Positions 1 to 64,000 of a stretch of DNA of 64,000 nucleotides are shown one piece after another. The translations under genes were made by a program, and so were the position numbers. This stretch comes from Bradyrhizobium diazoefficiens (GTDB lineage: Bacteria > Pseudomonadota > Alphaproteobacteria > Rhizobiales > Xanthobacteraceae). Each line of letters starts with the position of its first letter. The stretch's first letter is position 1. Where the stretch lies: contig NZ_CP067100.1 in assembly GCF_016616235.1 (NCBI RefSeq), positions 868,001-932,000 on the forward strand. Direction: 5' to 3'. The notes below the pieces were generated by a model that was not told the origin of the DNA, did no database searches, and worked only from the letters and a program-made list of their open reading frames with translations.

Positions 1-320
1 GTTGCTCCGACTTGCCAGACCTCGCGCTGTCCGCCGAGCGCATCGACCAGGTCCGCGCTGAGGAAGAAGCCGAGGCAGACGTCGCCAGAGACATGCTCAT
101 GGGTGCAGGTGTATTCCTCGCCCGGCGCGCCGACCAGCATCGCGCCCGCCACCAGCTCGAAGAAACCGGCACGGCAATGGCAGCCAAAACTGCCGGAGCG
201 GACATAGGCGATGGAATGGCCGGTGCGGCACTCCGCAAACGGCGTGTCGTCCGGTCCCGCATCGCAGCGAAACTCGGAGACGGTCATTGAGCGTGTCGTC
301 AGCAGCGTGGTCGCGTCCAT
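1..320 (-). CDS. AraC-family transcriptional regulator, N-terminal part (cut by window start)
   Basis: Reading the minus strand from an ATG at 320 gives an open frame of about 106 codons that runs off the left edge. The peptide begins MDATTLLTTRSMTVSEF and continues with CRTGHSIAYVRSGSFGC and VAGAMLVGAPGEEYTCTHEH, the beta-rich cupin-like sensing domain found before the helix-turn-helix of AraC-type activators. The DNA-binding part would lie outside the window, so the family call rests on the N-terminal pattern only. It starts 9 bp after the stop of the Ogt-like gene on the same strand, so the two are probably co-transcribed. An AraC regulator beside an alkyltransferase resembles a split Ada arrangement, which is inference. 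Confidence 0.7.
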   Translation of the reverse strand, partial: MDATTLLTTRSMTVSEFRCDAGPDDTPFAECRTGHSIAYVRSGSFGCHCRAGFFELVAGAMLVGAPGEEYTCTHEHVSGDVCLGFFLSADLVDALGGQREVWQVGA

Positions 321-329
321 CGCGCCTAT

Positions 330-908
330 TTAGGTAGGCGCACGGGGCGGAGCAACGGGCAGCAGCACGTCGAACAGGGTCTTGCTGGCGATTGGGTGCG
401 CGCCCTCCAGCGCCAGCAGCCGTCGCTTGGAGATCACTCCGCCGTAAGGCGAGAGCCGGTCGGTGTAATTGCCGGCTTCCAGCACCCTGTGGCTGGGCAC
501 GATCAGCATGTAAGGATTTTTGGCGATCGCCTGCGCCAGCGAATGTGCGGCGCCGGAGGCGCCCAGCGCCTTGGCGACCTCGTGATAGGTGCGCGTCTCC
601 CCGCGCGGGATCGTGCAGGCGTACTCATAGACCCGCCGGTTGAAGCCGGGCACCCCGCCGGCGTCGAGGCTGACCTCGGAAAAATCGGGATCGCTGCCTT
701 GCAGCAGGCCCACGATCCCCTCGATCGCCAGCTCCGCGTTCTCGGATGGCCGCTGCTCGCGCGCCTCGGGATGGGTTTGGAAAATCCGGCGGCGGGTGTC
801 GAGCTCCCGCGCCTCCGGCAATTGCACGGCAACGACGCCGGTGCTGCTCCAGATCATGCCGCAACGGCCTATGGCCGTGTCGAATATTGTATAGCCGTGC
901 CCCACCAT
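330..908 (-). CDS. Ogt-like methylated-DNA--protein alkyltransferase homologue, active-site Cys replaced by Ser
   Basis: 192 aa from an ATG at 908 (MVGHGYTIFDTAIGRCG); the open frame extends further upstream, but that part has no family character. The C-terminal half matches the Ogt/AGT fold: FNRRVYEYACTIPRGETRTYHEVAKALG (quoted in two pieces: FNRRVYEYACTIPRGET and RTYHEVAKALG) contains the helix-turn-helix with its arginine finger region. In this family the alkyl-accepting cysteine lies in PCHRV; here the codon is AGC, giving IVPSHRVL. The protein should therefore be unable to transfer an alkyl group to Cys at that site, and may act as an alkyltransferase-like (ATL) lesion sensor. The AraC-type regulator follows 9 bp downstream in the same direction. 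Confidence 0.8.
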   Translation of the reverse strand: MVGHGYTIFDTAIGRCGMIWSSTGVVAVQLPEARELDTRRRIFQTHPEAREQRPSENAELAIEGIVGLLQGSDPDFSEVSLDAGGVPGFNRRVYEYACTIPRGETRTYHEVAKALGASGAAHSLAQAIAKNPYMLIVPSHRVLEAGNYTDRLSPYGGVISKRRLLALEGAHPIASKTLFDVLLPVAPPRAPT

Positions 909-1074
909 GCACACGCCCCACTCAGTGCACGTCTCTCCCCAGACACGAGGATCATAACACTGCCACAATCCGGCGCACCTGGAATCTTGCCAAAACGTTA
1001 AGAAGCATCCGCGCGCCAAACCGCTTGGCGGGGCGCGCCGTCTCGGCTAATCAGGACAGGCGCAAGGCGCATAA

Positions 1075-1148
1075 GCGGGCGTAGTTCAATGGTAGAACGG
1101 CAGCTTCCCAAGCTGCATACGAGGGTTCGATTCCCTTCGCCCGCTCCA
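1075..1148 (+). tRNA. tRNA-Gly (anticodon CCC)
   Basis: The acceptor arm GCGGGCG at 1075-1081 pairs with CGCCCGC at 1138-1144. The D arm is TAGTTCAATGGTAGAAC, the anticodon stem GCAGC/GCTGC encloses loop TTCCCAA, and the T loop carries GGTTCGATTCC. The central loop triplet is CCC, so it reads GGG glycine codons. U discriminator at 1145 and an encoded CCA at 1146-1148. The gene stands alone between the divergent ogt-like and XRE genes. Confidence 0.97.
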
Positions 1149-1323
1149 AGCTTTCGCAATTGCATGTCCATTTGGTCTGACTGTCCAAAGCGCGCGCTCG
1201 CGCGCCGCCCGAAGATTCCAATACATTAGCTCCTCGCTTCCGGCACGCGCCGTTTCCCCGGCTTAAGCTCCGCCCGCCCGCCGGATGCGGTCCTCCTGTC
1301 GGGCAATGTTCGGATCAGAGACC

Positions 1324-1905
1324 ATGAACCAGCAGAAACTCGACCGCGCGATCGGTCGCCGCTTGAAGACGCTGAGGACGCAAGGCGGCATGACCTTGAA
1401 CGAGCTGGCAGCGCGATCCGGCGTCAGCCGGGCCATGATCGGGCGGGTGGAGCGGGCGCAGAGCAGCGCGACCGCCGCGCTGCTCGGCAAGCTCTGCGCC
1501 GCGCTCGACGTGTCGCTGAGCGACGTCGTCGCGCTCGCGGAGAAGCCGCCGGAGCGCTTGATGCGGCTGGCCGACCAGCCGCATTGGCGTGATCCCGACA
1601 GCGGCTACCGGCGGCGTCATGCCTCGCCGCCGGATGCAGCGAGCGGCATCGAGATCATCGTCGTCGACCTGCCGGCCGGCGCGCGCGTCTCCTACAGCCC
1701 CTGGGGCCGCAATGCCTTCACCCAGCAGCTCCTGATGCTGGAGGGGGCGGTCTGCGTGTATATCGACGCCAAGACGGTGCGCCTGCGCGACGGCGACTGT
1801 CTCGACTTCGACGTCATGCGCGCCGTGACGTTCGAGAACGAAACCAAGCAGGATGCACGCTACGTCATCATCACGCGGCGCGGCACGTCTTATGGGAAAA
1901 TGTGA
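1324..1905 (+). CDS. XRE-family regulator with C-terminal cupin domain
   Basis: 193 aa; the ATG at 1324 (MNQQKLDRAIGRRL) is preferred because the helix-turn-helix begins directly after it. Residues about 8-65 form an XRE DNA-binding domain (TLNELAARSGVSRAMIGRVE), and residues about 110-190 a small cupin with a GDCLDFD stretch. Such HutD/SutR-like fusions usually repress or activate a neighbouring metabolic or acetyltransferase gene by sensing a small ligand. Its TGA overlaps the ATG of the next acetyltransferase by one base (TGATG), so the two are translationally coupled, and the regulator probably controls this three-gene unit (inference). Confidence 0.85.
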   Translation: MNQQKLDRAIGRRLKTLRTQGGMTLNELAARSGVSRAMIGRVERAQSSATAALLGKLCAALDVSLSDVVALAEKPPERLMRLADQPHWRDPDSGYRRRHASPPDAASGIEIIVVDLPAGARVSYSPWGRNAFTQQLLMLEGAVCVYIDAKTVRLRDGDCLDFDVMRAVTFENETKQDARYVIITRRGTSYGKM

Positions 1906-2417
1906 TGTCGCTGATCGTGCGGGACGCAACACTGGAGGATGCCGCCGACATTCTCGCCATCTACAACTACGCCGCGCTCAACACCACGGCGGTCTGGACC
2001 GACGGTCCGGCCGACCTCGCCTCGCGGCGCGCCTGGATCGACGCGCGGCGGGAGGCCGGCTATCCGGTGCTGGTCGCGATGAAGGGCAGCCATGCCGTCG
2101 GCTTTGCCTCGTTCGGTGATTTCCGTCCGTTCCGCGGCTATCGCCACACGGTGGAGAACTCGGTCTATGTCGACGAGCGGCATCATCGGCTCGGCATCGG
2201 CCGCAGCCTCGTTGCCGCGCTGATCGAACGCGCCACCGCGATGAACAAGCACGCGATGATCGCCGGCATCGATGCCGCCAACGCCGCCTCGATCGCCTTG
2301 CATGCCTCGCTCGGCTTCGCCGAGGTCGCCCGCATGCCGGAGGTCGGCTGCAAGTTCGGCCGCTGGCTCGATCTCGTCTTCATGCAGAAGCAGCTCGCAA
2401 GTGGTGTGAGGCCGTGA
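1905..2417 (+). CDS. GNAT N-acetyltransferase, phosphinothricin-acetyltransferase-like
   Basis: 170 aa from ATG 1905 (a GTG at 1902 is also possible). The sequence has the order typical of Pat/MnaT-type GNAT enzymes: RDATLEDAADILAIYNYA, then NSVYVDERHHRLGIGRSL with the acetyl-CoA pyrophosphate loop (R-x-x-G-I-G-R), then AGIDAANAASIALHASLGF near the C-terminus. Such enzymes acetylate an amino group of small molecules, for example methionine sulfoximine or phosphinothricin; the actual substrate is not shown by the sequence. It is coupled to the upstream XRE-cupin gene (TGATG) and to the downstream GNAT gene (GTGA overlap). Confidence 0.88.
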   Translation: MSLIVRDATLEDAADILAIYNYAALNTTAVWTDGPADLASRRAWIDARREAGYPVLVAMKGSHAVGFASFGDFRPFRGYRHTVENSVYVDERHHRLGIGRSLVAALIERATAMNKHAMIAGIDAANAASIALHASLGFAEVARMPEVGCKFGRWLDLVFMQKQLASGVRP

Positions 2418-2884
2418 CGATGCAGATCCGCACCGGCGACACCTACGATCCGCGCGTGATCGCGCTGCTCGACCATCACGTCGCGGCCGCGCGGGCGCAG
2501 ACCGCGCCGGGCAGCGCCCATGCGCTCGACCTGGCCGGCCTTCGCGCCAGCGACGTCGCGTTCTGGACCGGCTGGGACGGCGAGACGCTGGTCGCCACCG
2601 GCGCGCTGAAGACGCTGTCGGCCGACCATGGCGAGGTGAAGTCGATGCACACGCTGCAAACCGCGCGGCGGCGCGGCTTTGGCGGCCAGATGCTCCGCCA
2701 AATCATTGCGGAGGGGCGCGCGCGGGGCATGACGCGGCTCAGTCTCGAGACCGGGTCGTGGGATTATTTCAAGCCCGCGCTGGCACTCTACCAAGCCCAC
2801 GGCTTCGTCCTCTGCGGCCCGTTCCAAGCCTATGTCGAGGATCGCAATAGCCTGTTCCTGACGCTCGATTTGACCGGCCGCTGA
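2414..2884 (+). CDS. GNAT-family N-acetyltransferase
   Basis: 156 aa from GTG 2414, overlapping the preceding stop by four bases (GTGA); an internal ATG at 2420 is the alternative start. The fold is GNAT: FWTGWDGETLVATGALK for the central strands, TARRRGFGGQMLRQII for the acetyl-CoA loop, and a C-terminal LALYQAHGFVLCGPF. It resembles the YsnE/PsiE-like group of putative acetyltransferases, which have no firmly assigned substrate. As third gene of the coupled XRE-GNAT-GNAT unit it is probably under the same control. Confidence 0.87.
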   Translation: MTMQIRTGDTYDPRVIALLDHHVAAARAQTAPGSAHALDLAGLRASDVAFWTGWDGETLVATGALKTLSADHGEVKSMHTLQTARRRGFGGQMLRQIIAEGRARGMTRLSLETGSWDYFKPALALYQAHGFVLCGPFQAYVEDRNSLFLTLDLTGR

Positions 2885-2983
2885 GCCTGCCGACGGCAGC
2901 GCGGGCGCGACTGCGCTCAAAAAGCCGCGCTTGCCCCTCAAAATGAGTTGCGCACCTCAAACCGCCTCTGCTAGCCTTCAGCC

Positions 2984-4033
2984 ATGGCAGAGGACACCGA
3001 TACTCTTACCGCGGCCGCGCTGACGCTGAAGGACATCGCCCGGCAGGCGGGCGTCAGCCTGGCGACGGTGGACCGGGTCCTGCACAACCGCCCGGGGGTG
3101 CGGCCGGATACGGTCCGGCGCGTCAGGGAAGCGATCGAACGCAATCAGTTCCAGCCACATGTGGCGGCCGCCGAGCTCGCCCGCGGCCGCGTCCGCCGCT
3201 TCGCGTTCGTGATGCCGTCAGGGCCGAACCCGTTCATGCAGCAGATCGAGGCCTATCTCGGCGAGATGTCGGCCTGGCTCTCGGCGCGTCGCCTCGGCGT
3301 CGAGCTGGTCGCGACCGACGTGTTCGACGCTTCGGTGCTGGCTGCCTCGCTGGAGGCGCTGTCGGGCGACTATGACGGCGTCGCGGTGGTGGCGCTGGAT
3401 CATCCCGGCGTCCGTGCCGCGATCAATGATCTCGTCGATGCCGGCACCAGTGTGGTCACGCTGGTCTCCGATGTGCCGTCCTCGCGCCGCCACCACTATA
3501 TCGGTATCGACAACATTGCGGCCGGTCGCACCGCCGGCGCGCTGGTCGGGCGGCTGGCCGGCGGCCGGTCCGGGAAGGTCGCGATCGTCGCGGGATCGCA
3601 GGGCCTGCGCGACCACGCCGAGCGCATTTTTGGCTTCAATCAGGTGATGGCCTCCGAGTTTCCGCAGCTCAGCCTGCTGCCCGTGTTGGAAGGACGCGAC
3701 GAGGACGCGCGGTCGGAGCAACTCCTGGCGCGACTGTTGGGCAGGCATGCTGACATTGTCGGCCTTTATAACGTCGGTGCCGGCACACAGGGCGTCGCCA
3801 AAGCGTTGAGCGAGGCCAGCCGCGACAAGGTCGTGTTCGTCGGGCACGACGTCACCGCGTTGACGCGCCGGCTGCTGCTCCAGGGGGTGATGGATGCCGC
3901 GATCTCGCAGAATCCGGGCCACGAGGCGCGCGCCGCCGTGCGCGTGCTGCTCGCACTCGCCCGTGGCGAGCCGATCCTGCGCGAACAGGAGAAGATCAGG
4001 ATCGACATCGTGATGCGGGACAATCTGCCGTAG
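2984..4033 (+). CDS. LacI-family sugar-responsive transcriptional regulator
   Basis: 349 aa. Residues about 13-65 hold the LacI helix-turn-helix and hinge (LKDIARQAGVSLATVDRVLH, then NRPGVRPDTV). Residues about 70-345 form a periplasmic-binding-protein-like effector domain (FAFVMPSGPNPFMQQIEAYL; IGIDNIAAGRTAGALVGRLAG). The domain type is that of regulators answering pentoses or inositol. It sits directly upstream of xylB-xylA and an ABC sugar transporter on the same strand, 80 bp before xylB, so it most likely controls that cluster. I could not identify its operator by eye. Confidence 0.9.
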   Translation: MAEDTDTLTAAALTLKDIARQAGVSLATVDRVLHNRPGVRPDTVRRVREAIERNQFQPHVAAAELARGRVRRFAFVMPSGPNPFMQQIEAYLGEMSAWLSARRLGVELVATDVFDASVLAASLEALSGDYDGVAVVALDHPGVRAAINDLVDAGTSVVTLVSDVPSSRRHHYIGIDNIAAGRTAGALVGRLAGGRSGKVAIVAGSQGLRDHAERIFGFNQVMASEFPQLSLLPVLEGRDEDARSEQLLARLLGRHADIVGLYNVGAGTQGVAKALSEASRDKVVFVGHDVTALTRRLLLQGVMDAAISQNPGHEARAAVRVLLALARGEPILREQEKIRIDIVMRDNLP

Positions 4034-4113
4034 CGGCGGCGCGACTTTGGACGGCCTGTGGCGAAAGGGCGAAGTTTGAACTCGCGCACGCCACCGGAAA
4101 CAGGGAGGATGGC

Positions 4114-5568
4114 GTGTATCTCGGACTAGACATCGGCACGTCCGGTGTGAAGGCAGTGCTCGTGAACGAAGCCGGCGCGATTGTCGCGACGGCGGCGCGC
4201 GAGCTCGCGCTGTCGCATCCGGCGCCGCTGTGGTCCGAGCAGGACCCCGATTCCTGGGTCGGCGCGACAACCGGCGCCGTCGATGATCTCGCGAGCCATC
4301 ATCCGCGCGAGGTCGCGCGGGTAGCCGGCATCGGCTTGTCCGGCCAGATGCATGGCGCGACGCTGCTGGGCGAGAACGGCCGTCCGCTGCGACCCGCGAT
4401 CCTCTGGAACGATGGCCGCTCGCAGGCCGAATGTGGCGAGCTGGAGCGGCGTTGTCCGTCCCTGCACGCTCTTGCCGGCAATCTGGCCATGCCCGGCTTC
4501 ACTGCGCCAAAGCTGCTCTGGGTGGCGCGGCACGAGCCCCACGTTTTCGAACGCGTGGCAACGGTCCTGCTGCCGAAGGCCTATGTCCGCTATCGCCTCA
4601 CCGGCGAGATGGTCGAGGACATGTCGGACGCCGCCGGCACGCTGTGGCTCGATGTCGGCCAGCGCTGCTGGTCGGAAGCGCTGCTGCATGCCACCGGGCT
4701 CGATCTTCGCCACATGCCGCGCCTCGTTGAAGGCAGCGACATCAGCGCGGTGCTTGCGCCGGAATACGCGCAGCGCTGGGGCATGGCAAAGAATGTGGTG
4801 GTCGCCGGCGGTGCCGGCGATAACGCTGCGAGTGCGATCGGGCTCGGGGCGATCGCGCCCGGCGATGCGTTCCTGTCGCTCGGCACGTCTGGCGTGGTGT
4901 TCCGCGTCACCGATCGCTTCGCACCGGCGCCGGCCTCGGCCGTTCATGCCTTCTGCCATGCCGTGCCTGGCCTCTGGCACCAGATGGGCGTGATGCTGTC
5001 GGCGGCCGCCTCGCTCGCCTGGCTCGCGGGCGTGATGGAGACACCGGCCGCCGCCCTGCTGGCGCCGCTCGGCGAGCGCGTCGATGGGCCGAGCCCGATT
5101 AAATTCCTGCCCTATCTCGACGGCGAGCGCACGCCGCATAACGACGCTGCCGCGAGCGGCGCCTTCGTCGGCCTGCGCGGTGCGACTGGCCGGAGTCAGA
5201 TCGTGCAGGCCGTGCTCGAAGGCGTTGCCTTTGCCGCGCGCGATAATCTGGCGGCGCTGAGCGCCGCGAGCGGACCAGTCTTAGAGGTCGATCTCGTCGG
5301 CGGCGGCTCGCGCTCGCCGCTCTGGGCGCAGATCTGCGCCGACGTGCTCGGCATTGCCATCCACCGCGTCGAGGAGGGCGAGGTCGGGGCCGCGCTCGGC
5401 GCCGCACGGCTCGGCCGGCTTGCCGCCACCGGCGAGGATGCGGCGCAGGTCTGCACCCCTCCACGACGGCTCGCAAGTTTCGCGCCGCGCGCTTCCGTCG
5501 CTGCCGCCTATGACGATGCCTATCGCCGATGGCGCGAGCTTTATCCCGCGTTGAAGGAGACGACTTAA
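4114..5568 (+). CDS. xylB: xylulokinase
   Basis: 484 aa, FGGY carbohydrate-kinase family, phosphorylating D-xylulose to D-xylulose 5-phosphate. The GTG start at 4114 is supported by AGGGAGG about 6 bases upstream. N-terminal phosphate-binding motif DIGTSGVKAVLVNE, substrate region GIGLSGQMHGATLL with ILWNDGR, and C-terminal ATP site VGGGSRSPLWAQICADVL are all present, and length fits the family. The stop codon abuts the GTG of xylA, so the two are translated together. This gives the second step of the isomerase pathway of xylose use. Confidence 0.93.
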   Translation: MYLGLDIGTSGVKAVLVNEAGAIVATAARELALSHPAPLWSEQDPDSWVGATTGAVDDLASHHPREVARVAGIGLSGQMHGATLLGENGRPLRPAILWNDGRSQAECGELERRCPSLHALAGNLAMPGFTAPKLLWVARHEPHVFERVATVLLPKAYVRYRLTGEMVEDMSDAAGTLWLDVGQRCWSEALLHATGLDLRHMPRLVEGSDISAVLAPEYAQRWGMAKNVVVAGGAGDNAASAIGLGAIAPGDAFLSLGTSGVVFRVTDRFAPAPASAVHAFCHAVPGLWHQMGVMLSAAASLAWLAGVMETPAAALLAPLGERVDGPSPIKFLPYLDGERTPHNDAAASGAFVGLRGATGRSQIVQAVLEGVAFAARDNLAALSAASGPVLEVDLVGGGSRSPLWAQICADVLGIAIHRVEEGEVGAALGAARLGRLAATGEDAAQVCTPPRRLASFAPRASVAAAYDDAYRRWRELYPALKETT

Positions 5569-6903
5569 GTGAACGCGCCAGCCAAATTCTTCGATGTCAG
5601 CGCACCCGTCGCCTTTGCCGGCAAGGACGCCGGCAAGAACGCCGGCGAGGCGCCCGCCTTCCGCTGGTACGACAAGGACCGAATGGTCCACGGCCGCAGG
5701 CTCGAGGATCATCTTCGTTTTGCAGTCTGCTACTGGCATTCATTGTGCTGGCCGGGCGGCGATCCCTTCGGCGGCGAGACGTTTTTGCGACCCTGGCACC
5801 ACGGCACTGATCCGATGGCGCTGGCGCGCGCCAAGGCCGATGTCGCGTTCGAGCTGTTTCGCCTGCTCGACGTGCCATTCTTCACTTTCCACGACGTCGA
5901 CGCCGCGCCGGAGGGCGCCTCGCTCGCCGAGTCCGTGGCCAATCTCAACGCCATCGCCGATCTGTTCGAACAGAAGATGGCCTCGGCCAAAGTCCGCCTG
6001 CTCTGGGGCACCGCGAACCTGTTCACGCATCGCCGCTACATGGCGGGCGCCGCGACCAATCCCGACCCTGACATCTTCACCTATGCCGCCGGCCAGGTCC
6101 GCGCCGCGCTGGAGGTGACGCACCGGCTCGGCGGCCAGAACTATGTGCTGTGGGGCGGGCGCGAGGGCTATGAGACGCTGCTCAACACCGATCTCAAGCG
6201 CGAGCTCGACCAGCTCGGCCGCTTCGTCTCGCTGGTCGTCGAGCACAAGCACAAGATCGGCTTCAAGGGGCCGATCCTGATCGAGCCGAAGCCGAAGGAG
6301 CCGACCAAGCATCAATATGATTTCGACGTCGCCACCTGCTACGGTTTCCTCGCGCGCTATGACCTGCTCGAGGACGTCAAGCTCAACATCGAGCAGAACC
6401 ACGCCATCCTCGCCGGCCACTCCTTCCATCACGAGGTTGCGCTCGCCGACGCGCTCGGCGTGTTCGGCTCGCTCGACATCAACCGCGGCGACGATCTGCT
6501 CGGCTGGGACACCGACCAGTTCGCGATGAACGTGCCGGAGCTGGCGCTCGTGTTTCACGAGATCCTGAACCGCGGCGGCTTCACCTCGGGCGGGCTCAAT
6601 TTCGACGCCAAGATCCGCCGCCAATCGATCGACCCTGATGACCTCATTCACGCCCATGTCGGCTCGATGGATGCCTGCGCGCGCGCCTTCCTCGCCGCCG
6701 CCGATATGCTCGATGCCGGCGCGCTCAATGCGCCGCTTGCGAAGCGCTACGAGGGATGGGCCGCGCCCGAGGGCCGCGCCATTCTCGGCGGGCAGCGTTC
6801 GCTCGCCGATCTCGCCGATCGTGCGCTCGCTCCAGGCTTCGATCCGCAGCCGCGCTCGGGCCGGCAGGAATATCTGGAATCCCTGGTCAACCGCTATGTC
6901 TGA
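5569..6903 (+). CDS. xylA: xylose isomerase
   Basis: 444 aa, cytoplasmic, interconverts D-xylose and D-xylulose with two divalent metals. GTG start immediately after the xylB stop. Signature regions are visible: [13 protein letters not shown] (catalytic His with Asp), [17 protein letters not shown], the metal-site stretch [17 protein letters not shown], then [17 protein letters not shown] and [17 protein letters not shown]. Length and motif order match class II xylose isomerases. With xylB it makes a complete route to xylulose 5-phosphate. Confidence 0.96.
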
Positions 6904-6915
6904 GAAAGGCCGCCG

Positions 6916-7674
6916 ATGACAAGTGACGGAGCAACACCCGTCCTCGAACTGACCGGCGTCGGCAAAGAGTTCGGCGCGATCCGCGCGTTGCATGACGTCG
7001 ACCTGCAGGTCCTCCCGGGCGAAGTGGTCGGCCTGATGGGCGACAACGGCGCGGGCAAGTCGACGCTGGTCAAGATCATCGCCGGCAATTTCCGTCCCAC
7101 TCATGGCGAGATCCGGTTTGCCGGCAGCGCGGTCCATTTCACCCGCCCGGTCGATGCCCGCGCCGTCGGGATCGAGGTCGTCTATCAGGATCTTGCGTTG
7201 GCCGACAATCTGACGGCCGCGGCCAATGTGTTCCTCGGCCGCGAGCTGAAACGCAGGTTCGGTCCAATCGCCTTGCTCGACCACAAGGCGATGGCGGCCC
7301 GCGCGCTGGAGCTGTTCGGCGAGCTGCGCTCGGAGACACGCCCGGACGATCTCGTCAAGCAGATGTCCGGCGGCCAGCGCCAGGCGGTCGCGATCGCGCG
7401 GACGCGGCTTTCCAATGCGCGGCTGGTGATGATGGACGAGCCGACCGCGGCAATCTCGGTGCGCCAGGTCGAGCAGGTGCTCGGCCTAATCCATCGGCTG
7501 AAGGAGCAGGGCGTCGCGGTGATGCTGATCTCGCACCGCATGCCCGACGTGTTCGCGGTGTGCGACCGTGTCGTCGTGATGCGCCGCGGCGAGAAGCGGG
7601 CCGACAAGCCGATCCACCAGACCTCGCCCGAGGAAGTCACGGCCCTCATCACTGGCGCGAAGGAGGCGGCGTGA
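6916..7674 (+). CDS. sugar ABC transporter ATP-binding protein (single nucleotide-binding domain)
   Basis: 252 aa. Walker A GDNGAGKST at about residues 38-46, signature MSGGQRQAVAIAR, Walker B LVMMDEPTAAIS, and a downstream ISHRMPD switch histidine. Most pentose importers of this class (XylG, RbsA, AraG) carry two fused ATPase domains near 500 aa; this one has a single domain, like FrcA of the rhizobial fructose/mannose/ribose importer. The stop overlaps the permease start (TGATG). Confidence 0.92.
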   Translation: MTSDGATPVLELTGVGKEFGAIRALHDVDLQVLPGEVVGLMGDNGAGKSTLVKIIAGNFRPTHGEIRFAGSAVHFTRPVDARAVGIEVVYQDLALADNLTAAANVFLGRELKRRFGPIALLDHKAMAARALELFGELRSETRPDDLVKQMSGGQRQAVAIARTRLSNARLVMMDEPTAAISVRQVEQVLGLIHRLKEQGVAVMLISHRMPDVFAVCDRVVVMRRGEKRADKPIHQTSPEEVTALITGAKEAA

Positions 7675-8756
7675 TGGCCATGCCCCTGGAAAGTCCGATC
7701 ACCTTCTCCAATGTCGGCAAGATCAGATGGTGGCAGCGTGGCATCTTCGCCTCGCAGACCGGCTACGTGCTGCTCGCGCTGGTGGTCCTGCTGGTGATCA
7801 TGCATTTCGCCAGCCCGTATTTCTTCACGGAAGGCAACATGCAGAACGTGGCGAAGAATTTCTCCTTCATCGCCATCGCCACCCTCGGCGTCACCTTCGT
7901 GATCATCACCGGCGGAATCGACCTGTCGGTCGGCTCGATGATGTGCTTCTCGGCCATGATCACCTCGATGGTCATGACCGAGCTGTCGACGCCCGGCGGC
8001 CTCGGCGCCTCGCTGTTCGTGCATATGGCCGCCGACGGCAAGACCGTGCTGGCCAATGTCCCCGGCCTGATCCTGCTGGTCTCCATCGTCGCAGGCCTCG
8101 GTGTCGCGCTGATTGGTGGCCTCGTTAACGGCTTCTGCATCGCTGTGCTCGGCCTGTCGCCCTTCGTCACCACGCTCGGCATGCTCTCGATCGTGCGCGG
8201 GCTCGGCTATGTCGTCTCCAATGGCCGCGGCAGTTTCCCGGGCGGACCGGACGCCGACTATTTCTATGCGCTCACCTCGGGCGACGTGCTCGGCGTGCCC
8301 GTGCCGTTCATCTATCTCGTGATCCTGGCACTGGCGATGGCGGTGGTGCTGCATCACACCTCGTTCGGTCGTCACGTCTTCGCGCTCGGCGGTAACGAGA
8401 AGGCGGCCGAGCTCACCGGCATCCCCGTGGTGCGGGTGAAGATCGAGGTCTACGTGATCTGCGCGCTCGCCGCGGGCCTGCAGGGCATCATCATCTCCGG
8501 CTGGCTCGGATCGGCGCCCGCCAACATGGCGACCTCCTACGAGCTCAATGTGATTGCGGCCGCCGTGATCGGCGGCGCGAACCTCGCCGGTGGCATCGGC
8601 GGTCCGCTCGGGGCCATCGTCGGCTGTGTGCTGCTCGAGGTGATCCGCAACGGCCTCGTGCTGGCGCAGGTCAGCTCCTACTGGCAGCAGGCGTTGGTGG
8701 GCGTGATCATCATCCTGGCGGTGCTGGTCGACCGCATCCGTTCGCGGACGATCTGA
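7674..8756 (+). CDS. sugar ABC transporter permease (RbsC/XylH/FrcC type)
   Basis: 360 aa from the ATG at 7674 that overlaps the ATPase stop by one base. About ten hydrophobic segments are apparent, including YVLLALVVLLVIMHFASPYF near the N-terminus and a C-terminal VGVIIILAVLVDRIR. The motif ATLGVTFVIITGGIDLSVGS is characteristic of BPD_transp_2 permeases of CUT2 sugar importers, as is LGGNEKAAELTGIPV. It should form a homodimer in the inner membrane with the ATPase at 6916 and receive sugar from the binding protein at 8851. Confidence 0.94.
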   Translation: MAMPLESPITFSNVGKIRWWQRGIFASQTGYVLLALVVLLVIMHFASPYFFTEGNMQNVAKNFSFIAIATLGVTFVIITGGIDLSVGSMMCFSAMITSMVMTELSTPGGLGASLFVHMAADGKTVLANVPGLILLVSIVAGLGVALIGGLVNGFCIAVLGLSPFVTTLGMLSIVRGLGYVVSNGRGSFPGGPDADYFYALTSGDVLGVPVPFIYLVILALAMAVVLHHTSFGRHVFALGGNEKAAELTGIPVVRVKIEVYVICALAAGLQGIIISGWLGSAPANMATSYELNVIAAAVIGGANLAGGIGGPLGAIVGCVLLEVIRNGLVLAQVSSYWQQALVGVIIILAVLVDRIRSRTI

Positions 8757-8850
8757 CGTGACGTCATCTCGGGAAGACAACGAAAATGTGGCCTGTCCGC
8801 TTCCCGGGCACTTTCGAGAGGATGGGCACCAAACAAGGGTGGAGGAGACA

Positions 8851-9783
8851 ATGAGGAAACTTCTTTCTGCCGGCATCGCGGTCGCAATGATGGCGAGCCC
8901 GGCGTTCGCCGCGAACTACCGCTTCGTGATCGTACCCAAGGCGATGAACAATCCGTTCTTCGACTTTGCGCGCGACGGCTGTCAGAAGCGGGCCAAGGAG
9001 CTCGGCAATATCGAGTGCATCTACAAGGGGCCGGTCGAGCATGAGCCGGCGACACAGGCGCAGATCATCCAGGATTTCGTCACCCAGAAGGCCGACGGGC
9101 TCGCCATCTCGGTCGCCGACGTCGCGGCCATGACCAAGTCGATCGAGGCGGCGACCGCCGCCGGCATCCCCGTCATCACCTTCGACGCGGATGCGCCCGG
9201 CTCCAAGCGCATCGCCTATATCGGCACCAACAACAAGGAATTCGGGCTCGCACTCGGCAAGCAGCTCCTAAAGCTGCGGCCCGATGGCGGCAAATACGCC
9301 ATGGTCTCGGGCGGCCCCGGGGCCAAGAACCTTGCCGAGCGCGTCGACGGCGTGCGCGAGGCGCTGAAGGGCTCGAAATGGACCGAGGTCGCGGGCTCGC
9401 CGACCTTCTGCAACGACGATCCTGCGCTCGCGGTCCAGCAGATGACTGACATGCGCACCGCAACGCCCGATCTTGCCGCGATCGTTCCCGTCGGCGGCTG
9501 GCCGATGTTCGCCCCGGAGGGCTTCAAGGCCTTCGCCAGCAAGAACAAGAAGGACATCGACAGCGGCAAGTTCACGCTGGTCGTCGCCGATACGCTGAAG
9601 ATGCAGCTCGAACTGCTGCGTGACGGTTACGCCAATGCGCTGGTCGGCCAGCGGCCGTTCGAGATGGGCGAGAAGGCGATGGACACGCTGCTCGCCATCA
9701 AGAAGGGCGAGAAGGTGCCGGAGATCGTCTACACCGGCCTCGATCTCGTCACTAGGGACAATGTCGCGCAGATGCTGAAGTAG
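8851..9783 (+). CDS. sugar ABC transporter periplasmic substrate-binding protein
   Basis: 310 aa; ATG at 8851 chosen because GGAGGAG lies just upstream and a clear signal peptide follows (MRKLLSAGIAVAMMASPAFA, cleavage after AFA). The mature part is a Peripla_BP_4-type fold: YRFVIVPKAMNNPFFDFARD, GLAISVADVAAMTKSIEAAT, PVITFDADAPGSKRIAYIGT. This is the binding-protein class of CUT2 importers. Which sugar it binds cannot be read from sequence; xylose is the economical guess given xylAB. A 15-bp perfect hairpin follows the stop. Confidence 0.92.
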   Translation: MRKLLSAGIAVAMMASPAFAANYRFVIVPKAMNNPFFDFARDGCQKRAKELGNIECIYKGPVEHEPATQAQIIQDFVTQKADGLAISVADVAAMTKSIEAATAAGIPVITFDADAPGSKRIAYIGTNNKEFGLALGKQLLKLRPDGGKYAMVSGGPGAKNLAERVDGVREALKGSKWTEVAGSPTFCNDDPALAVQQMTDMRTATPDLAAIVPVGGWPMFAPEGFKAFASKNKKDIDSGKFTLVVADTLKMQLELLRDGYANALVGQRPFEMGEKAMDTLLAIKKGEKVPEIVYTGLDLVTRDNVAQMLK

Positions 9784-9812
9784 GAGCGTCGCCAGCCCCC
9801 GCTCCTGCGTGC

Positions 9813-9846
9813 CTCTCCCGCTTGCGAATTATCGCAAGCGGGAGAG
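9813..9846. terminator. 15-bp perfect inverted repeat after the sugar-binding-protein gene
   Basis: CTCTCCCGCTTGCGA at 9813-9827 pairs fully with TCGCAAGCGGGAGAG at 9832-9846 around a 4-base loop. No U-run follows, so it is more likely an mRNA-stabilising or attenuating hairpin between the abundant binding protein and the downstream enzymes than a classic terminator. Its arms match the core of the family A repeats elsewhere in the window. Confidence 0.75.
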
Positions 9847-9875
9847 ATGATTTTGAGGTCAGGCTGTTGAAGGCA

Positions 9876-10859
9876 ATGGAAATGAAACGGTCGCGGCTCG
9901 GTTCTCTCGACGTCACCTCAATCGGTCTCGGTTCCGCCCCGCTCGGCGGACTGTTCAGCCCCGTCAGCGATGCCGATGCGGAGGCCACGATCGAACGCGC
10001 CTGGTCGCTCGGTGTCCGCTTCTACGACACCGCGCCGCTCTACGGCTTTGGCCTGGCCGAGCGCCGGCTCGGCGCATTCCTGCGGCAACAGCCGCGCGAG
10101 TCCTACGCCATCTCGACCAAGGTCGGCCGCCTGCTGCGCGTGCCCGATGGCGCCGCCGTTGAGGACGAGCACTACAAGGGCACCCCGCGCGAGCGGCCGG
10201 TGTTCGACTTCTCCTATGACGGCGTGATGCGCTCGGTCGAGGAGAGTCTTGCGCGCCTCGGGCTCGACCGCGTCGACGTCCTGCTCGTGCACGATCCCGA
10301 CGACCACTATGACGCTGCCGTTTCCGGCGCGTTCCGCGCACTCCAGCGCCTGCGCGAGGACGGCACGGTCAAGGCGATCGGCGCCGGCATGAATCAGTCC
10401 GAAATGCTGGTGCGCTTTGCGCAGGCCGTGCCGGTCGACTGCTTCCTGCTCGCCGGGCGCTATACGCTGCTCGATCAGGGCGCGCTCGATGCGCTGTTTC
10501 CGGTCTGTCAGGCGAAAAACATCGGCATCCTGCTCGGCGGCATCTACAACAGCGGCATCCTGGCCAATCCGAGCGCCGGCGCGAAGTTCAATTATCAGGA
10601 TGCCGATGCGGCGCTGGTTGCGCGGGCGCTCGAACTCGACGAGCTCTGCCGCAAGCACGGGACCGAGCTGAAGGCGGCCGCGCTCCAGTTCTGCATGGCT
10701 CACCCCGCCGTGACGGTGGCCGTGCTCGGCGCGCGCAATGCGGCCGAGGTCGCCGATAACATCGCGATGTCCGAGAGGAGCGTGCCGCAGGCCCTTTGGC
10801 AGGAATTGCGGGCGCGCGGCCTCGTTGACGCCCGGGCTCCGCTGCCGGGTGGAGCGTGA
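9876..10859 (+). CDS. aldo/keto reductase (D-threo-aldose / L-fucose 1-dehydrogenase-like)
   Basis: About 327 aa from ATG 9876 (ATG 9882 is equally possible; the frame opens farther upstream inside the hairpin). Catalytic tetrad elements are visible: FYDTAPLYGFGLAERRLG (Asp and Tyr), ISTKVGRLL (Lys) and VLLVHDPDDHYD (His). The GLGSAPLGGLFSPVSD start is like the group oxidising aldoses such as L-fucose, D-arabinose or L-galactose at C1 to the lactone with NAD(P). The next gene is a lactonase-type amidohydrolase, fitting a dehydrogenase-lactonase pair; the substrate is inferred. Confidence 0.85.
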   Translation: MEMKRSRLGSLDVTSIGLGSAPLGGLFSPVSDADAEATIERAWSLGVRFYDTAPLYGFGLAERRLGAFLRQQPRESYAISTKVGRLLRVPDGAAVEDEHYKGTPRERPVFDFSYDGVMRSVEESLARLGLDRVDVLLVHDPDDHYDAAVSGAFRALQRLREDGTVKAIGAGMNQSEMLVRFAQAVPVDCFLLAGRYTLLDQGALDALFPVCQAKNIGILLGGIYNSGILANPSAGAKFNYQDADAALVARALELDELCRKHGTELKAAALQFCMAHPAVTVAVLGARNAAEVADNIAMSERSVPQALWQELRARGLVDARAPLPGGA

Positions 10860-10862
10860 GCC

Positions 10863-11714
10863 ATGATCATCGACGCCCACCAGCACTTCTGGAATCCTGC
10901 GCGCGCCGATTATCCCTGGATGGACGCGCCCGAGCTGACACCGATCCGCCGCGCCTTCGGCCCGGCTGATCTGGCGCCGCTGTTGAAGGCGAACGGCATC
11001 GACGCGAGCATCGTTGTGCAGTGCCGCTCCGCGCTGGAGGAGACCGAGGAGTTTTTACGCATCGCGCATGGCACGCCATCGGTGATCGGCGTCGTCGGCT
11101 GGGCCGATCTGACGGATGGCGACCTCGGCGAAACGCTGGATCGGCTGCGTGCGTCGCCTGGGGGTGACAAGCTGATAGGTATCCGCCACCAGGTCCACGA
11201 CGAGGCCGACGCGGATTGGCTGCTGCGCGAAGACGTCCAGCGCGGCCTCATAGCAGTGTTCGCCCGCGATCTCACCTACGACTTCCTCGTTCGTACCCGC
11301 GAACTGCCCGCGGCAATCGCGACCGCGCAGGCTTTTCCGCAAGCGCACTTCGTGCTCGACCATGCCGCAAAACCGCCGATCGCCGATGGCGGCAGCGACG
11401 AATGGTCCGACCGCATCGAAGCGTTAGCTGCCTGCGGCAACGTCTGGTGCAAGATTTCGGGGCTGGCCACGGAGGCGGCCTGGGACGATTGGGATGCAGA
11501 GCGGTTGTTTCCGTTTGTCGAACATGCTGCCAAATGTTTTGGCGAGGACCGATTGATCTACGGTTCGGACTGGCCGGTGTGTCTGCTTGCGGGCAGCTAT
11601 GGCGAGATCAAGAGCGCGCTGGAGGCGTGTCTAGTGAGGCTCGGCTCGGAGGTGCGCGAGAAGGCGTTCGGGGTGAATGCGAAGCAGGCGTACCGGCTCG
11701 CCATCGCAAGCTAG
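10863..11714 (+). CDS. amidohydrolase-family (COG3618-type) hydrolase, probable sugar lactonase
   Basis: 283 aa, starting MIIDAHQHFWNPARADYPWM with the metal-site H-x-H of the amidohydrolase superfamily. Further conserved pieces are VVQCRSALEETEEFL, HFVLDHAAKPPI, NVWCKISGLATEA and RLIYGSDWPVCLL. This group includes L-fuconolactone, L-rhamnono-lactone and 2-pyrone-4,6-dicarboxylate hydrolases. It begins 3 bp after the aldo/keto reductase stop, so the most natural role is opening the aldonolactone made by that enzyme. It closes the sugar cluster; a family A repeat follows. Confidence 0.85.
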   Translation: MIIDAHQHFWNPARADYPWMDAPELTPIRRAFGPADLAPLLKANGIDASIVVQCRSALEETEEFLRIAHGTPSVIGVVGWADLTDGDLGETLDRLRASPGGDKLIGIRHQVHDEADADWLLREDVQRGLIAVFARDLTYDFLVRTRELPAAIATAQAFPQAHFVLDHAAKPPIADGGSDEWSDRIEALAACGNVWCKISGLATEAAWDDWDAERLFPFVEHAAKCFGEDRLIYGSDWPVCLLAGSYGEIKSALEACLVRLGSEVREKAFGVNAKQAYRLAIAS

Positions 11715-11739
11715 GGACGGAGCGTCGAGGTACCTATCC

Positions 11740-11893
11740 TCCCCTGGAGGGGGAGGATCGATCGCGCGAAGCGCGAGGTGGGGTGATCGCTCCACTCGGG
11801 CAGTGTTCAACGTGGAGAGACCGTCACCCCACCCCGCTCCGCATTGCGCTTCGCTCCATGCGTAACGACCCTCCCCCTCCAGAGGAGGGTAAG
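11740..11893. repeat. family A GC-rich palindromic repeat, copy A1
   Basis: Two hairpin-forming ends (CTCCCCTGGAGGGGGAG and CCTCCCCCTCCAGAGGAGG) bracket GCGCGAAGCGCGAGGTGGGG and a complementary CACCCCACCCCGCTCC. It lies between the convergent amidohydrolase and SnoaL-like genes and could terminate both. It is the most divergent member of the family. Confidence 0.75.
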
Positions 11894-11899
11894 AAAGCT

Positions 11900-12265
11900 T
11901 CACGCGCCCGCGGGCACCTGGTCCAAGAATCCCGTCACGCTCCTGATGCGCCCGTCTTTCAGGACCGCGAAATCCGTGCCCTTGATCGGGCTGTCGACGC
12001 CGTCAGGGCCAAGTCCCCAGCTGAAGCGGAGATGGTCGCCATAGCCGTTGGGCTCGCCGATCAGCTTGAATGTGAAATCGGGGAAGCGCTGCTGCACGCC
12101 GGCGATCAGCGCGTCGATGCCATCAGGACCGTCGCCCGTCATCATCGGATCGACATAGCTCGCATCCGCGGTCCAGGTCTCGCTCAGCAGCTCGCGCCGG
12201 CGGCTGCTCGCGCGTTCGTTCCAAAGATCGATGTAGCAGAGGGCGATGGCGGTGTGGTCGGTCAT
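11900..12265 (-). CDS. SnoaL-like / NTF2-fold protein
   Basis: 121 aa, MTDHTAIALCYIDLWNERAS at the N-terminus, followed by LLSETWTADASYVDPMM, GIDALIAGVQQRFPDFTFKL and GTDFAVLKDGRIRSVTGF. This is the cone-shaped NTF2 fold of SnoaL-like polyketide-cyclase and limonene-epoxide-hydrolase relatives, used for many small-molecule reactions. The ATG at 12265 is preceded by AGGAGAG. No catalytic assignment is possible from sequence and the neighbours do not constrain it. Confidence 0.85.
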   Translation of the reverse strand: MTDHTAIALCYIDLWNERASSRRRELLSETWTADASYVDPMMTGDGPDGIDALIAGVQQRFPDFTFKLIGEPNGYGDHLRFSWGLGPDGVDSPIKGTDFAVLKDGRIRSVTGFLDQVPAGA

Positions 12266-12379
12266 GTTGCTCTCCTTCGATGGTGCCGTGAGGTTCGGCT
12301 GACCTGACTATCGAAGGATTGCGCGCGCCGATCGATTACCTTGGAGGTCATCGGCGCGCACCAATTTGCAACGCGAAGA

Positions 12380-12730
12380 CTACTTCGCGGCCGTGACCAT
12401 GATCTCGACGGTGTATTGCGGCGCCGCCAGCTTGGCCTCGACGGTGGCGCGGGCTGGAGTGTTACCTGGCGAGACCCAGGCGTCCCACACCGCGTTCATC
12501 TCGCCAAAGGTCTTCATGTCGGTGATGTAGATCGTGGCCGAGAGCAGTTTCGACTTGTCGGTGCCGGCCTTGGCGAGATGGCCGTCGATGGTGGCCAGGA
12601 TGTCCTGGGTCTGCTTCGTGACGCTTTCACCAGCGGCCTTGGTGGCGACGACGCCGGCGAGATAGACGGTGTCGCCGTGCACGACGACCTGGCTCATGCG
12701 CGGGCCGGTTTCGAAACGCTGAATGCTCAT
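12380..12730 (-). CDS. RidA-family protein (YjgF/YER057c/UK114)
   Basis: 116 aa from the ATG at 12730 (MSIQRFETGPRMSQVVVHGD). It follows the RidA pattern: DTVYLAGVVATKAAGESV, QDILATIDGHLAKAGTDKSK, ATIYITDMKTFGEMN, and the terminal PARATVEAKLAAPQYTVEIM, where the Arg in PARATVE is the substrate-carboxylate residue in active deaminases. Canonical RidA hydrolyses reactive enamine/imine intermediates; this belongs to a RidA subfamily whose exact substrate is unknown. AGGAGA precedes the start. Confidence 0.92.
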   Translation of the reverse strand: MSIQRFETGPRMSQVVVHGDTVYLAGVVATKAAGESVTKQTQDILATIDGHLAKAGTDKSKLLSATIYITDMKTFGEMNAVWDAWVSPGNTPARATVEAKLAAPQYTVEIMVTAAK

Positions 12731-12828
12731 TGGGGATCTCCTGCTGGGATGGCGGCCCTGTCTAGCGCAGCGCCCCGTACTCTGCCACCCCAGGCACGCA
12801 TGCGTTGCCGGCAATGCATGCGCTGATT

Positions 12829-13041
12829 TTACGGGAATTGACTGAAGAACGACCAGATCGTCTCGGCGCCGTCGATATCGCCGTTCTGCGGCCCGAGCAG
12901 GCGCACCGGAATTTTCGGAAAGCGGGCATCCGGCGCGAGGCCAGGCAGGCGGTGGCCGCCGCCGTTGACGCGATAGAGCACGACATCGTGCCCCTTGGGA
13001 CAGCGCGAGGCAATCCGCGTCACCGTTGACGCATCCGTCGC
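12829..13041 (-). pseudogene. C-terminal remnant of a PHB-depolymerase/LpqC-type esterase
   Basis: About 70 codons encode TRIASRCPKGHDVVLYRV, then NGGGHRLPGLAPDARFPKIP and NGDIDGAETIWSFFSQFP before a stop. This looks like the C-terminal end of the CE1-type extracellular PHB-depolymerase/feruloyl-esterase (LpqC) family, where GGGH carries the catalytic histidine and 'DGAETIWSFF' is the final helix. The nucleophile and Asp regions are absent: the frame upstream runs into the FAD dehydrogenase gene, read out of frame. No start codon suits it. Interpreted as the remains of a deleted gene. Confidence 0.6.
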
Positions 13042-13049
13042 GGCATGAT

Positions 13050-14708
13050 CTAGCCCACCGCCTTCGCCGCGGCGCGGCCGGCGTTGCGGCCGGAGAACAG
13101 GCAGCCGCCCAGAAACGTGCCCTCCAGCGAACGATAGCCGTGGACGCCACCGCCGCCGAAGCCCGCGGCTTCGCCGACCGCATAGAGGCCGGGAATGACG
13201 CTGCCCTCCTGGCCGAACACGCGCGAATCGAGATCGGTCTCGAAGCCGCCGAGCGTCTTGCGGGTGAGAATGTTGAGCTTGACCGCGATCAGCGGCCCCT
13301 GCGCGGGATCGAGGATGCGGTGCGGCGAGGCGGTGCGGATCAGTCTGTCGCCGATGTAGCGGCGCGCGTTGTGGATGTTCATCACCTGCGCATCCTTGAC
13401 GTAGGGATTGGCGATCTCGCGGTCGCGCGCCTCGATCTGCATCTTGATGTGCTCGAGCTTGAGCAGGTCGTTGCCGGCGAGCTTGTTCATGGCGGCGACG
13501 AGGTCCTCGATCTTGTCCCGCACGATGAAGTCGGCACCATGGCTTTTGAACGCCTCGACCGGCGCTGGCGCGCCCTTGTTGGTGGCGCGGCGCAAGGTCA
13601 TGCGCCAGCTCTTGCCGGTCAGGTCCGGGTTCTGCTCCGAGCCCGACAGCGCAAATTCCTTCTTGATGATGCTCTGGGTCAGGATGAACCAGGAATAGTC
13701 GTAGCCGGTCGACATGATGTATTGGAGCTGGCCCAGCGTGTCGGAGCCGGGGAAGAGCGGCGCCGGCAACCGCGTGCCGGTGGCGTCGAACCACATCGAG
13801 GAGGGACCCGGCAGGATGCGGATGCCGTGGCGCGGCCAGATCGGCGCCCAGTTCCGGATGCCTTCGACATAATGCCACATGCGGTCGCGGTTGATCAGCC
13901 GCGCGCCAGTCTTTGCAGTGATGCCGATCATGCGGCCGTCGACGTGCTCGGGCACGCCGGAGATCATGAACTTTGGCGGCTCACCTAACCGCTGCGGCCA
14001 GTTCTGCCGCACCAGCTCGTGATTGCCGCCGATGCCGCCGGACGCCACGATCACCGCCTGCGCCTTCAGCGCGAACGCGCCGACGACATTGCGGGACGAG
14101 CTCTTGCCGCGCTCGGCGTTGTCAGGTGCGAGCACCGCGCCGCTGACGCCGTCCACCGTGCCATTGGTGATGGAGAGCGCGTCGACGCGATGGCGGAACT
14201 TGAACGTCAGACGGCCACTCTTCATCGCGTCACGCGCGCGGCGCTCGAACGGTTCGACGATGCCGGGCCCGGTGCCCCAGGTGACGTGAAAGCGCGGCAC
14301 CGAATTGCCATGGCCCATCGCATCATAGCCGCCGCGTTCGGCCCACCCGACCACGGGGAAGATGCGATGGCCCATCGCGCGCAGCCAATCGCGCTTCTCG
14401 CCCGCTGCGAACGCGACATAAGCCTCGGCCCATTGCCGCGGCCAAAAGTCCTCGTCGCGGTCGAAGCCGGCGGTGCCGAGCCAGTCTTGCAGCGCGAGCT
14501 CGAAGGAGTCCTTGATGCCGAGCCGGCGCTGCTCGGGCGAATCGACCAGGAACAATCCGCCGAACGACCAGAACGCCTGGCCGCCGAGCGATTGCTCGCC
14601 TTCCTGGTCGACCACGATCACGCGCTTGCCCGCGTCCGCAATCTCGGTTGCGGCGACGAGTCCGGATAGTCCTGCACCGACGACGATGACGTCTGTCTGC
14701 CCGCCCAT
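13050..14708 (-). CDS. FAD-binding dehydrogenase (fumarate reductase/KstD-like flavoprotein)
   Basis: 552 aa from ATG 14708, preceded by AGGGGGGAAC. Dinucleotide-binding start DVIVVGAGLSGLVAATEIA followed by VIVVDQEGEQSLGGQAFWSF. Later features are VIVASGGIGGNHELVRQNWP and the C-terminal FAD site GGGGVHGYRSLEGTFLGGC with SGRNAGRAAAKAV. It belongs to the FAD-binding-2 family with KstD and fumarate reductase subunits; the substrate is unknown. It is monocistronic unless it formerly drove the esterase remnant 8 bp downstream. Confidence 0.88.
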   Translation of the reverse strand: MGGQTDVIVVGAGLSGLVAATEIADAGKRVIVVDQEGEQSLGGQAFWSFGGLFLVDSPEQRRLGIKDSFELALQDWLGTAGFDRDEDFWPRQWAEAYVAFAAGEKRDWLRAMGHRIFPVVGWAERGGYDAMGHGNSVPRFHVTWGTGPGIVEPFERRARDAMKSGRLTFKFRHRVDALSITNGTVDGVSGAVLAPDNAERGKSSSRNVVGAFALKAQAVIVASGGIGGNHELVRQNWPQRLGEPPKFMISGVPEHVDGRMIGITAKTGARLINRDRMWHYVEGIRNWAPIWPRHGIRILPGPSSMWFDATGTRLPAPLFPGSDTLGQLQYIMSTGYDYSWFILTQSIIKKEFALSGSEQNPDLTGKSWRMTLRRATNKGAPAPVEAFKSHGADFIVRDKIEDLVAAMNKLAGNDLLKLEHIKMQIEARDREIANPYVKDAQVMNIHNARRYIGDRLIRTASPHRILDPAQGPLIAVKLNILTRKTLGGFETDLDSRVFGQEGSVIPGLYAVGEAAGFGGGGVHGYRSLEGTFLGGCLFSGRNAGRAAAKAVG

Positions 14709-14958
14709 GAGTTCCCCCCTGTAGTTACCCGGGATTGAAGCCAGCGGTTGCACCTGAGATCAAGGGCGGGGCGCGTAAGACATCATTAACTTGTTCCACT
14801 TTGGGATAGAGGCTGGCCGAGTGCAGCGCGGACGCAACACTGGATTTGAATTTGTTTTGAGCGAGCCGGCCTGCCTAGACAAAACCTTGGTTACGACAGA
14901 CGCTAGCTGTGCATCACCACCTGACACAAAGAATCGTATTCGACTGGGGCGGGGGACA

Positions 14959-15480
14959 ATGAAGTTTCTGACCGGATTGCTTGCGGCAGTTCTGCTGATC
15001 GCTTGTATGGGGGCTTCTCACGCGGTGGTTCGGATCGCGGATGACCGCGGCGGCCGGATCGGAACCTATGTCGACAAATACCAGGATCTGCGCCAGTCCG
15101 GCGATACCGTCATCATCGACGGTCTTTGCGCCTCGGCCTGCACCATCGTGCTCGGCGCCATCCCGCACGACCGGATCTGCGTGACCTCGAGCGCGACGCT
15201 CGGCTTCCATGCAGCCTGGGATTTCGGCGCCAATGGCCGCGCCGTCACCAATCCCGAAGCGACCCAGATGCTCTATGCGATGTATCCCTCGCAGGTGAGG
15301 CGCTGGATCAGCCAGCGCGGCGGTCTCACCCCGCACATGCTGTTCCTGAGAGGCAAGCAGCTTCAGGCCATGTATAAGCCTTGCTACCTGGACGCGCAGG
15401 CCTCGGCCAGCAAGCCGTCACGCCGATCTCTCCCGCAGTCGGAACAGCTCGAGTCGGCCCGGGGCCAGCTGCTTCACTGA
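14959..15480 (+). CDS. secreted ClpP-like (COG3904-type) periplasmic protein
   Basis: 173 aa from ATG 14959 (GGGGGA upstream). Signal peptide MKFLTGLLAAVLLIACMGAS, possibly lipoprotein-like because of LIAC. The mature protein has IGTYVDKYQDLRQSGDTVII, DGLCASACTIVLGAIP and LGFHAAWDF. The crotonase/ClpP-like periplasmic family keeps such a C-A-S-A-C serine motif followed by a His in GFH. The His-rich catalytic set looks plausible, but no activity is established for this family. The preceding ~250 bp contain no other gene I can support. Confidence 0.75.
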   Translation: MKFLTGLLAAVLLIACMGASHAVVRIADDRGGRIGTYVDKYQDLRQSGDTVIIDGLCASACTIVLGAIPHDRICVTSSATLGFHAAWDFGANGRAVTNPEATQMLYAMYPSQVRRWISQRGGLTPHMLFLRGKQLQAMYKPCYLDAQASASKPSRRSLPQSEQLESARGQLLH

Positions 15481-15603
15481 CATCCTCGACATGACGGGAT
15501 CGTTTTGGCCCGCCAGCGGCGTCTTGCCCGCAGGCGGGCCAAAGCTTATCTGAAGGTTCGGGAACCGGGGCCTTCGCCCCGATCGTTGTCTCCGATCATT
15601 GTC

Positions 15604-15798
15604 ATGGTTCAACCACTGCACCCGCTCCATCCTGTATCGGACAATTCGCCCACTGCCGGCCGGCTGCCGTCCGTGCTCCTGTTGGCCGGCGCAGGGATCG
15701 GCGGGCTGGTCGTGCTCGGCGCACTGGCGCTTTGGTTCCATTATGGCAGCCAGGTGTTCTTCGAAATGATCAGGACCGGCTTTGCCGCCTGCTTCTGA
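15604..15798 (+). CDS. small single-pass membrane protein upstream of the SCO protein gene
   Basis: 64 aa from ATG 15604 (MVQPLHPLHPVSDNSPTAGR). A single hydrophobic stretch (SVLLLAGAGIGGLVVLGALA) predicts one transmembrane helix, followed by LWFHYGSQVFFEMIRTGF. The longer upstream frame has no protein-like character. The SCO gene begins 24 bp after its stop, so the two are probably co-transcribed, which would place it near cytochrome oxidase copper delivery (inference). I know no function for it. Confidence 0.65.
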   Translation: MVQPLHPLHPVSDNSPTAGRLPSVLLLAGAGIGGLVVLGALALWFHYGSQVFFEMIRTGFAACF

Positions 15799-15822
15799 TC
15801 CGCGACAGGAAGTTTTCCGCTC

Positions 15823-16413
15823 ATGAGCTCCACCGCCCGTCCGCTGGTGATCGCGACCGCCTTCGCCGCAAGCCTCGTCGTTGGGCTGCTGATCCTGTTC
15901 TGGGCCATGGGCGGGGTCAGCAAAGTGGCGCAGCCGGCCGCGATCGGCGGCCCGTTCCAGCTGACCGACCAGAACGGCAAGGCCGTCACCGACCAGAACC
16001 TCAAGGGCAAGCCGACCCTGATCTTCTTCGGCTACACCCATTGCCCCGACGTCTGCCCGACCTCGCTGTTCGAGATCTCGGAAGTGCTGCGGGCGATGGG
16101 CAAGGATGCCGACAAGGTCAATGCCGTCTTCATCTCGGTCGATCCCGAGCGCGATACGCCGGCGACGATGAAGGACTATCTGTCGAGCTTCGATCCGCAT
16201 CTTGAAGGCCTGTCCGGCGATCCCGCCGAGATCGCCAAGGTGATCACCTCCTATCGGGTCTACGCCAAGAAGGTCCCGAGCAAGGACGGCGACTACACCA
16301 TGGACCACACCGCGCTGACCTACCTGATGGACCGCGATGGCCGCTTCGTCTCGCCGTTCAACCTTAAGCGCCCCCCGGAAGAGGCGGCGGCGGATTTGAA
16401 GCGGTATCTCTAG
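15823..16413 (+). CDS. SCO1/SenC-family copper chaperone
   Basis: 196 aa. One N-terminal membrane anchor (VIATAFAASLVVGLLILFWA) followed by a thioredoxin-like periplasmic domain. The copper-binding CxxxC is present in GYTHCPDVCPTSLFEIS, and the distal conserved His is in DYTMDHTALTYLMD. SCO proteins insert copper into the CuA site of cytochrome c oxidase subunit II or reduce its cysteines. Length and motifs are typical. Confidence 0.95.
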   Translation: MSSTARPLVIATAFAASLVVGLLILFWAMGGVSKVAQPAAIGGPFQLTDQNGKAVTDQNLKGKPTLIFFGYTHCPDVCPTSLFEISEVLRAMGKDADKVNAVFISVDPERDTPATMKDYLSSFDPHLEGLSGDPAEIAKVITSYRVYAKKVPSKDGDYTMDHTALTYLMDRDGRFVSPFNLKRPPEEAAADLKRYL

Positions 16414-16504
16414 GGCTTCGGTTGACCGCAATCCGCGCTCGCGTTCCCGGTCGGATGGTCTATAAGGCCCTCCGATCCCAACGGAATTTGTTCATTTCCC
16501 GCCG

Positions 16505-17440
16505 ATGGCCCCCTCGCGACAGGTAAAATCGCCCAAAATCGTGCGCAGCGCCCTGTTCGGGCTGACGACCGGCCTTTGCCTGCTGGCCGGGCTAACCGCC
16601 GCCGAGGCCCAGGCGCCCGCGAAGCAGCCGCCAGCGGCACCCCAGGCCTCGCCGCGGGTCGCGCCCCAGGCGGCCCCGCAGGCCGTGCCTGGCTTCTGGG
16701 ACCCGCGGCGCCGGCCGGAGCGGCCGGATCTGTCGCGCCTGACCGTGATCCGCTTTTTGACCGAGACCGACTATCCGCCGTTCAACTACACCGGCGCCGA
16801 CGGCAACCCGGCCGGCTTCAACGTCGATCTCGCCCGCAGCCTGTGCGACGAGATCAAGGTCACCTGCACGGTGCAGATGCGCCGCTTCGAGACCTTGGTC
16901 GATGCGCTCACCTCCAATCGGGGCGATGCCATCATCGCCTCGATGGCGGTGAGTCCGCAGCTGCGCGCCCGCGTCGATTTCACCGATCCCTATTACCGCG
17001 TGCCGGCGCGGTTCGCCTCGCGCAAGGATGCGGTGATGCCGGAGATCCGGCCCGAATATCTCGAGGGCAAGAAGGTCGGCGTCATCGCCGGCTCCGCGCA
17101 TGAGGCGTATCTGAAGGCGATGTTCACCGATGCCGAGCTGCATGCCTATCCCAACGACGAAGCGCTGCGCACCGCACTTCGGAAGGGCGAGGTCGACTTC
17201 ATCTTCGGCGATGCGATCTCGCTGGCGTTCTGGATCAACGGCACCGATTCCGGCGATTGCTGCGCCTTCTCCGGCGGCCCCTTCGTCGAGAGCCGCTTCT
17301 TCGGCGAGGGCATCGGCATCGCGGTGCGCAAGGGCAACGACGTGCTGCGCCAGGCCTTGAACTGGGCCCTGTTCCGCGTCTGGGAAAAAGGCCGCTACAC
17401 CGATCTGTGGCTGCGGTATTTTTCGGTGAGCCCGTTCTAG
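16505..17440 (+). CDS. orphan periplasmic solute-binding protein, amino-acid type (SBP_bac_3)
   Basis: 311 aa; ATG 16505, followed by a signal peptide ([20 protein letters not shown]) and an unusual Ala/Pro/Gln-rich linker of about 25 residues before the domain. The rest is a family 3 binding protein: [48 protein letters not shown] [20 protein letters not shown], and [16 protein letters not shown]. No permease or ATPase is adjacent, so it either serves a distant transporter or is a sensor. A family A repeat follows directly. Confidence 0.88.
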
Positions 17441-17445
17441 CTTCT

Positions 17446-17588
17446 TCGCCTCTCCCCGCCTGCGGGGAGAGGCCGGAATTTGCGAGAGCAAATTCCGGGT
17501 GAGGGGACTCTCCGCGAGTCCAACTCTCATCGTGATCGCGGAAGCAGCCCCTCACCCCAGCCCTCTTCCCGTAAGAACGGGAGAGGGA
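17446..17588. repeat. family A palindromic repeat, copy A2
   Basis: The left arm CTCTCCCCGCCTGCGGGGAG forms its own hairpin, then GGAATTTGCGAGAGCAAATTCC is a second palindrome (shown as arms GGAATTTGC/GCAAATTCC), followed by GGGTGAGGGGACTCTCC, CCCCTCACCCC and the right hairpin CTCTTCCCGTAAGAACGGGA. It occupies the gap between the solute-binding gene and lysK. Confidence 0.88.
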
Positions 17589-17666
17589 GTAGTGCGGCGA
17601 CAGCCGCTCACAACTTTTGCATTCTGTCCGGAAATCGCTATTTTCCGGCCCTTCCGGAGGCCCTTA

Positions 17667-19307
17667 ATGTCCGTACTCGATCTCGCCGCGAATCCGAGCG
17701 ACCTGCGTGCGCTCGCCGAACAATCCAACGCCTGGCCGTTCGAGCAGGCGAAGGCCATTGTCGCGCGGCTGAAGAAAAGCCCGAAAGACGAGGTGCTGTT
17801 CGAGACCGGCTATGGTCCGTCCGGCCTGCCGCATATCGGCACCTTCGGCGAGGTCGCGCGCACCTCGATGGTGCGCCATGCCTTCCGCGTGCTCACCGAA
17901 GACAAGATCAAGACCCGGCTCTTGGCGTTCTCGGATGACATGGACGGCCTGCGCAAGGTGCCGGACAACGTCTCGAACAAGGCGCCGCTGGAAGCCAATC
18001 TCGGAAAGCCGCTGACGCGCGTGCCAGATCCATTCGGCACCCATGATAGCTTTGGCGCGCATAATAACGCGCGCTTACGCGCGTTTCTGGATCATTTCGG
18101 CTTCGACTACGAGTTCGCGAGCTCGACCGATTATTACACCTCCGGCCGCTTCGACGCGACGCTGCTCAAGATGCTGGCCGCCTATGACAAGATCATGGCG
18201 ATCATCCTGCCGACGCTCGGCCCCGATCGCCGTGCCACCTATTCGCCGTTCCTGCCGATCAGCAAGACCACCGGTGTCGTGCTGCAGGTGCCGATGATCC
18301 GCCGCGACGTTGCGGCGGGCACGGTGACCTATGTCGATCCTGATACCAACCAGGAAGTCGAGACGCCCGTCACCGGCGGCAACGTCAAGTGCCAGTGGAA
18401 GGCCGACTGGGCGATGCGCTGGGTCGCGCTCGGCGTCGACTACGAGATGGCCGGCAAGGATCTGATCGATTCGGTAAAACTCTCCGGTGCGATCGCCAGG
18501 GCGCTTGGCGCCACGCCGCCCGAAGGCTTCAACTACGAGCTCTTCCTCGACGAGAAGGGCCAGAAGATCTCGAAATCGAAGGGCAACGGTCTCACCATCG
18601 ACGAATGGCTGCGCTACGCTTCGCCGGAATCGCTGTCGCTCTTCATGTATCGCGAGCCCAAGGCGGCGAAGCGGCTGTATTTCGACGTCATCCCGCGCAA
18701 TGTCGACGACTATCAGCAGTTCATCGACGGCTTCCCGAAGCAGGATGCCAAACAGCAGCTTGGCAATCCGGTCTGGCATATCCATAGCGGCCATCCGCCG
18801 AAGGGCGACATGCCCGTCACGTTTCAGCTTCTCTTGACGCTGGTGTCATCGTCGAACGCGGAGAATGCCGAGACGTTGTGGGGCTTCATCGGCCGCTATC
18901 GTCCCGGCGTGAGCCCGCAAACGCATCCGAAGCTCGACGCGATGGTCGGCTACGCCATCAACTACTATCGCGACTTCGTCGCGCCGACCAAGCAGTTCCG
19001 CGTACCCACGGAGACCGAGCGCGCCGCGTTGCAGGATCTGCGCGAAGCGCTGTCGCAGCTGCCGCAGGATGCCTCGGCCGAGGACATCCAGAACGTCGTC
19101 TACGAGATCGGCCGCCGCGAGCCGTTCCTCGACCAGGTCAAGAAGGGCAAGGACGGCCGTCCCGGCGTGACGCTCGACTGGTTCAACATGCTCTACCAGG
19201 TGCTGCTCGGCCAGGAGAAGGGTCCGCGCTTCGGCTCCTTCGTCGCGGTCTACGGCGTGCAGAACGCGGTCAACATGATCGACGGCGCGCTGGCGCGGAG
19301 TGCGTGA
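17667..19307 (+). CDS. lysK: lysine--tRNA ligase, class I
   Basis: 546 aa from ATG 17667 (CCGGAGG upstream). Charges tRNA-Lys. The HIGH-type motif is PHIGTFGE in [20 protein letters not shown], and the KMSKS-type loop is [10 protein letters not shown]. This is the archaeal-type class I LysRS used by alphaproteobacteria instead of the class II LysS. The frame extends upstream through repeat A2, but that part is not protein-like. The gene appears monocistronic, followed by repeat B1. Confidence 0.96.
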
Positions 19308-19326
19308 GGGATGTCCTCGCTGCCAT

Positions 19327-19431
19327 CGCCCGCGCTTGACGGGCGATCCAGTATTCCAGAGGCCGTGATTATAGAACCGAGTTACGGCGTACTGGATTCC
19401 CCGCTTTCGCGGGGAATGACATTGGAATACG
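19327..19431. repeat. family B repeat, copy B1
   Basis: GACGGGCGATCCAGTATTCC at the left and ACTGGATTCCCCGCTTTCGC with GGGGAATGAC at the right: an inverted pair of the 'gatccagtattcc' and 'ggaattcccgc' modules with an internal CCCCGCTTTCGCGGGG hairpin. It lies between the convergent lysK and repressor genes. Confidence 0.8.
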
Positions 19432-19440
19432 TGGTGACCC

Positions 19441-20067
19441 TTACTGGCTCGCCCACACAATTCGCGCGATCCAGCCGACGTCCCCCACTGCGATCGTGCG
19501 CTCGCTCTGCGACGCATCGAGCGGCTGCAATTCCAGCGCCTTGGCCGTACGGCGCTTCAGCGTCGCGACGGTGACCTCGCCCGCCCGGATATTCACCACC
19601 ACGCGATCCCCTTTCCGGATCGGCGCGCCGGGCGAGACCAGGATGACGTCGCCGTCGCGATAGAGAGGCGCGAGCGCATCGCCGGAAATTGCCAGCGCAA
19701 ACGTGCGCCCGTCACCGCTGCCGGGCAGCGCGATTTCGCTCCAGCCCTTGCCGGACGGCAAGCCTGACTCGTCGAAAGCGCCGCTCGCGCCGGCCAGCGC
19801 GACGTCGAGCAGCGGCACCGAGCGACCATCGCCCGCGTCATCGTCGACCAGTCGCGCAAAGCTCGCGATCGAGGCGCCGGTCGCGGCGAGCGCTTTCGCG
19901 ACCGATTCGGTGGATGGCCAGCGCTCGCGGCCGTCGGAGGTGACGCGCTTGGACCTGTTGAAGGTGGTGGGGTCGAGTCCGGCGCGTTTGGCAAGGCCCG
20001 ACGGCGACAGGCCGGCACGCTCCGCCAGCCGATCCAGCGCGACCCAGATCTGGTCGTGGGTCAGCAT
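19441..20067 (-). CDS. helix-turn-helix regulator with S24 (LexA/CI-like) domain lacking the nucleophile Ser
   Basis: 208 aa from ATG 20067 (MLTHDQIWVALDRLAERAGL); ATG 20094 is the alternative. Residues about 15-60 form the helix-turn-helix (LSPSGLAKRAGLDPTTFNRS). The C-terminal half is an S24-type fold (LPGSGDGRTFALAISGDALA, then PLYRDGDVILVSP). In autocleaving members the motif is SGDSM.P with the nucleophilic serine; here the codon is GCG, giving SGDALAP, while the later Lys region VATLKRR remains. The protein should not self-cleave, so it probably acts as a stable repressor or dimerises through this fold. Divergent from the DUF952 gene. Confidence 0.85.
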   Translation of the reverse strand: MLTHDQIWVALDRLAERAGLSPSGLAKRAGLDPTTFNRSKRVTSDGRERWPSTESVAKALAATGASIASFARLVDDDAGDGRSVPLLDVALAGASGAFDESGLPSGKGWSEIALPGSGDGRTFALAISGDALAPLYRDGDVILVSPGAPIRKGDRVVVNIRAGEVTVATLKRRTAKALELQPLDASQSERTIAVGDVGWIARIVWASQ

Positions 20068-20282
20068 CCTCTGCGCTTTGGCCTGCTTGACCATGGAAGG
20101 TCCCAGCCGTCGCAACTCAGGAAAACTATCCTCAAATCAACCGGTTTTCCGTTTTTCGCGCAAGAGGCGGCGCTAAGTCTTGAGTTCGGAGGGGGCGGCC
20201 TTTACGGTCGCGCCGGGTTTTTGGGCCTGCAAGAGGCCAAAAACCTCAAGAGACTCAAAGAGCAAACAAGGCACCGCAGCAG

Positions 20283-20627
20283 GTGGTCAAGATCTACAAA
20301 ATCTGTCCGGCCTCGGCCTGGCGCGAGGCGGAACGGCAGGGCGTGTATCGGGGCAGCGCGGACGATGCGCGCGACGGCTTCATCCATTTCTCCACCGCCG
20401 CCCAGGTTCCGGAGACCCTGCGCAAGCATTATTTCAGGCAGCGCGCGCTGTTCCTGGTCGAGGTCGATGGCGATGCGCTCGGCAGCGAGTTGCGCTGGGA
20501 GCCCTCGCGTAACGACGAGCTGTTTCCGCATCTCTACGGCGAGCTCGACCTTGGCGCAGTGATCGCGGTGACGAACCTCAATATGCGCTCCGACGGCAGC
20601 CACCATTGTCCGGAGCTCGCCCCGTGA
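20283..20627 (+). CDS. DUF952 family protein
   Basis: 114 aa from GTG 20283. Conserved blocks of DUF952 are visible: KIYKICPASAWREAERQGVY, DDARDGFIHFSTAAQVPETL and a C-terminal LFPHLYGELDLGAVIAVT. The family has an ADP-ribosyltransferase-like fold with no confirmed biochemical role. It overlaps pyrD by four bases (GTGA), as in many Rhizobiales, so the pair is co-translated. Its 5' gap of about 215 bp to the divergent repressor holds their promoters. Confidence 0.92.
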   Translation: MVKIYKICPASAWREAERQGVYRGSADDARDGFIHFSTAAQVPETLRKHYFRQRALFLVEVDGDALGSELRWEPSRNDELFPHLYGELDLGAVIAVTNLNMRSDGSHHCPELAP

Positions 20628-21721
20628 TCCGCGCCTTCGATGCTCTCTCGCTGCCGGTGCTGCGCTGGCTCGATCCGGAGGACGCGCATCGCCTCGCAAT
20701 CCAGGGCCTGCGTTTCCTGCCGCCGGTCAAGCCGCGCCCGGACGATGCCAAGCTCGCGGTGCGCGCCTTTGGGCTCAATTTTCCCAATCCGGTCGGCATG
20801 GCCGCGGGTTTCGACAAGAGCGCGGAGGTGCCGGATGCGCTGCTGCGGCTCGGCTTCGGCTTCGTCGAGATCGGCTCGGTGACGCCGAAGCCGCAAGCCG
20901 GCAATCCGCGACCGCGGCTGTTTCGCCTCGAGCGCGACGAGGCCGTCATCAACCGCATGGGTTTCAACAATGACGGCGCGGACGTCGCGCTGCGCCGGCT
21001 CGCCGCGCGCGCACAGCATGGCGGCATCGTCGGGGTCAATGTCGGCGCCAACAAGGACTCGCCGGATCGCGTCAACGACTACGTCAAGCTGATCGAGACG
21101 TTTGCGCCGGTCGCGAGCTACTTCACCGTCAACGTCTCCTCGCCGAACACGCCGGGCCTGCGCAATCTGCAGGAAGGCGCGCTGCTGGACGATCTGCTTG
21201 CGCGCGTGATCGACGCGCGCGAGCGGGTGCGCCAGAAGGCCGGCGACACGCCGGTGCTGCTCAAGATCGCGCCGGATTTGAGCCTCGCCCAGCTCGACGA
21301 CGTCGTGCAGGTCGCGCGCTCGCGCCGGGTCGATGGCATGATCGTGTCGAACACGACCATCGCGCGGCCGAGCACGCTGCGCGAGCAGATGCGCGCCAGG
21401 GAGCAGGGCGGCTTGTCCGGCCGGCCGCTGTTCCGACTATCGACGCGCATGGTCGCGGAGACCTATGTGCGCGTCGAGGGCGCATTCCCCCTGGTCGGCG
21501 TCGGCGGTGTCGATTCCGGCGGCGCGGCGCTGACGAAGATCAGGGCCGGCGCCAGCCTGATCCAGCTCTATTCGTCGCTGGTCTACAAGGGCCTCGGCCT
21601 CGTCGACGAGATCAAGCGCGATCTGACTTCGACATTGTTGCGCACGGGCCGGGATTCATTGTCCGAAATCGTCGGTGCCGATGCCGCGACGCTCACGGCG
21701 GAAGACTGGCCGGGGATGTAG
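20624..21721 (+). CDS. pyrD: dihydroorotate dehydrogenase (quinone), class 2
   Basis: 365 aa from GTG 20624 within the GTGA overlap with DUF952; the frame opens 18 bases earlier, but the N-terminus IRAFDALSLPVLRWLDPEDA matches the usual start. Membrane-associated class 2 enzyme oxidising dihydroorotate to orotate with quinone. FMN-site features: GMAAGFDKSAEVPDALLRLG, GSVTPKPQAGNPRPRLFRL, YFTVNVSSPNTPGLRNLQ (catalytic Ser in NVSSPNT), and GVGGVDSGGAALTKIRAGAS. A family A repeat follows. Confidence 0.97.
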   Translation: MIRAFDALSLPVLRWLDPEDAHRLAIQGLRFLPPVKPRPDDAKLAVRAFGLNFPNPVGMAAGFDKSAEVPDALLRLGFGFVEIGSVTPKPQAGNPRPRLFRLERDEAVINRMGFNNDGADVALRRLAARAQHGGIVGVNVGANKDSPDRVNDYVKLIETFAPVASYFTVNVSSPNTPGLRNLQEGALLDDLLARVIDARERVRQKAGDTPVLLKIAPDLSLAQLDDVVQVARSRRVDGMIVSNTTIARPSTLREQMRAREQGGLSGRPLFRLSTRMVAETYVRVEGAFPLVGVGGVDSGGAALTKIRAGASLIQLYSSLVYKGLGLVDEIKRDLTSTLLRTGRDSLSEIVGADAATLTAEDWPGM

Positions 21722-21727
21722 GCTCTT

Positions 21728-21876
21728 CGCCTCTCCCGCTCGCGGGGAGAGGCCGGAATTTGCGAAAGCAAATTCCGGGTGAGGGGGACTCTCCGCGAGT
21801 CCGTCTCTCACCGTCCTTGCGGAAGCTCCCCCTCATCCCGACCTTCTCCCCGCAAGCGGGAAGAAGGAGAAGGGGC
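21728..21876. repeat. family A palindromic repeat, copy A3 (overlaps the 3' end of the MATE gene)
   Basis: Nearly the same as copy A2: CTCTCCCGCTCGCGGGGAG, the GGAATTTGC/GCAAATTCC palindrome, GTGAGGGGGACTCTCCGCGA, CCCCCTCATCCCGACC and the closing hairpin CTTCTCCCCGCAAGCGGGAA. About 70 bases of it are translated as the C-terminus of the MATE protein on the minus strand. Confidence 0.88.
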
Positions 21877-23190
21877 AAACGTCATCCTGTACAGCGCCGG
21901 ATACCTGGTGCCCTGCAGGCCGCCACGGGCGATGTAGAACGCGATCAGCGCGCACCACAGCCCGGCATTGCCGAACGATCGCAGCGCCAGCCAAGTGCCA
22001 AGGAAGATCGCGAGCGAGGCCAGCATCAGGTTGCGCATCTCGCGCGCCCAGGTGGCACCGACATAGATGCCGTCGAAGCCGAAGGCGAACACGCCGGGGA
22101 TGGGCGCGAGCACGATGAACGGCAGGAAGTCGCGCGCGGCGCGGCGGACGTCCTCGCTAGTGGTCATGAAATTGATCAGGTTCGGCCCGAACAGCGCGAA
22201 CAGCACCGCAACGACCATGGCGAAGCCGAGGCCCCAGGAGAGCACCAGCCGGGTCGAATCCGCAAAGCCTTTGGCGTCGCGCGCGCCAAAGGTGCGGCCG
22301 CAGAGCTGCTGGGCGGCGTTGGCAAGGCCGTCGAGGAAGAAGGCGCTGACCAGCAGGAAATTATTGAGCACGGAGTTCGCCGCCAGCGTGACGTCGCCGG
22401 CACGCGCGCCCTTGGCGGTGAAGAACAGGAACACGGCGATCAGAGCCGCGGTGCGGATCAGGATGTCGGAATTCACCGCCAGCATCCGCATCAGCCTTGC
22501 GCGGTCGAACAGCGTTGCGCGGGCAACGGCAAAGCCGCCATGTGCATAGCGCCGGCAAACGATGACGCCAAGGACAAAGCCCACGCCCTCCGAGAGCAGC
22601 GCCGCGATCGCCGCACCCGCGATGCCGGTATCGTAAACCAGCACCAGCAAGATCGTCGCCGCCATGTTGATGAGGTTGATGACGACCTGAAGCGCGAGTG
22701 CCGGATTGGCGCGGGCCTGCCCCACCAGCCAGCCGAGGATGACATAGTTCGCGAAGGCGAACGGCGATGACCAGATCCGGATCATGAAATAGGTCTTTGC
22801 GGCGCGCGTGACGCCTTCGCTGCCGCCCATCAGGTCGAACAGCGCGGTGCCGAGCGGCAATTGCAGCGCGATCAGCGCGGCGCCGATGAGCCCTGCGACG
22901 ATGAAGCCGCGCACCAGGATCACGGTCTGCTCGCGCGTCTCGCCGGCGCCGAGCGCTTGCGCGGTGAAGGCGAGCGTGCTCATGCGCAGGAAGCCGAACA
23001 GCCAGAACAGGCAGTCGAAGATGACGGAAGCCATCGCGACACCGCCAAGCAGGGCGGCATCGTCGAGTCGCCCGATCGCCGTGGTCGAGGCCACGCCGAT
23101 CAGCGGCGTGGTCAGATTCGCGACCATCGCGGGGCCGGCGATGGCGAACACCTGGCGGGAGCCGATCTTGAGGGGAACGGGCGCGTGCAT
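21808..23190 (-). CDS. MATE-family multidrug efflux transporter
   Basis: 460 aa, about twelve hydrophobic segments, with the two-fold MATE arrangement: AIAGPAMVANLTTPLIGVAS with TTAIGRLDDAALLGGVAMAS, and FLLVSAFFLDGLANAAQQLC in the second half. Exports cationic compounds in exchange for Na+ or H+. The last ~23 residues (FAPSPSSRLRGEGRDEGELP) are encoded by repeat A3, so the native C-terminus probably ended earlier. It starts 1 bp after the MBL hydrolase stop, so the two form an operon. Confidence 0.92.
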   Translation of the reverse strand: MHAPVPLKIGSRQVFAIAGPAMVANLTTPLIGVASTTAIGRLDDAALLGGVAMASVIFDCLFWLFGFLRMSTLAFTAQALGAGETREQTVILVRGFIVAGLIGAALIALQLPLGTALFDLMGGSEGVTRAAKTYFMIRIWSSPFAFANYVILGWLVGQARANPALALQVVINLINMAATILLVLVYDTGIAGAAIAALLSEGVGFVLGVIVCRRYAHGGFAVARATLFDRARLMRMLAVNSDILIRTAALIAVFLFFTAKGARAGDVTLAANSVLNNFLLVSAFFLDGLANAAQQLCGRTFGARDAKGFADSTRLVLSWGLGFAMVVAVLFALFGPNLINFMTTSEDVRRAARDFLPFIVLAPIPGVFAFGFDGIYVGATWAREMRNLMLASLAIFLGTWLALRSFGNAGLWCALIAFYIARGGLQGTRYPALYRMTFAPSPSSRLRGEGRDEGELPQGR

Positions 23191-23191
23191 T

Positions 23192-23926
23192 TTAGAACAC
23201 GAGCACCATGCCGTCTTCGGCGGCGAGATGCTCGATGTCGTCCAGGCGCGACAGCATGTCGTCGCTCATATGAGTGAGGACAAGGCGTTTGGCGCCGATG
23301 GCGGGGAGATGCCGTTCCAAGGTCTTTAGACTGAGATGGTTCTTGACCACCTTCTCGTACATATAGGCTTCGGCGATGAAAAGGTCCGCGCCATGCGCCA
23401 GCGGAATGAGCGCCTCCGTCCATTCGGTATCGGCGCTGTAAGCAAGCGTCCGGCCGTCGGCCTCGATGCGATAGGCGAGGAAGGGACCGCCGGATTCGCC
23501 GTGCACGACCGGGTAGGGCGTCACCATCACCGCGCCAAAACTCCGGCTTTGCCCGGGCGTGAGTTCGACGATGTTCAGCTCGAACCGCTGCTTGGTTTTG
23601 GAGGAGTGCTCGAACAGCGCCTCCATCACCTGCGCAAGGCGCATCTCGATGCCTTGCGGGCCCGCGATGGTCAGCGGGCGCGTCCGCCGCGAGAATTGGG
23701 CGTCGAGCAGAAAGAACGGCAGTCCGGCAAAATGATCGCCGTGGAAATGCGTGATGAGAATGAGATCGATCTCATTACGGTCGATCTCGAGCCGCTTCAG
23801 CGCCGGCAGGGCCGACGCGCCGCAATCGATCAGGAAGTTCGCCGCGCGCCCCGAGATATGGAAGCAGGTGTTGAGCCTGCCACCGGAGCCGAAGGCATCG
23901 CCGCAGCCGACAAAGCGTAGTTGCAT
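23192..23926 (-). CDS. MBL-fold hydrolase, RNase Z-like
   Basis: 244 aa. N-terminus MQLRFVGCGDAFGSGGRLNT, then the zinc signature THFHGDHFAGLPFFLL (H-x-H-x-D-H), and a later VLTHMSDDM. The order resembles ribonuclease Z/ElaC-type or PqqB/PhnP-type phosphodiesterases, but it lacks enough length (RNase Z is near 305 aa) to be called tRNase Z. The downstream MATE gene follows after one base. Likely phosphodiesterase; specific substrate unknown. Confidence 0.85.
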   Translation of the reverse strand: MQLRFVGCGDAFGSGGRLNTCFHISGRAANFLIDCGASALPALKRLEIDRNEIDLILITHFHGDHFAGLPFFLLDAQFSRRTRPLTIAGPQGIEMRLAQVMEALFEHSSKTKQRFELNIVELTPGQSRSFGAVMVTPYPVVHGESGGPFLAYRIEADGRTLAYSADTEWTEALIPLAHGADLFIAEAYMYEKVVKNHLSLKTLERHLPAIGAKRLVLTHMSDDMLSRLDDIEHLAAEDGMVLVF

Positions 23927-23957
23927 CGGCTGCGGCCTCCCTGAGTATGATCCGGAC

Positions 23958-24260
23958 TTAGCGGCGCGGCGCGCCGAACACGCGCGAGAGCAGCCAGATC
24001 GGGATCACGATGACGGCGCCGAGCAGGAAGTAGCGCCACAGCCAGTTCACGGCATCGAAGCCGAGATCCCAGAGACGCTGGAATAAGAGGCGAATGCTGT
24101 AGATGATGTTCCAGGGATCGAAGCCGATTGCGGCGAGCACGACACCGACCAGGATCGAGAGCAGCACCAGGCGGAACGCGACCGCGAGCGGTGAGCCGCC
24201 GAGAAAGCGGTTCAGGCCATCGCTGCGGCCGGCCGGCAAATCTCTGACGTCTTGGACCAT
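23958..24260 (-). CDS. small membrane protein, DUF6460-like
   Basis: 100 aa from ATG 24260 (MVQDVRDLPAGRSDGLNRFL). Two hydrophobic stretches, VAFRLVLLSILVGVVLAAIG and WRYFLLGAVIVIPIWLLSRV, flank an amphipathic region (FDPWNIIYSIRLLFQRLWD). The pattern matches the small Rhizobiales integral membrane family DUF6460, of unknown role. It lies upstream of the MBL gene on the same strand with a 31-bp gap, so co-transcription is possible. Confidence 0.8.
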   Translation of the reverse strand: MVQDVRDLPAGRSDGLNRFLGGSPLAVAFRLVLLSILVGVVLAAIGFDPWNIIYSIRLLFQRLWDLGFDAVNWLWRYFLLGAVIVIPIWLLSRVFGAPRR

Positions 24261-24404
24261 CGCAAACTCCTCAGGCGGATTCGACCCCATTATAGGGCAG
24301 CGCGAGGCACATGGGGAACCCGTAGCGGGGCGTCAATCGGCTTACGGGAGTTTAATTCGGGCCGCGCCGAAGCTTCGGGCGCGCTGGCGCCGGGAGTTCC
24401 TTAA

Positions 24405-24513
24405 CCTCTCCCCGCCTGCGGGGAGAGGTCGGATCGCCCTTGCGATCCGGGTGAGGGGGCACAAGTCTCTCGGCGACCTCTCGTGTGGAGAGAGGCCCCT
24501 CACCCCAACCCTC
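24405..24513. repeat. family A repeat, copy A4, left part (split by the IS4-type element)
   Basis: CCTCTCCCCGCCTGCGGGGA, GGTCGGATCGCCCTTGCGAT with CCGGGTGAGGGGGCAC, and CTCTCCACAC-type material read on the minus strand, ending CCCCTCACCCCAACCCTC. The remainder (CTCTCCCGCAAGCGGGCGAG) continues at 25881-25903 beyond the insertion sequence. The interval 24261-24569 holds no gene, only this repeat and the left end of the IS. Confidence 0.85.
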
Positions 24514-25872
24514 ATAGGCGCTAGGTTTAGCTCTGGACACGAAGAATCTCGATATGATTCAAACTTGGGATGAAGATTCGTCCTGAGATTCTGGATCATT
24601 GGCCGGAGGTGAGTGCGCGACTTCCGGGAGGCTTCGACCTGGAAGCCACGGCGCGGTTACGCGGAGCCTTTACCCGGGCGCGGGAGATTAAGAACGCCGA
24701 GACGCTGTTGCGGTTGGCGCTTGCCTATGGCGGCTTGGGCATGTCGCTGCGTGAGACGTGTGTGTGGGCGGAAGCCGGCGGCATCGTCCGTTTGTCCGAT
24801 CCATCACTGCTCGATCGGCTGTGTAAAGCCGCGCCCTGGCTTGGTGACATTGTGGCTGCGCTGATCGCCGAACAGGCCAAAATGACGGCGGGGAGCTGGG
24901 TTGGGTATCGCCTGCGTGCACTCGACGGAACCTCGATCTGCGAACCGGGAGCTGACCGTACGACGTGGCGGCTGCACGTCGGCTACGATCTGGCAACGGG
25001 TCAGGTTGATCAGCTTGAGCTAACCGACGTGCATGGCGCGGAGAATCTTCAGCGCCTCACCTACGCACACGGCGATATCGTGCTGGGCGACCGCTATTAT
25101 GCGAGGCCGCGCGATCTGCGGCCGGTGATCGAAGCCGGTGCAGACTTCATCGTGCGGACTGGCTGGAACTCGTTGCGCCTGTTGCAGGCCAATGGCGAGC
25201 CCTTTGATCTGTTTGCCGCTCTCGCGGCTCAGTCGGAACAGGAAAGCGAGCTGCAAGTTCGCGTCCACGAGGGCCAGACAAAGACTCCACCGCCGGAGCC
25301 GCTGATCCTGCGCCTCGTCGTGCGACGCAAGCCGCCGGAGCAGGCCGAAACCGAGCGAAAGCGCCTGCTCAAGGATGCCAAGAAGCGCGGCAAGCAACCC
25401 GATCCACGCAGTCTCGAGGCGGCGAAGTACATTCTTCTCCTTACCTCGCTGCCAGTCGCCACCTTCCCACCGGCCGATGTCCTCGCCCTCTATCGCTTCC
25501 GCTGGCAGATCGAGCTGGCATTCAAGCGGTTCAAGAGCTTAGCCGGGCTCGACATGCTGCCAGCCAAGAAGCCTGAACTTGCGCGGGCGTGGATCTACGC
25601 CAGACTGATCGTCGCCATCATCGCTGAACAGATCGCCGGGCAAGTCCCGGACTCTTTCCCCTCTGAGTTCGGAACCACCACAAGCAAGCCCATCGCGTTG
25701 GCGCCTCATGAAGATCGCCCTGGCGACCGTTCGTGCCGCCATTCGTGGACCACTTCTCTGGCAGGCTTTCTGTAATCTCTTCACCCGAGCCCGCCGGCAC
25801 TTCTGCGAACCGCCACGCCGGCGCAGAAAACAATGCGACTATCTACACAAACGCATAACCTAGCGCCCATGT
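24514..25872 (+). mobile_element. IS4-family-like insertion sequence with 11-bp target duplication
   Basis: Inverted ends share GGCGCTAGGTT (24517-24527 and, reversed, 25857-25867). The sequence CCCCAACCCTC occurs directly on both sides (24503-24513 and 25873-25883), an 11-bp duplication in the range usual for IS4-family transposition. Removing the element plus one duplication restores a continuous family A repeat, confirming an insertion into that repeat. One transposase gene, frameshifted near its 3' end. Confidence 0.88.
24570..25863 (+). pseudogene. IS4-family transposase, frameshifted near the C-terminus
   Basis: The main frame runs from ATG 24570 to a stop at 25775 (401 aa). DDE features are visible: LRALDGTSICEP, VLGDRYYARPRDLRP and the YREK-type YRFRWQIELAFKRFKSLAG. 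The family C-terminus is instead found one base out of frame: SRWRLMKIALATVRAAIRG then PLLWQAFCNLFTRARRHF, ending at a TAG at 25861-25863. The shift lies near 25650-25675 (GACTCTTTCCCCTC). The in-frame tail (SKPIALAPHEDRPGDRSCRH) is shadow translation. Either an inactivating indel or, less likely, a programmed shift. Confidence 0.85.
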
Positions 25873-25903
25873 CCCCAACCCTCTCCCGCAAGCGGGCGAG
25901 GGG
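25873..25903. repeat. family A repeat, copy A4, right part
   Basis: Begins with the second copy of the target duplication CCCCAACCCTC and continues as hairpin CTCCCGCAAGCGGGCGAG, the end of the repeat interrupted by the IS4-type element. It is followed by a 38-bp spacer to the 3' end of the DNA ligase gene. Confidence 0.82.
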
Positions 25904-25941
25904 GCGCACTGTCTCTGCGGCGACGATCGAGCCTCATCCCT

Positions 25942-27819
25942 TCACGCTTCAATCTCGGCCGCCTCGGCCTTCAGCATCTTTTCCAGCGTTTCCAGCCTAT
26001 CCGCCTCCCGCGGCGGCTTGTCCCAGCGCAGGCGATTGATGCGGGGGAAGCGCATGGCGACGCCGGATTTGTGCCGCGGCGAGCGCTGCAGGCCCTCGAA
26101 CGCCACCTCCAGCACCAAGCCCTTGTCCGCCTCATGGACGACATGGCGGACGGGACCGAATTTTTCGGTGGTGTTGCGGCGGACGAAACGGTCGATCTGC
26201 AGGAGCTCCTCGTCGGTGAAGCCAAAGTAAGCTTTTCCGACCGGCACCAGTTCGTCGCCGGCATCGCCTTCGGTCCAGACGCCAAAGGTGTAGTCGGAAT
26301 AATAGGACGAGCGCTTGCCGTGGCCGCGCTGCGCATACATCAGCACGGCATCGATGATGTGCGGATCGCGCTTCCACTTCCACCATTGGCCCTTCGGCCG
26401 TCCCGGCAGATAAGGCGCATCGCGCCGCTTCAGCATCACGCCTTCGACGGCGTCGGCGTCTTCGCCAGCACCGGCGCTTGCAGGATCGGCGCGTGCAGCG
26501 GTCAATGCGTCCCAGCTTGCGAAGGGAACGGTGGGTGAGAGATCGATGCGCGGATCGTCGAGCTTTGCGATGAATGTCTCCAGCCGCTCGCGCCGCTCCG
26601 CGAACGGCAGCTCGCGCAGATCGTTCTCGTCGTCGCCGAGCAGGTCGTAGGCGCGAAGATGGATCGGAAACTCCTTGATCAGTTTTGGCGAGACGACCTT
26701 GCGGTTGAGCCGCTGTTGCAGCACGTTGAAGCTCTGCACGCGGCCTTCGCGCAGGATCAGTAACTCTCCGTCGATGGCGCCAGGCAGCCGCAGCGACGGT
26801 ACGAGGTCGGGAAAGCTCCCCGTGATGTCCTCGCCGGTGCGCGAATAGAGCCGCGCGGTGATGTGGCCGCGGTCGTCGCGCCCGGCCACCGCCTGAACAC
26901 GGATGCCGTCCCATTTCCATTCGGCGATGTAGTCGGCAGGATCGAGCGCGGCGAAATCGGTGTCCTCGATCGCATGCGCCAGCATCACGGGGCGGAACGG
27001 CGCGGGATCGCGATTGACCGGCTTGTCGGCGCGGCCTTCCAGCCAGGCGAACAGGTCGAGATAGGGCGGCGAGAGGCCCGGCCAGATCAGCTCGATCTCA
27101 TGCGGGTCCTTGTCGCCGAGCGCGGCCGCGGCGGTCTTCGCCAGACGCGCGGAAATGCCAATGCGCAAGGCGCCGGTGACCAGTTTCAGCAGCGCCCAGC
27201 GGCCGGTCTCATCTAACTCGTCGAGCCAGCGTTCGAGCTGCTTGGGCAGCTCGGTCTTGCCAAGCGTGCGCAGCGTGGTGACGACCTCGGTGAGGGTCGG
27301 CGGCGGTGGGTTGTTGTGATTGCTCGGGTGAGGCGCATCACTGGCATCTCGCCCGCGGTACCCCCCTCCCTGACCCTCCCCCGCAAGGGGGGAGGGGACG
27401 GAGAGGTTCGTGCGTCCATCACTCGCTGAATCAATTTCATTGGTCGAGCCCGTCCGTCGCCGCGCGCGCAACTGCGCTCCCTCCCCTCTTGTGGGGGAGG
27501 GTGGGGGAGAGGGGTGGCCCGGAAAAGATTCGCCATTGTTGACGATTCTCCGCGGCCACATCAGCGCCACCGTCTCCGAGAGATCGCCGACATAGTCGTA
27601 ACTCAACCCGAACAGCACCGGGTCGGTGCGTGACGCGATCAAATCGCGGATCAGTGCGGGCTTGGCATGCTTGAAGCTGAGCGCGCCGGTCAGCGCGGCG
27701 AGCGCATAGCCGCGGTCGGGATCGCCGACCTCGCGGAAATAACTGGTGATCAGCCGCAGCTTGTTGTTGCGGCCGGGCTCGTAGGCGAGGCGGTCCAGGA
27801 GTTCGGCGAAGCGGTTCAT
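25942..27819 (-). CDS. ATP-dependent DNA ligase of the ligase-associated damage-response set, with repeat-derived insert
   Basis: 625 aa. Adenylation motif I is KWDG at residues 302-305 (AEWKWDGIRVQA), followed by TARLYSRTGEDIT, AIDGELLI, DAVEGVMLKRRDAPY and the C-terminal OB-fold region with KGQWWKWKRDPHIIDAVLM. The N-terminal domain is split by residues about 98-172, a low-complexity Pro/Gly/Arg-rich segment. Much of it (residues ~100-154) is encoded by family A repeat A5; relatives are near 540-550 aa in my knowledge. The ATGA overlap with the MBL exonuclease gene shows coupling. Works with the exonuclease, the helicase at 31477 and PdeM at 34061 in DNA repair. Confidence 0.92.
   Translation of the reverse strand: MNRFAELLDRLAYEPGRNNKLRLITSYFREVGDPDRGYALAALTGALSFKHAKPALIRDLIASRTDPVLFGLSYDYVGDLSETVALMWPRRIVNNGESFPGHPSPPPSPTRGEGAQLRARRRTGSTNEIDSASDGRTNLSVPSPLAGEGQGGGYRGRDASDAPHPSNHNNPPPPTLTEVVTTLRTLGKTELPKQLERWLDELDETGRWALLKLVTGALRIGISARLAKTAAAALGDKDPHEIELIWPGLSPPYLDLFAWLEGRADKPVNRDPAPFRPVMLAHAIEDTDFAALDPADYIAEWKWDGIRVQAVAGRDDRGHITARLYSRTGEDITGSFPDLVPSLRLPGAIDGELLILREGRVQSFNVLQQRLNRKVVSPKLIKEFPIHLRAYDLLGDDENDLRELPFAERRERLETFIAKLDDPRIDLSPTVPFASWDALTAARADPASAGAGEDADAVEGVMLKRRDAPYLPGRPKGQWWKWKRDPHIIDAVLMYAQRGHGKRSSYYSDYTFGVWTEGDAGDELVPVGKAYFGFTDEELLQIDRFVRRNTTEKFGPVRHVVHEADKGLVLEVAFEGLQRSPRHKSGVAMRFPRINRLRWDKPPREADRLETLEKMLKAEAAEIEA
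27359..27520. repeat. family A-like repeat, copy A5, inside the DNA ligase coding sequence
   Basis: CCTCCCTGACCCTCCCCCGC, then AAGGGGGGAGGGGACGGAGA, and at the other end CTCCCTCCCCTCTTGTGGGG with GAGGGTGGGGGAGAGGGG. The interval is 162 bases, divisible by three, and carries no stop in the ligase frame. It translates to SPPPSPTRGEGAQLRARRR and NLSVPSPLAGEGQGGGY, typical of translated family A copies. Confidence 0.85.
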
Positions 27820-28862
27820 GCCTCGGCCTCGCCCTCAAGTGGCGCCTCGCTCTCCTCCTCATCGCCGTAGCCGACGAGATCGAGCGGCCGCGCCCGCAGG
27901 CCGCGCGACCTGCACCAATGCACCAGCGCGTCTTCCTGGCCGTGAGTGACCCATATCTCTTCCGCGCCGGTCGCCGCGATGGTCGCGGTGAGGCCGTTCC
28001 AATCGGCGTGGTCGGAGATCACCAGCGGCAGTTCGATGCCGCGCTGCCGCGCGCGGGCGCGCACGCGCATCCATCCCGATGCGAAGGCGGTGACCGGATC
28101 GGGAAACCGGCGCGTCCAGAGATCGGACGTCGCCGATGGCGGCGCCAGCGCGATGGTGCCGGCGAGCGCCGCCTTCTTCATGCCCTTCACGGGCCTGAGC
28201 TCGCCAAGATCGATGCCGCGGCTCTGGTAGTAATGCGTGATCGTCTCCATCGCGCCATGCAGATAGATCGGCGCGTCATAGCCGGCCTGCCGCAACAGCG
28301 CGATGACGCGCTGCGCCTTGCCGAGCGAATAGGCGCCGACCAGATGCGCGCGCTCGGGAAACAGCGCGACGGAGGCCAGCAGCTTCTTCACCTCGTCGCC
28401 GGCATCGCCGTGCCGGAAAACCGGCAGCCCGAAGGTGGCCTCGGTGATGAAGACGTCGCAGGGCACCAGCTCGAAGGGCGTGCAGGTCGGATCGGGCGCA
28501 TCCTTGTAGTCGCCGGAGGCGACGATGCAGGTGTCCTTGCACGTCACCGCGATCTGGGCCGAGCCGAGCACATGACCGGCCGGATGAAACTTGACGTTGA
28601 CATCGCCGAGCCGGATCTCTTCGCCATAGCGGATGACTTGCGTCGATCCGGCAAAATTCTCACCATAGCGCAGCCGCATCATATCAAGCGTTTCCTGCGT
28701 CGCCAGCACCGCGCCATGGCCGGCGCGGGCGTGGTCGGAATGGCCGTGGGTGATCACGGCCCGCTCGACGGGACGGACAGGGTCGATATGGAAGCCGCCG
28801 GGCTTGCAGCACAGGCCGGCAGCAACTGGCAGCAGGATGTCTTGCGGACGCATGGTGTTCAT
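27816..28862 (-). CDS. ligase-associated MBL-fold DNA exonuclease
   Basis: About 348 aa from ATG 28862 (MNTMRPQDILLPVAAGLCCK); ATG 28853 is an equal candidate and the frame reaches 28877. MBL/beta-CASP-like features: RAVITHGHSDHARAGHGAVL (zinc site HGHSDH), FHPAGHVLGSAQIAV, CIVASGDYKD and ELPLVISDHADWNGL. It is the exonuclease partner (YSH1/mRNA-3'-end-processing-like) in the ligase-associated cluster. Stop overlaps the ligase start (ATGA). Confidence 0.92.
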   Translation of the reverse strand: MNTMRPQDILLPVAAGLCCKPGGFHIDPVRPVERAVITHGHSDHARAGHGAVLATQETLDMMRLRYGENFAGSTQVIRYGEEIRLGDVNVKFHPAGHVLGSAQIAVTCKDTCIVASGDYKDAPDPTCTPFELVPCDVFITEATFGLPVFRHGDAGDEVKKLLASVALFPERAHLVGAYSLGKAQRVIALLRQAGYDAPIYLHGAMETITHYYQSRGIDLGELRPVKGMKKAALAGTIALAPPSATSDLWTRRFPDPVTAFASGWMRVRARARQRGIELPLVISDHADWNGLTATIAATGAEEIWVTHGQEDALVHWCRSRGLRARPLDLVGYGDEEESEAPLEGEAEA

Positions 28863-28889
28863 ATAGGAAGCGGTCACTCCAAATTAACC

Positions 28890-28972
28890 CGTCATGGGCG
28901 GGCTTGACCCGCGCATCCGTCCTCTTAAACAGTCGTTCTTTTGATGGATTGCCGGTCAAGCCCGGCACTGAC
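28890..28972. repeat. family B-like repeat, copy B5
   Basis: CGTCATGGGCGGGCTTGACC at the left and GGATTGCCGGTCAAGCCCGG followed by CACTGAC at the right form complementary modules (GGGCTTGACC / GGTCAAGCCC) around a short spacer. It lies between the divergent exonuclease and methyltransferase genes and must overlap their promoter region. Confidence 0.75.
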
Positions 28973-28987
28973 ACTCCGGTTCCAAAG

Positions 28988-29914
28988 ATGCCCCTGCGCC
29001 TGTTCTTGTCCTCCGGCGATCTGATGGCCGACCGCCGCTTCGAGTTCGCGCGCGACCTCCAGCTCAAGGGCGATCTGCCGGCCGCTGCCGACCTGCTGGA
29101 GCAGGCGCTCGAGCTCGCGCCGAGCTTCACGTCGGCCTGGTTTACGCTTGGCGAAATCCGCAGCCAGCTCGGCGAGCGCGACAAGGCGATCGCCGCCTTT
29201 CGCGAGGCGCGCCGATCCGATCCTGCTGACCAGCACGGCGCCGGCCTGCATTTGATCCGATTGGGCGATGAGCAATTGTCCGAGATGCCCAAGGCCTACG
29301 TGCAGGCCCTGTTCGATCAATATGCGCCGCGCTTCGAGGACGTGCTGATCAACGATCTCGGCTATCGCGCGCCATCGCTGATTTTCAAGGCCGTGCTCGC
29401 CGCCCGCGTCGCGGCGAAGAAGCCCGCGCTGTTCAAGCGCGCCATCGACCTTGGTTGCGGCACCGGGCTTGCGGCCGCGGCCTTCGCAAGACAGGTCGAT
29501 CAGTTCGTCGGAATCGATCTGTCACCCGGCATGATCAAGCAGGCGCGCGCCACCGGCCTCTATGCCGAGTTCGAGGTCGCCGACATGATCGACGGCTTGC
29601 GCGGCAAGAGCGATGCCAGTGCGAACCTGGTCGTGGCGGCGGATGCGTTCGTCTATCTCTCCGATCTCGCGCCGGTGCTCACCGAAGCCAGGCGCGTGCT
29701 CGTATCCGGCGGCGTGCTCGCCTTCACGCTGGAGACGCATGACGGCAGCGGCATCGTTCTCGGCGAAGGTCTGCGCTATGCCCATGCCGCGGAATACGTG
29801 CGCGGAGCCATCGCCGGAGCCGGGCTCAAGCTGCTGACCCTGGAGCCGGCCTCGCCGCGCAACGAGAACAACGAGCCGGTACGCGGCCTCGTCGTTGTTG
29901 CCGAGAAAACTTGA
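28988..29914 (+). CDS. SAM-dependent methyltransferase with N-terminal TPR repeats (COG4976-type)
   Basis: 308 aa from ATG 28988 (MPLRLFLSSGDLMADRRFEF); ATG further upstream would translate repeat B5. Residues about 12-90 form TPR-like helices (FEFARDLQLKGDLPAAADLL, AWFTLGEIRSQLGERDKAIA). The methyltransferase domain has SAM-binding AIDLGCGTGLAAAAFARQVD, then FVGIDLSPGMIKQARATGLY. Predicted soluble; the substrate is unknown. It sits between the two halves of the ligase-associated repair set but I see no functional tie. Confidence 0.88.
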   Translation: MPLRLFLSSGDLMADRRFEFARDLQLKGDLPAAADLLEQALELAPSFTSAWFTLGEIRSQLGERDKAIAAFREARRSDPADQHGAGLHLIRLGDEQLSEMPKAYVQALFDQYAPRFEDVLINDLGYRAPSLIFKAVLAARVAAKKPALFKRAIDLGCGTGLAAAAFARQVDQFVGIDLSPGMIKQARATGLYAEFEVADMIDGLRGKSDASANLVVAADAFVYLSDLAPVLTEARRVLVSGGVLAFTLETHDGSGIVLGEGLRYAHAAEYVRGAIAGAGLKLLTLEPASPRNENNEPVRGLVVVAEKT

Positions 29915-30030
29915 GTCTAGGCGCTAGCCGCCAGCCGATTTGAGCGTCATTGCGTCGCAAAGCTGCGACTTCCCACTTGCGAGCTGTGCGGCGATGCCAG
30001 CACAATGCGCGCACAGGGAGAGAAACAACA

Positions 30031-31260
30031 ATGACGAAGAATCCATCGCGGCGCGATGTCGGCGCCGCCGCGCTCGCCACCATCGCTGCGTCCGTGCTGC
30101 CCGCGCCGTATGTCTGGGCCGCGGAGAAGAAATACGATGCCGGCGCCAGCGACACCGAGATCAAGATCGGCCAGACCGTGCCGCATTCCGGCCCCGGTTC
30201 GCTCTACGGCGTGCTCGGGCGCATCGGCGAGGCCTATTTCCAGATGCTGAACGAGAAGGGCGGCATCAACGGACGCAAGGTCAAATTCCTGACCATGGAC
30301 GATGCCTACAGCGCGCCGAAATGCGTCGAGGCGACGCGGCGCCTGGTGGAGCAGGAGGAAGTGCTCGCGCTCTACGGTTCGCTCGGCACCGCGCCGCAGA
30401 CCTCCGTGCACAAATACCTGAACTCCAAGGGGGTGCCGCAGTTGCTGCTCAACACCGGCGCGTCGAAATGGAATAACCCGAAGGAGTTCAAATGGACCAT
30501 GGCGGGCCTGCCGCTTTATCCGACCGAGGCACGCATCCTGGCGCGGCACGTCGTCAGCGTGAAGCCGAACGCCAAGGTCGGCATTCTCTACCAGAATGAC
30601 GATTTCGGCCGCGACTTCTTGGGTCCGTTCAAGAAGGTGCTGGCCGACGTCGGCGGCACCGCGCAGGTGATCATGGAGCAGACCTACGATCTCACCGATC
30701 CGACCGTCGATTCCCAGCTCATCAATCTCTCGAAATCGGGCGCGGACGTCTTCTACAACATCTCCACCGGCAAGGCGTCGTCGCAATCGATCCGGAAAGT
30801 GGCCGAGCTCGGCTGGAAGCCACTGCAGCTGCTGTCCGCCGGCTCGACCGGCCGCTCGATTCTCAACGCCGCGGGCCTTGAGAACTGCACCGGCATTGTC
30901 GCCATCCGCTACAACAAGGAGGTCGGCCTGCCGAAATGGGAGAAGGACCCGGACGTGATGGCGTTTGAGGAGCTGCGCAAGAAGTACACGCCGGCCATCG
31001 ATCCCGACAACACCATCGCCTTTGCCGGCTACGGCCAGGCGGTGACGATGGGCGAGATCCTGCGCCGCTGCGGCGACGATCTCACCCGCGCCAACGTGCT
31101 GAAGCAGGCCTCGAATCTCAACGGCTTCCACTCGCCCTATTTCCTCGACGGCGTCACCTACAGCTACACGCCCGAGGACTACACCCCGATGAAGACGCTG
31201 TTCATCTCCACCTTCAGCGGCAAGGATTGGGACATCTCCGACAAGCCGATGTCGGAGTAG
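30031..31260 (+). CDS. ABC transporter substrate-binding protein, branched-chain amino acid/amide type
   Basis: 409 aa from ATG 30031 with AGGGAGAG upstream. A Tat-like signal sequence follows: NPSRRDVGAAALATIAASVL, PAPYVWAAEKKY. The mature Peripla_BP_6 domain is shown by TEIKIGQTVPHSGPGSLYGV, ARRLVEQEEVLALYGSLG-like RRLVEQEEVLALYGSLGTAP and QVIMEQTYDLTDPTVDSQLI. Such proteins feed LIV-type transporters, but no permease or ATPase is adjacent, making it an orphan. A family A repeat separates it from the helicase gene. Confidence 0.9.
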   Translation: MTKNPSRRDVGAAALATIAASVLPAPYVWAAEKKYDAGASDTEIKIGQTVPHSGPGSLYGVLGRIGEAYFQMLNEKGGINGRKVKFLTMDDAYSAPKCVEATRRLVEQEEVLALYGSLGTAPQTSVHKYLNSKGVPQLLLNTGASKWNNPKEFKWTMAGLPLYPTEARILARHVVSVKPNAKVGILYQNDDFGRDFLGPFKKVLADVGGTAQVIMEQTYDLTDPTVDSQLINLSKSGADVFYNISTGKASSQSIRKVAELGWKPLQLLSAGSTGRSILNAAGLENCTGIVAIRYNKEVGLPKWEKDPDVMAFEELRKKYTPAIDPDNTIAFAGYGQAVTMGEILRRCGDDLTRANVLKQASNLNGFHSPYFLDGVTYSYTPEDYTPMKTLFISTFSGKDWDISDKPMSE

Positions 31261-31269
31261 GACGGCATG

Positions 31270-31419
31270 TCTCTTCCCTCGCCCCGCTTGCGGGGAGAGG
31301 GTAGGGTGAGGGGGAGTCTCCGCAGGGACGCTGGCAGTTGGATGCGCGGAGACTCCCCCTCACCCGGAATTCGCGCTGGCGCGCAAATTCCGGCCTCTCC
31401 CCGCACGCGGGGAGAGGCG
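31270..31419. repeat. family A palindromic repeat, copy A6
   Basis: CCTCGCCCCGCTTGCGGGGA with GAGGGTAGGGTGAGGGGGAG on the left, and TCCCCCTCACCCGGAATTCG, GCAAATTCCGGCCTCTCCCC, GCACGCGGGGAGAGGCGA on the right. It fills the space before the helicase; the helicase frame is open through it, but that translation (MSLPSPRLRGEGRVRGSL) is repeat-like and I exclude it from the gene. Confidence 0.87.
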
Positions 31420-31476
31420 AAGGAAGCCCCGCCCCACCCCTCGACGAACCCGCGCCCACGGCTTACCTGTCATGCC

Positions 31477-34047
31477 GTGCCGCCCCGCATCCTCGACATC
31501 CCGGCCAAGCCGACCACGCTGCTGCCCGACCGCTTCCAGGCGTGGTTCGCGGCCCGCGGCTGGTCGCCGCGCGCGCATCAACTCGCGCTGCTGGAGAAAG
31601 CGCGCGAGGACGCTAGCGCGCTGCTGATCGCGCCGACCGGCGCCGGCAAGACGCTGGCGGGCTTCCTGCCGACGCTGGTGGAGCTGTCGTCTCCCGCACG
31701 GGATGCAAGTGCGAAGCAAAGTCTCGTCTCCACCGGCCGCCGCGTTCAGCGCAGCGCCGGCCTCCACACCCTCTACATCTCCCCCCTCAAGGCGCTCGCC
31801 GTTGACATCGCCCGCAACCTCGAGCGGCCGGTCGCCGAGATGGGGCTGCCGATCAAGGTGGAGACCCGCACCGGCGACACGCCGGTGTCGCGGCGGCAGC
31901 GGCAGCGGCGCTATCCGCCGGACATCCTGCTGACGACGCCGGAGCAGCTCGCCCTGCTGCTGTCCTCCGATGACGCACCGTTCCTATTCTCCTCGCTGAA
32001 GCGCATCGTGCTGGACGAGCTGCATGCGTTGGTGACCTCGAAGCGCGGCGATCTGCTCTCGCTCGGCTTGGCGCGGTTGTGGCGACTGGCGCCGCAGATG
32101 CGCGCGATCGGCCTGTCGGCGACGGTGGCCGAGCCGGAATCGCTGGCACGATTCCTGGTCCCACAGCCGAAGGACAGCGCCGTATCGGCCGACATCGTTG
32201 TCGCCGGCGGCGCGGCGCCGCCGCTGGTCGAGATGCTCGACACCCGCGAGCGGCTGCCCTGGGCCGGCCACAGCGCGCGCCATGCGCTCCCCGAGATCTA
32301 CGAGCTGATCAAGGCGAACAAGACCACGCTGGTGTTCGTCAACACCCGCAGCCAGGCCGAGATGCTGTTCCAGAATCTCTGGAGCATGAACGATGACGGC
32401 CTTGCCATCGCTTTGCATCACGGCTCGCTCGACGTCGCCCAGCGCCGCAAGGTCGAGGACGCCATGTCGGCAGGACGCCTGCGCGGCGTGGTCTGCACCT
32501 CCTCGCTCGACCTCGGCGTCGACTGGGGCGACGTCGATCTCGTCGTCAACATCGGCGCGCCAAAAGGCTCATCGCGCCTGATGCAGCGCATCGGTCGCGC
32601 CAACCACCGCCTGGACGAAGCCTCGCGCGCGGTATTGGTGCCCGCCAACCGGTTCGAGGTGTTGGAATGCCGGGTCGCCATCGATGCCATCGCCGAGAAC
32701 GCGCAGGACACGCCGCCGTTGCGCACCGGCGCGCTCGACGTGCTGGCCCAGCATGTGCTCGGCTGCGCCTGCGGCGAGCCGTTCCTGAGTGACGAGCTCT
32801 ACGGCGAAATCCGCGCCGCCGCGCCCTACGCAGGTCTCACGCGGCCGGATTTCGACGACGTCGTCGATTTCGTCGCCTCCGGCGGCTACGCGCTCAAGAC
32901 CTATGAGCGCTTCGCCCGCATCAAGCAGGACAAGGAGGGCCGCTGGCGCGTCGCCAATCCAAAGGTGCGACAGAGCTACCGGATGAATGTCGGCACCATC
33001 GTCGAGGACGACATGCTGAAGGTGCGGCTGGTGCGCTCGCGCGGCGGTGGAACGGGGTCGACCGGCGTGATCGCGCGTGGCGGCCGGTTGCTCGGTGAGA
33101 TCGAGGAGGCTTTCATCGAGGGCCTCTCGCCCGGCGACACCTTCGTGTTCTCAGGCGAGGTGGTGCGCTACGAAACCCTGGTCGAGGACCAGGTCTATGT
33201 CTCGCGCGCGCATGAGAAGGACCCGAAGGTACCGTCCTATATGGGCGGCAAGTTTCCGCTCTCGACCTATCTCGCCGAGCGCGTCCGCCGCCTGCTCGAT
33301 GACGGGCGCGCATGGGGGGCTTTGCCGGAGCAGGTGCGCGACTGGCTGTCGCAACAGAAGGACGTCTCACGCGTGCCGGCCGTACGCGAACTGCTGGTCG
33401 AGAGCTTCCCGCGCGCCAACAAGCATTACATCGTCTGCTACCCCTTCGAAGGGCGGCTGGCGCACCAGACCCTCGGCATGCTGTTGACGCGCCGGCTCGA
33501 GCGCGCCCGCGCCCGTCCGCTCGGCTTCGTCGCCAATGAATATGCGGTGGCGATCTGGGGCCTTGGCGACACGTCGTTCATGATCCGCAACGGCAGGCTG
33601 GACCTCGACGCGCTGTTCGACCCGGATATGCTCGGCGACGACCTCGAGGCCTGGCTCGCCGAATCCGCGCTGATGAAGCGCACCTTCCGCAATTGCGCGA
33701 TCATCTCCGGCCTGATCGCGCGTCGGCATACCGGCGAGGAGAAGAGCCGCCGCCAAGTGCTGTTCTCCACTGACCTCGTCTACGACGTCTTGCGAAAACA
33801 CCAGGCCGACCACGTCCTGCTGCGCGCCGCCCGCGCCGATGCCGCCACCGGCCTGCTCGATCTGCGCCGCCTCAGCGACATGCTCACCCGCATTCAGGGC
33901 CGCATCACGCACCGGGAACTCGACCACGTCTCCCCGCTCGCCGTGCCCGTGATGCTGGAAATCGGCCGCGAGTCAGTTTATGGCGAAGCTGGCGACGAGC
34001 TGTTGGCGGAGGCCGCCGACGAGCTGGTCAAAGAGGCGATGGGATAA
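31477..34047 (+). CDS. ligase-associated DEXH-box DNA helicase (Lhr-core-like)
   Basis: 856 aa from GTG 31477 (VPPRILDIPAKPTTLLPDRF). Superfamily 2 motifs: Q-like PRAHQLALLE, motif I IAPTGAGKTLAGF (about residues 52-64), Ia HTLYISPLKALAVDIARNLE, Ib LTTPEQLALLL, II IVLDELHALVTSKRGDL, III GLSATVAEP, IV TLVFVNTRSQAEMLF, V TSSLDLGVDWG and VI MQRIGRANHRLDEASRAVL. The Lhr C-terminal extension follows. Between motifs I and Ia, residues ~70-93 (SSPARDASAKQSLVSTGRRV) form an unusual Ser/Arg-rich linker. Partner of the ligase, exonuclease and PdeM. Confidence 0.93.
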   Translation: MPPRILDIPAKPTTLLPDRFQAWFAARGWSPRAHQLALLEKAREDASALLIAPTGAGKTLAGFLPTLVELSSPARDASAKQSLVSTGRRVQRSAGLHTLYISPLKALAVDIARNLERPVAEMGLPIKVETRTGDTPVSRRQRQRRYPPDILLTTPEQLALLLSSDDAPFLFSSLKRIVLDELHALVTSKRGDLLSLGLARLWRLAPQMRAIGLSATVAEPESLARFLVPQPKDSAVSADIVVAGGAAPPLVEMLDTRERLPWAGHSARHALPEIYELIKANKTTLVFVNTRSQAEMLFQNLWSMNDDGLAIALHHGSLDVAQRRKVEDAMSAGRLRGVVCTSSLDLGVDWGDVDLVVNIGAPKGSSRLMQRIGRANHRLDEASRAVLVPANRFEVLECRVAIDAIAENAQDTPPLRTGALDVLAQHVLGCACGEPFLSDELYGEIRAAAPYAGLTRPDFDDVVDFVASGGYALKTYERFARIKQDKEGRWRVANPKVRQSYRMNVGTIVEDDMLKVRLVRSRGGGTGSTGVIARGGRLLGEIEEAFIEGLSPGDTFVFSGEVVRYETLVEDQVYVSRAHEKDPKVPSYMGGKFPLSTYLAERVRRLLDDGRAWGALPEQVRDWLSQQKDVSRVPAVRELLVESFPRANKHYIVCYPFEGRLAHQTLGMLLTRRLERARARPLGFVANEYAVAIWGLGDTSFMIRNGRLDLDALFDPDMLGDDLEAWLAESALMKRTFRNCAIISGLIARRHTGEEKSRRQVLFSTDLVYDVLRKHQADHVLLRAARADAATGLLDLRRLSDMLTRIQGRITHRELDHVSPLAVPVMLEIGRESVYGEAGDELLAEAADELVKEAMG

Positions 34048-34060
34048 GAGCAGGTTTGAC

Positions 34061-34771
34061 GTGACGGCGGGCGCGCAGGTTTCAGGAGATGTCGAGGACA
34101 TGCGCGTTTCCAGAGTCAGCATCAGCGATGTGACCTTCGCGGCCGATCTGTCGGGCGCGCTGTTTTGGGAAGAGCAGCGCCTGCTCGTCGTCTCCGATCT
34201 GCATCTTGAAAAAGGTTCGAGCTTCGCCACGCGCGGCGTGCTGCTGCCGCCTTATGATACGCTGGCAACGCTGAGCCGGCTTGCTGCTGTCATCTCCCGC
34301 CATGATCCGCGCACCGTCATCGCGCTCGGTGACAGTTTTCACGATCGCACCGCACATGAGCGCCTCTCGAGGGACGATCGCGACGCCGTTGCGGCGCTCC
34401 AGACCGGCCGCGACTGGATCTGGATCTCGGGCAATCACGACCCCATGCTGCCGCGCGATCTCGGCGGCACGGTCGCCGAGGGGGTCGCGATCGGCCCAAT
34501 CACCTTCCGCCACGAGCCGACCGGCGCGCATGGCGAGATCGCCGGCCATCTGCACCCCAAGGCGCGCGTCTCCGCGCGCGGTCGTTCGATGGAGCGCCGC
34601 TGTTTCGCCAGCGACGGGATGCGCGCCGTGATGCCCGCCTTCGGCGCCTATGCCGGCGGCCTCAGCATCCGCGACGCGGCCTTTGCTAAGATCTTCCCGA
34701 GGAACGGCTTTATCGCCCATCTGCTCGGCGACCGCCGCGTCCACGCCATTGCGGCCTCGCGTTGTTACTGA
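34061..34771 (+). CDS. pdeM: ligase-associated damage-response phosphoesterase, PdeM type
   Basis: 236 aa from GTG 34061, or 223 aa from ATG 34100 (MRVSRVSISDVTFAADL), which lies closer to the domain start. Calcineurin-like phosphoesterase motifs: VVSDLHLEKGSSFA (D-x-H), VIALGDSFHDR (GD), WISGNHDPMLP (GNHD) and AGHLHPKA (final H-x-H). PdeM-type proteins are predicted endonucleases that act with the ligase, MBL exonuclease and helicase in DNA damage response. It follows the helicase by 13 bp, in the same operon. Confidence 0.92.
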   Translation: MTAGAQVSGDVEDMRVSRVSISDVTFAADLSGALFWEEQRLLVVSDLHLEKGSSFATRGVLLPPYDTLATLSRLAAVISRHDPRTVIALGDSFHDRTAHERLSRDDRDAVAALQTGRDWIWISGNHDPMLPRDLGGTVAEGVAIGPITFRHEPTGAHGEIAGHLHPKARVSARGRSMERRCFASDGMRAVMPAFGAYAGGLSIRDAAFAKIFPRNGFIAHLLGDRRVHAIAASRCY

Positions 34772-34773
34772 GA

Positions 34774-34791
34774 TTCCGGCGTGCGCCGGAA
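34774..34791 (+). terminator. hairpin after pdeM
   Basis: TTCCGGC at 34774-34780 and GCCGGAA at 34785-34791 form a 7-bp stem around a 4-base loop, immediately after the pdeM stop. No strong U-run follows (CAAATTAAG), so termination efficiency is uncertain. Confidence 0.5.
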
Positions 34792-34888
34792 CAAATTAAG
34801 AACACTTTAGCAAGTCTTTGATATATCATTGTGATTCGGCGCGTTGCCGATACCATATCTAGCGTCTGTCAGACTCTGCGGGGACTAC

Positions 34889-35320
34889 ATGTCCAACATT
34901 GCTTTCGATCAGTTTGCCCTCACCCGCATCGCGGATTTCGCGCGCTCGCTGTCACGGCTGCATCAGGCGGCGCGGCGTCACGCGGTCGATGACGACCAGT
35001 TCGACCGCGAGTTCAACGCGGTATGCCAGTCGATCTGGGGCTACACCATCGACGACATCAGCGACGATCTGTTTTCGTCCGAGGACCATCTGTTCCTCGA
35101 CACGCTCGACGAAGCGCATGCGCGGATTTTCGCGGCCGAGCAGGGCTATGACCTCATCGGCGAGACGGGCATGCTGACCGACTGGTGGGGCTTCTGCTGG
35201 ATGATCCTGGCCGAGAAGCGCGGCCTGCTGACGGCTGAAAACCGCGCCGCCGCGCGCGCGGCGATTGAGGAGAAATATCTGGCCGCGCCGAATGTGATCG
35301 GGGTGATCATTGGAAGGTAG
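34889..35320 (+). CDS. conserved hypothetical protein
   Basis: 143 aa from ATG 34889 (MSNIAFDQFALTRIADFARS). No signal peptide or membrane segment. Acidic and helical, with DDDQFDREFNAVCQSIWGYT, IDDISDDLFSSEDHLFLDTL and GMLTDWWGFCWMILAEKRGL. I do not recognise a characterised family. The upstream ~100 bases are relatively AT-rich (AAGTCTTTGATATATCATTG) and are probably its promoter. Monocistronic, followed by repeat C1. Confidence 0.8.
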   Translation: MSNIAFDQFALTRIADFARSLSRLHQAARRHAVDDDQFDREFNAVCQSIWGYTIDDISDDLFSSEDHLFLDTLDEAHARIFAAEQGYDLIGETGMLTDWWGFCWMILAEKRGLLTAENRAAARAAIEEKYLAAPNVIGVIIGR

Positions 35321-35323
35321 TTG

Positions 35324-35448
35324 CGTCCCCCGGACGCAGCGCAGCGCTTCTTGAGCGGTGCGCTGCAGAGCCGGGGCCCATGCTCGCGGCGTTCTGGGTC
35401 CCGGCTCTGCGTCGCGTCATTGCATGCCGCGCCGCGTCCGGGACACGA
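35324..35448. repeat. family C palindromic repeat
   Basis: AGAGCCGGGGCCC near 35367-35379 pairs with GGGTCCCGGCTCT near 35396-35408, and CCCGGACGC at the left with GCGTCCGGG near the right end. The whole interval is an imperfect inverted repeat filling the gap between the hypothetical gene and the convergent DUF2865 gene, where it may terminate both. Confidence 0.82.
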
Positions 35449-35455
35449 GACTGAG

Positions 35456-36277
35456 CTAATCCAATCCCGCCCGCTTCGCCGGCTTCGGCTGTGTCTTCGG
35501 CACCGTCACGTCAGGCAGCGCCTCGCGCACGATCTCGGCCTGGGCCGGCGCATCTGCCGACACCGTTTCGGCCCGCACGGGCGCAACTTTCATCTCGCCC
35601 AGGCGCGCGCGGACCTGCGCGGTGAGGCCCGGATAGGAGGCGACCGGAGTGAAGTCGGCGGCTTGGTCGTTGCCGACGCGGATGCCGGTATAGGCGACGA
35701 GGCCGTCGCTGGTAGCGATGACGTCGCCGGCCTTCAGCGAGGAGTCCAGCGCCAGATCGACCGGGGCGAGGCCGGCCGGCTCGCGGCCATTGCAGGTGCA
35801 GTCCGAGCGCAGTGCCTTGCGATAGGCGAACGCGTTCTCGCTGTCAGCGTAGCGCTCGCCGGTCTGCGAGTAGGCGCCATCGATCGAGGAGCCGAAATAG
35901 ACCTTGGTCGCGCTGGCGGGACAGAACGCCTGACACATCTGCGCCGGCGAGACGAGGCCACGCATCAGCGGAAAATATTTGCCATCGCAACTGCGCACGC
36001 AGAAGGCCGGGCCGGAGCCGCCGGCTGCCGCCGAGCGTGTCGGCGGCACATATTGCGGGGTTGCGGCGTTCTGCTGGCCCGTGAAGGGATCGGCATAGGA
36101 GCTCGGCTGCTGCGGCGCCTCACGCTGCGGTCGCTGCTGCTGCAGGCCGCCGAAGAGGAAGTCGAACAGGCCTTCGGCCGAAACCGGAGTGGGAGCTGCC
36201 AGCATTGGAGCCGCAAGGAGGCTGGCTACAAGCACTGCGCGAGGCCGCCGCCGCGCATGGGACAAGTGTGTACGCAA
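35456..36277 (-). CDS. secreted DUF2865 protein
   Basis: 273 aa from a TTG start at 36277 with GGAGTGA just upstream and an in-frame stop before it. Signal peptide AVLVASLLAAPMLAAPTPVS(A), then a Gln/Pro-rich segment, then the Cys-rich DUF2865 core: AFCVRSCDGKYFPLMRGLVS, QMCQAFCPASATKVYFGSSI, DCTCNGR. The paired Cys residues suggest disulfides in the periplasm. The family is widespread in Rhizobiales and uncharacterised. Neighbours are unrelated and the gene looks monocistronic. Confidence 0.88.
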   Translation of the reverse strand: MRTHLSHARRRPRAVLVASLLAAPMLAAPTPVSAEGLFDFLFGGLQQQRPQREAPQQPSSYADPFTGQQNAATPQYVPPTRSAAAGGSGPAFCVRSCDGKYFPLMRGLVSPAQMCQAFCPASATKVYFGSSIDGAYSQTGERYADSENAFAYRKALRSDCTCNGREPAGLAPVDLALDSSLKAGDVIATSDGLVAYTGIRVGNDQAADFTPVASYPGLTAQVRARLGEMKVAPVRAETVSADAPAQAEIVREALPDVTVPKTQPKPAKRAGLD

Positions 36278-36483
36278 TGCTCACTCCACCCGACGCTACT
36301 GAACAGGCCGAGACCTTTGAGGTCGCAGCACATGATTCACCATAGTGCGCGATGGTAAATGAGCAGTTGAGCGGAGGCGGTTTCAAGACAAGGTGGTGGC
36401 CTCTTTAGGGCCAGGCACAGCTTCCGAACGATCGTTGCTTCCGGGCCACGCCCGGGCGTGGCGGCGAAGGATGCTTCGCCCCA

Positions 36484-37047
36484 TCACGCCTTCAAAAACT
36501 CCGACGCCTTGTACAACGAGCGGAACGGCAGCCCGGCCTTGCCAAACGTGTCGGTGGCGCCTTCCTCGCGGTCGACCATCGTCAGCACCAGCACGACTTC
36601 GGCGCCGGTCTCGCGCACGGATTCCACCGCTTTCATCGCCGAGCCGCCCGTGGTGGTGACATCCTCGACGATCACGACGCGCTTGCCCTGAAGCGTCTCG
36701 CCTTTGGGCAGCCCTTCGATCGCGAGTTTTGCGCCGTGCTCCTTCGGCTTCTTGCGCACGAAGAAGGCCGCAATCGGATGGCCCTTGATCCAGGAGATCT
36801 GCGCCAGCGCGCCGGCGAGCGGCACCGCGCCCATCTCGAGCCCGCCGATGAAATCGAGCTGGTCGTCCTTCAGCGCCTCATAGGTCAGTTCGGCGAGCAG
36901 GGTCGCGCCCTCGGGGTCGAGCATGGTCGGCTTGAGGTTGAAGTAGAAATCGCTCTTGCGGCCCGACGCGAGCGTCACCTCGCCGCGGCCGAAGGAGCGC
37001 CGGCGGATGATTTCGAACAGACGGGCGCGGGAGGCGGATTTCGACAC
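36484..37047 (-). CDS. pyrE: orotate phosphoribosyltransferase
   Basis: 187 aa from GTG 37047 (GAGGGA upstream); the frame opens earlier, but [20 protein letters not shown] is the natural beginning. Converts orotate and PRPP to OMP. PRPP-binding loop [20 protein letters not shown], preceded by [20 protein letters not shown] and [14 protein letters not shown] (flexible catalytic loop Lys residues). Length fits. The other pyrimidine gene in the window, pyrD, is at 20624; they are not linked. About 205 bp between pyrE and the DUF2865 start hold nothing I recognise. Confidence 0.96.
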
Positions 37048-37228
37048 TGTGGTCCCTCGAACGGCGTTTTGAGAGGAGGCGGAATTTATCCGCGACCGCT
37101 GCGACATGAAAGAGGGGGCAGGGTCCGCAAAACCACCGTCAACAGGGCATCCATGCCGAACCGCTGGTTGTAAGGCCGCAACGTCCTGGAGTAGTGGGAT
37201 GCCAGATCAGCGGGGAAGGAAACGGGCA

Positions 37229-37855
37229 ATGACGATCGAGCTGCACACCTGGAACACGCCGAATGGCCGCAAGATCTCGGTCGCGCTGGAGGAAATGGGG
37301 CTGCCCTACAAGGTGGTCCCGGTGAACATCACCAAGGGCGAGCAGATGGCGCCCGGGTTCCTCAAACTTTCCCCGAACAACAAGATCCCCGCGATCCTCG
37401 ACCCCGAGGGGCCGGACGGCAAGCCGGTCGGCATCTTCGAGTCCGGCGCGATCCTGCTCTATCTCGGCGAGAAGACCGGCAAATTCCTGCCGAAATCGCT
37501 TGTCGCGCGCATTCCCGTCTATGAATGGCTGATGTGGCAGATGGGCGGCTTCGGCCCGATGCCCGGCCAGGTGCATCATTTCATCGCGCTTGAGAACGAG
37601 CAGGACCGCGCCTACGGCCTGAAGCGCTACATGGCCGAAACGCGCCGGCTCTACGGCGTGCTGGACCGCCGGCTGGCGGACCACGATTTCGTCGCAGGCG
37701 ACCTCTCGGTTGCCGATTTCGCCATCCTGGGCTGGGCCTGGCGCCACCCTCGCCACAAGGTTGACCTGGCCGACTTCCCCAACGTCAAGCGCTGGTATGA
37801 CGCTCTGATGGCGCGCCCAGGAGTGAAGCGGGGGATGGACGCGAAGCTGGATTGA
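37229..37855 (+). CDS. glutathione S-transferase family protein (YghU/YfcG-like)
   Basis: 208 aa from ATG 37229 with GGGGAAGGA upstream. N-terminal thioredoxin-like domain IELHTWNTPNGRKISVALEE, with TPNGRK typical of the disulfide-reductase/thiol-exchange subgroup (nu class), then FLKLSPNNKIPAILDPEG and IFESGAILLYLGEKTG (glutathione gamma-glutamyl site E-S). The C-terminal all-helical domain includes DHDFVAGDLSVADFAILGWA. Likely a glutathione-dependent disulfide reductase; substrate unknown. Confidence 0.92.
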   Translation: MTIELHTWNTPNGRKISVALEEMGLPYKVVPVNITKGEQMAPGFLKLSPNNKIPAILDPEGPDGKPVGIFESGAILLYLGEKTGKFLPKSLVARIPVYEWLMWQMGGFGPMPGQVHHFIALENEQDRAYGLKRYMAETRRLYGVLDRRLADHDFVAGDLSVADFAILGWAWRHPRHKVDLADFPNVKRWYDALMARPGVKRGMDAKLD

Positions 37856-37860
37856 TCTAC

Positions 37861-37881
37861 TTACCCTCCAGGGGAGGGTAA
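37861..37881. terminator. bidirectional terminator hairpin between GST and LysE genes
   Basis: TTACCCTCC at 37861-37869 pairs with GGAGGGTAA at 37873-37881 around a 3-base loop; on the minus strand a U-rich tract follows from TTTTATTTACC. It lies in the 34-bp gap between two convergent genes. Confidence 0.7.
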
Positions 37882-37889
37882 ATAAAAGC

Positions 37890-38525
37890 TCACACCTTCT
37901 TTGCTTCCACCGCCATCCTGACCGCAAGGCCGGCCAGCACCGTGCCCATCAGCCAGCGCTGCACCAGCATCCAGCTCGGCCGGCTCGCCAGGAATAGCGC
38001 GATCGATCCGGCGGCGAGGGCGATCATCGCATTGACGCTGACGCTGATCGCGATCTGGATCGCGCCGAGCACCACCGACTGCGTCAGCACACTGCCGGCG
38101 GCGGGATCGATGAACTGCGGCAGCAGCGCCAGATACAGCATCGCGATCTTCGGGTTGAGCAGATTGGTGACGAAGCCCATCGCGAACAATTTGCGCGGGC
38201 TGTCGATTGCGAGTTGCTTGACCTGGAATGGCGAGCGCCCGCCCGGCTTCACGGCCTGCCAGGCGAGCCACAAGAGATAGAAGGCGCCGGCAAAGCGCAG
38301 TGCGTCATAGGCAAAGGGAATCGCGAGCAGCAGCGCCGTGATGCCGAACGCCGCGCACAGCATGTAGAACACGAAGCCGAGCGCAACGCCGCCGAGCGAG
38401 ACGATGCCGGCCGCGGGTCCTTGCGTGATCGAGCGCGAGATCAGGTAGATCATGTTCGGCCCCGGCGTGAGCACGAGACCGAGGCAGACGAGAGCGAAAC
38501 CGAGCAGGGCGGAATTGTGGGGCAT
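37890..38525 (-). CDS. LysE-family amino acid exporter/translocator
   Basis: 211 aa, about six hydrophobic helices (LLGFALVCLGLVLTPGPNMI at the N-terminus, GTVLAGLAVRMAVEAKKV at the C-terminus). The family motif LTPGPNMIYLISRSITQGPA with GIVSLGGVALGF is present, and NLLNPKIAMLYLALLPQFID later. RhtB/LysE proteins export amino acids or homoserine lactones; the substrate is not predictable. It converges on the GST gene. Confidence 0.93.
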   Translation of the reverse strand: MPHNSALLGFALVCLGLVLTPGPNMIYLISRSITQGPAAGIVSLGGVALGFVFYMLCAAFGITALLLAIPFAYDALRFAGAFYLLWLAWQAVKPGGRSPFQVKQLAIDSPRKLFAMGFVTNLLNPKIAMLYLALLPQFIDPAAGSVLTQSVVLGAIQIAISVSVNAMIALAAGSIALFLASRPSWMLVQRWLMGTVLAGLAVRMAVEAKKV

Positions 38526-38628
38526 GGGTGAACCGGTGCGGGAGATGGCACGGTTCTAATATGCGTGAGACCGCGGAGCCATCGCGCAATTGCTCGGAGG
38601 ACAATTCGACATGGTGCGGCGAACGCGG

Positions 38629-38773
38629 TGCGCTCCCTCGCCCCGCTCTTGCAGGGAGAGGGATGGGGTGAGGGGCCTCTCTCCACACTTGAGGTCGTCG
38701 ATGGACCTGTACCCCCTCACCCGCATCACATCTGGCGATGTGATCCGACCTCTCCCCGCAAGCGGGGCGAGGT
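38629..38773. repeat. family A palindromic repeat, copy A7
   Basis: CTCCCTCGCCCCGCTCTTGC, AGGGAGAGGGATGGGGTGAG, GGGCCTCTCTCCACACTTGA, then TACCCCCTCACCCGCATCAC with hairpin CATCTGGCGATG, and CTCTCCCCGCAAGCGGGGCG. It separates the LysE gene from the polA stop. Confidence 0.9.
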
Positions 38774-38781
38774 AGGAAAGA

Positions 38782-41700
38782 TCAGTGCGCCTCGTCCCAA
38801 TTGTTTGCCGCGCGCGCGTCGACATGCAGCGGCAGTGAGAGCAGCACGGCCGGGAACGGCGCGTCCTGCATCACGTGCTGCACCACGGGCAGCGTCGCCT
38901 CGACCTCGGCGTCCGGCACCTCGAAGATCAGTTCGTCGTGCACCTGCAAGAGCATCTGCGCCGAGAGCTTCTTCGCCGCGAGCGCGTCTTCCATGCGAAT
39001 CATGGCGCGGCGGATGATATCGGCGGCGGTGCCTTGCAGGCGTGCATTGATCGCGGCGCGTTCGTTGAAGGCGCGCACCGAGGCGTTCGACGCCTTGATG
39101 TCGGGATAGTACATCTTCCGGCCGAACAGCGTCGTCACATAGCCGTTCTTGCGGCATGCCTCCTTGGTCTCGTCCATATAGGCGCGGATGCCGGGGAAGC
39201 GCTCAAAGTACTTCTTGATGTAGGCCGCGGCTTCCTCGCGCGCGATCCCGAGCTGGTTGGCGAGGCCGAAGGCCGAGATGCCATAGATGATGCCGAAATT
39301 GATTGCTTTCGCGCGGCGGCGAATCTCGCTGGGCATACCCTCGATCGGCACGCCGAACATTTCCGATGCCGTCATGGCGTGAATGTCGAGGCCGTCGCGG
39401 AACGCTTGCTTCAGCACGGGAATGTCGGCGATCTCCGCCAGCAGGCGCAACTCGATCTGCGAATAGTCGGCCGAGACGAGCTTGTGTCCGGGCGTTGCGA
39501 CGAAGGCGCGGCGGATCTTGCGGCCGTCCTCGGTGCGCACCGGAATGTTCTGCAAGTTCGGCTCGTTCGACGACAGCCGGCCCGTCGTGGTCGCGGCCAG
39601 AGCGTATGTCGTGTGGACGCGATGGGTCTGCGGATGGACATAGGTCGGCAGCGCGTCGGTGTAGGTCGATTTCAGCTTCGAGACCTGGCGCCACTCCAAA
39701 ATCTTCTTCGGGAAGTCGTAGCCCTGCTCGGCGAGCTCGTCGAGCACCTGCGCGGTGGTCGACCATGCGCCGGTCTTGGTCTTGCTGCCACCCGGCAATC
39801 CCATCTTGCCGAACAGGATGTCGCCGATCTGCTTGGGGCTGCCGACGTTGACCGGCTCGCCCGCGATCTCCTGGATCTCGGCCTCGACGCGCGCGGCGGT
39901 CTGGGCGAACTCGCCCGAGAGCCGCGACAAGACCTGGCGGTCGATCGAGATGCCGCGCCGCTCCATGCGCGCCAGCACCGCGACCAGCGGCCGCTCCAGC
40001 GTCTCATAGACCGTGGTCATGTGCTCGGCGACGAGGCGGGGCTTCAGCACGCGCCAGACCCGCAGGGCCATGTCGGCACCTTCCGCCGACAGCGGCGCCG
40101 CCTTCTCGATCGGCACCTGGTCGAAGGTGATCTTGCCCTTGCCGCTGCCAAGCAACTCGTTCTGCTTCAGCATGGCGTGGCCGAACCAGCGCTCGGCAAG
40201 CTGCTCGATCGCGTGCGAGCCGCGGCCGGCGTCGAGCACATAGGAGACGAGCTGGGCATCGTCGGTGTTGCGCAAGGTGATGCCGTGCTGCGCCAGCATC
40301 ACCGCGGCGAACTTGACGTCGAAGCCGATCTTGAGGATGCCCGGTGATTCCAGCACCGGCCGCAGCGCTTCGATCGCGTCGTCATGCCTGACTTGGTCGG
40401 GCGCGAGGCCGGCGTCGAACAGGCCGGCGCCGCCGCCGGATTGCTTGTGCGCCAGCGGCACATAGCAGGCCTCGTTTGGCGCCAGCGCCAGCGCGATGCC
40501 GCAGAGATCGGCCTGCATCGGGTCGATCGAGTTCGCCTGGATCTCGATCGCGACATGACCGGCATCGTGGATGCGCGCGATGAAGGCGTTGAGCTCTTTC
40601 AGCGTCTTGATCGTCTGGTATTTGCTGCGATCGACCGGAAGCTTGCGCAGCGCCTCTTCGCGTGCGGCGGCCAGCGAGATCGGCGCGCCCTTCGGGCTCG
40701 CGGCCTTGTCCTCCTTGCCCGCCGACTTGTTGGGATCGCGAGGGGCGGCTTGCGCCGGTGTGCCCGGTCCCGGCGCGGGCACCACATCCGAGGGCGGTAG
40801 CGGCGAGAACACGCTGGCGCCGCTGGCGTAGCCGGGATCGGCGTCGACACTGGCGGGATCGATCTGCGAATAATCGGCGACGCGGCGCGTCAGCGTCGAA
40901 AATTCCATCGCCTTCAGGAACGCGATCAGCTTGCGCGCATCGGGCTCGTGGACGGCGAGGTCGTCGAGCGGCACCTCGAGGTCAACCTTGTCGTCGAGCA
41001 GCACGAGCTGGCGCGAGATCCGCGCCTTCTCCGCGTTCTCGAGCAGCGCCTCGCGCCGCTTCGGCTGCTTGATCTCGCCGGCGCGGAACAGCAATTGGTC
41101 GAGATCGCCATATTCGACGATCAGCTGCGCGGCGGTCTTGATGCCGATGCCGGGCACACCAGGCACGTTGTCCGTGGAATCGCCGGCGAGCGCCTGCACC
41201 TCGACCACCTTCTCCGGCGGCACGCCGAACTTCTCGATCACCTCGGGGATGCCGATGCGGCGGTCCTTCATGGTGTCGTACATGGTGACGCAATCGGTGA
41301 CGAGCTGCATCAAATCCTTGTCGGAGGACACGATGGTCGCGGTCGCACCGCGCTCGCAGGCCTGCCGCACATAGGTCGCGATGAGATCGTCGGCCTCGAA
41401 GCCCACCTGTTCCAGGCACGGCAGGTCGAAGGCGCGGACCGCTTCGCGGATCAGCGAAAATTGCGGGATCAGGTCATCAGGCGCCGGCGGCCGGTGCGCC
41501 TTGTATTCGGGGTAGATCTTGTTGCGGAAGGTGATCTCCGACTTGTCGAACACGATGGCCAGATGCGTCGGCCGGTTGTCCTCGGGCATGTCGCGGAGCA
41601 GCTTCCACAGCATGTTGCAGAAGCCGAGCACGGCATTGACCTGCAAGCCGTCGGACTTGCGGTTCAGCGGCGGCAGCGCGTGATAGGCGCGAAAGATGTA

Positions 41701-41859
41701 GGAGGAACCGTCGACCAGGAAGACGTGGTCGCCCTTGCCAACCGCCTTCGCCGCGACCGGTTTGGCAACAGCTGTCGCGGCAGGTTTGTTTTCGGCCGCA
41801 GCCTTCGGCGTGGCCTGGGTGTCAGCTTTGGTGGCGGTCTTCGGCGATGTTTTGGGCAT
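38782..41859 (-). CDS. polA: DNA polymerase I, with degenerate 3'-5' exonuclease site
   Basis: 1025 aa, larger than E. coli PolA (928) because of an Ala/Lys/Pro-rich N-terminal tail (~43 residues) and a linker (~335-400). 5'-3' nuclease: FLVDGSSYIFRAYHALPPLN, CLEQVGFEADDLIATYV, VSSDKDLMQL. Polymerase: VSADYSQIELRLLAEIAD (motif A), RRRAKAINFGIIYGIS (motif B), LLQVHDELIFEVP (motif C). 3'-5' exonuclease: where E. coli has DTE, N...D and Y...D, this protein has E439-I-Q441, D514 and A518, L590 and G594, so no metal ligands remain. Replaces RNA primers and fills gaps; probably lacks proofreading. Confidence 0.95.
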   Translation of the reverse strand: MPKTSPKTATKADTQATPKAAAENKPAATAVAKPVAAKAVGKGDHVFLVDGSSYIFRAYHALPPLNRKSDGLQVNAVLGFCNMLWKLLRDMPEDNRPTHLAIVFDKSEITFRNKIYPEYKAHRPPAPDDLIPQFSLIREAVRAFDLPCLEQVGFEADDLIATYVRQACERGATATIVSSDKDLMQLVTDCVTMYDTMKDRRIGIPEVIEKFGVPPEKVVEVQALAGDSTDNVPGVPGIGIKTAAQLIVEYGDLDQLLFRAGEIKQPKRREALLENAEKARISRQLVLLDDKVDLEVPLDDLAVHEPDARKLIAFLKAMEFSTLTRRVADYSQIDPASVDADPGYASGASVFSPLPPSDVVPAPGPGTPAQAAPRDPNKSAGKEDKAASPKGAPISLAAAREEALRKLPVDRSKYQTIKTLKELNAFIARIHDAGHVAIEIQANSIDPMQADLCGIALALAPNEACYVPLAHKQSGGGAGLFDAGLAPDQVRHDDAIEALRPVLESPGILKIGFDVKFAAVMLAQHGITLRNTDDAQLVSYVLDAGRGSHAIEQLAERWFGHAMLKQNELLGSGKGKITFDQVPIEKAAPLSAEGADMALRVWRVLKPRLVAEHMTTVYETLERPLVAVLARMERRGISIDRQVLSRLSGEFAQTAARVEAEIQEIAGEPVNVGSPKQIGDILFGKMGLPGGSKTKTGAWSTTAQVLDELAEQGYDFPKKILEWRQVSKLKSTYTDALPTYVHPQTHRVHTTYALAATTTGRLSSNEPNLQNIPVRTEDGRKIRRAFVATPGHKLVSADYSQIELRLLAEIADIPVLKQAFRDGLDIHAMTASEMFGVPIEGMPSEIRRRAKAINFGIIYGISAFGLANQLGIAREEAAAYIKKYFERFPGIRAYMDETKEACRKNGYVTTLFGRKMYYPDIKASNASVRAFNERAAINARLQGTAADIIRRAMIRMEDALAAKKLSAQMLLQVHDELIFEVPDAEVEATLPVVQHVMQDAPFPAVLLSLPLHVDARAANNWDEAH

Positions 41860-41960
41860 GGCCGCAATGTATGAATTTTTGCGGGCTTTGACAGCCTCGG
41901 GAGGGGGATTTTTGGCTTGCGGTTGCCGCTATCCCCACTGTCATTCCCCACACCCCCCGC

Positions 41961-42131
41961 CGTCATTCCCCGCGAAAGCGGGGAATCCAGGACGCCGCGG
42001 CGTATCGGTCAACAATTGCTGTCTCTGGAATACTGGGTCGCCCGGTCCCGGCTATGCCAAGGCTTCGCCGGGCTCTTCGGTATTGGGCCGGCGAAGCTTT
42101 AGCGAAGACGGCAAGCCGGGCGACGACACCG
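41961..42131. repeat. family B repeat, copy B2
   Basis: CGTCATTCCCCGCGAAAGCG with GGGAATCCAGGACGCCGCGG at the left, then CTGGAATACTGGGTCGCCCG, CGGCTATGCCAAGGCTTCGC and GAAGCTTTAGCGAAGACGGC with AAGCCGGGCGACGACACC at the right. The end modules are mutually complementary in part. The region 41883-42140 between polA and the acyltransferase holds only this. Confidence 0.8.
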
Positions 42132-42140
42132 AGAATGCAG

Positions 42141-43208
42141 CTACTCCGCCGCCTGCAAGACGGGCCCCGCCTTCTTCGGCGCGATCCAGAACGCATCCGG
42201 CCGTTCGAACAGGAAGTGGGCGTTGAGGCGCAAGGCGGCCTGCCAGATCGCGAGCGATCCAAGTACGCCGACGATGGTGACGATCAGCGAGACCGTGCCG
42301 ATATCGGCAATGACGCTGGTACGCAGCAGCAATGTGCGGGTTGCGGCCATCGGCAGGAAGAAAGCGAGATAGATCACGATCGAATGCTCGCCGCAGAAGC
42401 GGAAGGAGTTCAGCCAATGCGCGCGTGCGAGCAGCGTGCCTGATATGATGATGGCACACGCGCCGGCAAATCCAAGCACGAGCGAGACGATCTTCCACTC
42501 GCTGGCGCCATGGGCGACGAGACCGGCATTGACCAGTGCCCAGGTTGCGAGCCCGGCCAGCGCAAGCGCGGGATGCCTGCGCGCGCGCTCCGACAGCGCG
42601 AACACGTAAGGCGCGAACAGATAGCCCGAATAGAAGTACACGAAGCGCGCACAGAACTCGTCGATCGCGGTCCAGCCGGTCGAGATGCGCGCCGTCTCCA
42701 GCGCGGCGGCGATGATCCAGATCGCGAACGGCGGGATTTTGCGTGTCAATTTTGTGACGACGAAGAACACCGGAAGCAGATAGATGAACCACAGCGTGCC
42801 GAACGGCTCGATGAAGGATTCCAGATACAGCAGGCCGGCCTCGCGCCAGCCCGTCTGCGCCGCGAAGACGGGCGCCTTGAAGCCGAACTGGATTGTCACC
42901 CAAACGACATAGAAATAGGCGAAATGCACCACCTTGCGGTCGAGATAGGTTCGCCAGTCCCGATCGATCACCAGTGGCAGGAACAGGCCCGAAATCAGGA
43001 AGAAATCGGGCATCCGGAACGGCTTTGCGAAGGCCACCAGGACATGCATGAAACCGGTCTCGCCGGCGGCGAGCTCGACCCCCAGCACCGAATGCATCAT
43101 CACCACCATGACGATGCAGATGCCTTTGGCGTAGTCGACCCAGTCGACACGCGCGGCAGTCGGGGCCTTCGGGCTTCCGCTCGCGGCGATTGTACCTGAT
43201 GATGCCAT
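42141..43208 (-). CDS. acyltransferase-3 family membrane protein (OpgC-like)
   Basis: 355 aa, about ten hydrophobic segments. N-terminal VDWVDYAKGICIVMVVMMHS with GFMHVLVAFAKPFRMPDFFL matches the acyltransferase-3/NodX/OpgC family, including the conserved early His. Such integral membrane acyltransferases modify exopolysaccharide, LPS or glucans with acetyl or succinyl groups. It is divergent from ugd (193 bp apart), a sugar-nucleotide gene, so a cell-surface polysaccharide role is plausible but not proven. Confidence 0.88.
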   Translation of the reverse strand: MASSGTIAASGSPKAPTAARVDWVDYAKGICIVMVVMMHSVLGVELAAGETGFMHVLVAFAKPFRMPDFFLISGLFLPLVIDRDWRTYLDRKVVHFAYFYVVWVTIQFGFKAPVFAAQTGWREAGLLYLESFIEPFGTLWFIYLLPVFFVVTKLTRKIPPFAIWIIAAALETARISTGWTAIDEFCARFVYFYSGYLFAPYVFALSERARRHPALALAGLATWALVNAGLVAHGASEWKIVSLVLGFAGACAIIISGTLLARAHWLNSFRFCGEHSIVIYLAFFLPMAATRTLLLRTSVIADIGTVSLIVTIVGVLGSLAIWQAALRLNAHFLFERPDAFWIAPKKAGPVLQAAE

Positions 43209-43401
43209 GGTGTCCTGTTTCGAGGCGTGTTCCGCCCGGCTCTGTGTGGGCGTGGGGCAGTCTGGATCGCAGTGGTTTCCGACTTCTTTACCGGTTCAAT
43301 TCGCGTGCCGGTTTTTGCATGCGGACTGTTCCCTCCCCGCCGGAAAGTGCTAAACCGCCCCGAATTGGGGTTTCGTTAACCAAGCCAGAACAGGGTTTTT
43401 C

Positions 43402-44718
43402 ATGCGAATCGCGATGATCGGCACGGGCTATGTGGGACTGGTGTCCGGGGCCTGCTTTGCGGATTTCGGTCACGACGTCACCTGCGTCGACAAGGACGAG
43501 AGGAAGATCGCGGCGCTTCATCGCGGCGAGATTCCGATCTACGAGCCCGGCCTCGACGAGCTCGTCGCCAATAACGTCAGGGCCAGGCGGCTGGACTTCA
43601 CCACCGATCTGTCGAAGCCGGTCGCCGAAGCCGACGCCGTGTTCATCGCGGTCGGCACGCCGTCGCGCCGCGGCGACGGCCACGCCGATCTGTCCTATGT
43701 CTACGCCGCCGCCAAAGAGATCGCGCAGGCGCTGTCGGGCTTCACCGTCGTCGTCACCAAATCGACCGTGCCGGTGGGCACCGGCGACGAGGTCGAGCGC
43801 ATCATCCGCGAGGCCAATCCCAAGGCCGATGTGGTCGTCGCCTCCAACCCCGAATTCCTGCGCGAGGGCGCGGCGATCCGCGACTTCAAGTTCCCCGACC
43901 GTATCGTGGTCGGCACCTCCGACGAGCGCGGCCGCAAGGTGATGGGCGACATCTATCGGCCGCTGTCGCTGAACCAGGCGCCGCTGATGTTCACCGCGCG
44001 CCGCACCGCGGAGATGATCAAATACGCCGCCAATGCCTTCCTCGCGACCAAGATCACCTTCATCAACGAGATCGCCGATCTCTCGGAGAAAGCGGGTGCC
44101 AACGTCCAGGAGGTCGCGCGCGGCATTGGCCTCGACAACCGCATCGGCACCAAATTCCTGCATGCCGGCCCGGGCTTCGGCGGCTCCTGCTTCCCCAAGG
44201 ACACCAAGGCGCTGATCAAGATCGCGCAGGACCATGACGTGCAGCTGCGCATCGTCGAATCCGTGCTGGCGGTCAACGAGAACCGCAAGCGCGCGATGGC
44301 GCGGAAAGTCAGCCAGGCGCTCGGCGGCTCCCTGCGTGGCAAGACCATCGCGGTGCTCGGCCTCACCTTCAAGCCCGACACCGACGACATGCGCGATGCG
44401 CCGTCGATCCCGCTGGTCACCGGCCTGATCGACATGGGTGCGAAGGTCAGGGCGTTCGATCCCGTCGGCATGGAGCAGGCGAAGAGTGAGCTGCCCAATA
44501 TCACCTATTGCGAGGATGCCTATTCCTGCGCGCAAGGCGCCGACGCGCTCGTCGTCGTCACTGAATGGACCCAGTTCCGCGGCCTCGATCTCGACCGGCT
44601 GAAGAGCGTCATGGCGCAGCCCGTCGTCGTCGACCTCCGCAACATCTACCGCCCCGAAGAGATGAAAGCCGCTGGCTTCACCTATGAGAGCGTCGGCCGT
44701 CCGCCGGTGCAAGGCTGA
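43402..44718 (+). CDS. ugd: UDP-glucose 6-dehydrogenase
   Basis: 438 aa. NAD-binding start MRIAMIGTGYVGLVSGACFA with FGHDVTCVDKD. Central FLATKITFINEIADLSEKAG, and the catalytic-cysteine loop HAGPGFGGSCFPKDTKALIK. C-terminal AVLGLTFKPDTDDMRDAPSI. Oxidises UDP-glucose to UDP-glucuronate with two NAD+, feeding capsule, exopolysaccharide and lipid A sugar synthesis. Length is as expected. Downstream is repeat B3 with an IS30-type insertion. Confidence 0.97.
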   Translation: MRIAMIGTGYVGLVSGACFADFGHDVTCVDKDERKIAALHRGEIPIYEPGLDELVANNVRARRLDFTTDLSKPVAEADAVFIAVGTPSRRGDGHADLSYVYAAAKEIAQALSGFTVVVTKSTVPVGTGDEVERIIREANPKADVVVASNPEFLREGAAIRDFKFPDRIVVGTSDERGRKVMGDIYRPLSLNQAPLMFTARRTAEMIKYAANAFLATKITFINEIADLSEKAGANVQEVARGIGLDNRIGTKFLHAGPGFGGSCFPKDTKALIKIAQDHDVQLRIVESVLAVNENRKRAMARKVSQALGGSLRGKTIAVLGLTFKPDTDDMRDAPSIPLVTGLIDMGAKVRAFDPVGMEQAKSELPNITYCEDAYSCAQGADALVVVTEWTQFRGLDLDRLKSVMAQPVVVDLRNIYRPEEMKAAGFTYESVGRPPVQG

Positions 44719-44730
44719 TCGCCACCCATG

Positions 44731-44760
44731 ATTGTCGTACCCCGCGAAGGCCGGGGATGG
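44731..44760. repeat. family B repeat, copy B3, left part (split by IS30-type element)
   Basis: ATTGTCGTACCCCGCGAAGG with CCGGGGATGG precedes the IS, and GGGGTATCCAGTACGCACAA resumes at 45811-45830. The two halves together make the usual 'ccccgcgaagg..gggg..atccagta' module. Confidence 0.7.
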
Positions 44761-45806
44761 ATTCACGTTTGAAGTGCAACGGTTGATCTAAGGTCGGAGA
44801 ATGCCTCGGCGGGTGTCTTGAAGTCCAGGCATTTGCGTGGGGTGTTGTTGAGGCGCTGAACATATCGTCTGAGATCGGCAGCCGTGAGGAGATCGAGATC
44901 CGTCTTGCGAGGCAGCGAGCGTCGCAAGCGGCCGATCGAGTTTTCAACGCCGCCTTTTTGCCAAGGGCTGTGAGGATCACAGAAGAAAGTCTGAACGCCG
45001 AGGATATCGTGAAGCCGATGGTGCTCGGCAAACTCGTTGCCATTGTCGAAGCTGATGGTTTGGCGCATCGCTGGTGGCAGTTTGCCGAGCTGGCGGGCGA
45101 TGGCTCGAGCGGTGGGAATAGCTTTTCGGTCAACGGGGCGGTGAACCAGGTTGAAGCGGCTGTGTCGTTCATGGAGAACCATCAGCCCCTGACCGGATCG
45201 GGAGAACATCATGAAGTCGGCCTCCCAATGGCCCGGCACCTGGCGGCCTTCGACCTCAATGGGCCGTTCTGTGATCGAGCGCCGCTGTTTTATGAGGCTG
45301 GCGGAGCTGCCGCCCCGTCGCCGGCGCCCTCGCATTTTCTTGTGACGGGGCAGCAGACGATACCAGTAATCCTTCTGGGCCGTCCGATGATAGATGAAAC
45401 GATAGATTGACTCATGGCTAATGATGACGCGACCATGCTTCAGCGCCAGTCGGCCGGCGATCTGCTCCGGCGAATGTCCCATCGCAAGGCTTTTGCCGAC
45501 GCATCTTCGCAGGTCTGACTGGCGCGCCAGCTTGAAGCGACAATCCCATCGCCTCCGTCGCTCGGCCAATTGCTGGGCGCGGACCGGCTCATACCCGCCG
45601 GCCCAAGCCTTCGTCCGCTTGGAATTGCGCCTAAGTTCCCGATTGATCGTGGAAGGCGACCGGCCCAGGGCCGCCGCAATTTGGTTTTGAGATATACCGC
45701 CTGCATGCAGGCGGTATATCTCAACGCGCTCCTCAAGGCTGAGCTGGCCATAACATCGTCCCATCGCAACAACACCTTAGCAGGTGTTGCACTTGTTTCG
45801 TGAACC
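44761..45806 (-). mobile_element. IS30-family insertion sequence
   Basis: About 1046 bp. Left end ATTCACGTTTGAAGTGCAAC and right end, read inward on the minus strand, GGTTCACGAAACAAGTGCAA share most positions. These GTGCAAC-containing ends and the single long transposase gene are typical of IS30. Ends are given to about 2 bases, and the target duplication is too short to read with confidence. Confidence 0.85.
44763..45764 (-). CDS. IS30-family transposase (complete)
   Basis: 333 aa. N-terminal helix-turn-helix LSLEERVEIYRLHAGGISQN then IAAALGRSPSTINRELRR. The DDE catalytic core follows: RQVPGHWEADFMM (first Asp), ISFDNGNEFAEHHR (second Asp) and WQKGGVENSIGRLRRSLPRK (Glu), with the tail CLDFKTPAEAFSDL. 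All three acidic residues and full length are present, so it may be active. It is distinct from the IS30-type transposase at 62835. Confidence 0.95.
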   Translation of the reverse strand: MGRCYGQLSLEERVEIYRLHAGGISQNQIAAALGRSPSTINRELRRNSKRTKAWAGGYEPVRAQQLAERRRRWDCRFKLARQSDLRRCVGKSLAMGHSPEQIAGRLALKHGRVIISHESIYRFIYHRTAQKDYWYRLLPRHKKMRGRRRRGGSSASLIKQRRSITERPIEVEGRQVPGHWEADFMMFSRSGQGLMVLHERHSRFNLVHRPVDRKAIPTARAIARQLGKLPPAMRQTISFDNGNEFAEHHRLHDILGVQTFFCDPHSPWQKGGVENSIGRLRRSLPRKTDLDLLTAADLRRYVQRLNNTPRKCLDFKTPAEAFSDLRSTVALQT

Positions 45807-45808
45807 GA

Positions 45809-45850
45809 AGGGGTATCCAGTACGCACAAATCTCCGGAATGGCCGGGATC
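45809..45850. repeat. family B repeat, copy B3, right part
   Basis: AGGGGTATCCAGTACGCACA, then GGAATGGCCGGGATCTGAG, directly abutting the right IS30 end. It continues the interrupted repeat and ends about 70 bases before the hrpB start. Confidence 0.68.
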
Positions 45851-45918
45851 TGAGTTGATTGGATTGTCTGCCCCTGTGCGCAAACGCGCACAAGGCGGAC
45901 GGTGACGGACCAGGACTT

Positions 45919-48393
45919 TTGCCCCGCAGCTTCGACACGCCCCTCCCGATCGACGCCGTGCTCGACGATTTGTCGCGCACGCTGGAGGCGCACAACGCCG
46001 CCGTGCTGGTCGCCCCTCCTGGTGCCGGCAAGACTACGCGGGTGCCGCTCGCGCTGCTCGAGGCGCCCTGGGCGAAGGGCAAGAAGATCATCGTGCTGGA
46101 GCCGCGCCGCATCGCTGCGCGCGCCAGCGCCGACCGCATGGCGAAATCGCTCGGCGAGCGCACCGGCGAAACCGTCGGCTACCGCGTCCGCTTCGGCTCG
46201 AAGATCTCGCGCGCGACGCGCATTGAGGTCGTGACCGAAGGCATTTTCACACGCCAGATTCTCGACGACCCTGAACTCTCAGGTGTCGCCGCCATCCTGT
46301 TCGACGAATTCCACGAGCGCTCGCTCGACGCTGATCTCGGCCTCGCGCTGGCGCGGGACGCGCAACAGGGCTTGCGCGAGGACTTACGTATCCTCGTGAT
46401 GTCGGCAACGCTCGACGGCGCGCGCGTTGCAAAGCTGCTGGGCGAGGCGCCCGTCGTCGAAAGCGAAGGCCGCGCCTTTCCGGTCGAGACGCGCTATCTC
46501 GGCCGCAAGACCGATGCGCCGATCGAGCGGCAGATGGCGGATGCGATCGCCTCTGCGCTGCGCGCCGACACCGGTTCGGTTCTGGCGTTCCTGCCCGGCG
46601 CCGCCGAAATCCGCCGTACCCAGAATTTCCTCGCCGAGCGCGTGCAGGACGCCTCCGTCGAGATCGTGCCGCTGTTCGGCGCGCTCGATGCCGCCGTGCA
46701 GGACCGCGCCATCGCGCCGGCGCCGAAGGGCACGCGAAAAGTGGTGCTGGCGACCTCGATCGCGGAGACCTCGCTCACCATCGAAGGCGTGCGCATCGTG
46801 GTCGATTCCGGCCTTGCCCGCGTACCGCGCTACGAGCCCGACATCGGTCTGACCCGGCTCGAGACCGTGCGCGCCGCGCGCGCGGCGGTGGATCAGCGCC
46901 GCGGCCGCGCCGGCCGCACCGAGCCCGGTGTGTGCTACCGGCTCTGGGACGAGCCGCAGACCGCCTCGCTCGCGCCCTACACCCAGCCGGAAATTTTGAG
47001 CGCCGACCTGTCCTCGCTGGTGCTCGACCTCGCGCAATGGGGCGTCAGCGATCCCGCAGCGCTGTCGTTCCTGGATCCGCCGCCGCAGCCGGCCTGGAAG
47101 GAAGCGAAAAGCCTGCTGTCTGAGCTCAACGCGCTCGACGGGGACGGGCGCATCACCGCGGAGGGCAGGAGCCTGCGCGCGCTGGCGCTGCCGCCGCGGC
47201 TGGCGCGCATGATCGTGGATTCGCATCGTGCCGGCGAAGGCGAAGCCGCCGCCGAGATCGCGGCCATCATCACGGAGCGCGGGCTGGGGGGCGACAGTGT
47301 CGATCTCGAGCACCGCCGCGACCAGTTCCACCGTGATCGTTCGCCGCGCGCCGCGAGCGCCCGCGATCTGGCGCGGCGCTGGGCCTCTCAGGTCGCAGCG
47401 TCGGAAAAGCCGGGGCAGCAGGATGACCTCTCCACCGGCCTGATGCTCGCCTATGCCTTCCCGGACCGCGTCGCGCGCAACCGCGGCAACGGCAGTTTCG
47501 TGCTCGCCAATGGCCGCGGCGCCGCCGTGGAGCAGACCTCCTCGCTCGCCCGCGCGCCCTATATCGCGATCGGCGAGATGACGGGAACGGCCGCGAGCGG
47601 ACGCATCCTGCTCGCCGCGCAAATCACGCAGGACGAAATCGAGCGGCATTTCGCCGAGCATATCGAAAGCGTTGACGAGATCTCCTTCGATCGCGGCGCG
47701 ATGGCGTTACGCGCACGGCGCAAGCGCGCGCTGCACGCGATCACACTCTCCGAGGCGACGATGGCCGTCTCGCCTTCGGAAGACACCGCGCGCATCTTTG
47801 CCGACGGCCTGATCGCCGCGGGCCTCGACCGGCTGCCCTGGTCGAAAGCTGCCAAGCAATGGCGCGACCGCGTGATGTTCTTGCGCAAGGCCGAGGGCGA
47901 CAGCTGGCCTGATGTATCGGACGACGGGCTGATCGCGCGCCGTGACGACTGGCTGGTGCCGGCGCTCTACGACAAGATTGCGCTCAAGGACATCTCCGCC
48001 GGCGATCTCTCCGATGCGCTGATGGCGCTGCTGCCCTGGGAGATGCGCGCGCGGCTTGACCGCGAGGCGCCGACGCATTTCGAGGCGCCGACCGGAAGCG
48101 TGCTCGCGATCGACTACGAGGCCGAGCAGGGGCCGACCATCGCGGTGCGGCTCCAGGAATTGTTCGGCCTCAACACCCATCCGTCGGTCGCCGCAGGCAA
48201 GGTGCCGCTGGTGCTGGAATTGCTGTCGCCGGCGCAGCGCCCGGTGCAGGTGACGCGCGATCTGCCCGGCTTCTGGCGCGGCAGCTACGCCGCGGTGCGC
48301 TCCGAGCTGCGCGGCCGCTACCCGCGCCATCCCTGGCCGGACGATCCGGCCAGCGCGCTGCCGACCCGGCGGGTGAAGCCGCGCGGGACGTGA
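45919..48393 (+). CDS. hrpB: ATP-dependent RNA/DNA helicase HrpB
   Basis: 824 aa from a TTG at 45919 (LPRSFDTPLPIDAVLDDLSR), chosen because homologues usually begin MPRSFDTPLPI. The frame opens at ATG 45859 inside the family B remnant, which would add non-conserved residues. DEAH motifs: APPGAGKTTRVPLALL (I), ILFDEFHERSLDADL (II), VMSATLD (III), VVLATSIAETSLTIEGV (V) and QRRGRAGRTEPGVCYRL (VI), followed by the HrpB C-terminal domain. The IS30 insertion lies 110 bp upstream and may affect its promoter. Confidence 0.92.
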   Translation: MPRSFDTPLPIDAVLDDLSRTLEAHNAAVLVAPPGAGKTTRVPLALLEAPWAKGKKIIVLEPRRIAARASADRMAKSLGERTGETVGYRVRFGSKISRATRIEVVTEGIFTRQILDDPELSGVAAILFDEFHERSLDADLGLALARDAQQGLREDLRILVMSATLDGARVAKLLGEAPVVESEGRAFPVETRYLGRKTDAPIERQMADAIASALRADTGSVLAFLPGAAEIRRTQNFLAERVQDASVEIVPLFGALDAAVQDRAIAPAPKGTRKVVLATSIAETSLTIEGVRIVVDSGLARVPRYEPDIGLTRLETVRAARAAVDQRRGRAGRTEPGVCYRLWDEPQTASLAPYTQPEILSADLSSLVLDLAQWGVSDPAALSFLDPPPQPAWKEAKSLLSELNALDGDGRITAEGRSLRALALPPRLARMIVDSHRAGEGEAAAEIAAIITERGLGGDSVDLEHRRDQFHRDRSPRAASARDLARRWASQVAASEKPGQQDDLSTGLMLAYAFPDRVARNRGNGSFVLANGRGAAVEQTSSLARAPYIAIGEMTGTAASGRILLAAQITQDEIERHFAEHIESVDEISFDRGAMALRARRKRALHAITLSEATMAVSPSEDTARIFADGLIAAGLDRLPWSKAAKQWRDRVMFLRKAEGDSWPDVSDDGLIARRDDWLVPALYDKIALKDISAGDLSDALMALLPWEMRARLDREAPTHFEAPTGSVLAIDYEAEQGPTIAVRLQELFGLNTHPSVAAGKVPLVLELLSPAQRPVQVTRDLPGFWRGSYAAVRSELRGRYPRHPWPDDPASALPTRRVKPRGT

Positions 48394-48522
48394 GAAATCA
48401 AGACCGCGCATTAACCGCCCGCTCATCCTTTTCGTCAAAATAGCACCGCCTTAGCCGTGGCCTCGCTCGCGGATAACCGTGGCGCGTGATGAAATCGAGC
48501 TTTCCGGCTCGGACGTGGTGTG

Positions 48523-49035
48523 ATGCGTAACATAATGATCTTCGCGGCCGTGATGATCGGTCTCGGCACCTTCATGGCGCAGGTGGCGGACAGGATGAGC
48601 TCGGCCTCCGCCACGTCAGTGCCGCGCACGACGGTCGCGGTTGCAACCGCGGCGCCGGCCGCCGGCCGCACCCTCAACATCCCGCGCGATCGCCGCGGCC
48701 ATTTCCAGACCGAAGGCCGCATCGAGGGCCAGCGCGTCGGCTTCATGGTCGACACCGGCGCCTCCGTGGTGGCGCTGAACGAGACCTCGGCCGCCCGCTT
48801 CGGCCTGCGCCCGTCACGCGGCGAGTACAACGCCACCGTCTCCACCGCCAACGGCACCATCAAGGCCGCGCGCACCCGCATCGCCATGCTGGATGTCGGC
48901 GGCCTCGTCGTGCGCGATGTCGATGCCATGGTGCTGCCGGACGAGGCGCTGTCGGAGAACCTGCTCGGCCTCTCCTTCCTGTCCCGCCTCAAGCGCTTCG
49001 AATACGCCAACGGCCAGATGGTGCTGGAGCAGTAG
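48523..49035 (+). CDS. membrane-anchored retropepsin-like aspartic protease (TIGR02281 type)
   Basis: 170 aa from ATG 48523 (GTG 48520 adjacent). N-terminal hydrophobic segment MRNIMIFAAVMIGLGTFMAQ serves as signal anchor. The protease domain has the catalytic DTG triad: GQRVGFMVDTGASVVALNET, a flap-like region, and VVRDVDAMVLPDEALSENLL then LGLSFLSRL. Clan AA single-DTG enzymes act as homodimers, probably in the periplasm. The target is unknown. Not obviously operonic. Confidence 0.9.
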   Translation: MRNIMIFAAVMIGLGTFMAQVADRMSSASATSVPRTTVAVATAAPAAGRTLNIPRDRRGHFQTEGRIEGQRVGFMVDTGASVVALNETSAARFGLRPSRGEYNATVSTANGTIKAARTRIAMLDVGGLVVRDVDAMVLPDEALSENLLGLSFLSRLKRFEYANGQMVLEQ

Positions 49036-49233
49036 AAGCTCCTGACCGCGCCGGCGAATGGTCGTTCGCGTCAATTTTCGGGACGGCAGGCGGAAAGTCT
49101 CGCGCTAGGCCGCGTTTTCCCGTTACCAAACTGCCGCAATTATCCGCCATAAGCTGCCATTCCCGCCTTCCGCTGCGGCCCGGCATTCGCTAAGGCTGCG
49201 CCAATTCCTGTCCTTTTCCGCGAGATTGTCTCA

Positions 49234-50733
49234 ATGTTTCCCAAGCCGAAACCGGTATTGCTGCCCAACACCTACGCCTTCGAATCCGAGCCGATGGTGA
49301 AGCCGACGGGTTTCCGCGAATACGACGCGCGCTGGCTGTTCCAGAAGGAAATCAACCTGATGGGTGTGCAGGCGCTCGGCATGGGGCTGGGCGCACTGAT
49401 CGCGGAGCTCGGCGTCAAACAGGAGATCGTCACCGGCCACGACTTCCGCGGCTATTCGGCCTCGATCAAATACGCGCTGATCTCCGGCCTGATGGCGGCG
49501 GGCTGCAAGGTGCACGACATCGGCCTTGCGGTGACGCCGATGGCCTATTTCGCGCAGTTTGATCTCGACGTGCCCTGCGTCGCCATGGTCACGGCCTCGC
49601 ACAACGACAATGGCTGGACCGGCGTGAAGATGGGCGCCAACCGCCCGCTGACCTTTGGTCCCGAGGAGATGACGCGGCTGAAAGAGATCGTGCTCAATGC
49701 CGATTTCCAGAACAAGGCCGGCGGCTCCTATCAATTCCACGAGAATTATCCAGCGCGCTACATCGCCGATCTCACCAGCCGTCCGAAGCTGACGCGCAAG
49801 CTCAAGGTCGTCGCCGCCTGCGGCAACGGCACCGCGGGTGCGTTCGCGCCGCAGGTGCTGGAGGCGATCGGCTGCGAGGTGATCCCGCTCGACACCGAGC
49901 TCGACCACACCTTCCCGAAATACAACCCGAATCCGGAAGACATGGAAATGCTGCACGCGATCCGCGATGCGGTGCTGCAGCACAAGGCCGATGTCGGCCT
50001 CGGCTTCGACGGCGACGGCGACCGCTGCGGCGTCGTCGATAACACCGGCGAGGAAATCTTCGCCGATAAGGTCGGCGTGATGCTGGCGCGTGACATGTCG
50101 GCGATCCACAAGGATGCGCAGTTCATCGTCGACGTGAAGTCGACCGGCCTGTTCGTCACCGATCCGGTGTTGCAGAAGCAGGGCGCGAAGGTCGCCTATT
50201 GGAAGACCGGCCATTCCTACATGAAGCGCCGCACCAATGAGACCGGCGCGCTCGCGGGCTTCGAGAAGTCGGGCCACTTCTTCTTCAACAAGCCGTATGG
50301 CCGCGGCTATGACGACGGTCTGGTTTCGGCGCTCGCGATCTGCGACATGCTCGACCGCGCGCCCGGCAAGTCGATGGCCGACCTCAAGAACGCGCTGCCA
50401 AAAACCTGGTCATCGCCGACCATGTCGCCGCATTGCGCCGACGAGGTCAAATACGGCGTCATCGACCAGGTGGTGAAGCACTTCGACGGACTGCAGGCGC
50501 AGGGCGTCAGGATCGGCGGTCAGGCAATCCGCGATCTCGTCACCGTCAACGGCGTGCGCGTCACGGTCGAGGATGGCAGCTGGGGGCTGGTGCGCGCCTC
50601 CTCCAACAAGCCGGAGCTCGTGGTCGTGGTCGAGAGTCCGGTCTCCGAGCAGCGCATGCATGACATGTTCGAGATGGTGAACAGCGTGCTGCGCACCCAT
50701 CCCGAGGTCGGCGCGTACAATCAGAAGATCTGA
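49234..50733 (+). CDS. phosphomannomutase/phosphoglucomutase
   Basis: 499 aa, alpha-D-phosphohexomutase family (ManB/AlgC-like). Phosphoserine loop VTASHNDNGWTGVKMGA, metal loop GLGFDGDGDRCGVVDNTGEE, sugar-binding KRRTNETGALAGFEKSGHFF (the GEKSGH-type loop), and C-terminal phosphate site VRASSNKPELVVVVES. Converts mannose 6-phosphate or glucose 6-phosphate to the 1-phosphate for sugar-nucleotide synthesis, consistent with ugd nearby at 43402. The ~200 bp upstream to the protease gene hold nothing I recognise. Confidence 0.94.
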   Translation: MFPKPKPVLLPNTYAFESEPMVKPTGFREYDARWLFQKEINLMGVQALGMGLGALIAELGVKQEIVTGHDFRGYSASIKYALISGLMAAGCKVHDIGLAVTPMAYFAQFDLDVPCVAMVTASHNDNGWTGVKMGANRPLTFGPEEMTRLKEIVLNADFQNKAGGSYQFHENYPARYIADLTSRPKLTRKLKVVAACGNGTAGAFAPQVLEAIGCEVIPLDTELDHTFPKYNPNPEDMEMLHAIRDAVLQHKADVGLGFDGDGDRCGVVDNTGEEIFADKVGVMLARDMSAIHKDAQFIVDVKSTGLFVTDPVLQKQGAKVAYWKTGHSYMKRRTNETGALAGFEKSGHFFFNKPYGRGYDDGLVSALAICDMLDRAPGKSMADLKNALPKTWSSPTMSPHCADEVKYGVIDQVVKHFDGLQAQGVRIGGQAIRDLVTVNGVRVTVEDGSWGLVRASSNKPELVVVVESPVSEQRMHDMFEMVNSVLRTHPEVGAYNQKI

Positions 50734-50761
50734 TTGACGACTGCCTGACGCGACGGCGGCG

Positions 50762-50899
50762 CGCTCCCTCGCCCCGTTCTTACGGGGAGAGGGTTGGGGG
50801 TGAGGGGCCTCTCTCCACACGTGTGATGGCAGTGGGACCTGTACCCCCTCACCCGGATTGCTTCGCAATCCGACCTCTCCCCGCAAGCGGGGCGAGGTT
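50762..50899. repeat. family A palindromic repeat, copy A8
   Basis: CTCCCTCGCCCCGTTCTTAC, GGGGAGAGGGTTGGGGGTGA, GGGGCCTCTCTCCACACGTG, ACCCCCTCACCCGGATTGCT with palindrome GGATTGCTTCGCAATCC, and CTCTCCCCGCAAGCGGGGCG. Lies between phosphomannomutase and the convergent Lrp gene. Confidence 0.92.
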
Positions 50900-50917
50900 A
50901 GCAGTCTCGGTTGCCGC

Positions 50918-51427
50918 CTAAGCCGCCACCACCGCCGGGATCGGCAGCGCCGTGACCGACTTGATCTTCTCCATCGCAAAGCGCGAGGTGACGTTCTTCA
51001 GCGGCACGGCGCTGATCAGCTTCTTGTAGAAGACGTCATAGGCCTGCATGTCCGCGACGACGACGCGCAGCATGTAGTCGACGTCGCCGGCCATCCGGTA
51101 GAATTCCATCACCTCGGGCATGGCGCTGACAGCTTCGGCGAACTTCTTGAGCCAGGCGTCGGAATGGTCGGCGCTCTCGACCGAGACGAACACGGAGATG
51201 CCGAGCCCGATCTTGTTCTGGTCCACCAGCGCCACGCGCTTGATGATCACGCCGTCGGCCTCCAGGCGCTGGATGCGCTTCCAGCAGGGGGTCGAGGACA
51301 GTCCGACGCGGTCGCCGATTTCGGCGACGGAGAGCGAAGCATCTTCCTGGAGCACCATCAGAATCTTGCGGTCGATGGCATCAAGGCGGCGGCTGGTCTC
51401 GGGGATCTGGACGGCAGCATCGGTCAT
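50918..51427 (-). CDS. Lrp/AsnC-family transcriptional regulator
   Basis: 169 aa. Helix-turn-helix LDAIDRKILMVLQEDASLSV then AEIGDRVGLSSTPCWKRIQR, followed by the RAM/AsnC ligand domain: VALVDQNKIGLGISVFVSVE, VMEFYRMAGDVDYMLRVVVA. Such proteins respond to amino acids as oligomers. The 157-bp gap upstream, before nudC's stop, has AT-rich segments (CTGATATAGAGAAAATCTTT) likely holding its promoter. The regulon is unknown. Confidence 0.94.
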   Translation of the reverse strand: MTDAAVQIPETSRRLDAIDRKILMVLQEDASLSVAEIGDRVGLSSTPCWKRIQRLEADGVIIKRVALVDQNKIGLGISVFVSVESADHSDAWLKKFAEAVSAMPEVMEFYRMAGDVDYMLRVVVADMQAYDVFYKKLISAVPLKNVTSRFAMEKIKSVTALPIPAVVAA

Positions 51428-51584
51428 TTGAAGAACTTTGTTTCATTTCAGGGGCTGATTTCCCTGATATAGAGAAAATCTTTCTATGGCAAGCGCGTAT
51501 TCTCGACGGCCGCGCGATGCCGGAATCCGGCAATCGCCAAAAAACTGTTCTGCTGCAATGTGTTGCGAAGCAACTACGGCGTCA

Positions 51585-52523
51585 TCAGCCCTTCGCGTGC
51601 ACCCAGCGGCCTAGCAGATGATGGGCGATGGCGAAAGGATGCGGGCCGGCAAGTCCGCCGGGATGGGTCCGCGTCAGCATCTGGGCGGCCTCCTCGCGCG
51701 TGAACCAGCGCGCGTCCTCAAGCTCCGAGGGGTCGACGACGATGTCCTCGTTCAGCGCCCGCGCGCTGCAGCCGATCATCAGCGACGACGGGTAGGGCCA
51801 GGGCTGGGTCATGTAATACTGCACATCGGTACAGCGAATCCCGGATTCTTCGAAGATCTCGCGGCGCACCGCGTCCTCGATGGTCTCGGCGGCCTCGACG
51901 AAGCCGGCGAGGCATGAATACATGCCCGGCGGAAACTGCTTCTGGCGGCCGAGCAAGCATTTGTCGCCGGAGGAGACGTGCATGATCACGACGGGATCGG
52001 TGCGCGGAAAGTGCTCGGCTTTGCAGGTAGGGCATTCGCGCTTCCAGCCGCCTTCCTTCATCGCAGTGCGGGCGCCGCAGTTGGCGCAATAGCCGTGGCG
52101 CTGATGCCAGCCCACCATCGACTTCGCCATCGCGACTGCCGAGAGCTCGTCGGGCGGGATCGCGCCCTGCATCGCCATGCCGCGCAGCTCGGTGACGGTA
52201 TAGTCCTCGCGTCCGATCAGCTTCTCGGCCGCGGCCTGCGACAGGCCCATGCCGAACACGGCAGCGCCGTCACGAAGGCCTAAGAAGATCGTGCCGGGAT
52301 TGGCGCCGCATTTCAGCGCCTCGTCCATTCTGAGCAGCGCGCGCACCTTGTCGCCCTCGCGCTTCACCAGCAGTGAGTCTCGGTAGGCGACATAGGCGCG
52401 CGAGGACGATTTCTGCTCCAGCGCGAACAGTTTTTCGTCATCGCGGCGCAGATGCGCGGCGCGGTCGAGGACGTTGGTGACGAAGGCCGGCTGTCCCAGT
52501 GGAAACGAGTCGAATGCTGACAT
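51585..52523 (-). CDS. nudC: NAD(+) diphosphatase / NADH pyrophosphatase
   Basis: 312 aa. Zinc ribbon YCANCGARTAMKEGGWKREC with PTCKAEHFPRTDPVVIM, followed by the Nudix box GFVEAAETIEDAVRREIFEE(SG) in the order G5xE7xREUxEExGU. The C-terminal YYMTQPWPYPSSLMIGCSA has the SQPWPFPxS signature of NudC. Hydrolyses NADH, or removes NAD caps from RNA, to give NMN(H) and AMP. Downstream of the HIT gene by 10 bp on the same strand. Confidence 0.96.
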   Translation of the reverse strand: MSAFDSFPLGQPAFVTNVLDRAAHLRRDDEKLFALEQKSSSRAYVAYRDSLLVKREGDKVRALLRMDEALKCGANPGTIFLGLRDGAAVFGMGLSQAAAEKLIGREDYTVTELRGMAMQGAIPPDELSAVAMAKSMVGWHQRHGYCANCGARTAMKEGGWKRECPTCKAEHFPRTDPVVIMHVSSGDKCLLGRQKQFPPGMYSCLAGFVEAAETIEDAVRREIFEESGIRCTDVQYYMTQPWPYPSSLMIGCSARALNEDIVVDPSELEDARWFTREEAAQMLTRTHPGGLAGPHPFAIAHHLLGRWVHAKG

Positions 52524-52533
52524 TGTTATTCTT

Positions 52534-52953
52534 TCAACCCAACCAGATTTTTCGGCGCAGCGCGCTGATGAAATTCTGCACTTCAGTGGCGTCGTGCGCC
52601 AAAGGCGGCATCACGCCCCAGACCGGACGCGGCCATGCCGCGTCACCGGTCCGGCGCGCGATGATGTGGACGTGCAGCTGTGGCACGAGGTTGCCGAGTG
52701 CTGCGATATTGAGCTTGTCGCATTTGGTGATCTCCTTGAGCGCGCGCGAAACGCGGGAGATCTCGGTCATCAGCTGCGCCTGCTGCACCTCGTCGAGGTC
52801 GATGATCTCGACCGCATCCACCCGCCGCGGCACCAGCAGCAGCCAGGGATAATGCGCGTCCTTGATGACCAGCACCTTCGACAGCGGCAGATCGCCGATG
52901 TCGATGGTGTCCTCTTTCAGGCGGGAGTGCAGCGACCAGGCGGGATCGGGCAT
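52534..52953 (-). CDS. HIT-domain protein
   Basis: 139 aa from ATG 52953 (MPDPAWSLHSRLKEDTIDIG); the frame continues upstream through repeat A9, which I exclude. The active-site motif is VPQLHVHIIARRTGDAAWPR, with Gln at the first position and His-Val-His next, the usual form of this HIT subgroup. SKVLVIKDAHYPWLLLVPR and VWGVMPP also match. It likely hydrolyses dinucleoside polyphosphates or nucleotide phosphoramidates. It precedes nudC, so both nucleotide hydrolases share an operon. Confidence 0.92.
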   Translation of the reverse strand: MPDPAWSLHSRLKEDTIDIGDLPLSKVLVIKDAHYPWLLLVPRRVDAVEIIDLDEVQQAQLMTEISRVSRALKEITKCDKLNIAALGNLVPQLHVHIIARRTGDAAWPRPVWGVMPPLAHDATEVQNFISALRRKIWLG

Positions 52954-53068
52954 ATGCGTTTCCGGATGGCCCGTTGGCGCGGGCTGGTTGGTGCCACCAT
53001 ACGATAGGGAGTCCGGTAGGGGAAGGATTGGGCCCCGCTGCCGCTGCATACGCGGTCGTCGCTTTCTT

Positions 53069-53202
53069 CTCCCTCTCCCCGTTCTTACGGGGAGAGGGTT
53101 GGGTGAGGGGCCTCTCTCCACACGTGACACCGTCGAGAGACCTGTACCCCCTCACCCGGATCGCAAGAGCGATCCGACCTCTCCCCGCAAGCGGGGTGAG
53201 GT
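53069..53202. repeat. family A palindromic repeat, copy A9
   Basis: CTCCCTCTCCCCGTTCTTAC, GGGGAGAGGGTTGGGTGAGG, GGCCTCTCTCCACACGTGAC, TACCCCCTCACCCGGATCGC with palindrome GGATCGCAAGAGCGATCC, and CTCTCCCCGCAAGCGGGGTG. It is nearly identical in layout to copies A7 and A8, in the 276-bp gap between the enolase-family and HIT genes. Confidence 0.93.
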
Positions 53203-53229
53203 GAAGCGGAGCGCGCCGCCGAATCCTCT

Positions 53230-54357
53230 TTACGCCTCCGCGATCACCCGCGCATTGCCGCGGACGGAAGCCTCGCTGACGCGAATGCCGAGGCCAGGAC
53301 CATCCGGCACCACAACATGGCCTGCGCGGTTCGCCACACGCTCCTCCAGTACGTCCTCGGTCAGCACGTGATGCGGCATGTAGAATTCGCAGCCGAGCGA
53401 GATGCCAGGTGTGGCCGCGATCAGCTGCGTGCCGGCGGCAAGGCCAATGCCGCCTTCCCACAGCGTGCCGCCATAGCCGGGCAGGCCGGCGATGTCGGCA
53501 ATCGCCATGATCGCCTGCGCCTCGAACAGGCCGCCCGCCTTCATCAGCTTGATCGAGACGGCGTCGGCCGCCTCGCGGCGTGCCACCTCCATCATGTCGC
53601 GGCGGTCGAAGCAGCTTTCGTCGGCGAGCACGGGCGTTTCCAAGGCCGCGGTGAGCTGCGCCATCACGTCGAGATATTTGCGCGGCACCGGCTGCTCGAT
53701 GAAGGTCGGCGCAAATTCCTCGACGTCGCGCAGGATTTTGATGGCCCCGAACGGCGCCAGCGCCTGGTTGTAGTCGACGCGCAGATCGACCTTGTCACCG
53801 AATTCTTTGCGGATCGCTGCGAGGTGATCGAGGTCCTCGCGATGCGGCTTCACGCCGGTCTTGACCTTGTAGATGACATTGCCGTCTGGAACCATTGTCC
53901 GCATGCGCTCGAGATCGGCGGCAAAATCCGGATCGGCGATCGAGAAGGAGAGCGGAATGGTGTCGCGCACGCGGCCGCCGAGGAGGTCGGCGACGGACAG
54001 CCCCGACGATTTGCCGACGATGTCGAGCAGCGCCATCTCGATCGCGACTTTTGCTTCCGCATGTCCGACCAGCGCGCGGTCGAGCTCCGCCATCAGCGCC
54101 CGGATGCGGCGCACCGGCTTGCCGAGCAAGACCGGCCGCAAATAGATATCGAGCGCGGAGAAGGCGGCCTCGGGCGTTCCGGTGAACACCTCCCACGGCG
54201 CGGCCTCGCCCCAACCGATCACGCCGTCGCTCGACGTCAGCTCGAGCAGCACGCGCTTCACCGTGCCCTTGACGTTGCCGACGCCCTGCAGGCGCGCCAT
54301 CTTGATCGGGCTTTCGATCAGGAACAGCCTGAGACGTTCGATGGTCGCTTCGCTCAT
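53230..54357 (-). CDS. mandelate racemase/muconate lactonizing enzyme family (enolase superfamily)
   Basis: 375 aa. Muconate-lactonizing-type layout: N-terminal capping domain [20 protein letters not shown], then the barrel with catalytic KVKTG ([15 protein letters not shown]), metal ligands in [17 protein letters not shown] and VLADESCFD, and the second Lys in SIKLMKAGG. This subgroup contains muconate cycloisomerases, dipeptide epimerases and cis-3-hydroxy-L-proline dehydratases. It ends an operon with an SDR and an amino-acid ABC transporter, which favours an amino-acid derivative as substrate (inference). Confidence 0.9.
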
Positions 54358-55109
54358 GTCAGGCCTCCATTGACGTGCCAGACCTGGCCGGTGACGTAGG
54401 ACGCCTTCGGTGATGCCAGGAAGGCGATGATCTCGGCGACTTCCTCGGGGCGGCCGCGGCGGCGCATCGGGATCAGCGCCTCGGTCGCGGCGATCTGCTC
54501 GGGCGAGAGCCGGCTCGCGCTCGGCTTGTCCTTGACGATGAGGCCGGGCGCAACCGCGTTGACGCTGATGCCGTCGCTGGCGAGCTCGATCGCGGTCAGC
54601 CGCACCAGTGCTTCCAGCGCGGAGCGGCTCGCCGCTGTCGCCGCGAACGGCGCGAATTCGGGCCGGATCGCATGCGCCACGAAAGACGATACTGCGACGA
54701 TCCGGGCGTCCTGTCCTGCACGCAGCAAAGGAAGCGCGGCCTCGACCATTCGCGTGAACGCCAGCGCCGATTCATCCATCGCCCGCCGGAATTGATCCGC
54801 CGGCGTGCCGATCGCGCTGCCGCGGCGGGCATGGCCGCCGACGAGAATCAATCCGTCGATCCGACCGAAGGCCGCTTGCGCGGCGGCAATGGCGTTGGCG
54901 GCGGCAGTCTCTTCCGCGAGGTCGCCAAGGCACTTCGCGACCACAGCACCTCTCGCTTCAGCTTCCGCCGCCGTCGCACCGAGACCTTCAGCGTTCGAAC
55001 GCGTGTGCAACAGCAACGCGGTGCCGGGCGCCGCGAGCAGCTTTGCGGTGGCGCGGCCGATACCGCTGGCGGCGCCAGTGACGAGATAGACACGATCGAT
55101 ATCGGGCAT
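54354..55109 (-). CDS. short-chain dehydrogenase/reductase
   Basis: 251 aa from ATG 55109 (one-base overlap with the ABC ATPase stop; GTG 55112 is adjacent). SDR features: [20 protein letters not shown] (TGxxxGIG cofactor loop), [45 protein letters not shown] and [11 protein letters not shown]. The usual YxxxK is not clean: the region reads [17 protein letters not shown], where Tyr and Lys of YxAsK are not obvious. Overlaps the next gene by four bases (ATGA). Confidence 0.88.
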
Positions 55110-55915
55110 CACGGTGTTGCGTTGGCCGGCGGCAGCGCGCCGGTGCGGTGGAAATGGCTGAGGAAGGCGCGCGTTGCGGCTGCTTGCGGATTATCGATCA
55201 CCTGCCGGGCCGGGCCTTCCTCGACCACGACACCGTCGCGCATGAAGATGAGGCGGTCGGCGACCTCGCGGGCAAAGGCGATCTCATGGGTCACGATCAC
55301 CATGGTCATGCCCTCGGAGGCCAGCTGCTGGATCACGCTCAGCACCTCGCCGACCAGCTCGGGATCGAGCGCCGAGGTGGCTTCGTCGAACAGCATGACA
55401 TCCGGTTCCATCGCCAGCGCACGCGCGATCGCAACGCGCTGCTTCTGGCCGCCGGAGAGCGTCGCGGGATATTGGTCGGCCTTCTCAGCAAGGCCCACCT
55501 TGGCAAGCTGCGCACGCGCGAGCTTTTCGGCGTCAGCCTTGGCCATCCGCCGCACGGTGACTGGCCCCTCCATCACGTTCTGAAGCGTCGTCATGTGCGG
55601 GAACAGATTGAAATGCTGAAACACCATCCCTGTGGTGGCGCGAAATTTGGCCAGCGTCCTCACGTCCGGCGGCTTGGTGCCTTCCCCGAACCGGAAGTGC
55701 GTGTCGCCGACGCGAACGCTGCCGCCGTCGGGCACGACCAGCAGATTGATGCAGCGGAGCAGCGTCGACTTGCCCGAGCCTGATGGCCCGATCAGCGCGA
55801 CGACGCCGCCCTTGGCGACGTCGAGATTGATGTTCTTGAGGACCTCGTTGCTGCCAAAGCTCTTGCGAAGGCTGCGGATCTCGATCTTCAAAGTGTTGTT
55901 GGACGTCTCGTTCAT
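55109..55915 (-). CDS. amino-acid ABC transporter ATP-binding protein (GlnQ/HisP type)
   Basis: 268 aa. Walker [21 protein letters not shown]-loop region [20 protein letters not shown], signature [20 protein letters not shown], Walker [21 protein letters not shown] and switch [15 protein letters not shown]. This is the polar-amino-acid importer subfamily. It overlaps both the permease gene (ATGA at 55912-55915) and the SDR gene (TGATG), so the cluster is tightly coupled. Confidence 0.96.
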
Positions 55916-56574
55916 TCGCCGACCGCCAGTTGCTTCTCGCCGCGGCGGACGATGATGGTGAGCGGAATCAGGATCGCCGCATAGGCGACCGCGACCGCGG
56001 TGTAGGTCTCCAGCGGCCGGTAGCTGTCATGGGCCGCGACCTGGCTTTGATAAACGAGGTCAGGCACCGCCAGCACCGAGACCAGCGAGGTGTTCTTGAA
56101 CTGGATGATCGACTGGTTCATCAGCGCCGGGATCATGCGCTTGATCGCCTGTGGCAGCACAATGCGCCGCATCGTCTGTCCCGGCGTCATGCCGAGCGCG
56201 GCGCCGGCTTCGGACTGGCCGCGGTCGATCGAGACGATGCCGCCGCGGATGATCTCCGAGTAGAACGAGCCGCCATAGAGCGACAGGGCCAGCGCGGAGG
56301 CCGTGATCGGCGTCATCTCGACACCGGCGAGGATCGGCAGCGCGTAATAGAACCAGATCAGCTGCACCAGGATCGGCGTGCAGCGGAACGCCTCGATGAA
56401 GGTGAGGGCGAGGAGGCGCACCGCCTTGAAGCGCGACAGGCTGCCGAACGCGCCGAACAGGCCGAAGACGAGGCCGAGCACCACGATGACCACGGTGAAG
56501 CCGACGGTGACGCCGAGCCCGTTAAGGAAGAGCCAGCGATAGCTCCAGAGAATGCCGAAGTCCCACTGATACAT
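55912..56574 (-). CDS. amino-acid ABC transporter permease (HisMQ type)
   Basis: 220 aa from ATG 56574 ([20 protein letters not shown]); the frame continues into repeat A10 but that stretch is not conserved. Five hydrophobic segments, and the EAA-type loop [20 protein letters not shown] with [13 protein letters not shown]. The [20 protein letters not shown] signature is typical of glutamine/histidine/opine permeases. One permease is present, so it probably works as a homodimer. Confidence 0.95.
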
Positions 56575-56631
56575 ACTCTTTCGGACCTCAGTCGCGTAAT
56601 GGCTTGGAAAGTTCGAGCCGCGCGCTCGCTG

Positions 56632-56753
56632 CACCTCTCCCGCTTGCGGGAGAGGTCGGCGCGAAGCGCCGGGTGAGGGCTCTCTCCTCTTGGGGAATCT
56701 CCCTAGAGGAGACACCCTCACCCCAGCCCTCTCCCGCAAGCGGGAGAGGGAGT
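56632..56753. repeat. family A palindromic repeat, copy A10
   Basis: CCTCTCCCGCTTGCGGGAGA hairpin, GGTCGGCGCGAAGCGCCGGG, GAATCTCCCTAGAGGAGACA, CCCTCACCCCAGCCCTCTCC and closing hairpin CTCCCGCAAGCGGGAGAG. It lies inside the transport operon, between the binding-protein and permease genes, where an mRNA hairpin could raise binding-protein output relative to the permease. Confidence 0.9.
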
Positions 56754-56797
56754 GGAGCGGCGCGCGCGGATCGAGACTGCCCCAAGTTTGCGATACC

Positions 56798-57643
56798 TTA
56801 CAGCGAAACGCCCGGCGGAATGTCTGCTTCCGTCACGCCCACCAGCTCCATGTTGGTGATGATCGCATTGCGGATGAAGCCGAGGCCCTTGTTGAAGTCG
56901 ATCCAGGTGTTGACGTAGTCGCGGAACGTCTTGTCGGTCTCGCGGCGGAAGCCGGCGTTCGACGTCGTCGCGAAGATCGGCGTCGGCAGCACGAACTGGC
57001 CGAGCGACGGGTTCTTCTTCAGCACGGTCAGCGACAGCATGGTGATCAGGCACTGCGCGTCGACGCGGCCGGTCTGCAGCGCGGCGGTGGCATCGTCGGC
57101 GGTCTTCAGCCGCGAGATCTGCGCCTTCGGCGTCAGGCGGCTGACGACCTGGTCGTGCGAGGAGCCCTGGTCGACCGCGATCTTGATGTCGGGCGAGTTC
57201 AGCTCGGCCCAGCTTTTCGGCTTGAAGTCCTTCTTGCAGAGAATGCCAAAGGCGTTGTTGAACACCGGCACCGAGAAATCGACCACCAGCGCGCGCTTCG
57301 GCGTCGGGTTGAGCCCGAAGAAGATATCAATCTTGTTGGACTGCAGGTCGAGTACCGAATTGCCCCAGGTGGTTTCGGTGATCTCGAGCTCGGCCTCCAT
57401 GTCGTCGGCGAGCCCCTTGGCGATATCGATGTAGAAGCCTTTCCACTGGCCGCTGGAAAGATCCTTCATGTAATAGGGCGCGCCGCCGCCGACCGCGCCG
57501 ATCCGCATCTTCTTGGTGCGGCGGATGCGGGCGAAGGTTGACTCGTTGGGATCGGCCGTCTGGGCCACGGCCGGAGAGGCGAGCGCGGCCGCGGTCATCG
57601 CGCCAAGTCCGACAATCGATGCGACATCACGACGTGTAACCAT
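56798..57643 (-). CDS. amino-acid ABC transporter periplasmic binding protein (SBP_bac_3)
   Basis: 281 aa from ATG 57643 (MVTRRDVASIVGLGAMTAAA), with TTG 57652 just upstream. The RR followed by a hydrophobic stretch and SPAVAQ suggests a Tat signal peptide. Mature part: KKMRIGAVGGGAPYYMKDLS, GFYIDIAKGLADDMEAELEI, KIDIFFGLNPTPKRALVVDF. First gene of the cluster binding protein-permease-ATPase-SDR-enolase family enzyme, whose ligand is probably an amino acid or derivative. Confidence 0.92.
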   Translation of the reverse strand: MVTRRDVASIVGLGAMTAAALASPAVAQTADPNESTFARIRRTKKMRIGAVGGGAPYYMKDLSSGQWKGFYIDIAKGLADDMEAELEITETTWGNSVLDLQSNKIDIFFGLNPTPKRALVVDFSVPVFNNAFGILCKKDFKPKSWAELNSPDIKIAVDQGSSHDQVVSRLTPKAQISRLKTADDATAALQTGRVDAQCLITMLSLTVLKKNPSLGQFVLPTPIFATTSNAGFRRETDKTFRDYVNTWIDFNKGLGFIRNAIITNMELVGVTEADIPPGVSL

Positions 57644-57826
57644 TGGGATCAATCGCTTTTCTGGTTGGATGGAGTTCCAGCAGCGTTCTTAGCAAGGCGG
57701 TCCCATCAGCGAAAGCACAGCCTATCGGCTGGGCAGACCCGGATTTGCCCGGATGCTGGGCAAACCCCGACGGCTTGAGCCGATACTCGCTTGCTTTCCC
57801 GCTCTTTTGGCCCCAAATAGGGACCG

Positions 57827-57924
57827 GGAGATTGGCGGTGGACGAGCCACTCGCCAACCGGGTCAGGTCCGGAAGGAAGCAGCCCTAACGAGGTCCGGAT
57901 CGGGTCGCTCGTCAGTCTCCTACC
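57827..57924 (+). ncRNA. ffs: signal recognition particle RNA, small (4.5S) type
   Basis: The universal SRP domain IV core GGTCAGGTCCGGAAGGAAGC (57861-57880) followed by AGCCCTAA is unmistakable. It is closed by GACGAGC (57841-57847) pairing with GCTCGTC near 57907-57913, and further out GGAGATT with AGTCTCC. A T-run (CTGTTTTTCC) follows at about 57924. Ends are estimated. It lies upstream of dnaX, as in other Rhizobiales. The rest of 57644-58016 holds no other gene I can support. Confidence 0.92.
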
Positions 57925-57936
57925 TGTTTTTCCGAG
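57918..57936 (+). terminator. T-run at the 3' end of the SRP RNA
   Basis: The sequence CTCCTACCTGTTTTTCCGA directly follows the terminal stem of the SRP RNA, so the RNA stem plus T-run may act as an intrinsic terminator. Confidence 0.55.
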
Positions 57937-58016
57937 CGAATTGCGCCGGCGGGCCTCCGCCAGCGCGCTCCTTTCCGCAAAAGCCGGCCGAGAGACATTC
58001 CATTGCGGATCGACCG

Positions 58017-59855
58017 ATGACTGAAGCTGGCGCCCCTCCCAACTCTGATAGCGCCGGCCAGGCAACGCCCTACCGGGTTCTGGCGCGCAAATATCGCCCC
58101 TCCTCTTTTGACGATCTGATCGGCCAGGAGGCCGTGGTCCGCACCGTCTCCAATGCGTTCGAGACCGGACGGATTCCGCAGGCCTGGATTCTCACGGGTG
58201 TCCGCGGTGTCGGCAAGACCACCACGGCGCGCATCCTGGCCCGTGCGCTCAACTACGAGATGCCGGATGGTTCGGTGAAGGGGCCGACCATTCACATGCC
58301 GACCTTGGGCGTGCATTGCCAGGCCATCATGGAAAGCCGGCACATGGACGTGCTGGAGATGGACGCGGCCTCGCACACTGGCGTTGACGACGTCCGCCAG
58401 ATCAATGACAGCGTGCGCTATGCTCCCGCCAGCGCCCGCTACAAGGTCTACATCATCGACGAAGTCCACATGTTGTCGACGGCGGCGTTCAACGCCTTCC
58501 TGAAGACGCTGGAGGAGCCGCCCGAGCACGCCAAGTTCGTGTTCGCGACGACCGAGATCCGCAAAGTTCCGGTCACCGTGCTGTCGCGCTGCCAGCGCTT
58601 CGACCTGCGCCGCGTCGACGCGGATGTGCTGATGAAGCACCTCGCCAATATCGCTGCGAAGGAAAGCGTCGAGATCGAGCCGGAAGCGCTCGGCATCATC
58701 GCGCGTGCCGCGGAAGGCTCCGTGCGCGACTCTCTGTCGCTGCTGGACCAGGCGATCGCGCATGCGGCCGGTGCCGTGAAGGCCGATGCGGTCAGGCAGA
58801 TGCTGGGCCTCGCCGACCGCACCCGCGTCATCGACCTCTTCGATTCGCTGGCGCGCGGCGACATTGCTGCCGCGTTCAAGGAGTTCCGCGACCAGTATGA
58901 CGTCGGGGCCGATCCGATCGTCGTGCTCTCGGATCTCGCCGAATTCGTCAATTTCGTCACCCGCGTCAAGATCGTGCCGGCGACCGCCGATAACGTCGCC
59001 TATGGCGAGACCGAGCGCGTGCGCGCGCGGGATTTTGCCGCGAAGATCTCGATGCGCGTGCTGTCGCGGATGTGGCAGATGCTGCTCAAGGGCATCACCG
59101 AGGTGCAAGCCGCGACGCGTCCCGCCGCAGCCGCCGAGATGGTGCTGGTGCGCATCGCCTATGTCGCTGATCTCCCGACGCCAGATGAAGCGATTCGGAT
59201 GCTGGAGCAGAACGGCGGCGGCTCGCCGGTCGTGAGCGGCGGCAGCGCCGCGCGCGCCAGCGGTCCGTCCGCACCGGCGGCCTCCGCGGCGCCGGTTGCG
59301 TCTGCCGCGCCTGTTCGCATGCCGACCTCGTCACCGACTGCGTTCGGCGGCGGCGGCGCCCGGCCGCAGATGGCGGCGCCCGCGCCGGATCCGCAAAGTG
59401 CGGCACCGCAGCTGCGCATCACCAGCTTCACCCAGCTCGTCGCGCTCGCCGGGCAGAAGCGCGATCTCATGACCAAGGGCGCACTCGAAGGCGACATGCG
59501 CCTCGTCCGGTTCGAGGAGGGCCGGCTGGAGGTGGCGCTCGAGCCGAACGCCTCCAAGACCATGATCTCGGAGCTCGCCAAGAAATTCGAGCTCTGGACC
59601 GGCCGCCGCTGGACGGTGATCGTCTCCAACGAGCAGGGCCAGCCGACGCTGCGTTCGGTGAACCAGGCGGCGAAGCAGGAGCATGCACGCACCGCCGAGG
59701 CCGATCCGCGCGTGCAGGAGGTGCTGTCGCGCTTCCCGGGATCGAAGGTCGTCGAGGTCCGCAGGCTTGCCCCCGAGACGCCGGAATCCAATATTAACGC
59801 GGACTATGGCAGTGACGATCCGCCCGACGGTTCCGATACCGACGACGATCTCTGA
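58017..59855 (+). CDS. dnaX: DNA polymerase III subunit gamma/tau
   Basis: 612 aa from ATG 58017 (MTEAGAPPNSDSAGQATPYR); the open frame upstream runs through the SRP RNA and is excluded. AAA+ clamp loader: VLARKYRPSSFDDLIGQEAV, Walker A LTGVRGVGKTTTARILARAL, Walker B YKVYIIDEVHMLSTAAFNAF, sensor FATTEIRKVPVTVLSRCQRF. The usual four-Cys zinc module is reduced to one Cys (MPTLGVHCQAIMESRHMDV). An Ala/Pro-rich linker (~430-500) precedes a tau-type C-terminal domain. Confidence 0.96.
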   Translation: MTEAGAPPNSDSAGQATPYRVLARKYRPSSFDDLIGQEAVVRTVSNAFETGRIPQAWILTGVRGVGKTTTARILARALNYEMPDGSVKGPTIHMPTLGVHCQAIMESRHMDVLEMDAASHTGVDDVRQINDSVRYAPASARYKVYIIDEVHMLSTAAFNAFLKTLEEPPEHAKFVFATTEIRKVPVTVLSRCQRFDLRRVDADVLMKHLANIAAKESVEIEPEALGIIARAAEGSVRDSLSLLDQAIAHAAGAVKADAVRQMLGLADRTRVIDLFDSLARGDIAAAFKEFRDQYDVGADPIVVLSDLAEFVNFVTRVKIVPATADNVAYGETERVRARDFAAKISMRVLSRMWQMLLKGITEVQAATRPAAAAEMVLVRIAYVADLPTPDEAIRMLEQNGGGSPVVSGGSAARASGPSAPAASAAPVASAAPVRMPTSSPTAFGGGGARPQMAAPAPDPQSAAPQLRITSFTQLVALAGQKRDLMTKGALEGDMRLVRFEEGRLEVALEPNASKTMISELAKKFELWTGRRWTVIVSNEQGQPTLRSVNQAAKQEHARTAEADPRVQEVLSRFPGSKVVEVRRLAPETPESNINADYGSDDPPDGSDTDDDL

Positions 59856-59878
59856 GCCAGTTTTGAGGACAAGCACCC

Positions 59879-60199
59879 ATGGCTGATTTTCTCGGCATGA
59901 TGAAGCAGGCGGCGCAGCTGCAATCCAAGATGCAGGAGATGCAGGAGCAGCTCGCCAACGTCGAAGTCGAGGGCATCTCGGGCGGCGGTCTCGTCGCCGT
60001 GCGTATGACCGCGAAGATGGACGTGAAGGGCGTGAAGATCGATCCCTCGCTGATGAAGGCCGAAGAGCGCGAGGTGCTGGAAGATCTGCTCGTTACCGCC
60101 TTGAGCGATGCCCGCCGCAAGGCGGAGGCGGCGATGCAGGAGAAGATGCAGTCGCTCACCGGCGGGCTCGGCCTGCCGCCGGGGCTGTTCGGCCAGTAA
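59879..60199 (+). CDS. YbaB/EbfC-family nucleoid-associated protein
   Basis: 106 aa ([20 protein letters not shown]). Coiled N-terminal helix [18 protein letters not shown], central [20 protein letters not shown], and helix [20 protein letters not shown], giving the tweezer-shaped homodimer that binds DNA. The dnaX-ybaB-recR order is conserved in bacteria. Starts 23 bp after dnaX and ends one base before recR. Confidence 0.96.
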
Positions 60200-60200
60200 G

Positions 60201-60803
60201 ATGGGCGCGGTTGCAGGTCCTGAAATTGAGCGGCTGGTCCAGCTTCTGGCGCGGCTGCCGGGCCTCGGTCCGCGTTCGGCGCGGCGCGCGGCGCTGCATC
60301 TGATCAAGAAGCGCGAAGCGCTGATGATGCCCCTGTCCTCGGCCTTGCAGGTCGCGCTCGACAAGGTCGAGGTCTGCAAGACCTGCGGCAACATCGACAC
60401 GCAAAATCCCTGCACCGTCTGCACCGATCCGAGGCGCGATCCCTCTATCATCGTCGTCGTCGCCGATGTCGCCGATCTCTGGGCGCTGGAGCGGGCCAAC
60501 GCGACCCAGGGTCGCTATCACGTGCTGGGTGCGACCTTGTCGCCGCTCGACGGCGTCGGCCCGCAGGACCTCACCATCGATGCGCTGGTGGCGCGCGCGC
60601 ATGCGGCCGAGGTGCACGAGATCATTCTGGCGCTGAATGCGACCGTCGACGGCCAGACCACGGCGCACTACATCACCGACCTGCTTCAGGACGCCAACGT
60701 AAAAGTAACCCGACTCGCGCACGGTGTGCCCGTCGGCGGCGAGCTTGATTATCTCGATGAAGGTACGCTATCGGCCGCCATGCGGCAGCGGACGCTGTTC
60801 TAG
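60201..60803 (+). CDS. recR: recombination protein RecR
   Basis: 200 aa from ATG 60201. Helix-hairpin-helix [20 protein letters not shown], zinc finger [19 protein letters not shown] (C4), and Toprim domain [20 protein letters not shown] then [14 protein letters not shown]. Works with RecF/RecO to load RecA at gaps. Length matches the family (198-201 aa). Last gene of the SRP RNA-dnaX-ybaB-recR block. Confidence 0.97.
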
Positions 60804-60830
60804 CCATCCAGACTTTACGGAACGGACGAC

Positions 60831-61268
60831 ATGACGAAACTTTTCGCCACACGATTGGCTTTGGTCGCGACGATGATAACGCTGGTGACCCCGGCCGTCT
60901 CCGCGCAACGGGACGACGAGGCGCCGCCGGCGCCCAAGCCCGGCAAGCCGATCAACAATGGCGACGTGCTTTCGGGCGAGCTGAATGCACTGAAAGTGCG
61001 TGACGTCAAGAACGGTGGCAAGCGGATCGCGACCTATCAGATCACCTCCGAGCCGCGCCGCCTGCCGGCGCCGAACGGGCTGTGCAATCTCGAGACCGGC
61101 CCTGAGACCTTCCAGCTCGTCACCTCCAGCGACGCGCAGGCCGCACAGCTGAAATCGTTCGTCGGCAAGGCGATCTCGGTCAAGGTCGATGAGGTCGCCT
61201 GCGCCAGCGATCCCGGCCAGATGAGCGAGGCCGTGGTGACGAAATGGAGTTTGATCAGGAAGCAGTAG
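60831..61268 (+). CDS. secreted hypothetical protein
   Basis: 145 aa; ATG 60831, signal peptide MTKLFATRLALVATMITLVT then PAVSA with cleavage after VSA. The mature part starts with a charged/Pro-rich stretch (QRDDEAPPAPKPGKPINNGD) followed by a small domain: VLSGELNALKVRDVKNGGKR, TYQITSEPRRLPAPNGLC. Two Cys remain in the mature part. Similar small periplasmic proteins occur in Bradyrhizobiaceae; I cannot assign a function. Begins 28 bp after recR but is not functionally linked. Confidence 0.8.
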   Translation: MTKLFATRLALVATMITLVTPAVSAQRDDEAPPAPKPGKPINNGDVLSGELNALKVRDVKNGGKRIATYQITSEPRRLPAPNGLCNLETGPETFQLVTSSDAQAAQLKSFVGKAISVKVDEVACASDPGQMSEAVVTKWSLIRKQ

Positions 61269-61290
61269 GAGGCGCGACGGCTCTCTCGGC

Positions 61291-61377
61291 CGTCATTGCG
61301 GGGAGCCCTTGCGACGAAGCAATCCCAACTATTTCCGCAGCGGCAGTCTGGATTGCTTCGCTTCGCGCGCAATGACG
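61291..61377. repeat. family D short palindromic repeat
   Basis: CGTCATTGCGGGGAGCCCTT with GACGAAGCAATCC at the left and GGATTGCTTCGCTTCGCGCG with CAATGACG at the right: GTCATTG/CAATGAC and GAAGCAATCC/GGATTGCTTC are paired arms. Lies between the convergent hypothetical gene and ampG. Confidence 0.88.
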
Positions 61378-61393
61378 AGGAGAGAGGCGAGTC

Positions 61394-62758
61394 CTACACC
61401 CTCACCGGCCCCAGCGTCTCAAAATGCCTGCGCTTCTGCAGCCACGCCAGCAGCACCAGGCTTGGGATTGCCACCAGCACGCAGATCACGAAGAACAGCG
61501 GCCAGCCGGTCGTATCCGCTACGAAGCCGGCACCCGACGACAGATACGTCCGCCCGACCGCCGCAAGCGCGGTGAGCAGCGCATATTGCGTCGCCGTGTG
61601 CAGCGGGTTCTGGCAGAGCGCCGAAAGATAGGCGACGAAGATCACGGTGCCGATGGCGCTGGTGAAATTCTCGGCGCAGATGGCGAGCGCCAGCGCCCAC
61701 TGGTTGGTGCCGACCACGGCGAGCCAGGAGAAGGTCAAATTGGCCAGCGCCTGCACCACGCCGCCGATCCAGAGCGATGCGGCGAGCGAGTAGCGCCGCG
61801 CGACAAATCCGCCGGCGAAGCCGCCGATCAGCGTTGCGGCGAGGCCAACGCCTTTCACGATCGCTGCGTAGTCGTTGCGGGAAAAGCCAAGGTCGATCAC
61901 GAACGGTGCCGTCATCGTGCCGGAGAAAGCATCGGTGAACTTGAACAGCACGACGAAGGCGAGCGCGGCAGCTGCGTCCTTGCGCGACAGGAATTCCGAG
62001 AAGGCGCCGATCGCGGCGTGCAGCACGCGCGTGAACGCAGTCTCCGTTTGCGTCGCGGCTTCCGCCCGGACCGATTGCTCGGGCTCGGTTGCGGTCAGCG
62101 CCGTGATCGTCCCGATCAGCACCATCGCCGCCATCACCACATAGCCCCACATCCAGGCCGACGCACGCGGGATGCCGGTGCCCTCGAAGCCCGAGACGAT
62201 GAACAGTGCGCCTGCGGTCGAGACCAGCATGCCGATGCGGTAGGCCGCGACATAAGCCGCCATGCCGGCGGCCTGCTCGCTCTCGGGCAGGCTCTCGACG
62301 CGGAAGGCGTCGACCACGATGTCCTGCGTCGACGATGTCGTCGCCACCAGCAGCGCGCCGAGCGCGACGTAGAACGGCGAGCGCGCGGGATCGGTGAGCG
62401 CCAGCAGCAGGATTGCGATGATCAGCAGCAGTTGCGAGAACAGCAGCCAGCCGCGCCGCCGTCCGAACGCGCGGGTGAACAGCGGCACATGCAGCGCATC
62501 CACCAACGGCGCCCACAGGAATTTCAGCGTGTAGGGCGTGCCGACCAGCGCAAACAGCCCGATCGTCTTGAGATCGACCCCGGCCTCGCGCATCCACACC
62601 AGCAGCGTCGATCCCGACAGCGCCAGCGGCAGGCCGGAGGAGAAGCCGAGGAACAGCACGATCAGCACCCGCGGCTGCAGGTACACGGCAAGGCCCTCGC
62701 GCCAGGAGGTCGCAGGGGCGGCGGTCGCAGCAGGGGAGGTCGCCTCGGGTGCGGTCAT
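61394..62758 (-). CDS. AmpG-like muropeptide MFS permease
   Basis: 454 aa, about twelve to fourteen hydrophobic segments. AmpG features: LIVLFLGFSSGLPLALSGST, LVWMREAGVDLKTIGLFALV, TPYTLKFLWAPLVDALHVPL and TTSSTQDIVVDAFRVESLPE. AmpG imports anhydro-muropeptides for cell-wall recycling and beta-lactamase signalling. Start at ATG 62758 follows GGAGG-like CTCCCC on the minus strand. Neighbours are unrelated. Confidence 0.92.
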   Translation of the reverse strand: MTAPEATSPAATAAPATSWREGLAVYLQPRVLIVLFLGFSSGLPLALSGSTLLVWMREAGVDLKTIGLFALVGTPYTLKFLWAPLVDALHVPLFTRAFGRRRGWLLFSQLLLIIAILLLALTDPARSPFYVALGALLVATTSSTQDIVVDAFRVESLPESEQAAGMAAYVAAYRIGMLVSTAGALFIVSGFEGTGIPRASAWMWGYVVMAAMVLIGTITALTATEPEQSVRAEAATQTETAFTRVLHAAIGAFSEFLSRKDAAAALAFVVLFKFTDAFSGTMTAPFVIDLGFSRNDYAAIVKGVGLAATLIGGFAGGFVARRYSLAASLWIGGVVQALANLTFSWLAVVGTNQWALALAICAENFTSAIGTVIFVAYLSALCQNPLHTATQYALLTALAAVGRTYLSSGAGFVADTTGWPLFFVICVLVAIPSLVLLAWLQKRRHFETLGPVRV

Positions 62759-62795
62759 GGGGAGGTGTTAGCAGATTCTGGCCGCCACAAGGGAG

Positions 62796-62827
62796 GTGTC
62801 GTCGCCCGGCTTGACCGGGCGATCCAG
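62796..62827. repeat. family B repeat, copy B4, half cut by IS30-type element
   Basis: GTGTCGTCGCCCGGCTTGAC then CGGGCGATCCAG is the usual left half of a family B repeat; after 62827 the sequence becomes the 3' end region of the IS30-type transposase gene instead of the second arm. Confidence 0.68.
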
Positions 62828-64000
62828 GGCGGATTCAATCGCTCGTCGCAACACGCTGTGTATCGCTCACTCGGAGCAATTGGTCGAGAGTTTCCGCTGG
62901 TGTTTTCCAGCCCAGGGTTTTCCTAGGCCTGGTATTGAGAGCAAGAGCGACGCCCTCAAGGTCATCGGCGTTGTGCATGCTGAGATCGGTCCCTTTGGGA
63001 AAGTACTGGCGCAGCAACCCATTGGTGTTCTCGTTGGTGCCGCGCTGCCATGGGCTATGAGGGTCGCAGAAGTAGACCTGCACGCCTGCGTCAATTCTCA
63101 GACGTGCATGCTGAGCCAACTCAGCTCCTTGATCCCAGGTCAGCGACCGGCGCAGTTGCTCGGGCATGGTGAAGATTGCGCGGGTGATGGCGTCGCGCAC
63201 GGCTTCAGCGCCATGTCCGGCGAGTGCAGATCCTTTCACCCCAGCTTCCCGTTCCTGGTCCGTCATACGCGGCAGATGCAACAGGATGGTAAAACGGGTC
63301 GTACGCTCCACCAGGGTGCCGATCGCGGAGCTTCCCAGACCCATAATGAGGTCACCTTCCCAGTGGCCCGGCACCGCGCGATCAGCGGCCTCCGCCGGAC
63401 GCTGACTGATCATGATCTCGGAAGGAATGAAGCTTCGGCCTTTACGGACGCGCGCTCTCGGCATCCGCAATGCCCGCCCGGTGCGCAAGCAGGCCGTCAG
63501 TTCGCGGCGCAAAGCTCCTCGACCCTGCACATAAAGCGCCTGATAGATCGCCTCGTGACTGATGCGCATCGCCTCATCCTCGGGAAAGTCGAGCCGAAGT
63601 CGCCGAGAAATCTGTTCGGGGCTCCATGCCCTCGCCCAGCGTCGGTTTTGCCGATGCACAGCCCGGCGTCCCTTCCACACGACCTTCGGGCCAACGAGGA
63701 GTTCCCCGTCCGGCTTGGCGATCATACCGGCAAGCCTGTCCTGCACATAATCCCGCAGGGCCGGATTGACGGCCAACTTCGCCAACTTGGGCCGTCGGGC
63801 AGACCGATCAGCGTGCCATTGTGCTGTGGTCGCTCGGTACTCTGGAGCACCGTGGCGGCGCGCCACATTGCGCCGGAGTTCACGAGAGATCGTGCATGGA
63901 GGCCGATCGAGCCGACGAGCGATGGCTCGCACCCCATGACCCTGTGCACGCAAGATGGCAATCTCCTCACGTTCCGCGAACGAGAGGTAGCGCTCCGATG
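62828..64000 (-). mobile_element. second IS30-family insertion sequence (partial in window)
   Basis: The element begins near 62828, where the family B repeat stops, and runs past the right edge. Its end near GGCGGATTCAATCGCTCGTC cannot be checked because the other end is outside. Carries the transposase gene described separately. Confidence 0.75.
62835..64000 (-). CDS. IS30-family transposase (N-terminus beyond window end)
   Basis: The reading frame is open to the window edge, adding SERYLSFAEREEIAILRAQG to the N-terminal side of the 372-aa stretch, so the start lies just outside. Helix-turn-helix HGVRAIARRLDRPPCTISRE. Catalytic core: AVPGHWEGDLIMGLGSSAIG (first Asp), LTWDQGAELAQHARL (second Asp) and HSPWQRGTNENTNGLLRQYF (Glu). 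The tail PRKTLGWKTPAETLDQLL ends at 62835. It differs from the transposase at 44763 (different subgroup, longer). All acidic residues are present. Confidence 0.93.
   Translation of the reverse strand, partial: SERYLSFAEREEIAILRAQGHGVRAIARRLDRPPCTISRELRRNVARRHGAPEYRATTAQWHADRSARRPKLAKLAVNPALRDYVQDRLAGMIAKPDGELLVGPKVVWKGRRAVHRQNRRWARAWSPEQISRRLRLDFPEDEAMRISHEAIYQALYVQGRGALRRELTACLRTGRALRMPRARVRKGRSFIPSEIMISQRPAEAADRAVPGHWEGDLIMGLGSSAIGTLVERTTRFTILLHLPRMTDQEREAGVKGSALAGHGAEAVRDAITRAIFTMPEQLRRSLTWDQGAELAQHARLRIDAGVQVYFCDPHSPWQRGTNENTNGLLRQYFPKGTDLSMHNADDLEGVALALNTRPRKTLGWKTPAETLDQLLRVSDTQRVATSD

Follow-up and report, generated by a model that had tools for sequence, protein, structure and literature searches.

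A palindromic repeat carried in frame within a DNA repair ligase gene of Bradyrhizobium evolves in concert with the dispersed pool of related repeats in the same genome, either by gene conversion or through a shared binding factor. The copy that we describe lies in a window of 64,000 nucleotides of Bradyrhizobium diazoefficiens (genome G000; genomes are numbered with G and extracted loci with L). We propose that a pair of REP-like palindromes, family A, arranged with their tails outward, sits in frame in what would be a permissive linker of the ligase, and that the insert is most likely translated into a spacer, rich in Pro and Gly and probably unstructured, that the enzyme tolerates. Selection would keep the frame, which is indeed conserved, and the absence of stop codons, while ectopic gene conversion between the ligase copy and the pool, with template switching between the two arms as a possible added cause, may bring about the concerted change of the arms. 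Taken as a whole, an in-frame spacer in a recurrently occupied linker, with alleles exchanged and arms converted with the pool, is an explanation that we regard as reasonably probable. The features of the window copy are as follows.

25942..27819, minus strand: ATP-dependent DNA ligase ORF with the in-frame repeat, 625 aa, TIGR04120
27816..28877, minus strand: ligase-associated DNA damage response exonuclease, TIGR04122, the upstream neighbour of the ligase gene
27304..27549, minus strand: occupied linker of 246 nt (codons 91-172), against mostly 30 nt in empty orthologues
27474..27528, minus strand, approximate ends: left arm and outward tail (TCTTTTCCGGGCCACCCC...GGAGGGAGCGC)
27479..27501, minus strand: left inner hairpin CCCTCCCCCACAAGAGGGGAGGG, loop ACAAG, T-type
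27408..27473, minus strand: middle segment, with no match elsewhere in G000 and varying alike across species at all codon positions
27343..27407, minus strand, approximate ends: right arm and outward tail (CTCTCCGTCCCC...GGTACCGCGGGCGAGATGCC)
27374..27396, minus strand: right inner hairpin CCCTCCCCCCTTGCGGGGGAGGG, loop CTTGC, C-type
27304..27318, minus strand: HNNPP codons bordering the insert, retained in nearly all filled and empty alleles seen

The ligase belongs to the cisplatin damage response family, with a full-length match to TIGR04120 over residues 3-616 (809 bits against a cut-off of 400), and its reading frame is open across the repeat, from codon 91 to codon 172, without a stop. 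The linker has 82 codons and that of empty orthologues 10, giving an insert of 72 extra codons. When aligned with the solved ligases 9df9 and 9dfa, the linker site corresponds to a short stretch between GDLGESVAL and LTIKRV, before the catalytic part, and read by eye the KWDG motif and the downstream part of the ligase are intact, as an earlier note on this DNA had said of KWDG and the later motifs. An AlphaFold model of the ligase was set aside (mean pLDDT 38, shallow alignment). A second in-frame palindromic insert, of 22 residues net, is found in the nucleotidyltransferase domain of four ligases (L031, L206, L207 and L208 in G004, G131, G142 and G221), with a similar stretch in L009 (83% over 46 nt). 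Beside the ligase gene, an ORF at 24570-25775 of the window appears by eye to be an IS-type transposase-like gene and adjoins a palindromic repeat.

Measured by its tails, the element extends from about 27528 to about 27343. Folded as RNA, positions 27330-27540 are predicted to form one long stem, an inverted repeat with inner hairpins (MFE -116.4 kcal/mol; z -5.5; matched by none of 200 shuffles), and the ligase repeat is thus, in the sense used for REPINs, an inverted REP doublet able to fold into a single hairpin. A search of G000 with the element DNA gave 84 matches in 40 clusters at E <= 0.01, the ligase included. The earlier note had called this a palindromic repeat in frame inside a ligase gene, and the open frame, the strong fold and the matches of the arms to 39 other clusters of the genome bear this out; its span of 27359-27520 does hold a real repeat but falls slightly short of the linker that comparison with empty orthologues defines as occupied. 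The right-hairpin 23-mer has no other exact match in the G000 genome. A search of Rfam returned four matches at E <= 1, all under their gathering scores; the one that falls on the repeat itself, MIR1858 over 27355-27523, scored 23 bits (E 0.76) where its gathering score is 137, and was taken as chance.

A ligase match was present in 211 of 213 genomes of the genus, 98 of the 211 matching an empty-type query in one piece. Both flanks could be extracted in 163 loci (162 of the genus, and L037 from a different family), after four loci with a missing flank (L025, L036, L095, L140) and two non-ligase pieces (L038, L039) had been dropped; most of the filled loci were fetched but only part of the empty ones, and empty alleles are under-represented. 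Among the 162 genus loci, 58 have linkers of 42 nt or less, referred to here as empty, and 104 have longer linkers that carry inserts (the left edge of L201 being uncertain). The empty linkers are mostly 30 nt, counted from codon 91, and end in AAHNNPP, AGHNNPP or PGHNNPP, and by eye they do not resemble simple deletion products of the filled ones. Of the inserts longer than 42 nt, 101 of 104 are multiples of three and open, which against an expectation of 1/3 gives a binomial p of 4e-44 if shared ancestry is ignored, and those of family A add a median of 72 codons. The exceptions are L033 (G006), L093 (G172) and L121 (G185); G185 is a single-contig genome, and its L121 may have a real frameshift or a phase-variable C tract. 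That an intergenic repeat had come to lie inside a gene, as the earlier note held, agrees with the linker of about 10 codons at the same place in empty orthologues and with the membership of the insert in a dispersed family. The note had also proposed that orthologues be compared, naming a shared long insert of unrelated sequence, or a normal conserved linker, as findings that would speak against it; the orthologues, part filled and part empty, show neither.

The pattern of variation indicates at what level the insert is constrained. In 82 family A inserts the arms have a mean entropy of 0.20-0.34 bit at each codon position, against 1.36-1.46 bits at each codon position of the middle. The arm prolines are written CCC in 76-79 of 80 rows, whereas at conserved prolines in the rest of the ligase the third position averages 1.01 bits; a few arm positions are not frozen (for example alignment codons 16, 36 and 124, at 0.85-1.42 bits). 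Arms that are nearly frozen even at synonymous sites, next to an evenly varying middle, argue for weak protein selection apart from that on the frame, and the nearly frozen synonymous sites suggest that something holds the arms as DNA or RNA. These data also bear on the possibility that selection acts on the insert as a functional linker of the protein, its DNA form being incidental. The frame kept in 101 of 104 inserts and conserved arm peptides such as PSPLAGEGQGGG would be consistent with such a linker, but the third positions of the arms are nearly frozen in a way that those of the rest of the ligase are not, the middle is equally variable at all three codon positions, unrelated repeats give unrelated peptides at the same place and 58 of the 162 loci have no insert, and so we consider it very improbable. 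Nor do we give much credence to the insert being absent from the final protein, through ribosomes bypassing the hairpin or the gene making two polypeptides. The predicted mRNA hairpin is very stable, and three of the 104 inserted linkers are out of frame, one of them (L121) in the single-contig genome G185, as might be expected under bypass or two polypeptides; however, conservation of the frame in the other 101 would then be unnecessary, and we consider this, too, very improbable. A translated spacer whose frame is kept is the reading that we prefer.

Family A is not the only occupant of the linker. Hand scoring of 160 in-frame ligases, of which 159 belong to the genus and one is an outgroup, gave 82 alleles of family A, decayed remnants included, 58 empty, nine of family C, five of family B, three with A and B, one with A and C, one unclear and the one outgroup. 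Family C has inverted ends, TCTTC...GAAGA, begins at the same left boundary after codon 90 in seven of nine copies and by eye shows a possible 3-base AAG duplication; in family A a decayed duplication around CACAAC, also seen by eye, is suggestive only, terminal inverted repeats and a target-site duplication being what a MITE would have. Sequence related to family C occurs elsewhere in the window and in other loci. Other repeats in the window lie at 17444-17575, 21735-21872, 24400-24513, 31304-31422, 38633-38730, 50764-50862, 53065-53212 and 56627-56752, and several of them are related to family C arms. Family B is multicopy in six of eight genomes searched, with 7-60 matches each when overlapping matches on both strands are counted, and gave no match in the remaining two, G000 and G131.

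In a survey of the order, a ligase match was found in 190 of 297 genomes, and outside the genus we examined ten linkers from three other families together with L037. The ten were chosen mostly for split or long matches and thus give no estimate of frequency. Of the eleven, nine measure 99-444 nt, another 81 nt and the last, which is empty, 33 nt; every one is a multiple of three. Among the nine long ones (L269-L276 and L037), seven have a better fold than every one of 100 shuffles (z from -3.2 to -10.0), while L269 (z -1.6), L275 (z -0.6) and the 81-nt linker do not fold better than all 100. By eye the seven folding inserts are of several kinds, one of which, L276, is family A-like with its tails outward. 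The ligase linker is a recurrent docking place, occupied by at least three families (A, B and C) in the genus and, in other families of the order, by further inserts that are mostly palindromic.

Elsewhere in G000, many family A clusters are hairpin pairs with their tails inward, whereas those of the ligase copy point outward. The label 'family A-like' in the earlier note thus holds for the arms, with the caveat that the layout differs from that of many pairs in this genome. Counting exact 23-base arms of the main loop type and subtracting the ligase's own pair, the ratio of tails-in to tails-out pairs is 4:0 in G000, 5:0 in G149, 5:2 in G201 and 4:5 in G010 (raw tails-out counts with the ligase included are 1 in G149, 3 in G201 and 6 in G010), from which it follows that both layouts exist in the genus. 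A further copy lies between ruvA and ruvC, and its matches in other genomes are mostly units of about 168 bp. In 29 of 30 genomes the ruvA-ruvC spacer could be measured; five have family A, three another repeat, one a longer unrelated sequence and 20 only 11 nt. The two arms of all five family A copies carry matching loops, which makes covariation of arms a property of the family and not one specific to the ligase. Single copies can nevertheless differ from the pool, as does the ruvA-ruvC copy of G130, which is T-type in a genome whose pool has a C majority (13 T, 25 C).

The distribution of filled and empty alleles is patchy. Placed on the gene tree, family A requires 43 changes, at least 27 of them forced by well-supported (starred) branches, against a shuffled mean of 53.9. 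Across 140 rows the state, family A or empty, is weakly linked to the flanks, with nearest neighbours alike in 0.53-0.65 of cases, where chance would give 0.51. Linkage is strongest with the 270 bp upstream (37 changes; 44.9 when shuffled, sd 2.9), and the 270 bp downstream show no linkage to the state (43 against 44.7). Sister pairs of filled and empty alleles have no consistent peak of divergence at the junction, although one pair, L142 and L163, does have such a peak, of 0.156 on both sides. Filled and empty alleles have thus replaced each other many times.

The route of replacement can be read in more than one way, as the patchiness fits short-tract allelic exchange or frequent insertion and loss alike. 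One possibility is that mobile elements insert independently and often at a preferred target and are precisely excised, with no allelic exchange. The weak link between state and flanks, even in 135-bp windows, the sister pairs examined without a consistent divergence tract around the junction and the matching ends of family C (TCTTC.../...GAAGA), with a shared left boundary in most of its copies, would all be consistent with this. On the other hand, family A alleles across the genus agree in their outer flanks and in having the tails outward, the middle of the window copy has no second match in G000, and the empty linkers share sequence that is not the simple deletion product of filled ones. 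The shared outer flanks suggest that family A entered the ligase once, long ago, and that its alleles were then exchanged or lost, without repeated jumps, and on this sequence comparison we take independent insertion with precise excision to be possible but the less likely course. Replacement mainly by short-tract allelic recombination, with some insertion and loss, is most likely. The earlier suggestion that these repeats move and can enter genes is supported in so far as several families occupy the same linker; the inserts may have arisen by transposition, but for family A the shared flanks weigh against repeated jumps.

The two arms of a single ligase copy do not change independently of each other. 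Their loops covary, with G/C in 41 copies, A/T in 30, A/C in five, G/G in two and G/T in one (n=79), and on the tree the loops change 20 and 19 times for the two arms and 24 times jointly. For comparison with the pool, both loop variants (CTTG[C/T]G) of the 23-base hairpin were counted in 49 genomes, 46 of them with a family A insert in the ligase; exact arms that belong to the ligase were subtracted, and G063, which has no other copies, and G076, which has another letter, were left out, giving 44 genomes. Here 17 ligases are T/T with a T pool, 22 are C/C with a C pool, one is C/C with a T pool and four have unlike arms. In other words, the ligase loop letter is that of the pool majority in 39 of 40 genomes with like arms, the mismatch being G139, where both arms are C-type and the pool has a T majority (7 to 4). 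The genomes with one arm of each type are G000, whose pool is 16 to 0 for T, G012, G210 and G211, and in five of the 44 at least one arm is off the pool majority.

When relatedness is considered, no pair goes against the match with the pool. Among independent pairs on supported branches of the ligase tree, the left arm and the pool change the same way in 5-6 of 8 and the opposite way in none (median p 0.03), and the right arm does so in 4-5 of 5, again without an opposite pair (median p 0.0625). A tree of rpoB from 30 of these genomes has 12 changes of the pool state, seven of which the starred branches force, and 11 of the left loop; pairs agree for the left arm in a mean of 6.5 of 7, with none opposite (median p 0.016), and for the right arm in 5.4 of 6, where the median p is again 0.0625. 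Taken by itself, the right-arm test stays above 0.05 on both trees. Concert was tested at one polymorphic position and with few independent pairs (5-8, supported branches). At that position the arms are shown to equal the dispersed copies of their genome, the loop letter going with the pool, and the unlike arms of four genomes look like intermediates.

What holds the arms to the pool may be either conversion or selection. Gene conversion over 23-40 bp is near the lower limit for bacterial recombination. An alternative to it is that the arms are held by selection, with a genome-specific DNA- or RNA-binding factor (transposase-like, a nucleoid protein or an RNase) recognising the hairpin, such that every copy, the coding one too, retains the letter which the factor prefers. 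Near-frozen synonymous positions in the arms, the paired change of both arms and the pool match would all be expected of such a factor, and REPs and RAYT transposases have been described as co-evolving, in the accessible part of PMC3116915. However, many species have no insert (58 of 162 loci, with 98 of 211 genomes matching the empty-type query), and the ligase copy is thus not needed; moreover, pools are mixed in several genomes, such as G130 with its 13 T and 25 C. We therefore regard selection through a binding factor as somewhat doubtful, and prefer ectopic gene conversion as the probable cause.

The earlier note had also proposed a search of the genome for other in-frame copies. In G000, sequence was taken for 39 of the 40 clusters (all except that at 7564195) and 30 covering ORFs of at least 200 aa were compared with Pfam, this set leaving aside ORFs L065 and L067 and those under 200 aa. 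Domains were found in five of the 30, a MurA-type protein, RuvA, a histidine biosynthesis protein, DUF559 and UvrB. In the first four the repeat lies ahead of the domain and by its coordinates is probably upstream of the start. In uvrB one family A arm lies in frame within the conserved N-terminal region (L054/L299, G000:C1:1457332-1458096), and this is the only other cluster, among the 39 of 40, found inside a conserved coding region. From 40 genomes searched we took 30 uvrB loci (L300-L328 relatives); nine have repeat-derived peptides in that region by reading, or five when a simple hairpin pattern is used, and the linkers of all 30 are multiples of three. In G000, G151 and G141 the exact uvrB arms agree with the pool in being T-type. 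A search with the insert peptide did not report the uvrB copy in G000, which is read in another frame; each of the best 120 of 271 matches to the insert peptide was a ligase, and copies in other frames could escape it. Both coding copies found in G000 are in DNA-repair genes, two genes being too few for a test of enrichment.

Among the closest known systems are the Rickettsia palindromic elements (RPE), dispersed palindromes that lie in frame in genes for conserved proteins and whose presence varies between species. The ligase repeat is likewise dispersed, in frame and patchy between species, a likeness of behaviour; the parallel drawn in the earlier note stands on the dispersed repeat, the orthologues without the element and the kept frame, and its interpretation is supported overall. 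What sets the Bradyrhizobium case apart is that several unrelated families have settled at a single codon site and that the coding copy follows the intergenic ones. The accessible part of PMC3733652, which mentions RPE-1, RPE-4 and RPE-6, describes intragenic REP dimers and singles of the GTAG and CGTC superfamilies, many of them in DNA repair genes, including uvrA, uvrB (R. conorii), recB, polymerase genes and a DNA ligase (O. terrae, for which alone ligase is named in the main text, once), with two Xanthomonas recB genes carrying REPs at about the same site, and suggests that location in repair genes is not fortuitous. The residence of family A in the ligase and in uvrB agrees with this. Family A hairpins, however, appear by eye to begin with C-G pairs (CCC/GGG), where CGTC stems begin with A-T pairs; no GTAG or CGTC tag could be placed in family A by eye; and family A adds a median of 72 codons, whereas PMC3733652 reports 20-30 amino acids for its dimers or grouped repeats, and 43-82 where clusters are larger.

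In layout and predicted fold the repeat resembles REPINs and BIMEs, as two imperfect palindromes, inverted and able to form one long hairpin, but here it is the copy in a coding sequence that is central. The RU repeats of enterobacteria, small mobile repeats with open frames within genes (PMC2759123), are other repeats in other hosts, and concerted change is not mentioned in the accessible part of that paper.

How REP-type palindromes stay uniform, by jumping, conversion or selection, is an old question. The title of a 1988 paper by Higgins reportedly asks whether REPs evolve by gene conversion. In addition to that proposal, a copy locked in one gene allows a test against the pool, and the ligase copy, which occupies the same codon position in 82 of the species examined, can serve as a natural marker for it, since its position, layout and flanks are fixed while its hairpins follow the pool, a pattern that re-insertion of whole elements would not easily yield. 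Our literature search, among open-licence papers, found no mention of an in-frame repeat within the ligase of a Bradyrhizobium. REPs inside repair genes are already known, and a coding copy that follows the pool appears new. We put forward more tentatively, and as less likely than not, that ectopic conversion homogenises palindromes genome-wide and rewrites coding copies, such that a repair-enzyme peptide is edited by non-coding repeats, with repair genes preferred, which earlier authors had suspected, and repair perhaps tuned in this way. The finding is one more example for the view that palindromes within genes gather in those for DNA repair, and presents a conserved enzyme in which the sequence of one loop would be set by the genome-wide turnover of a repeat.
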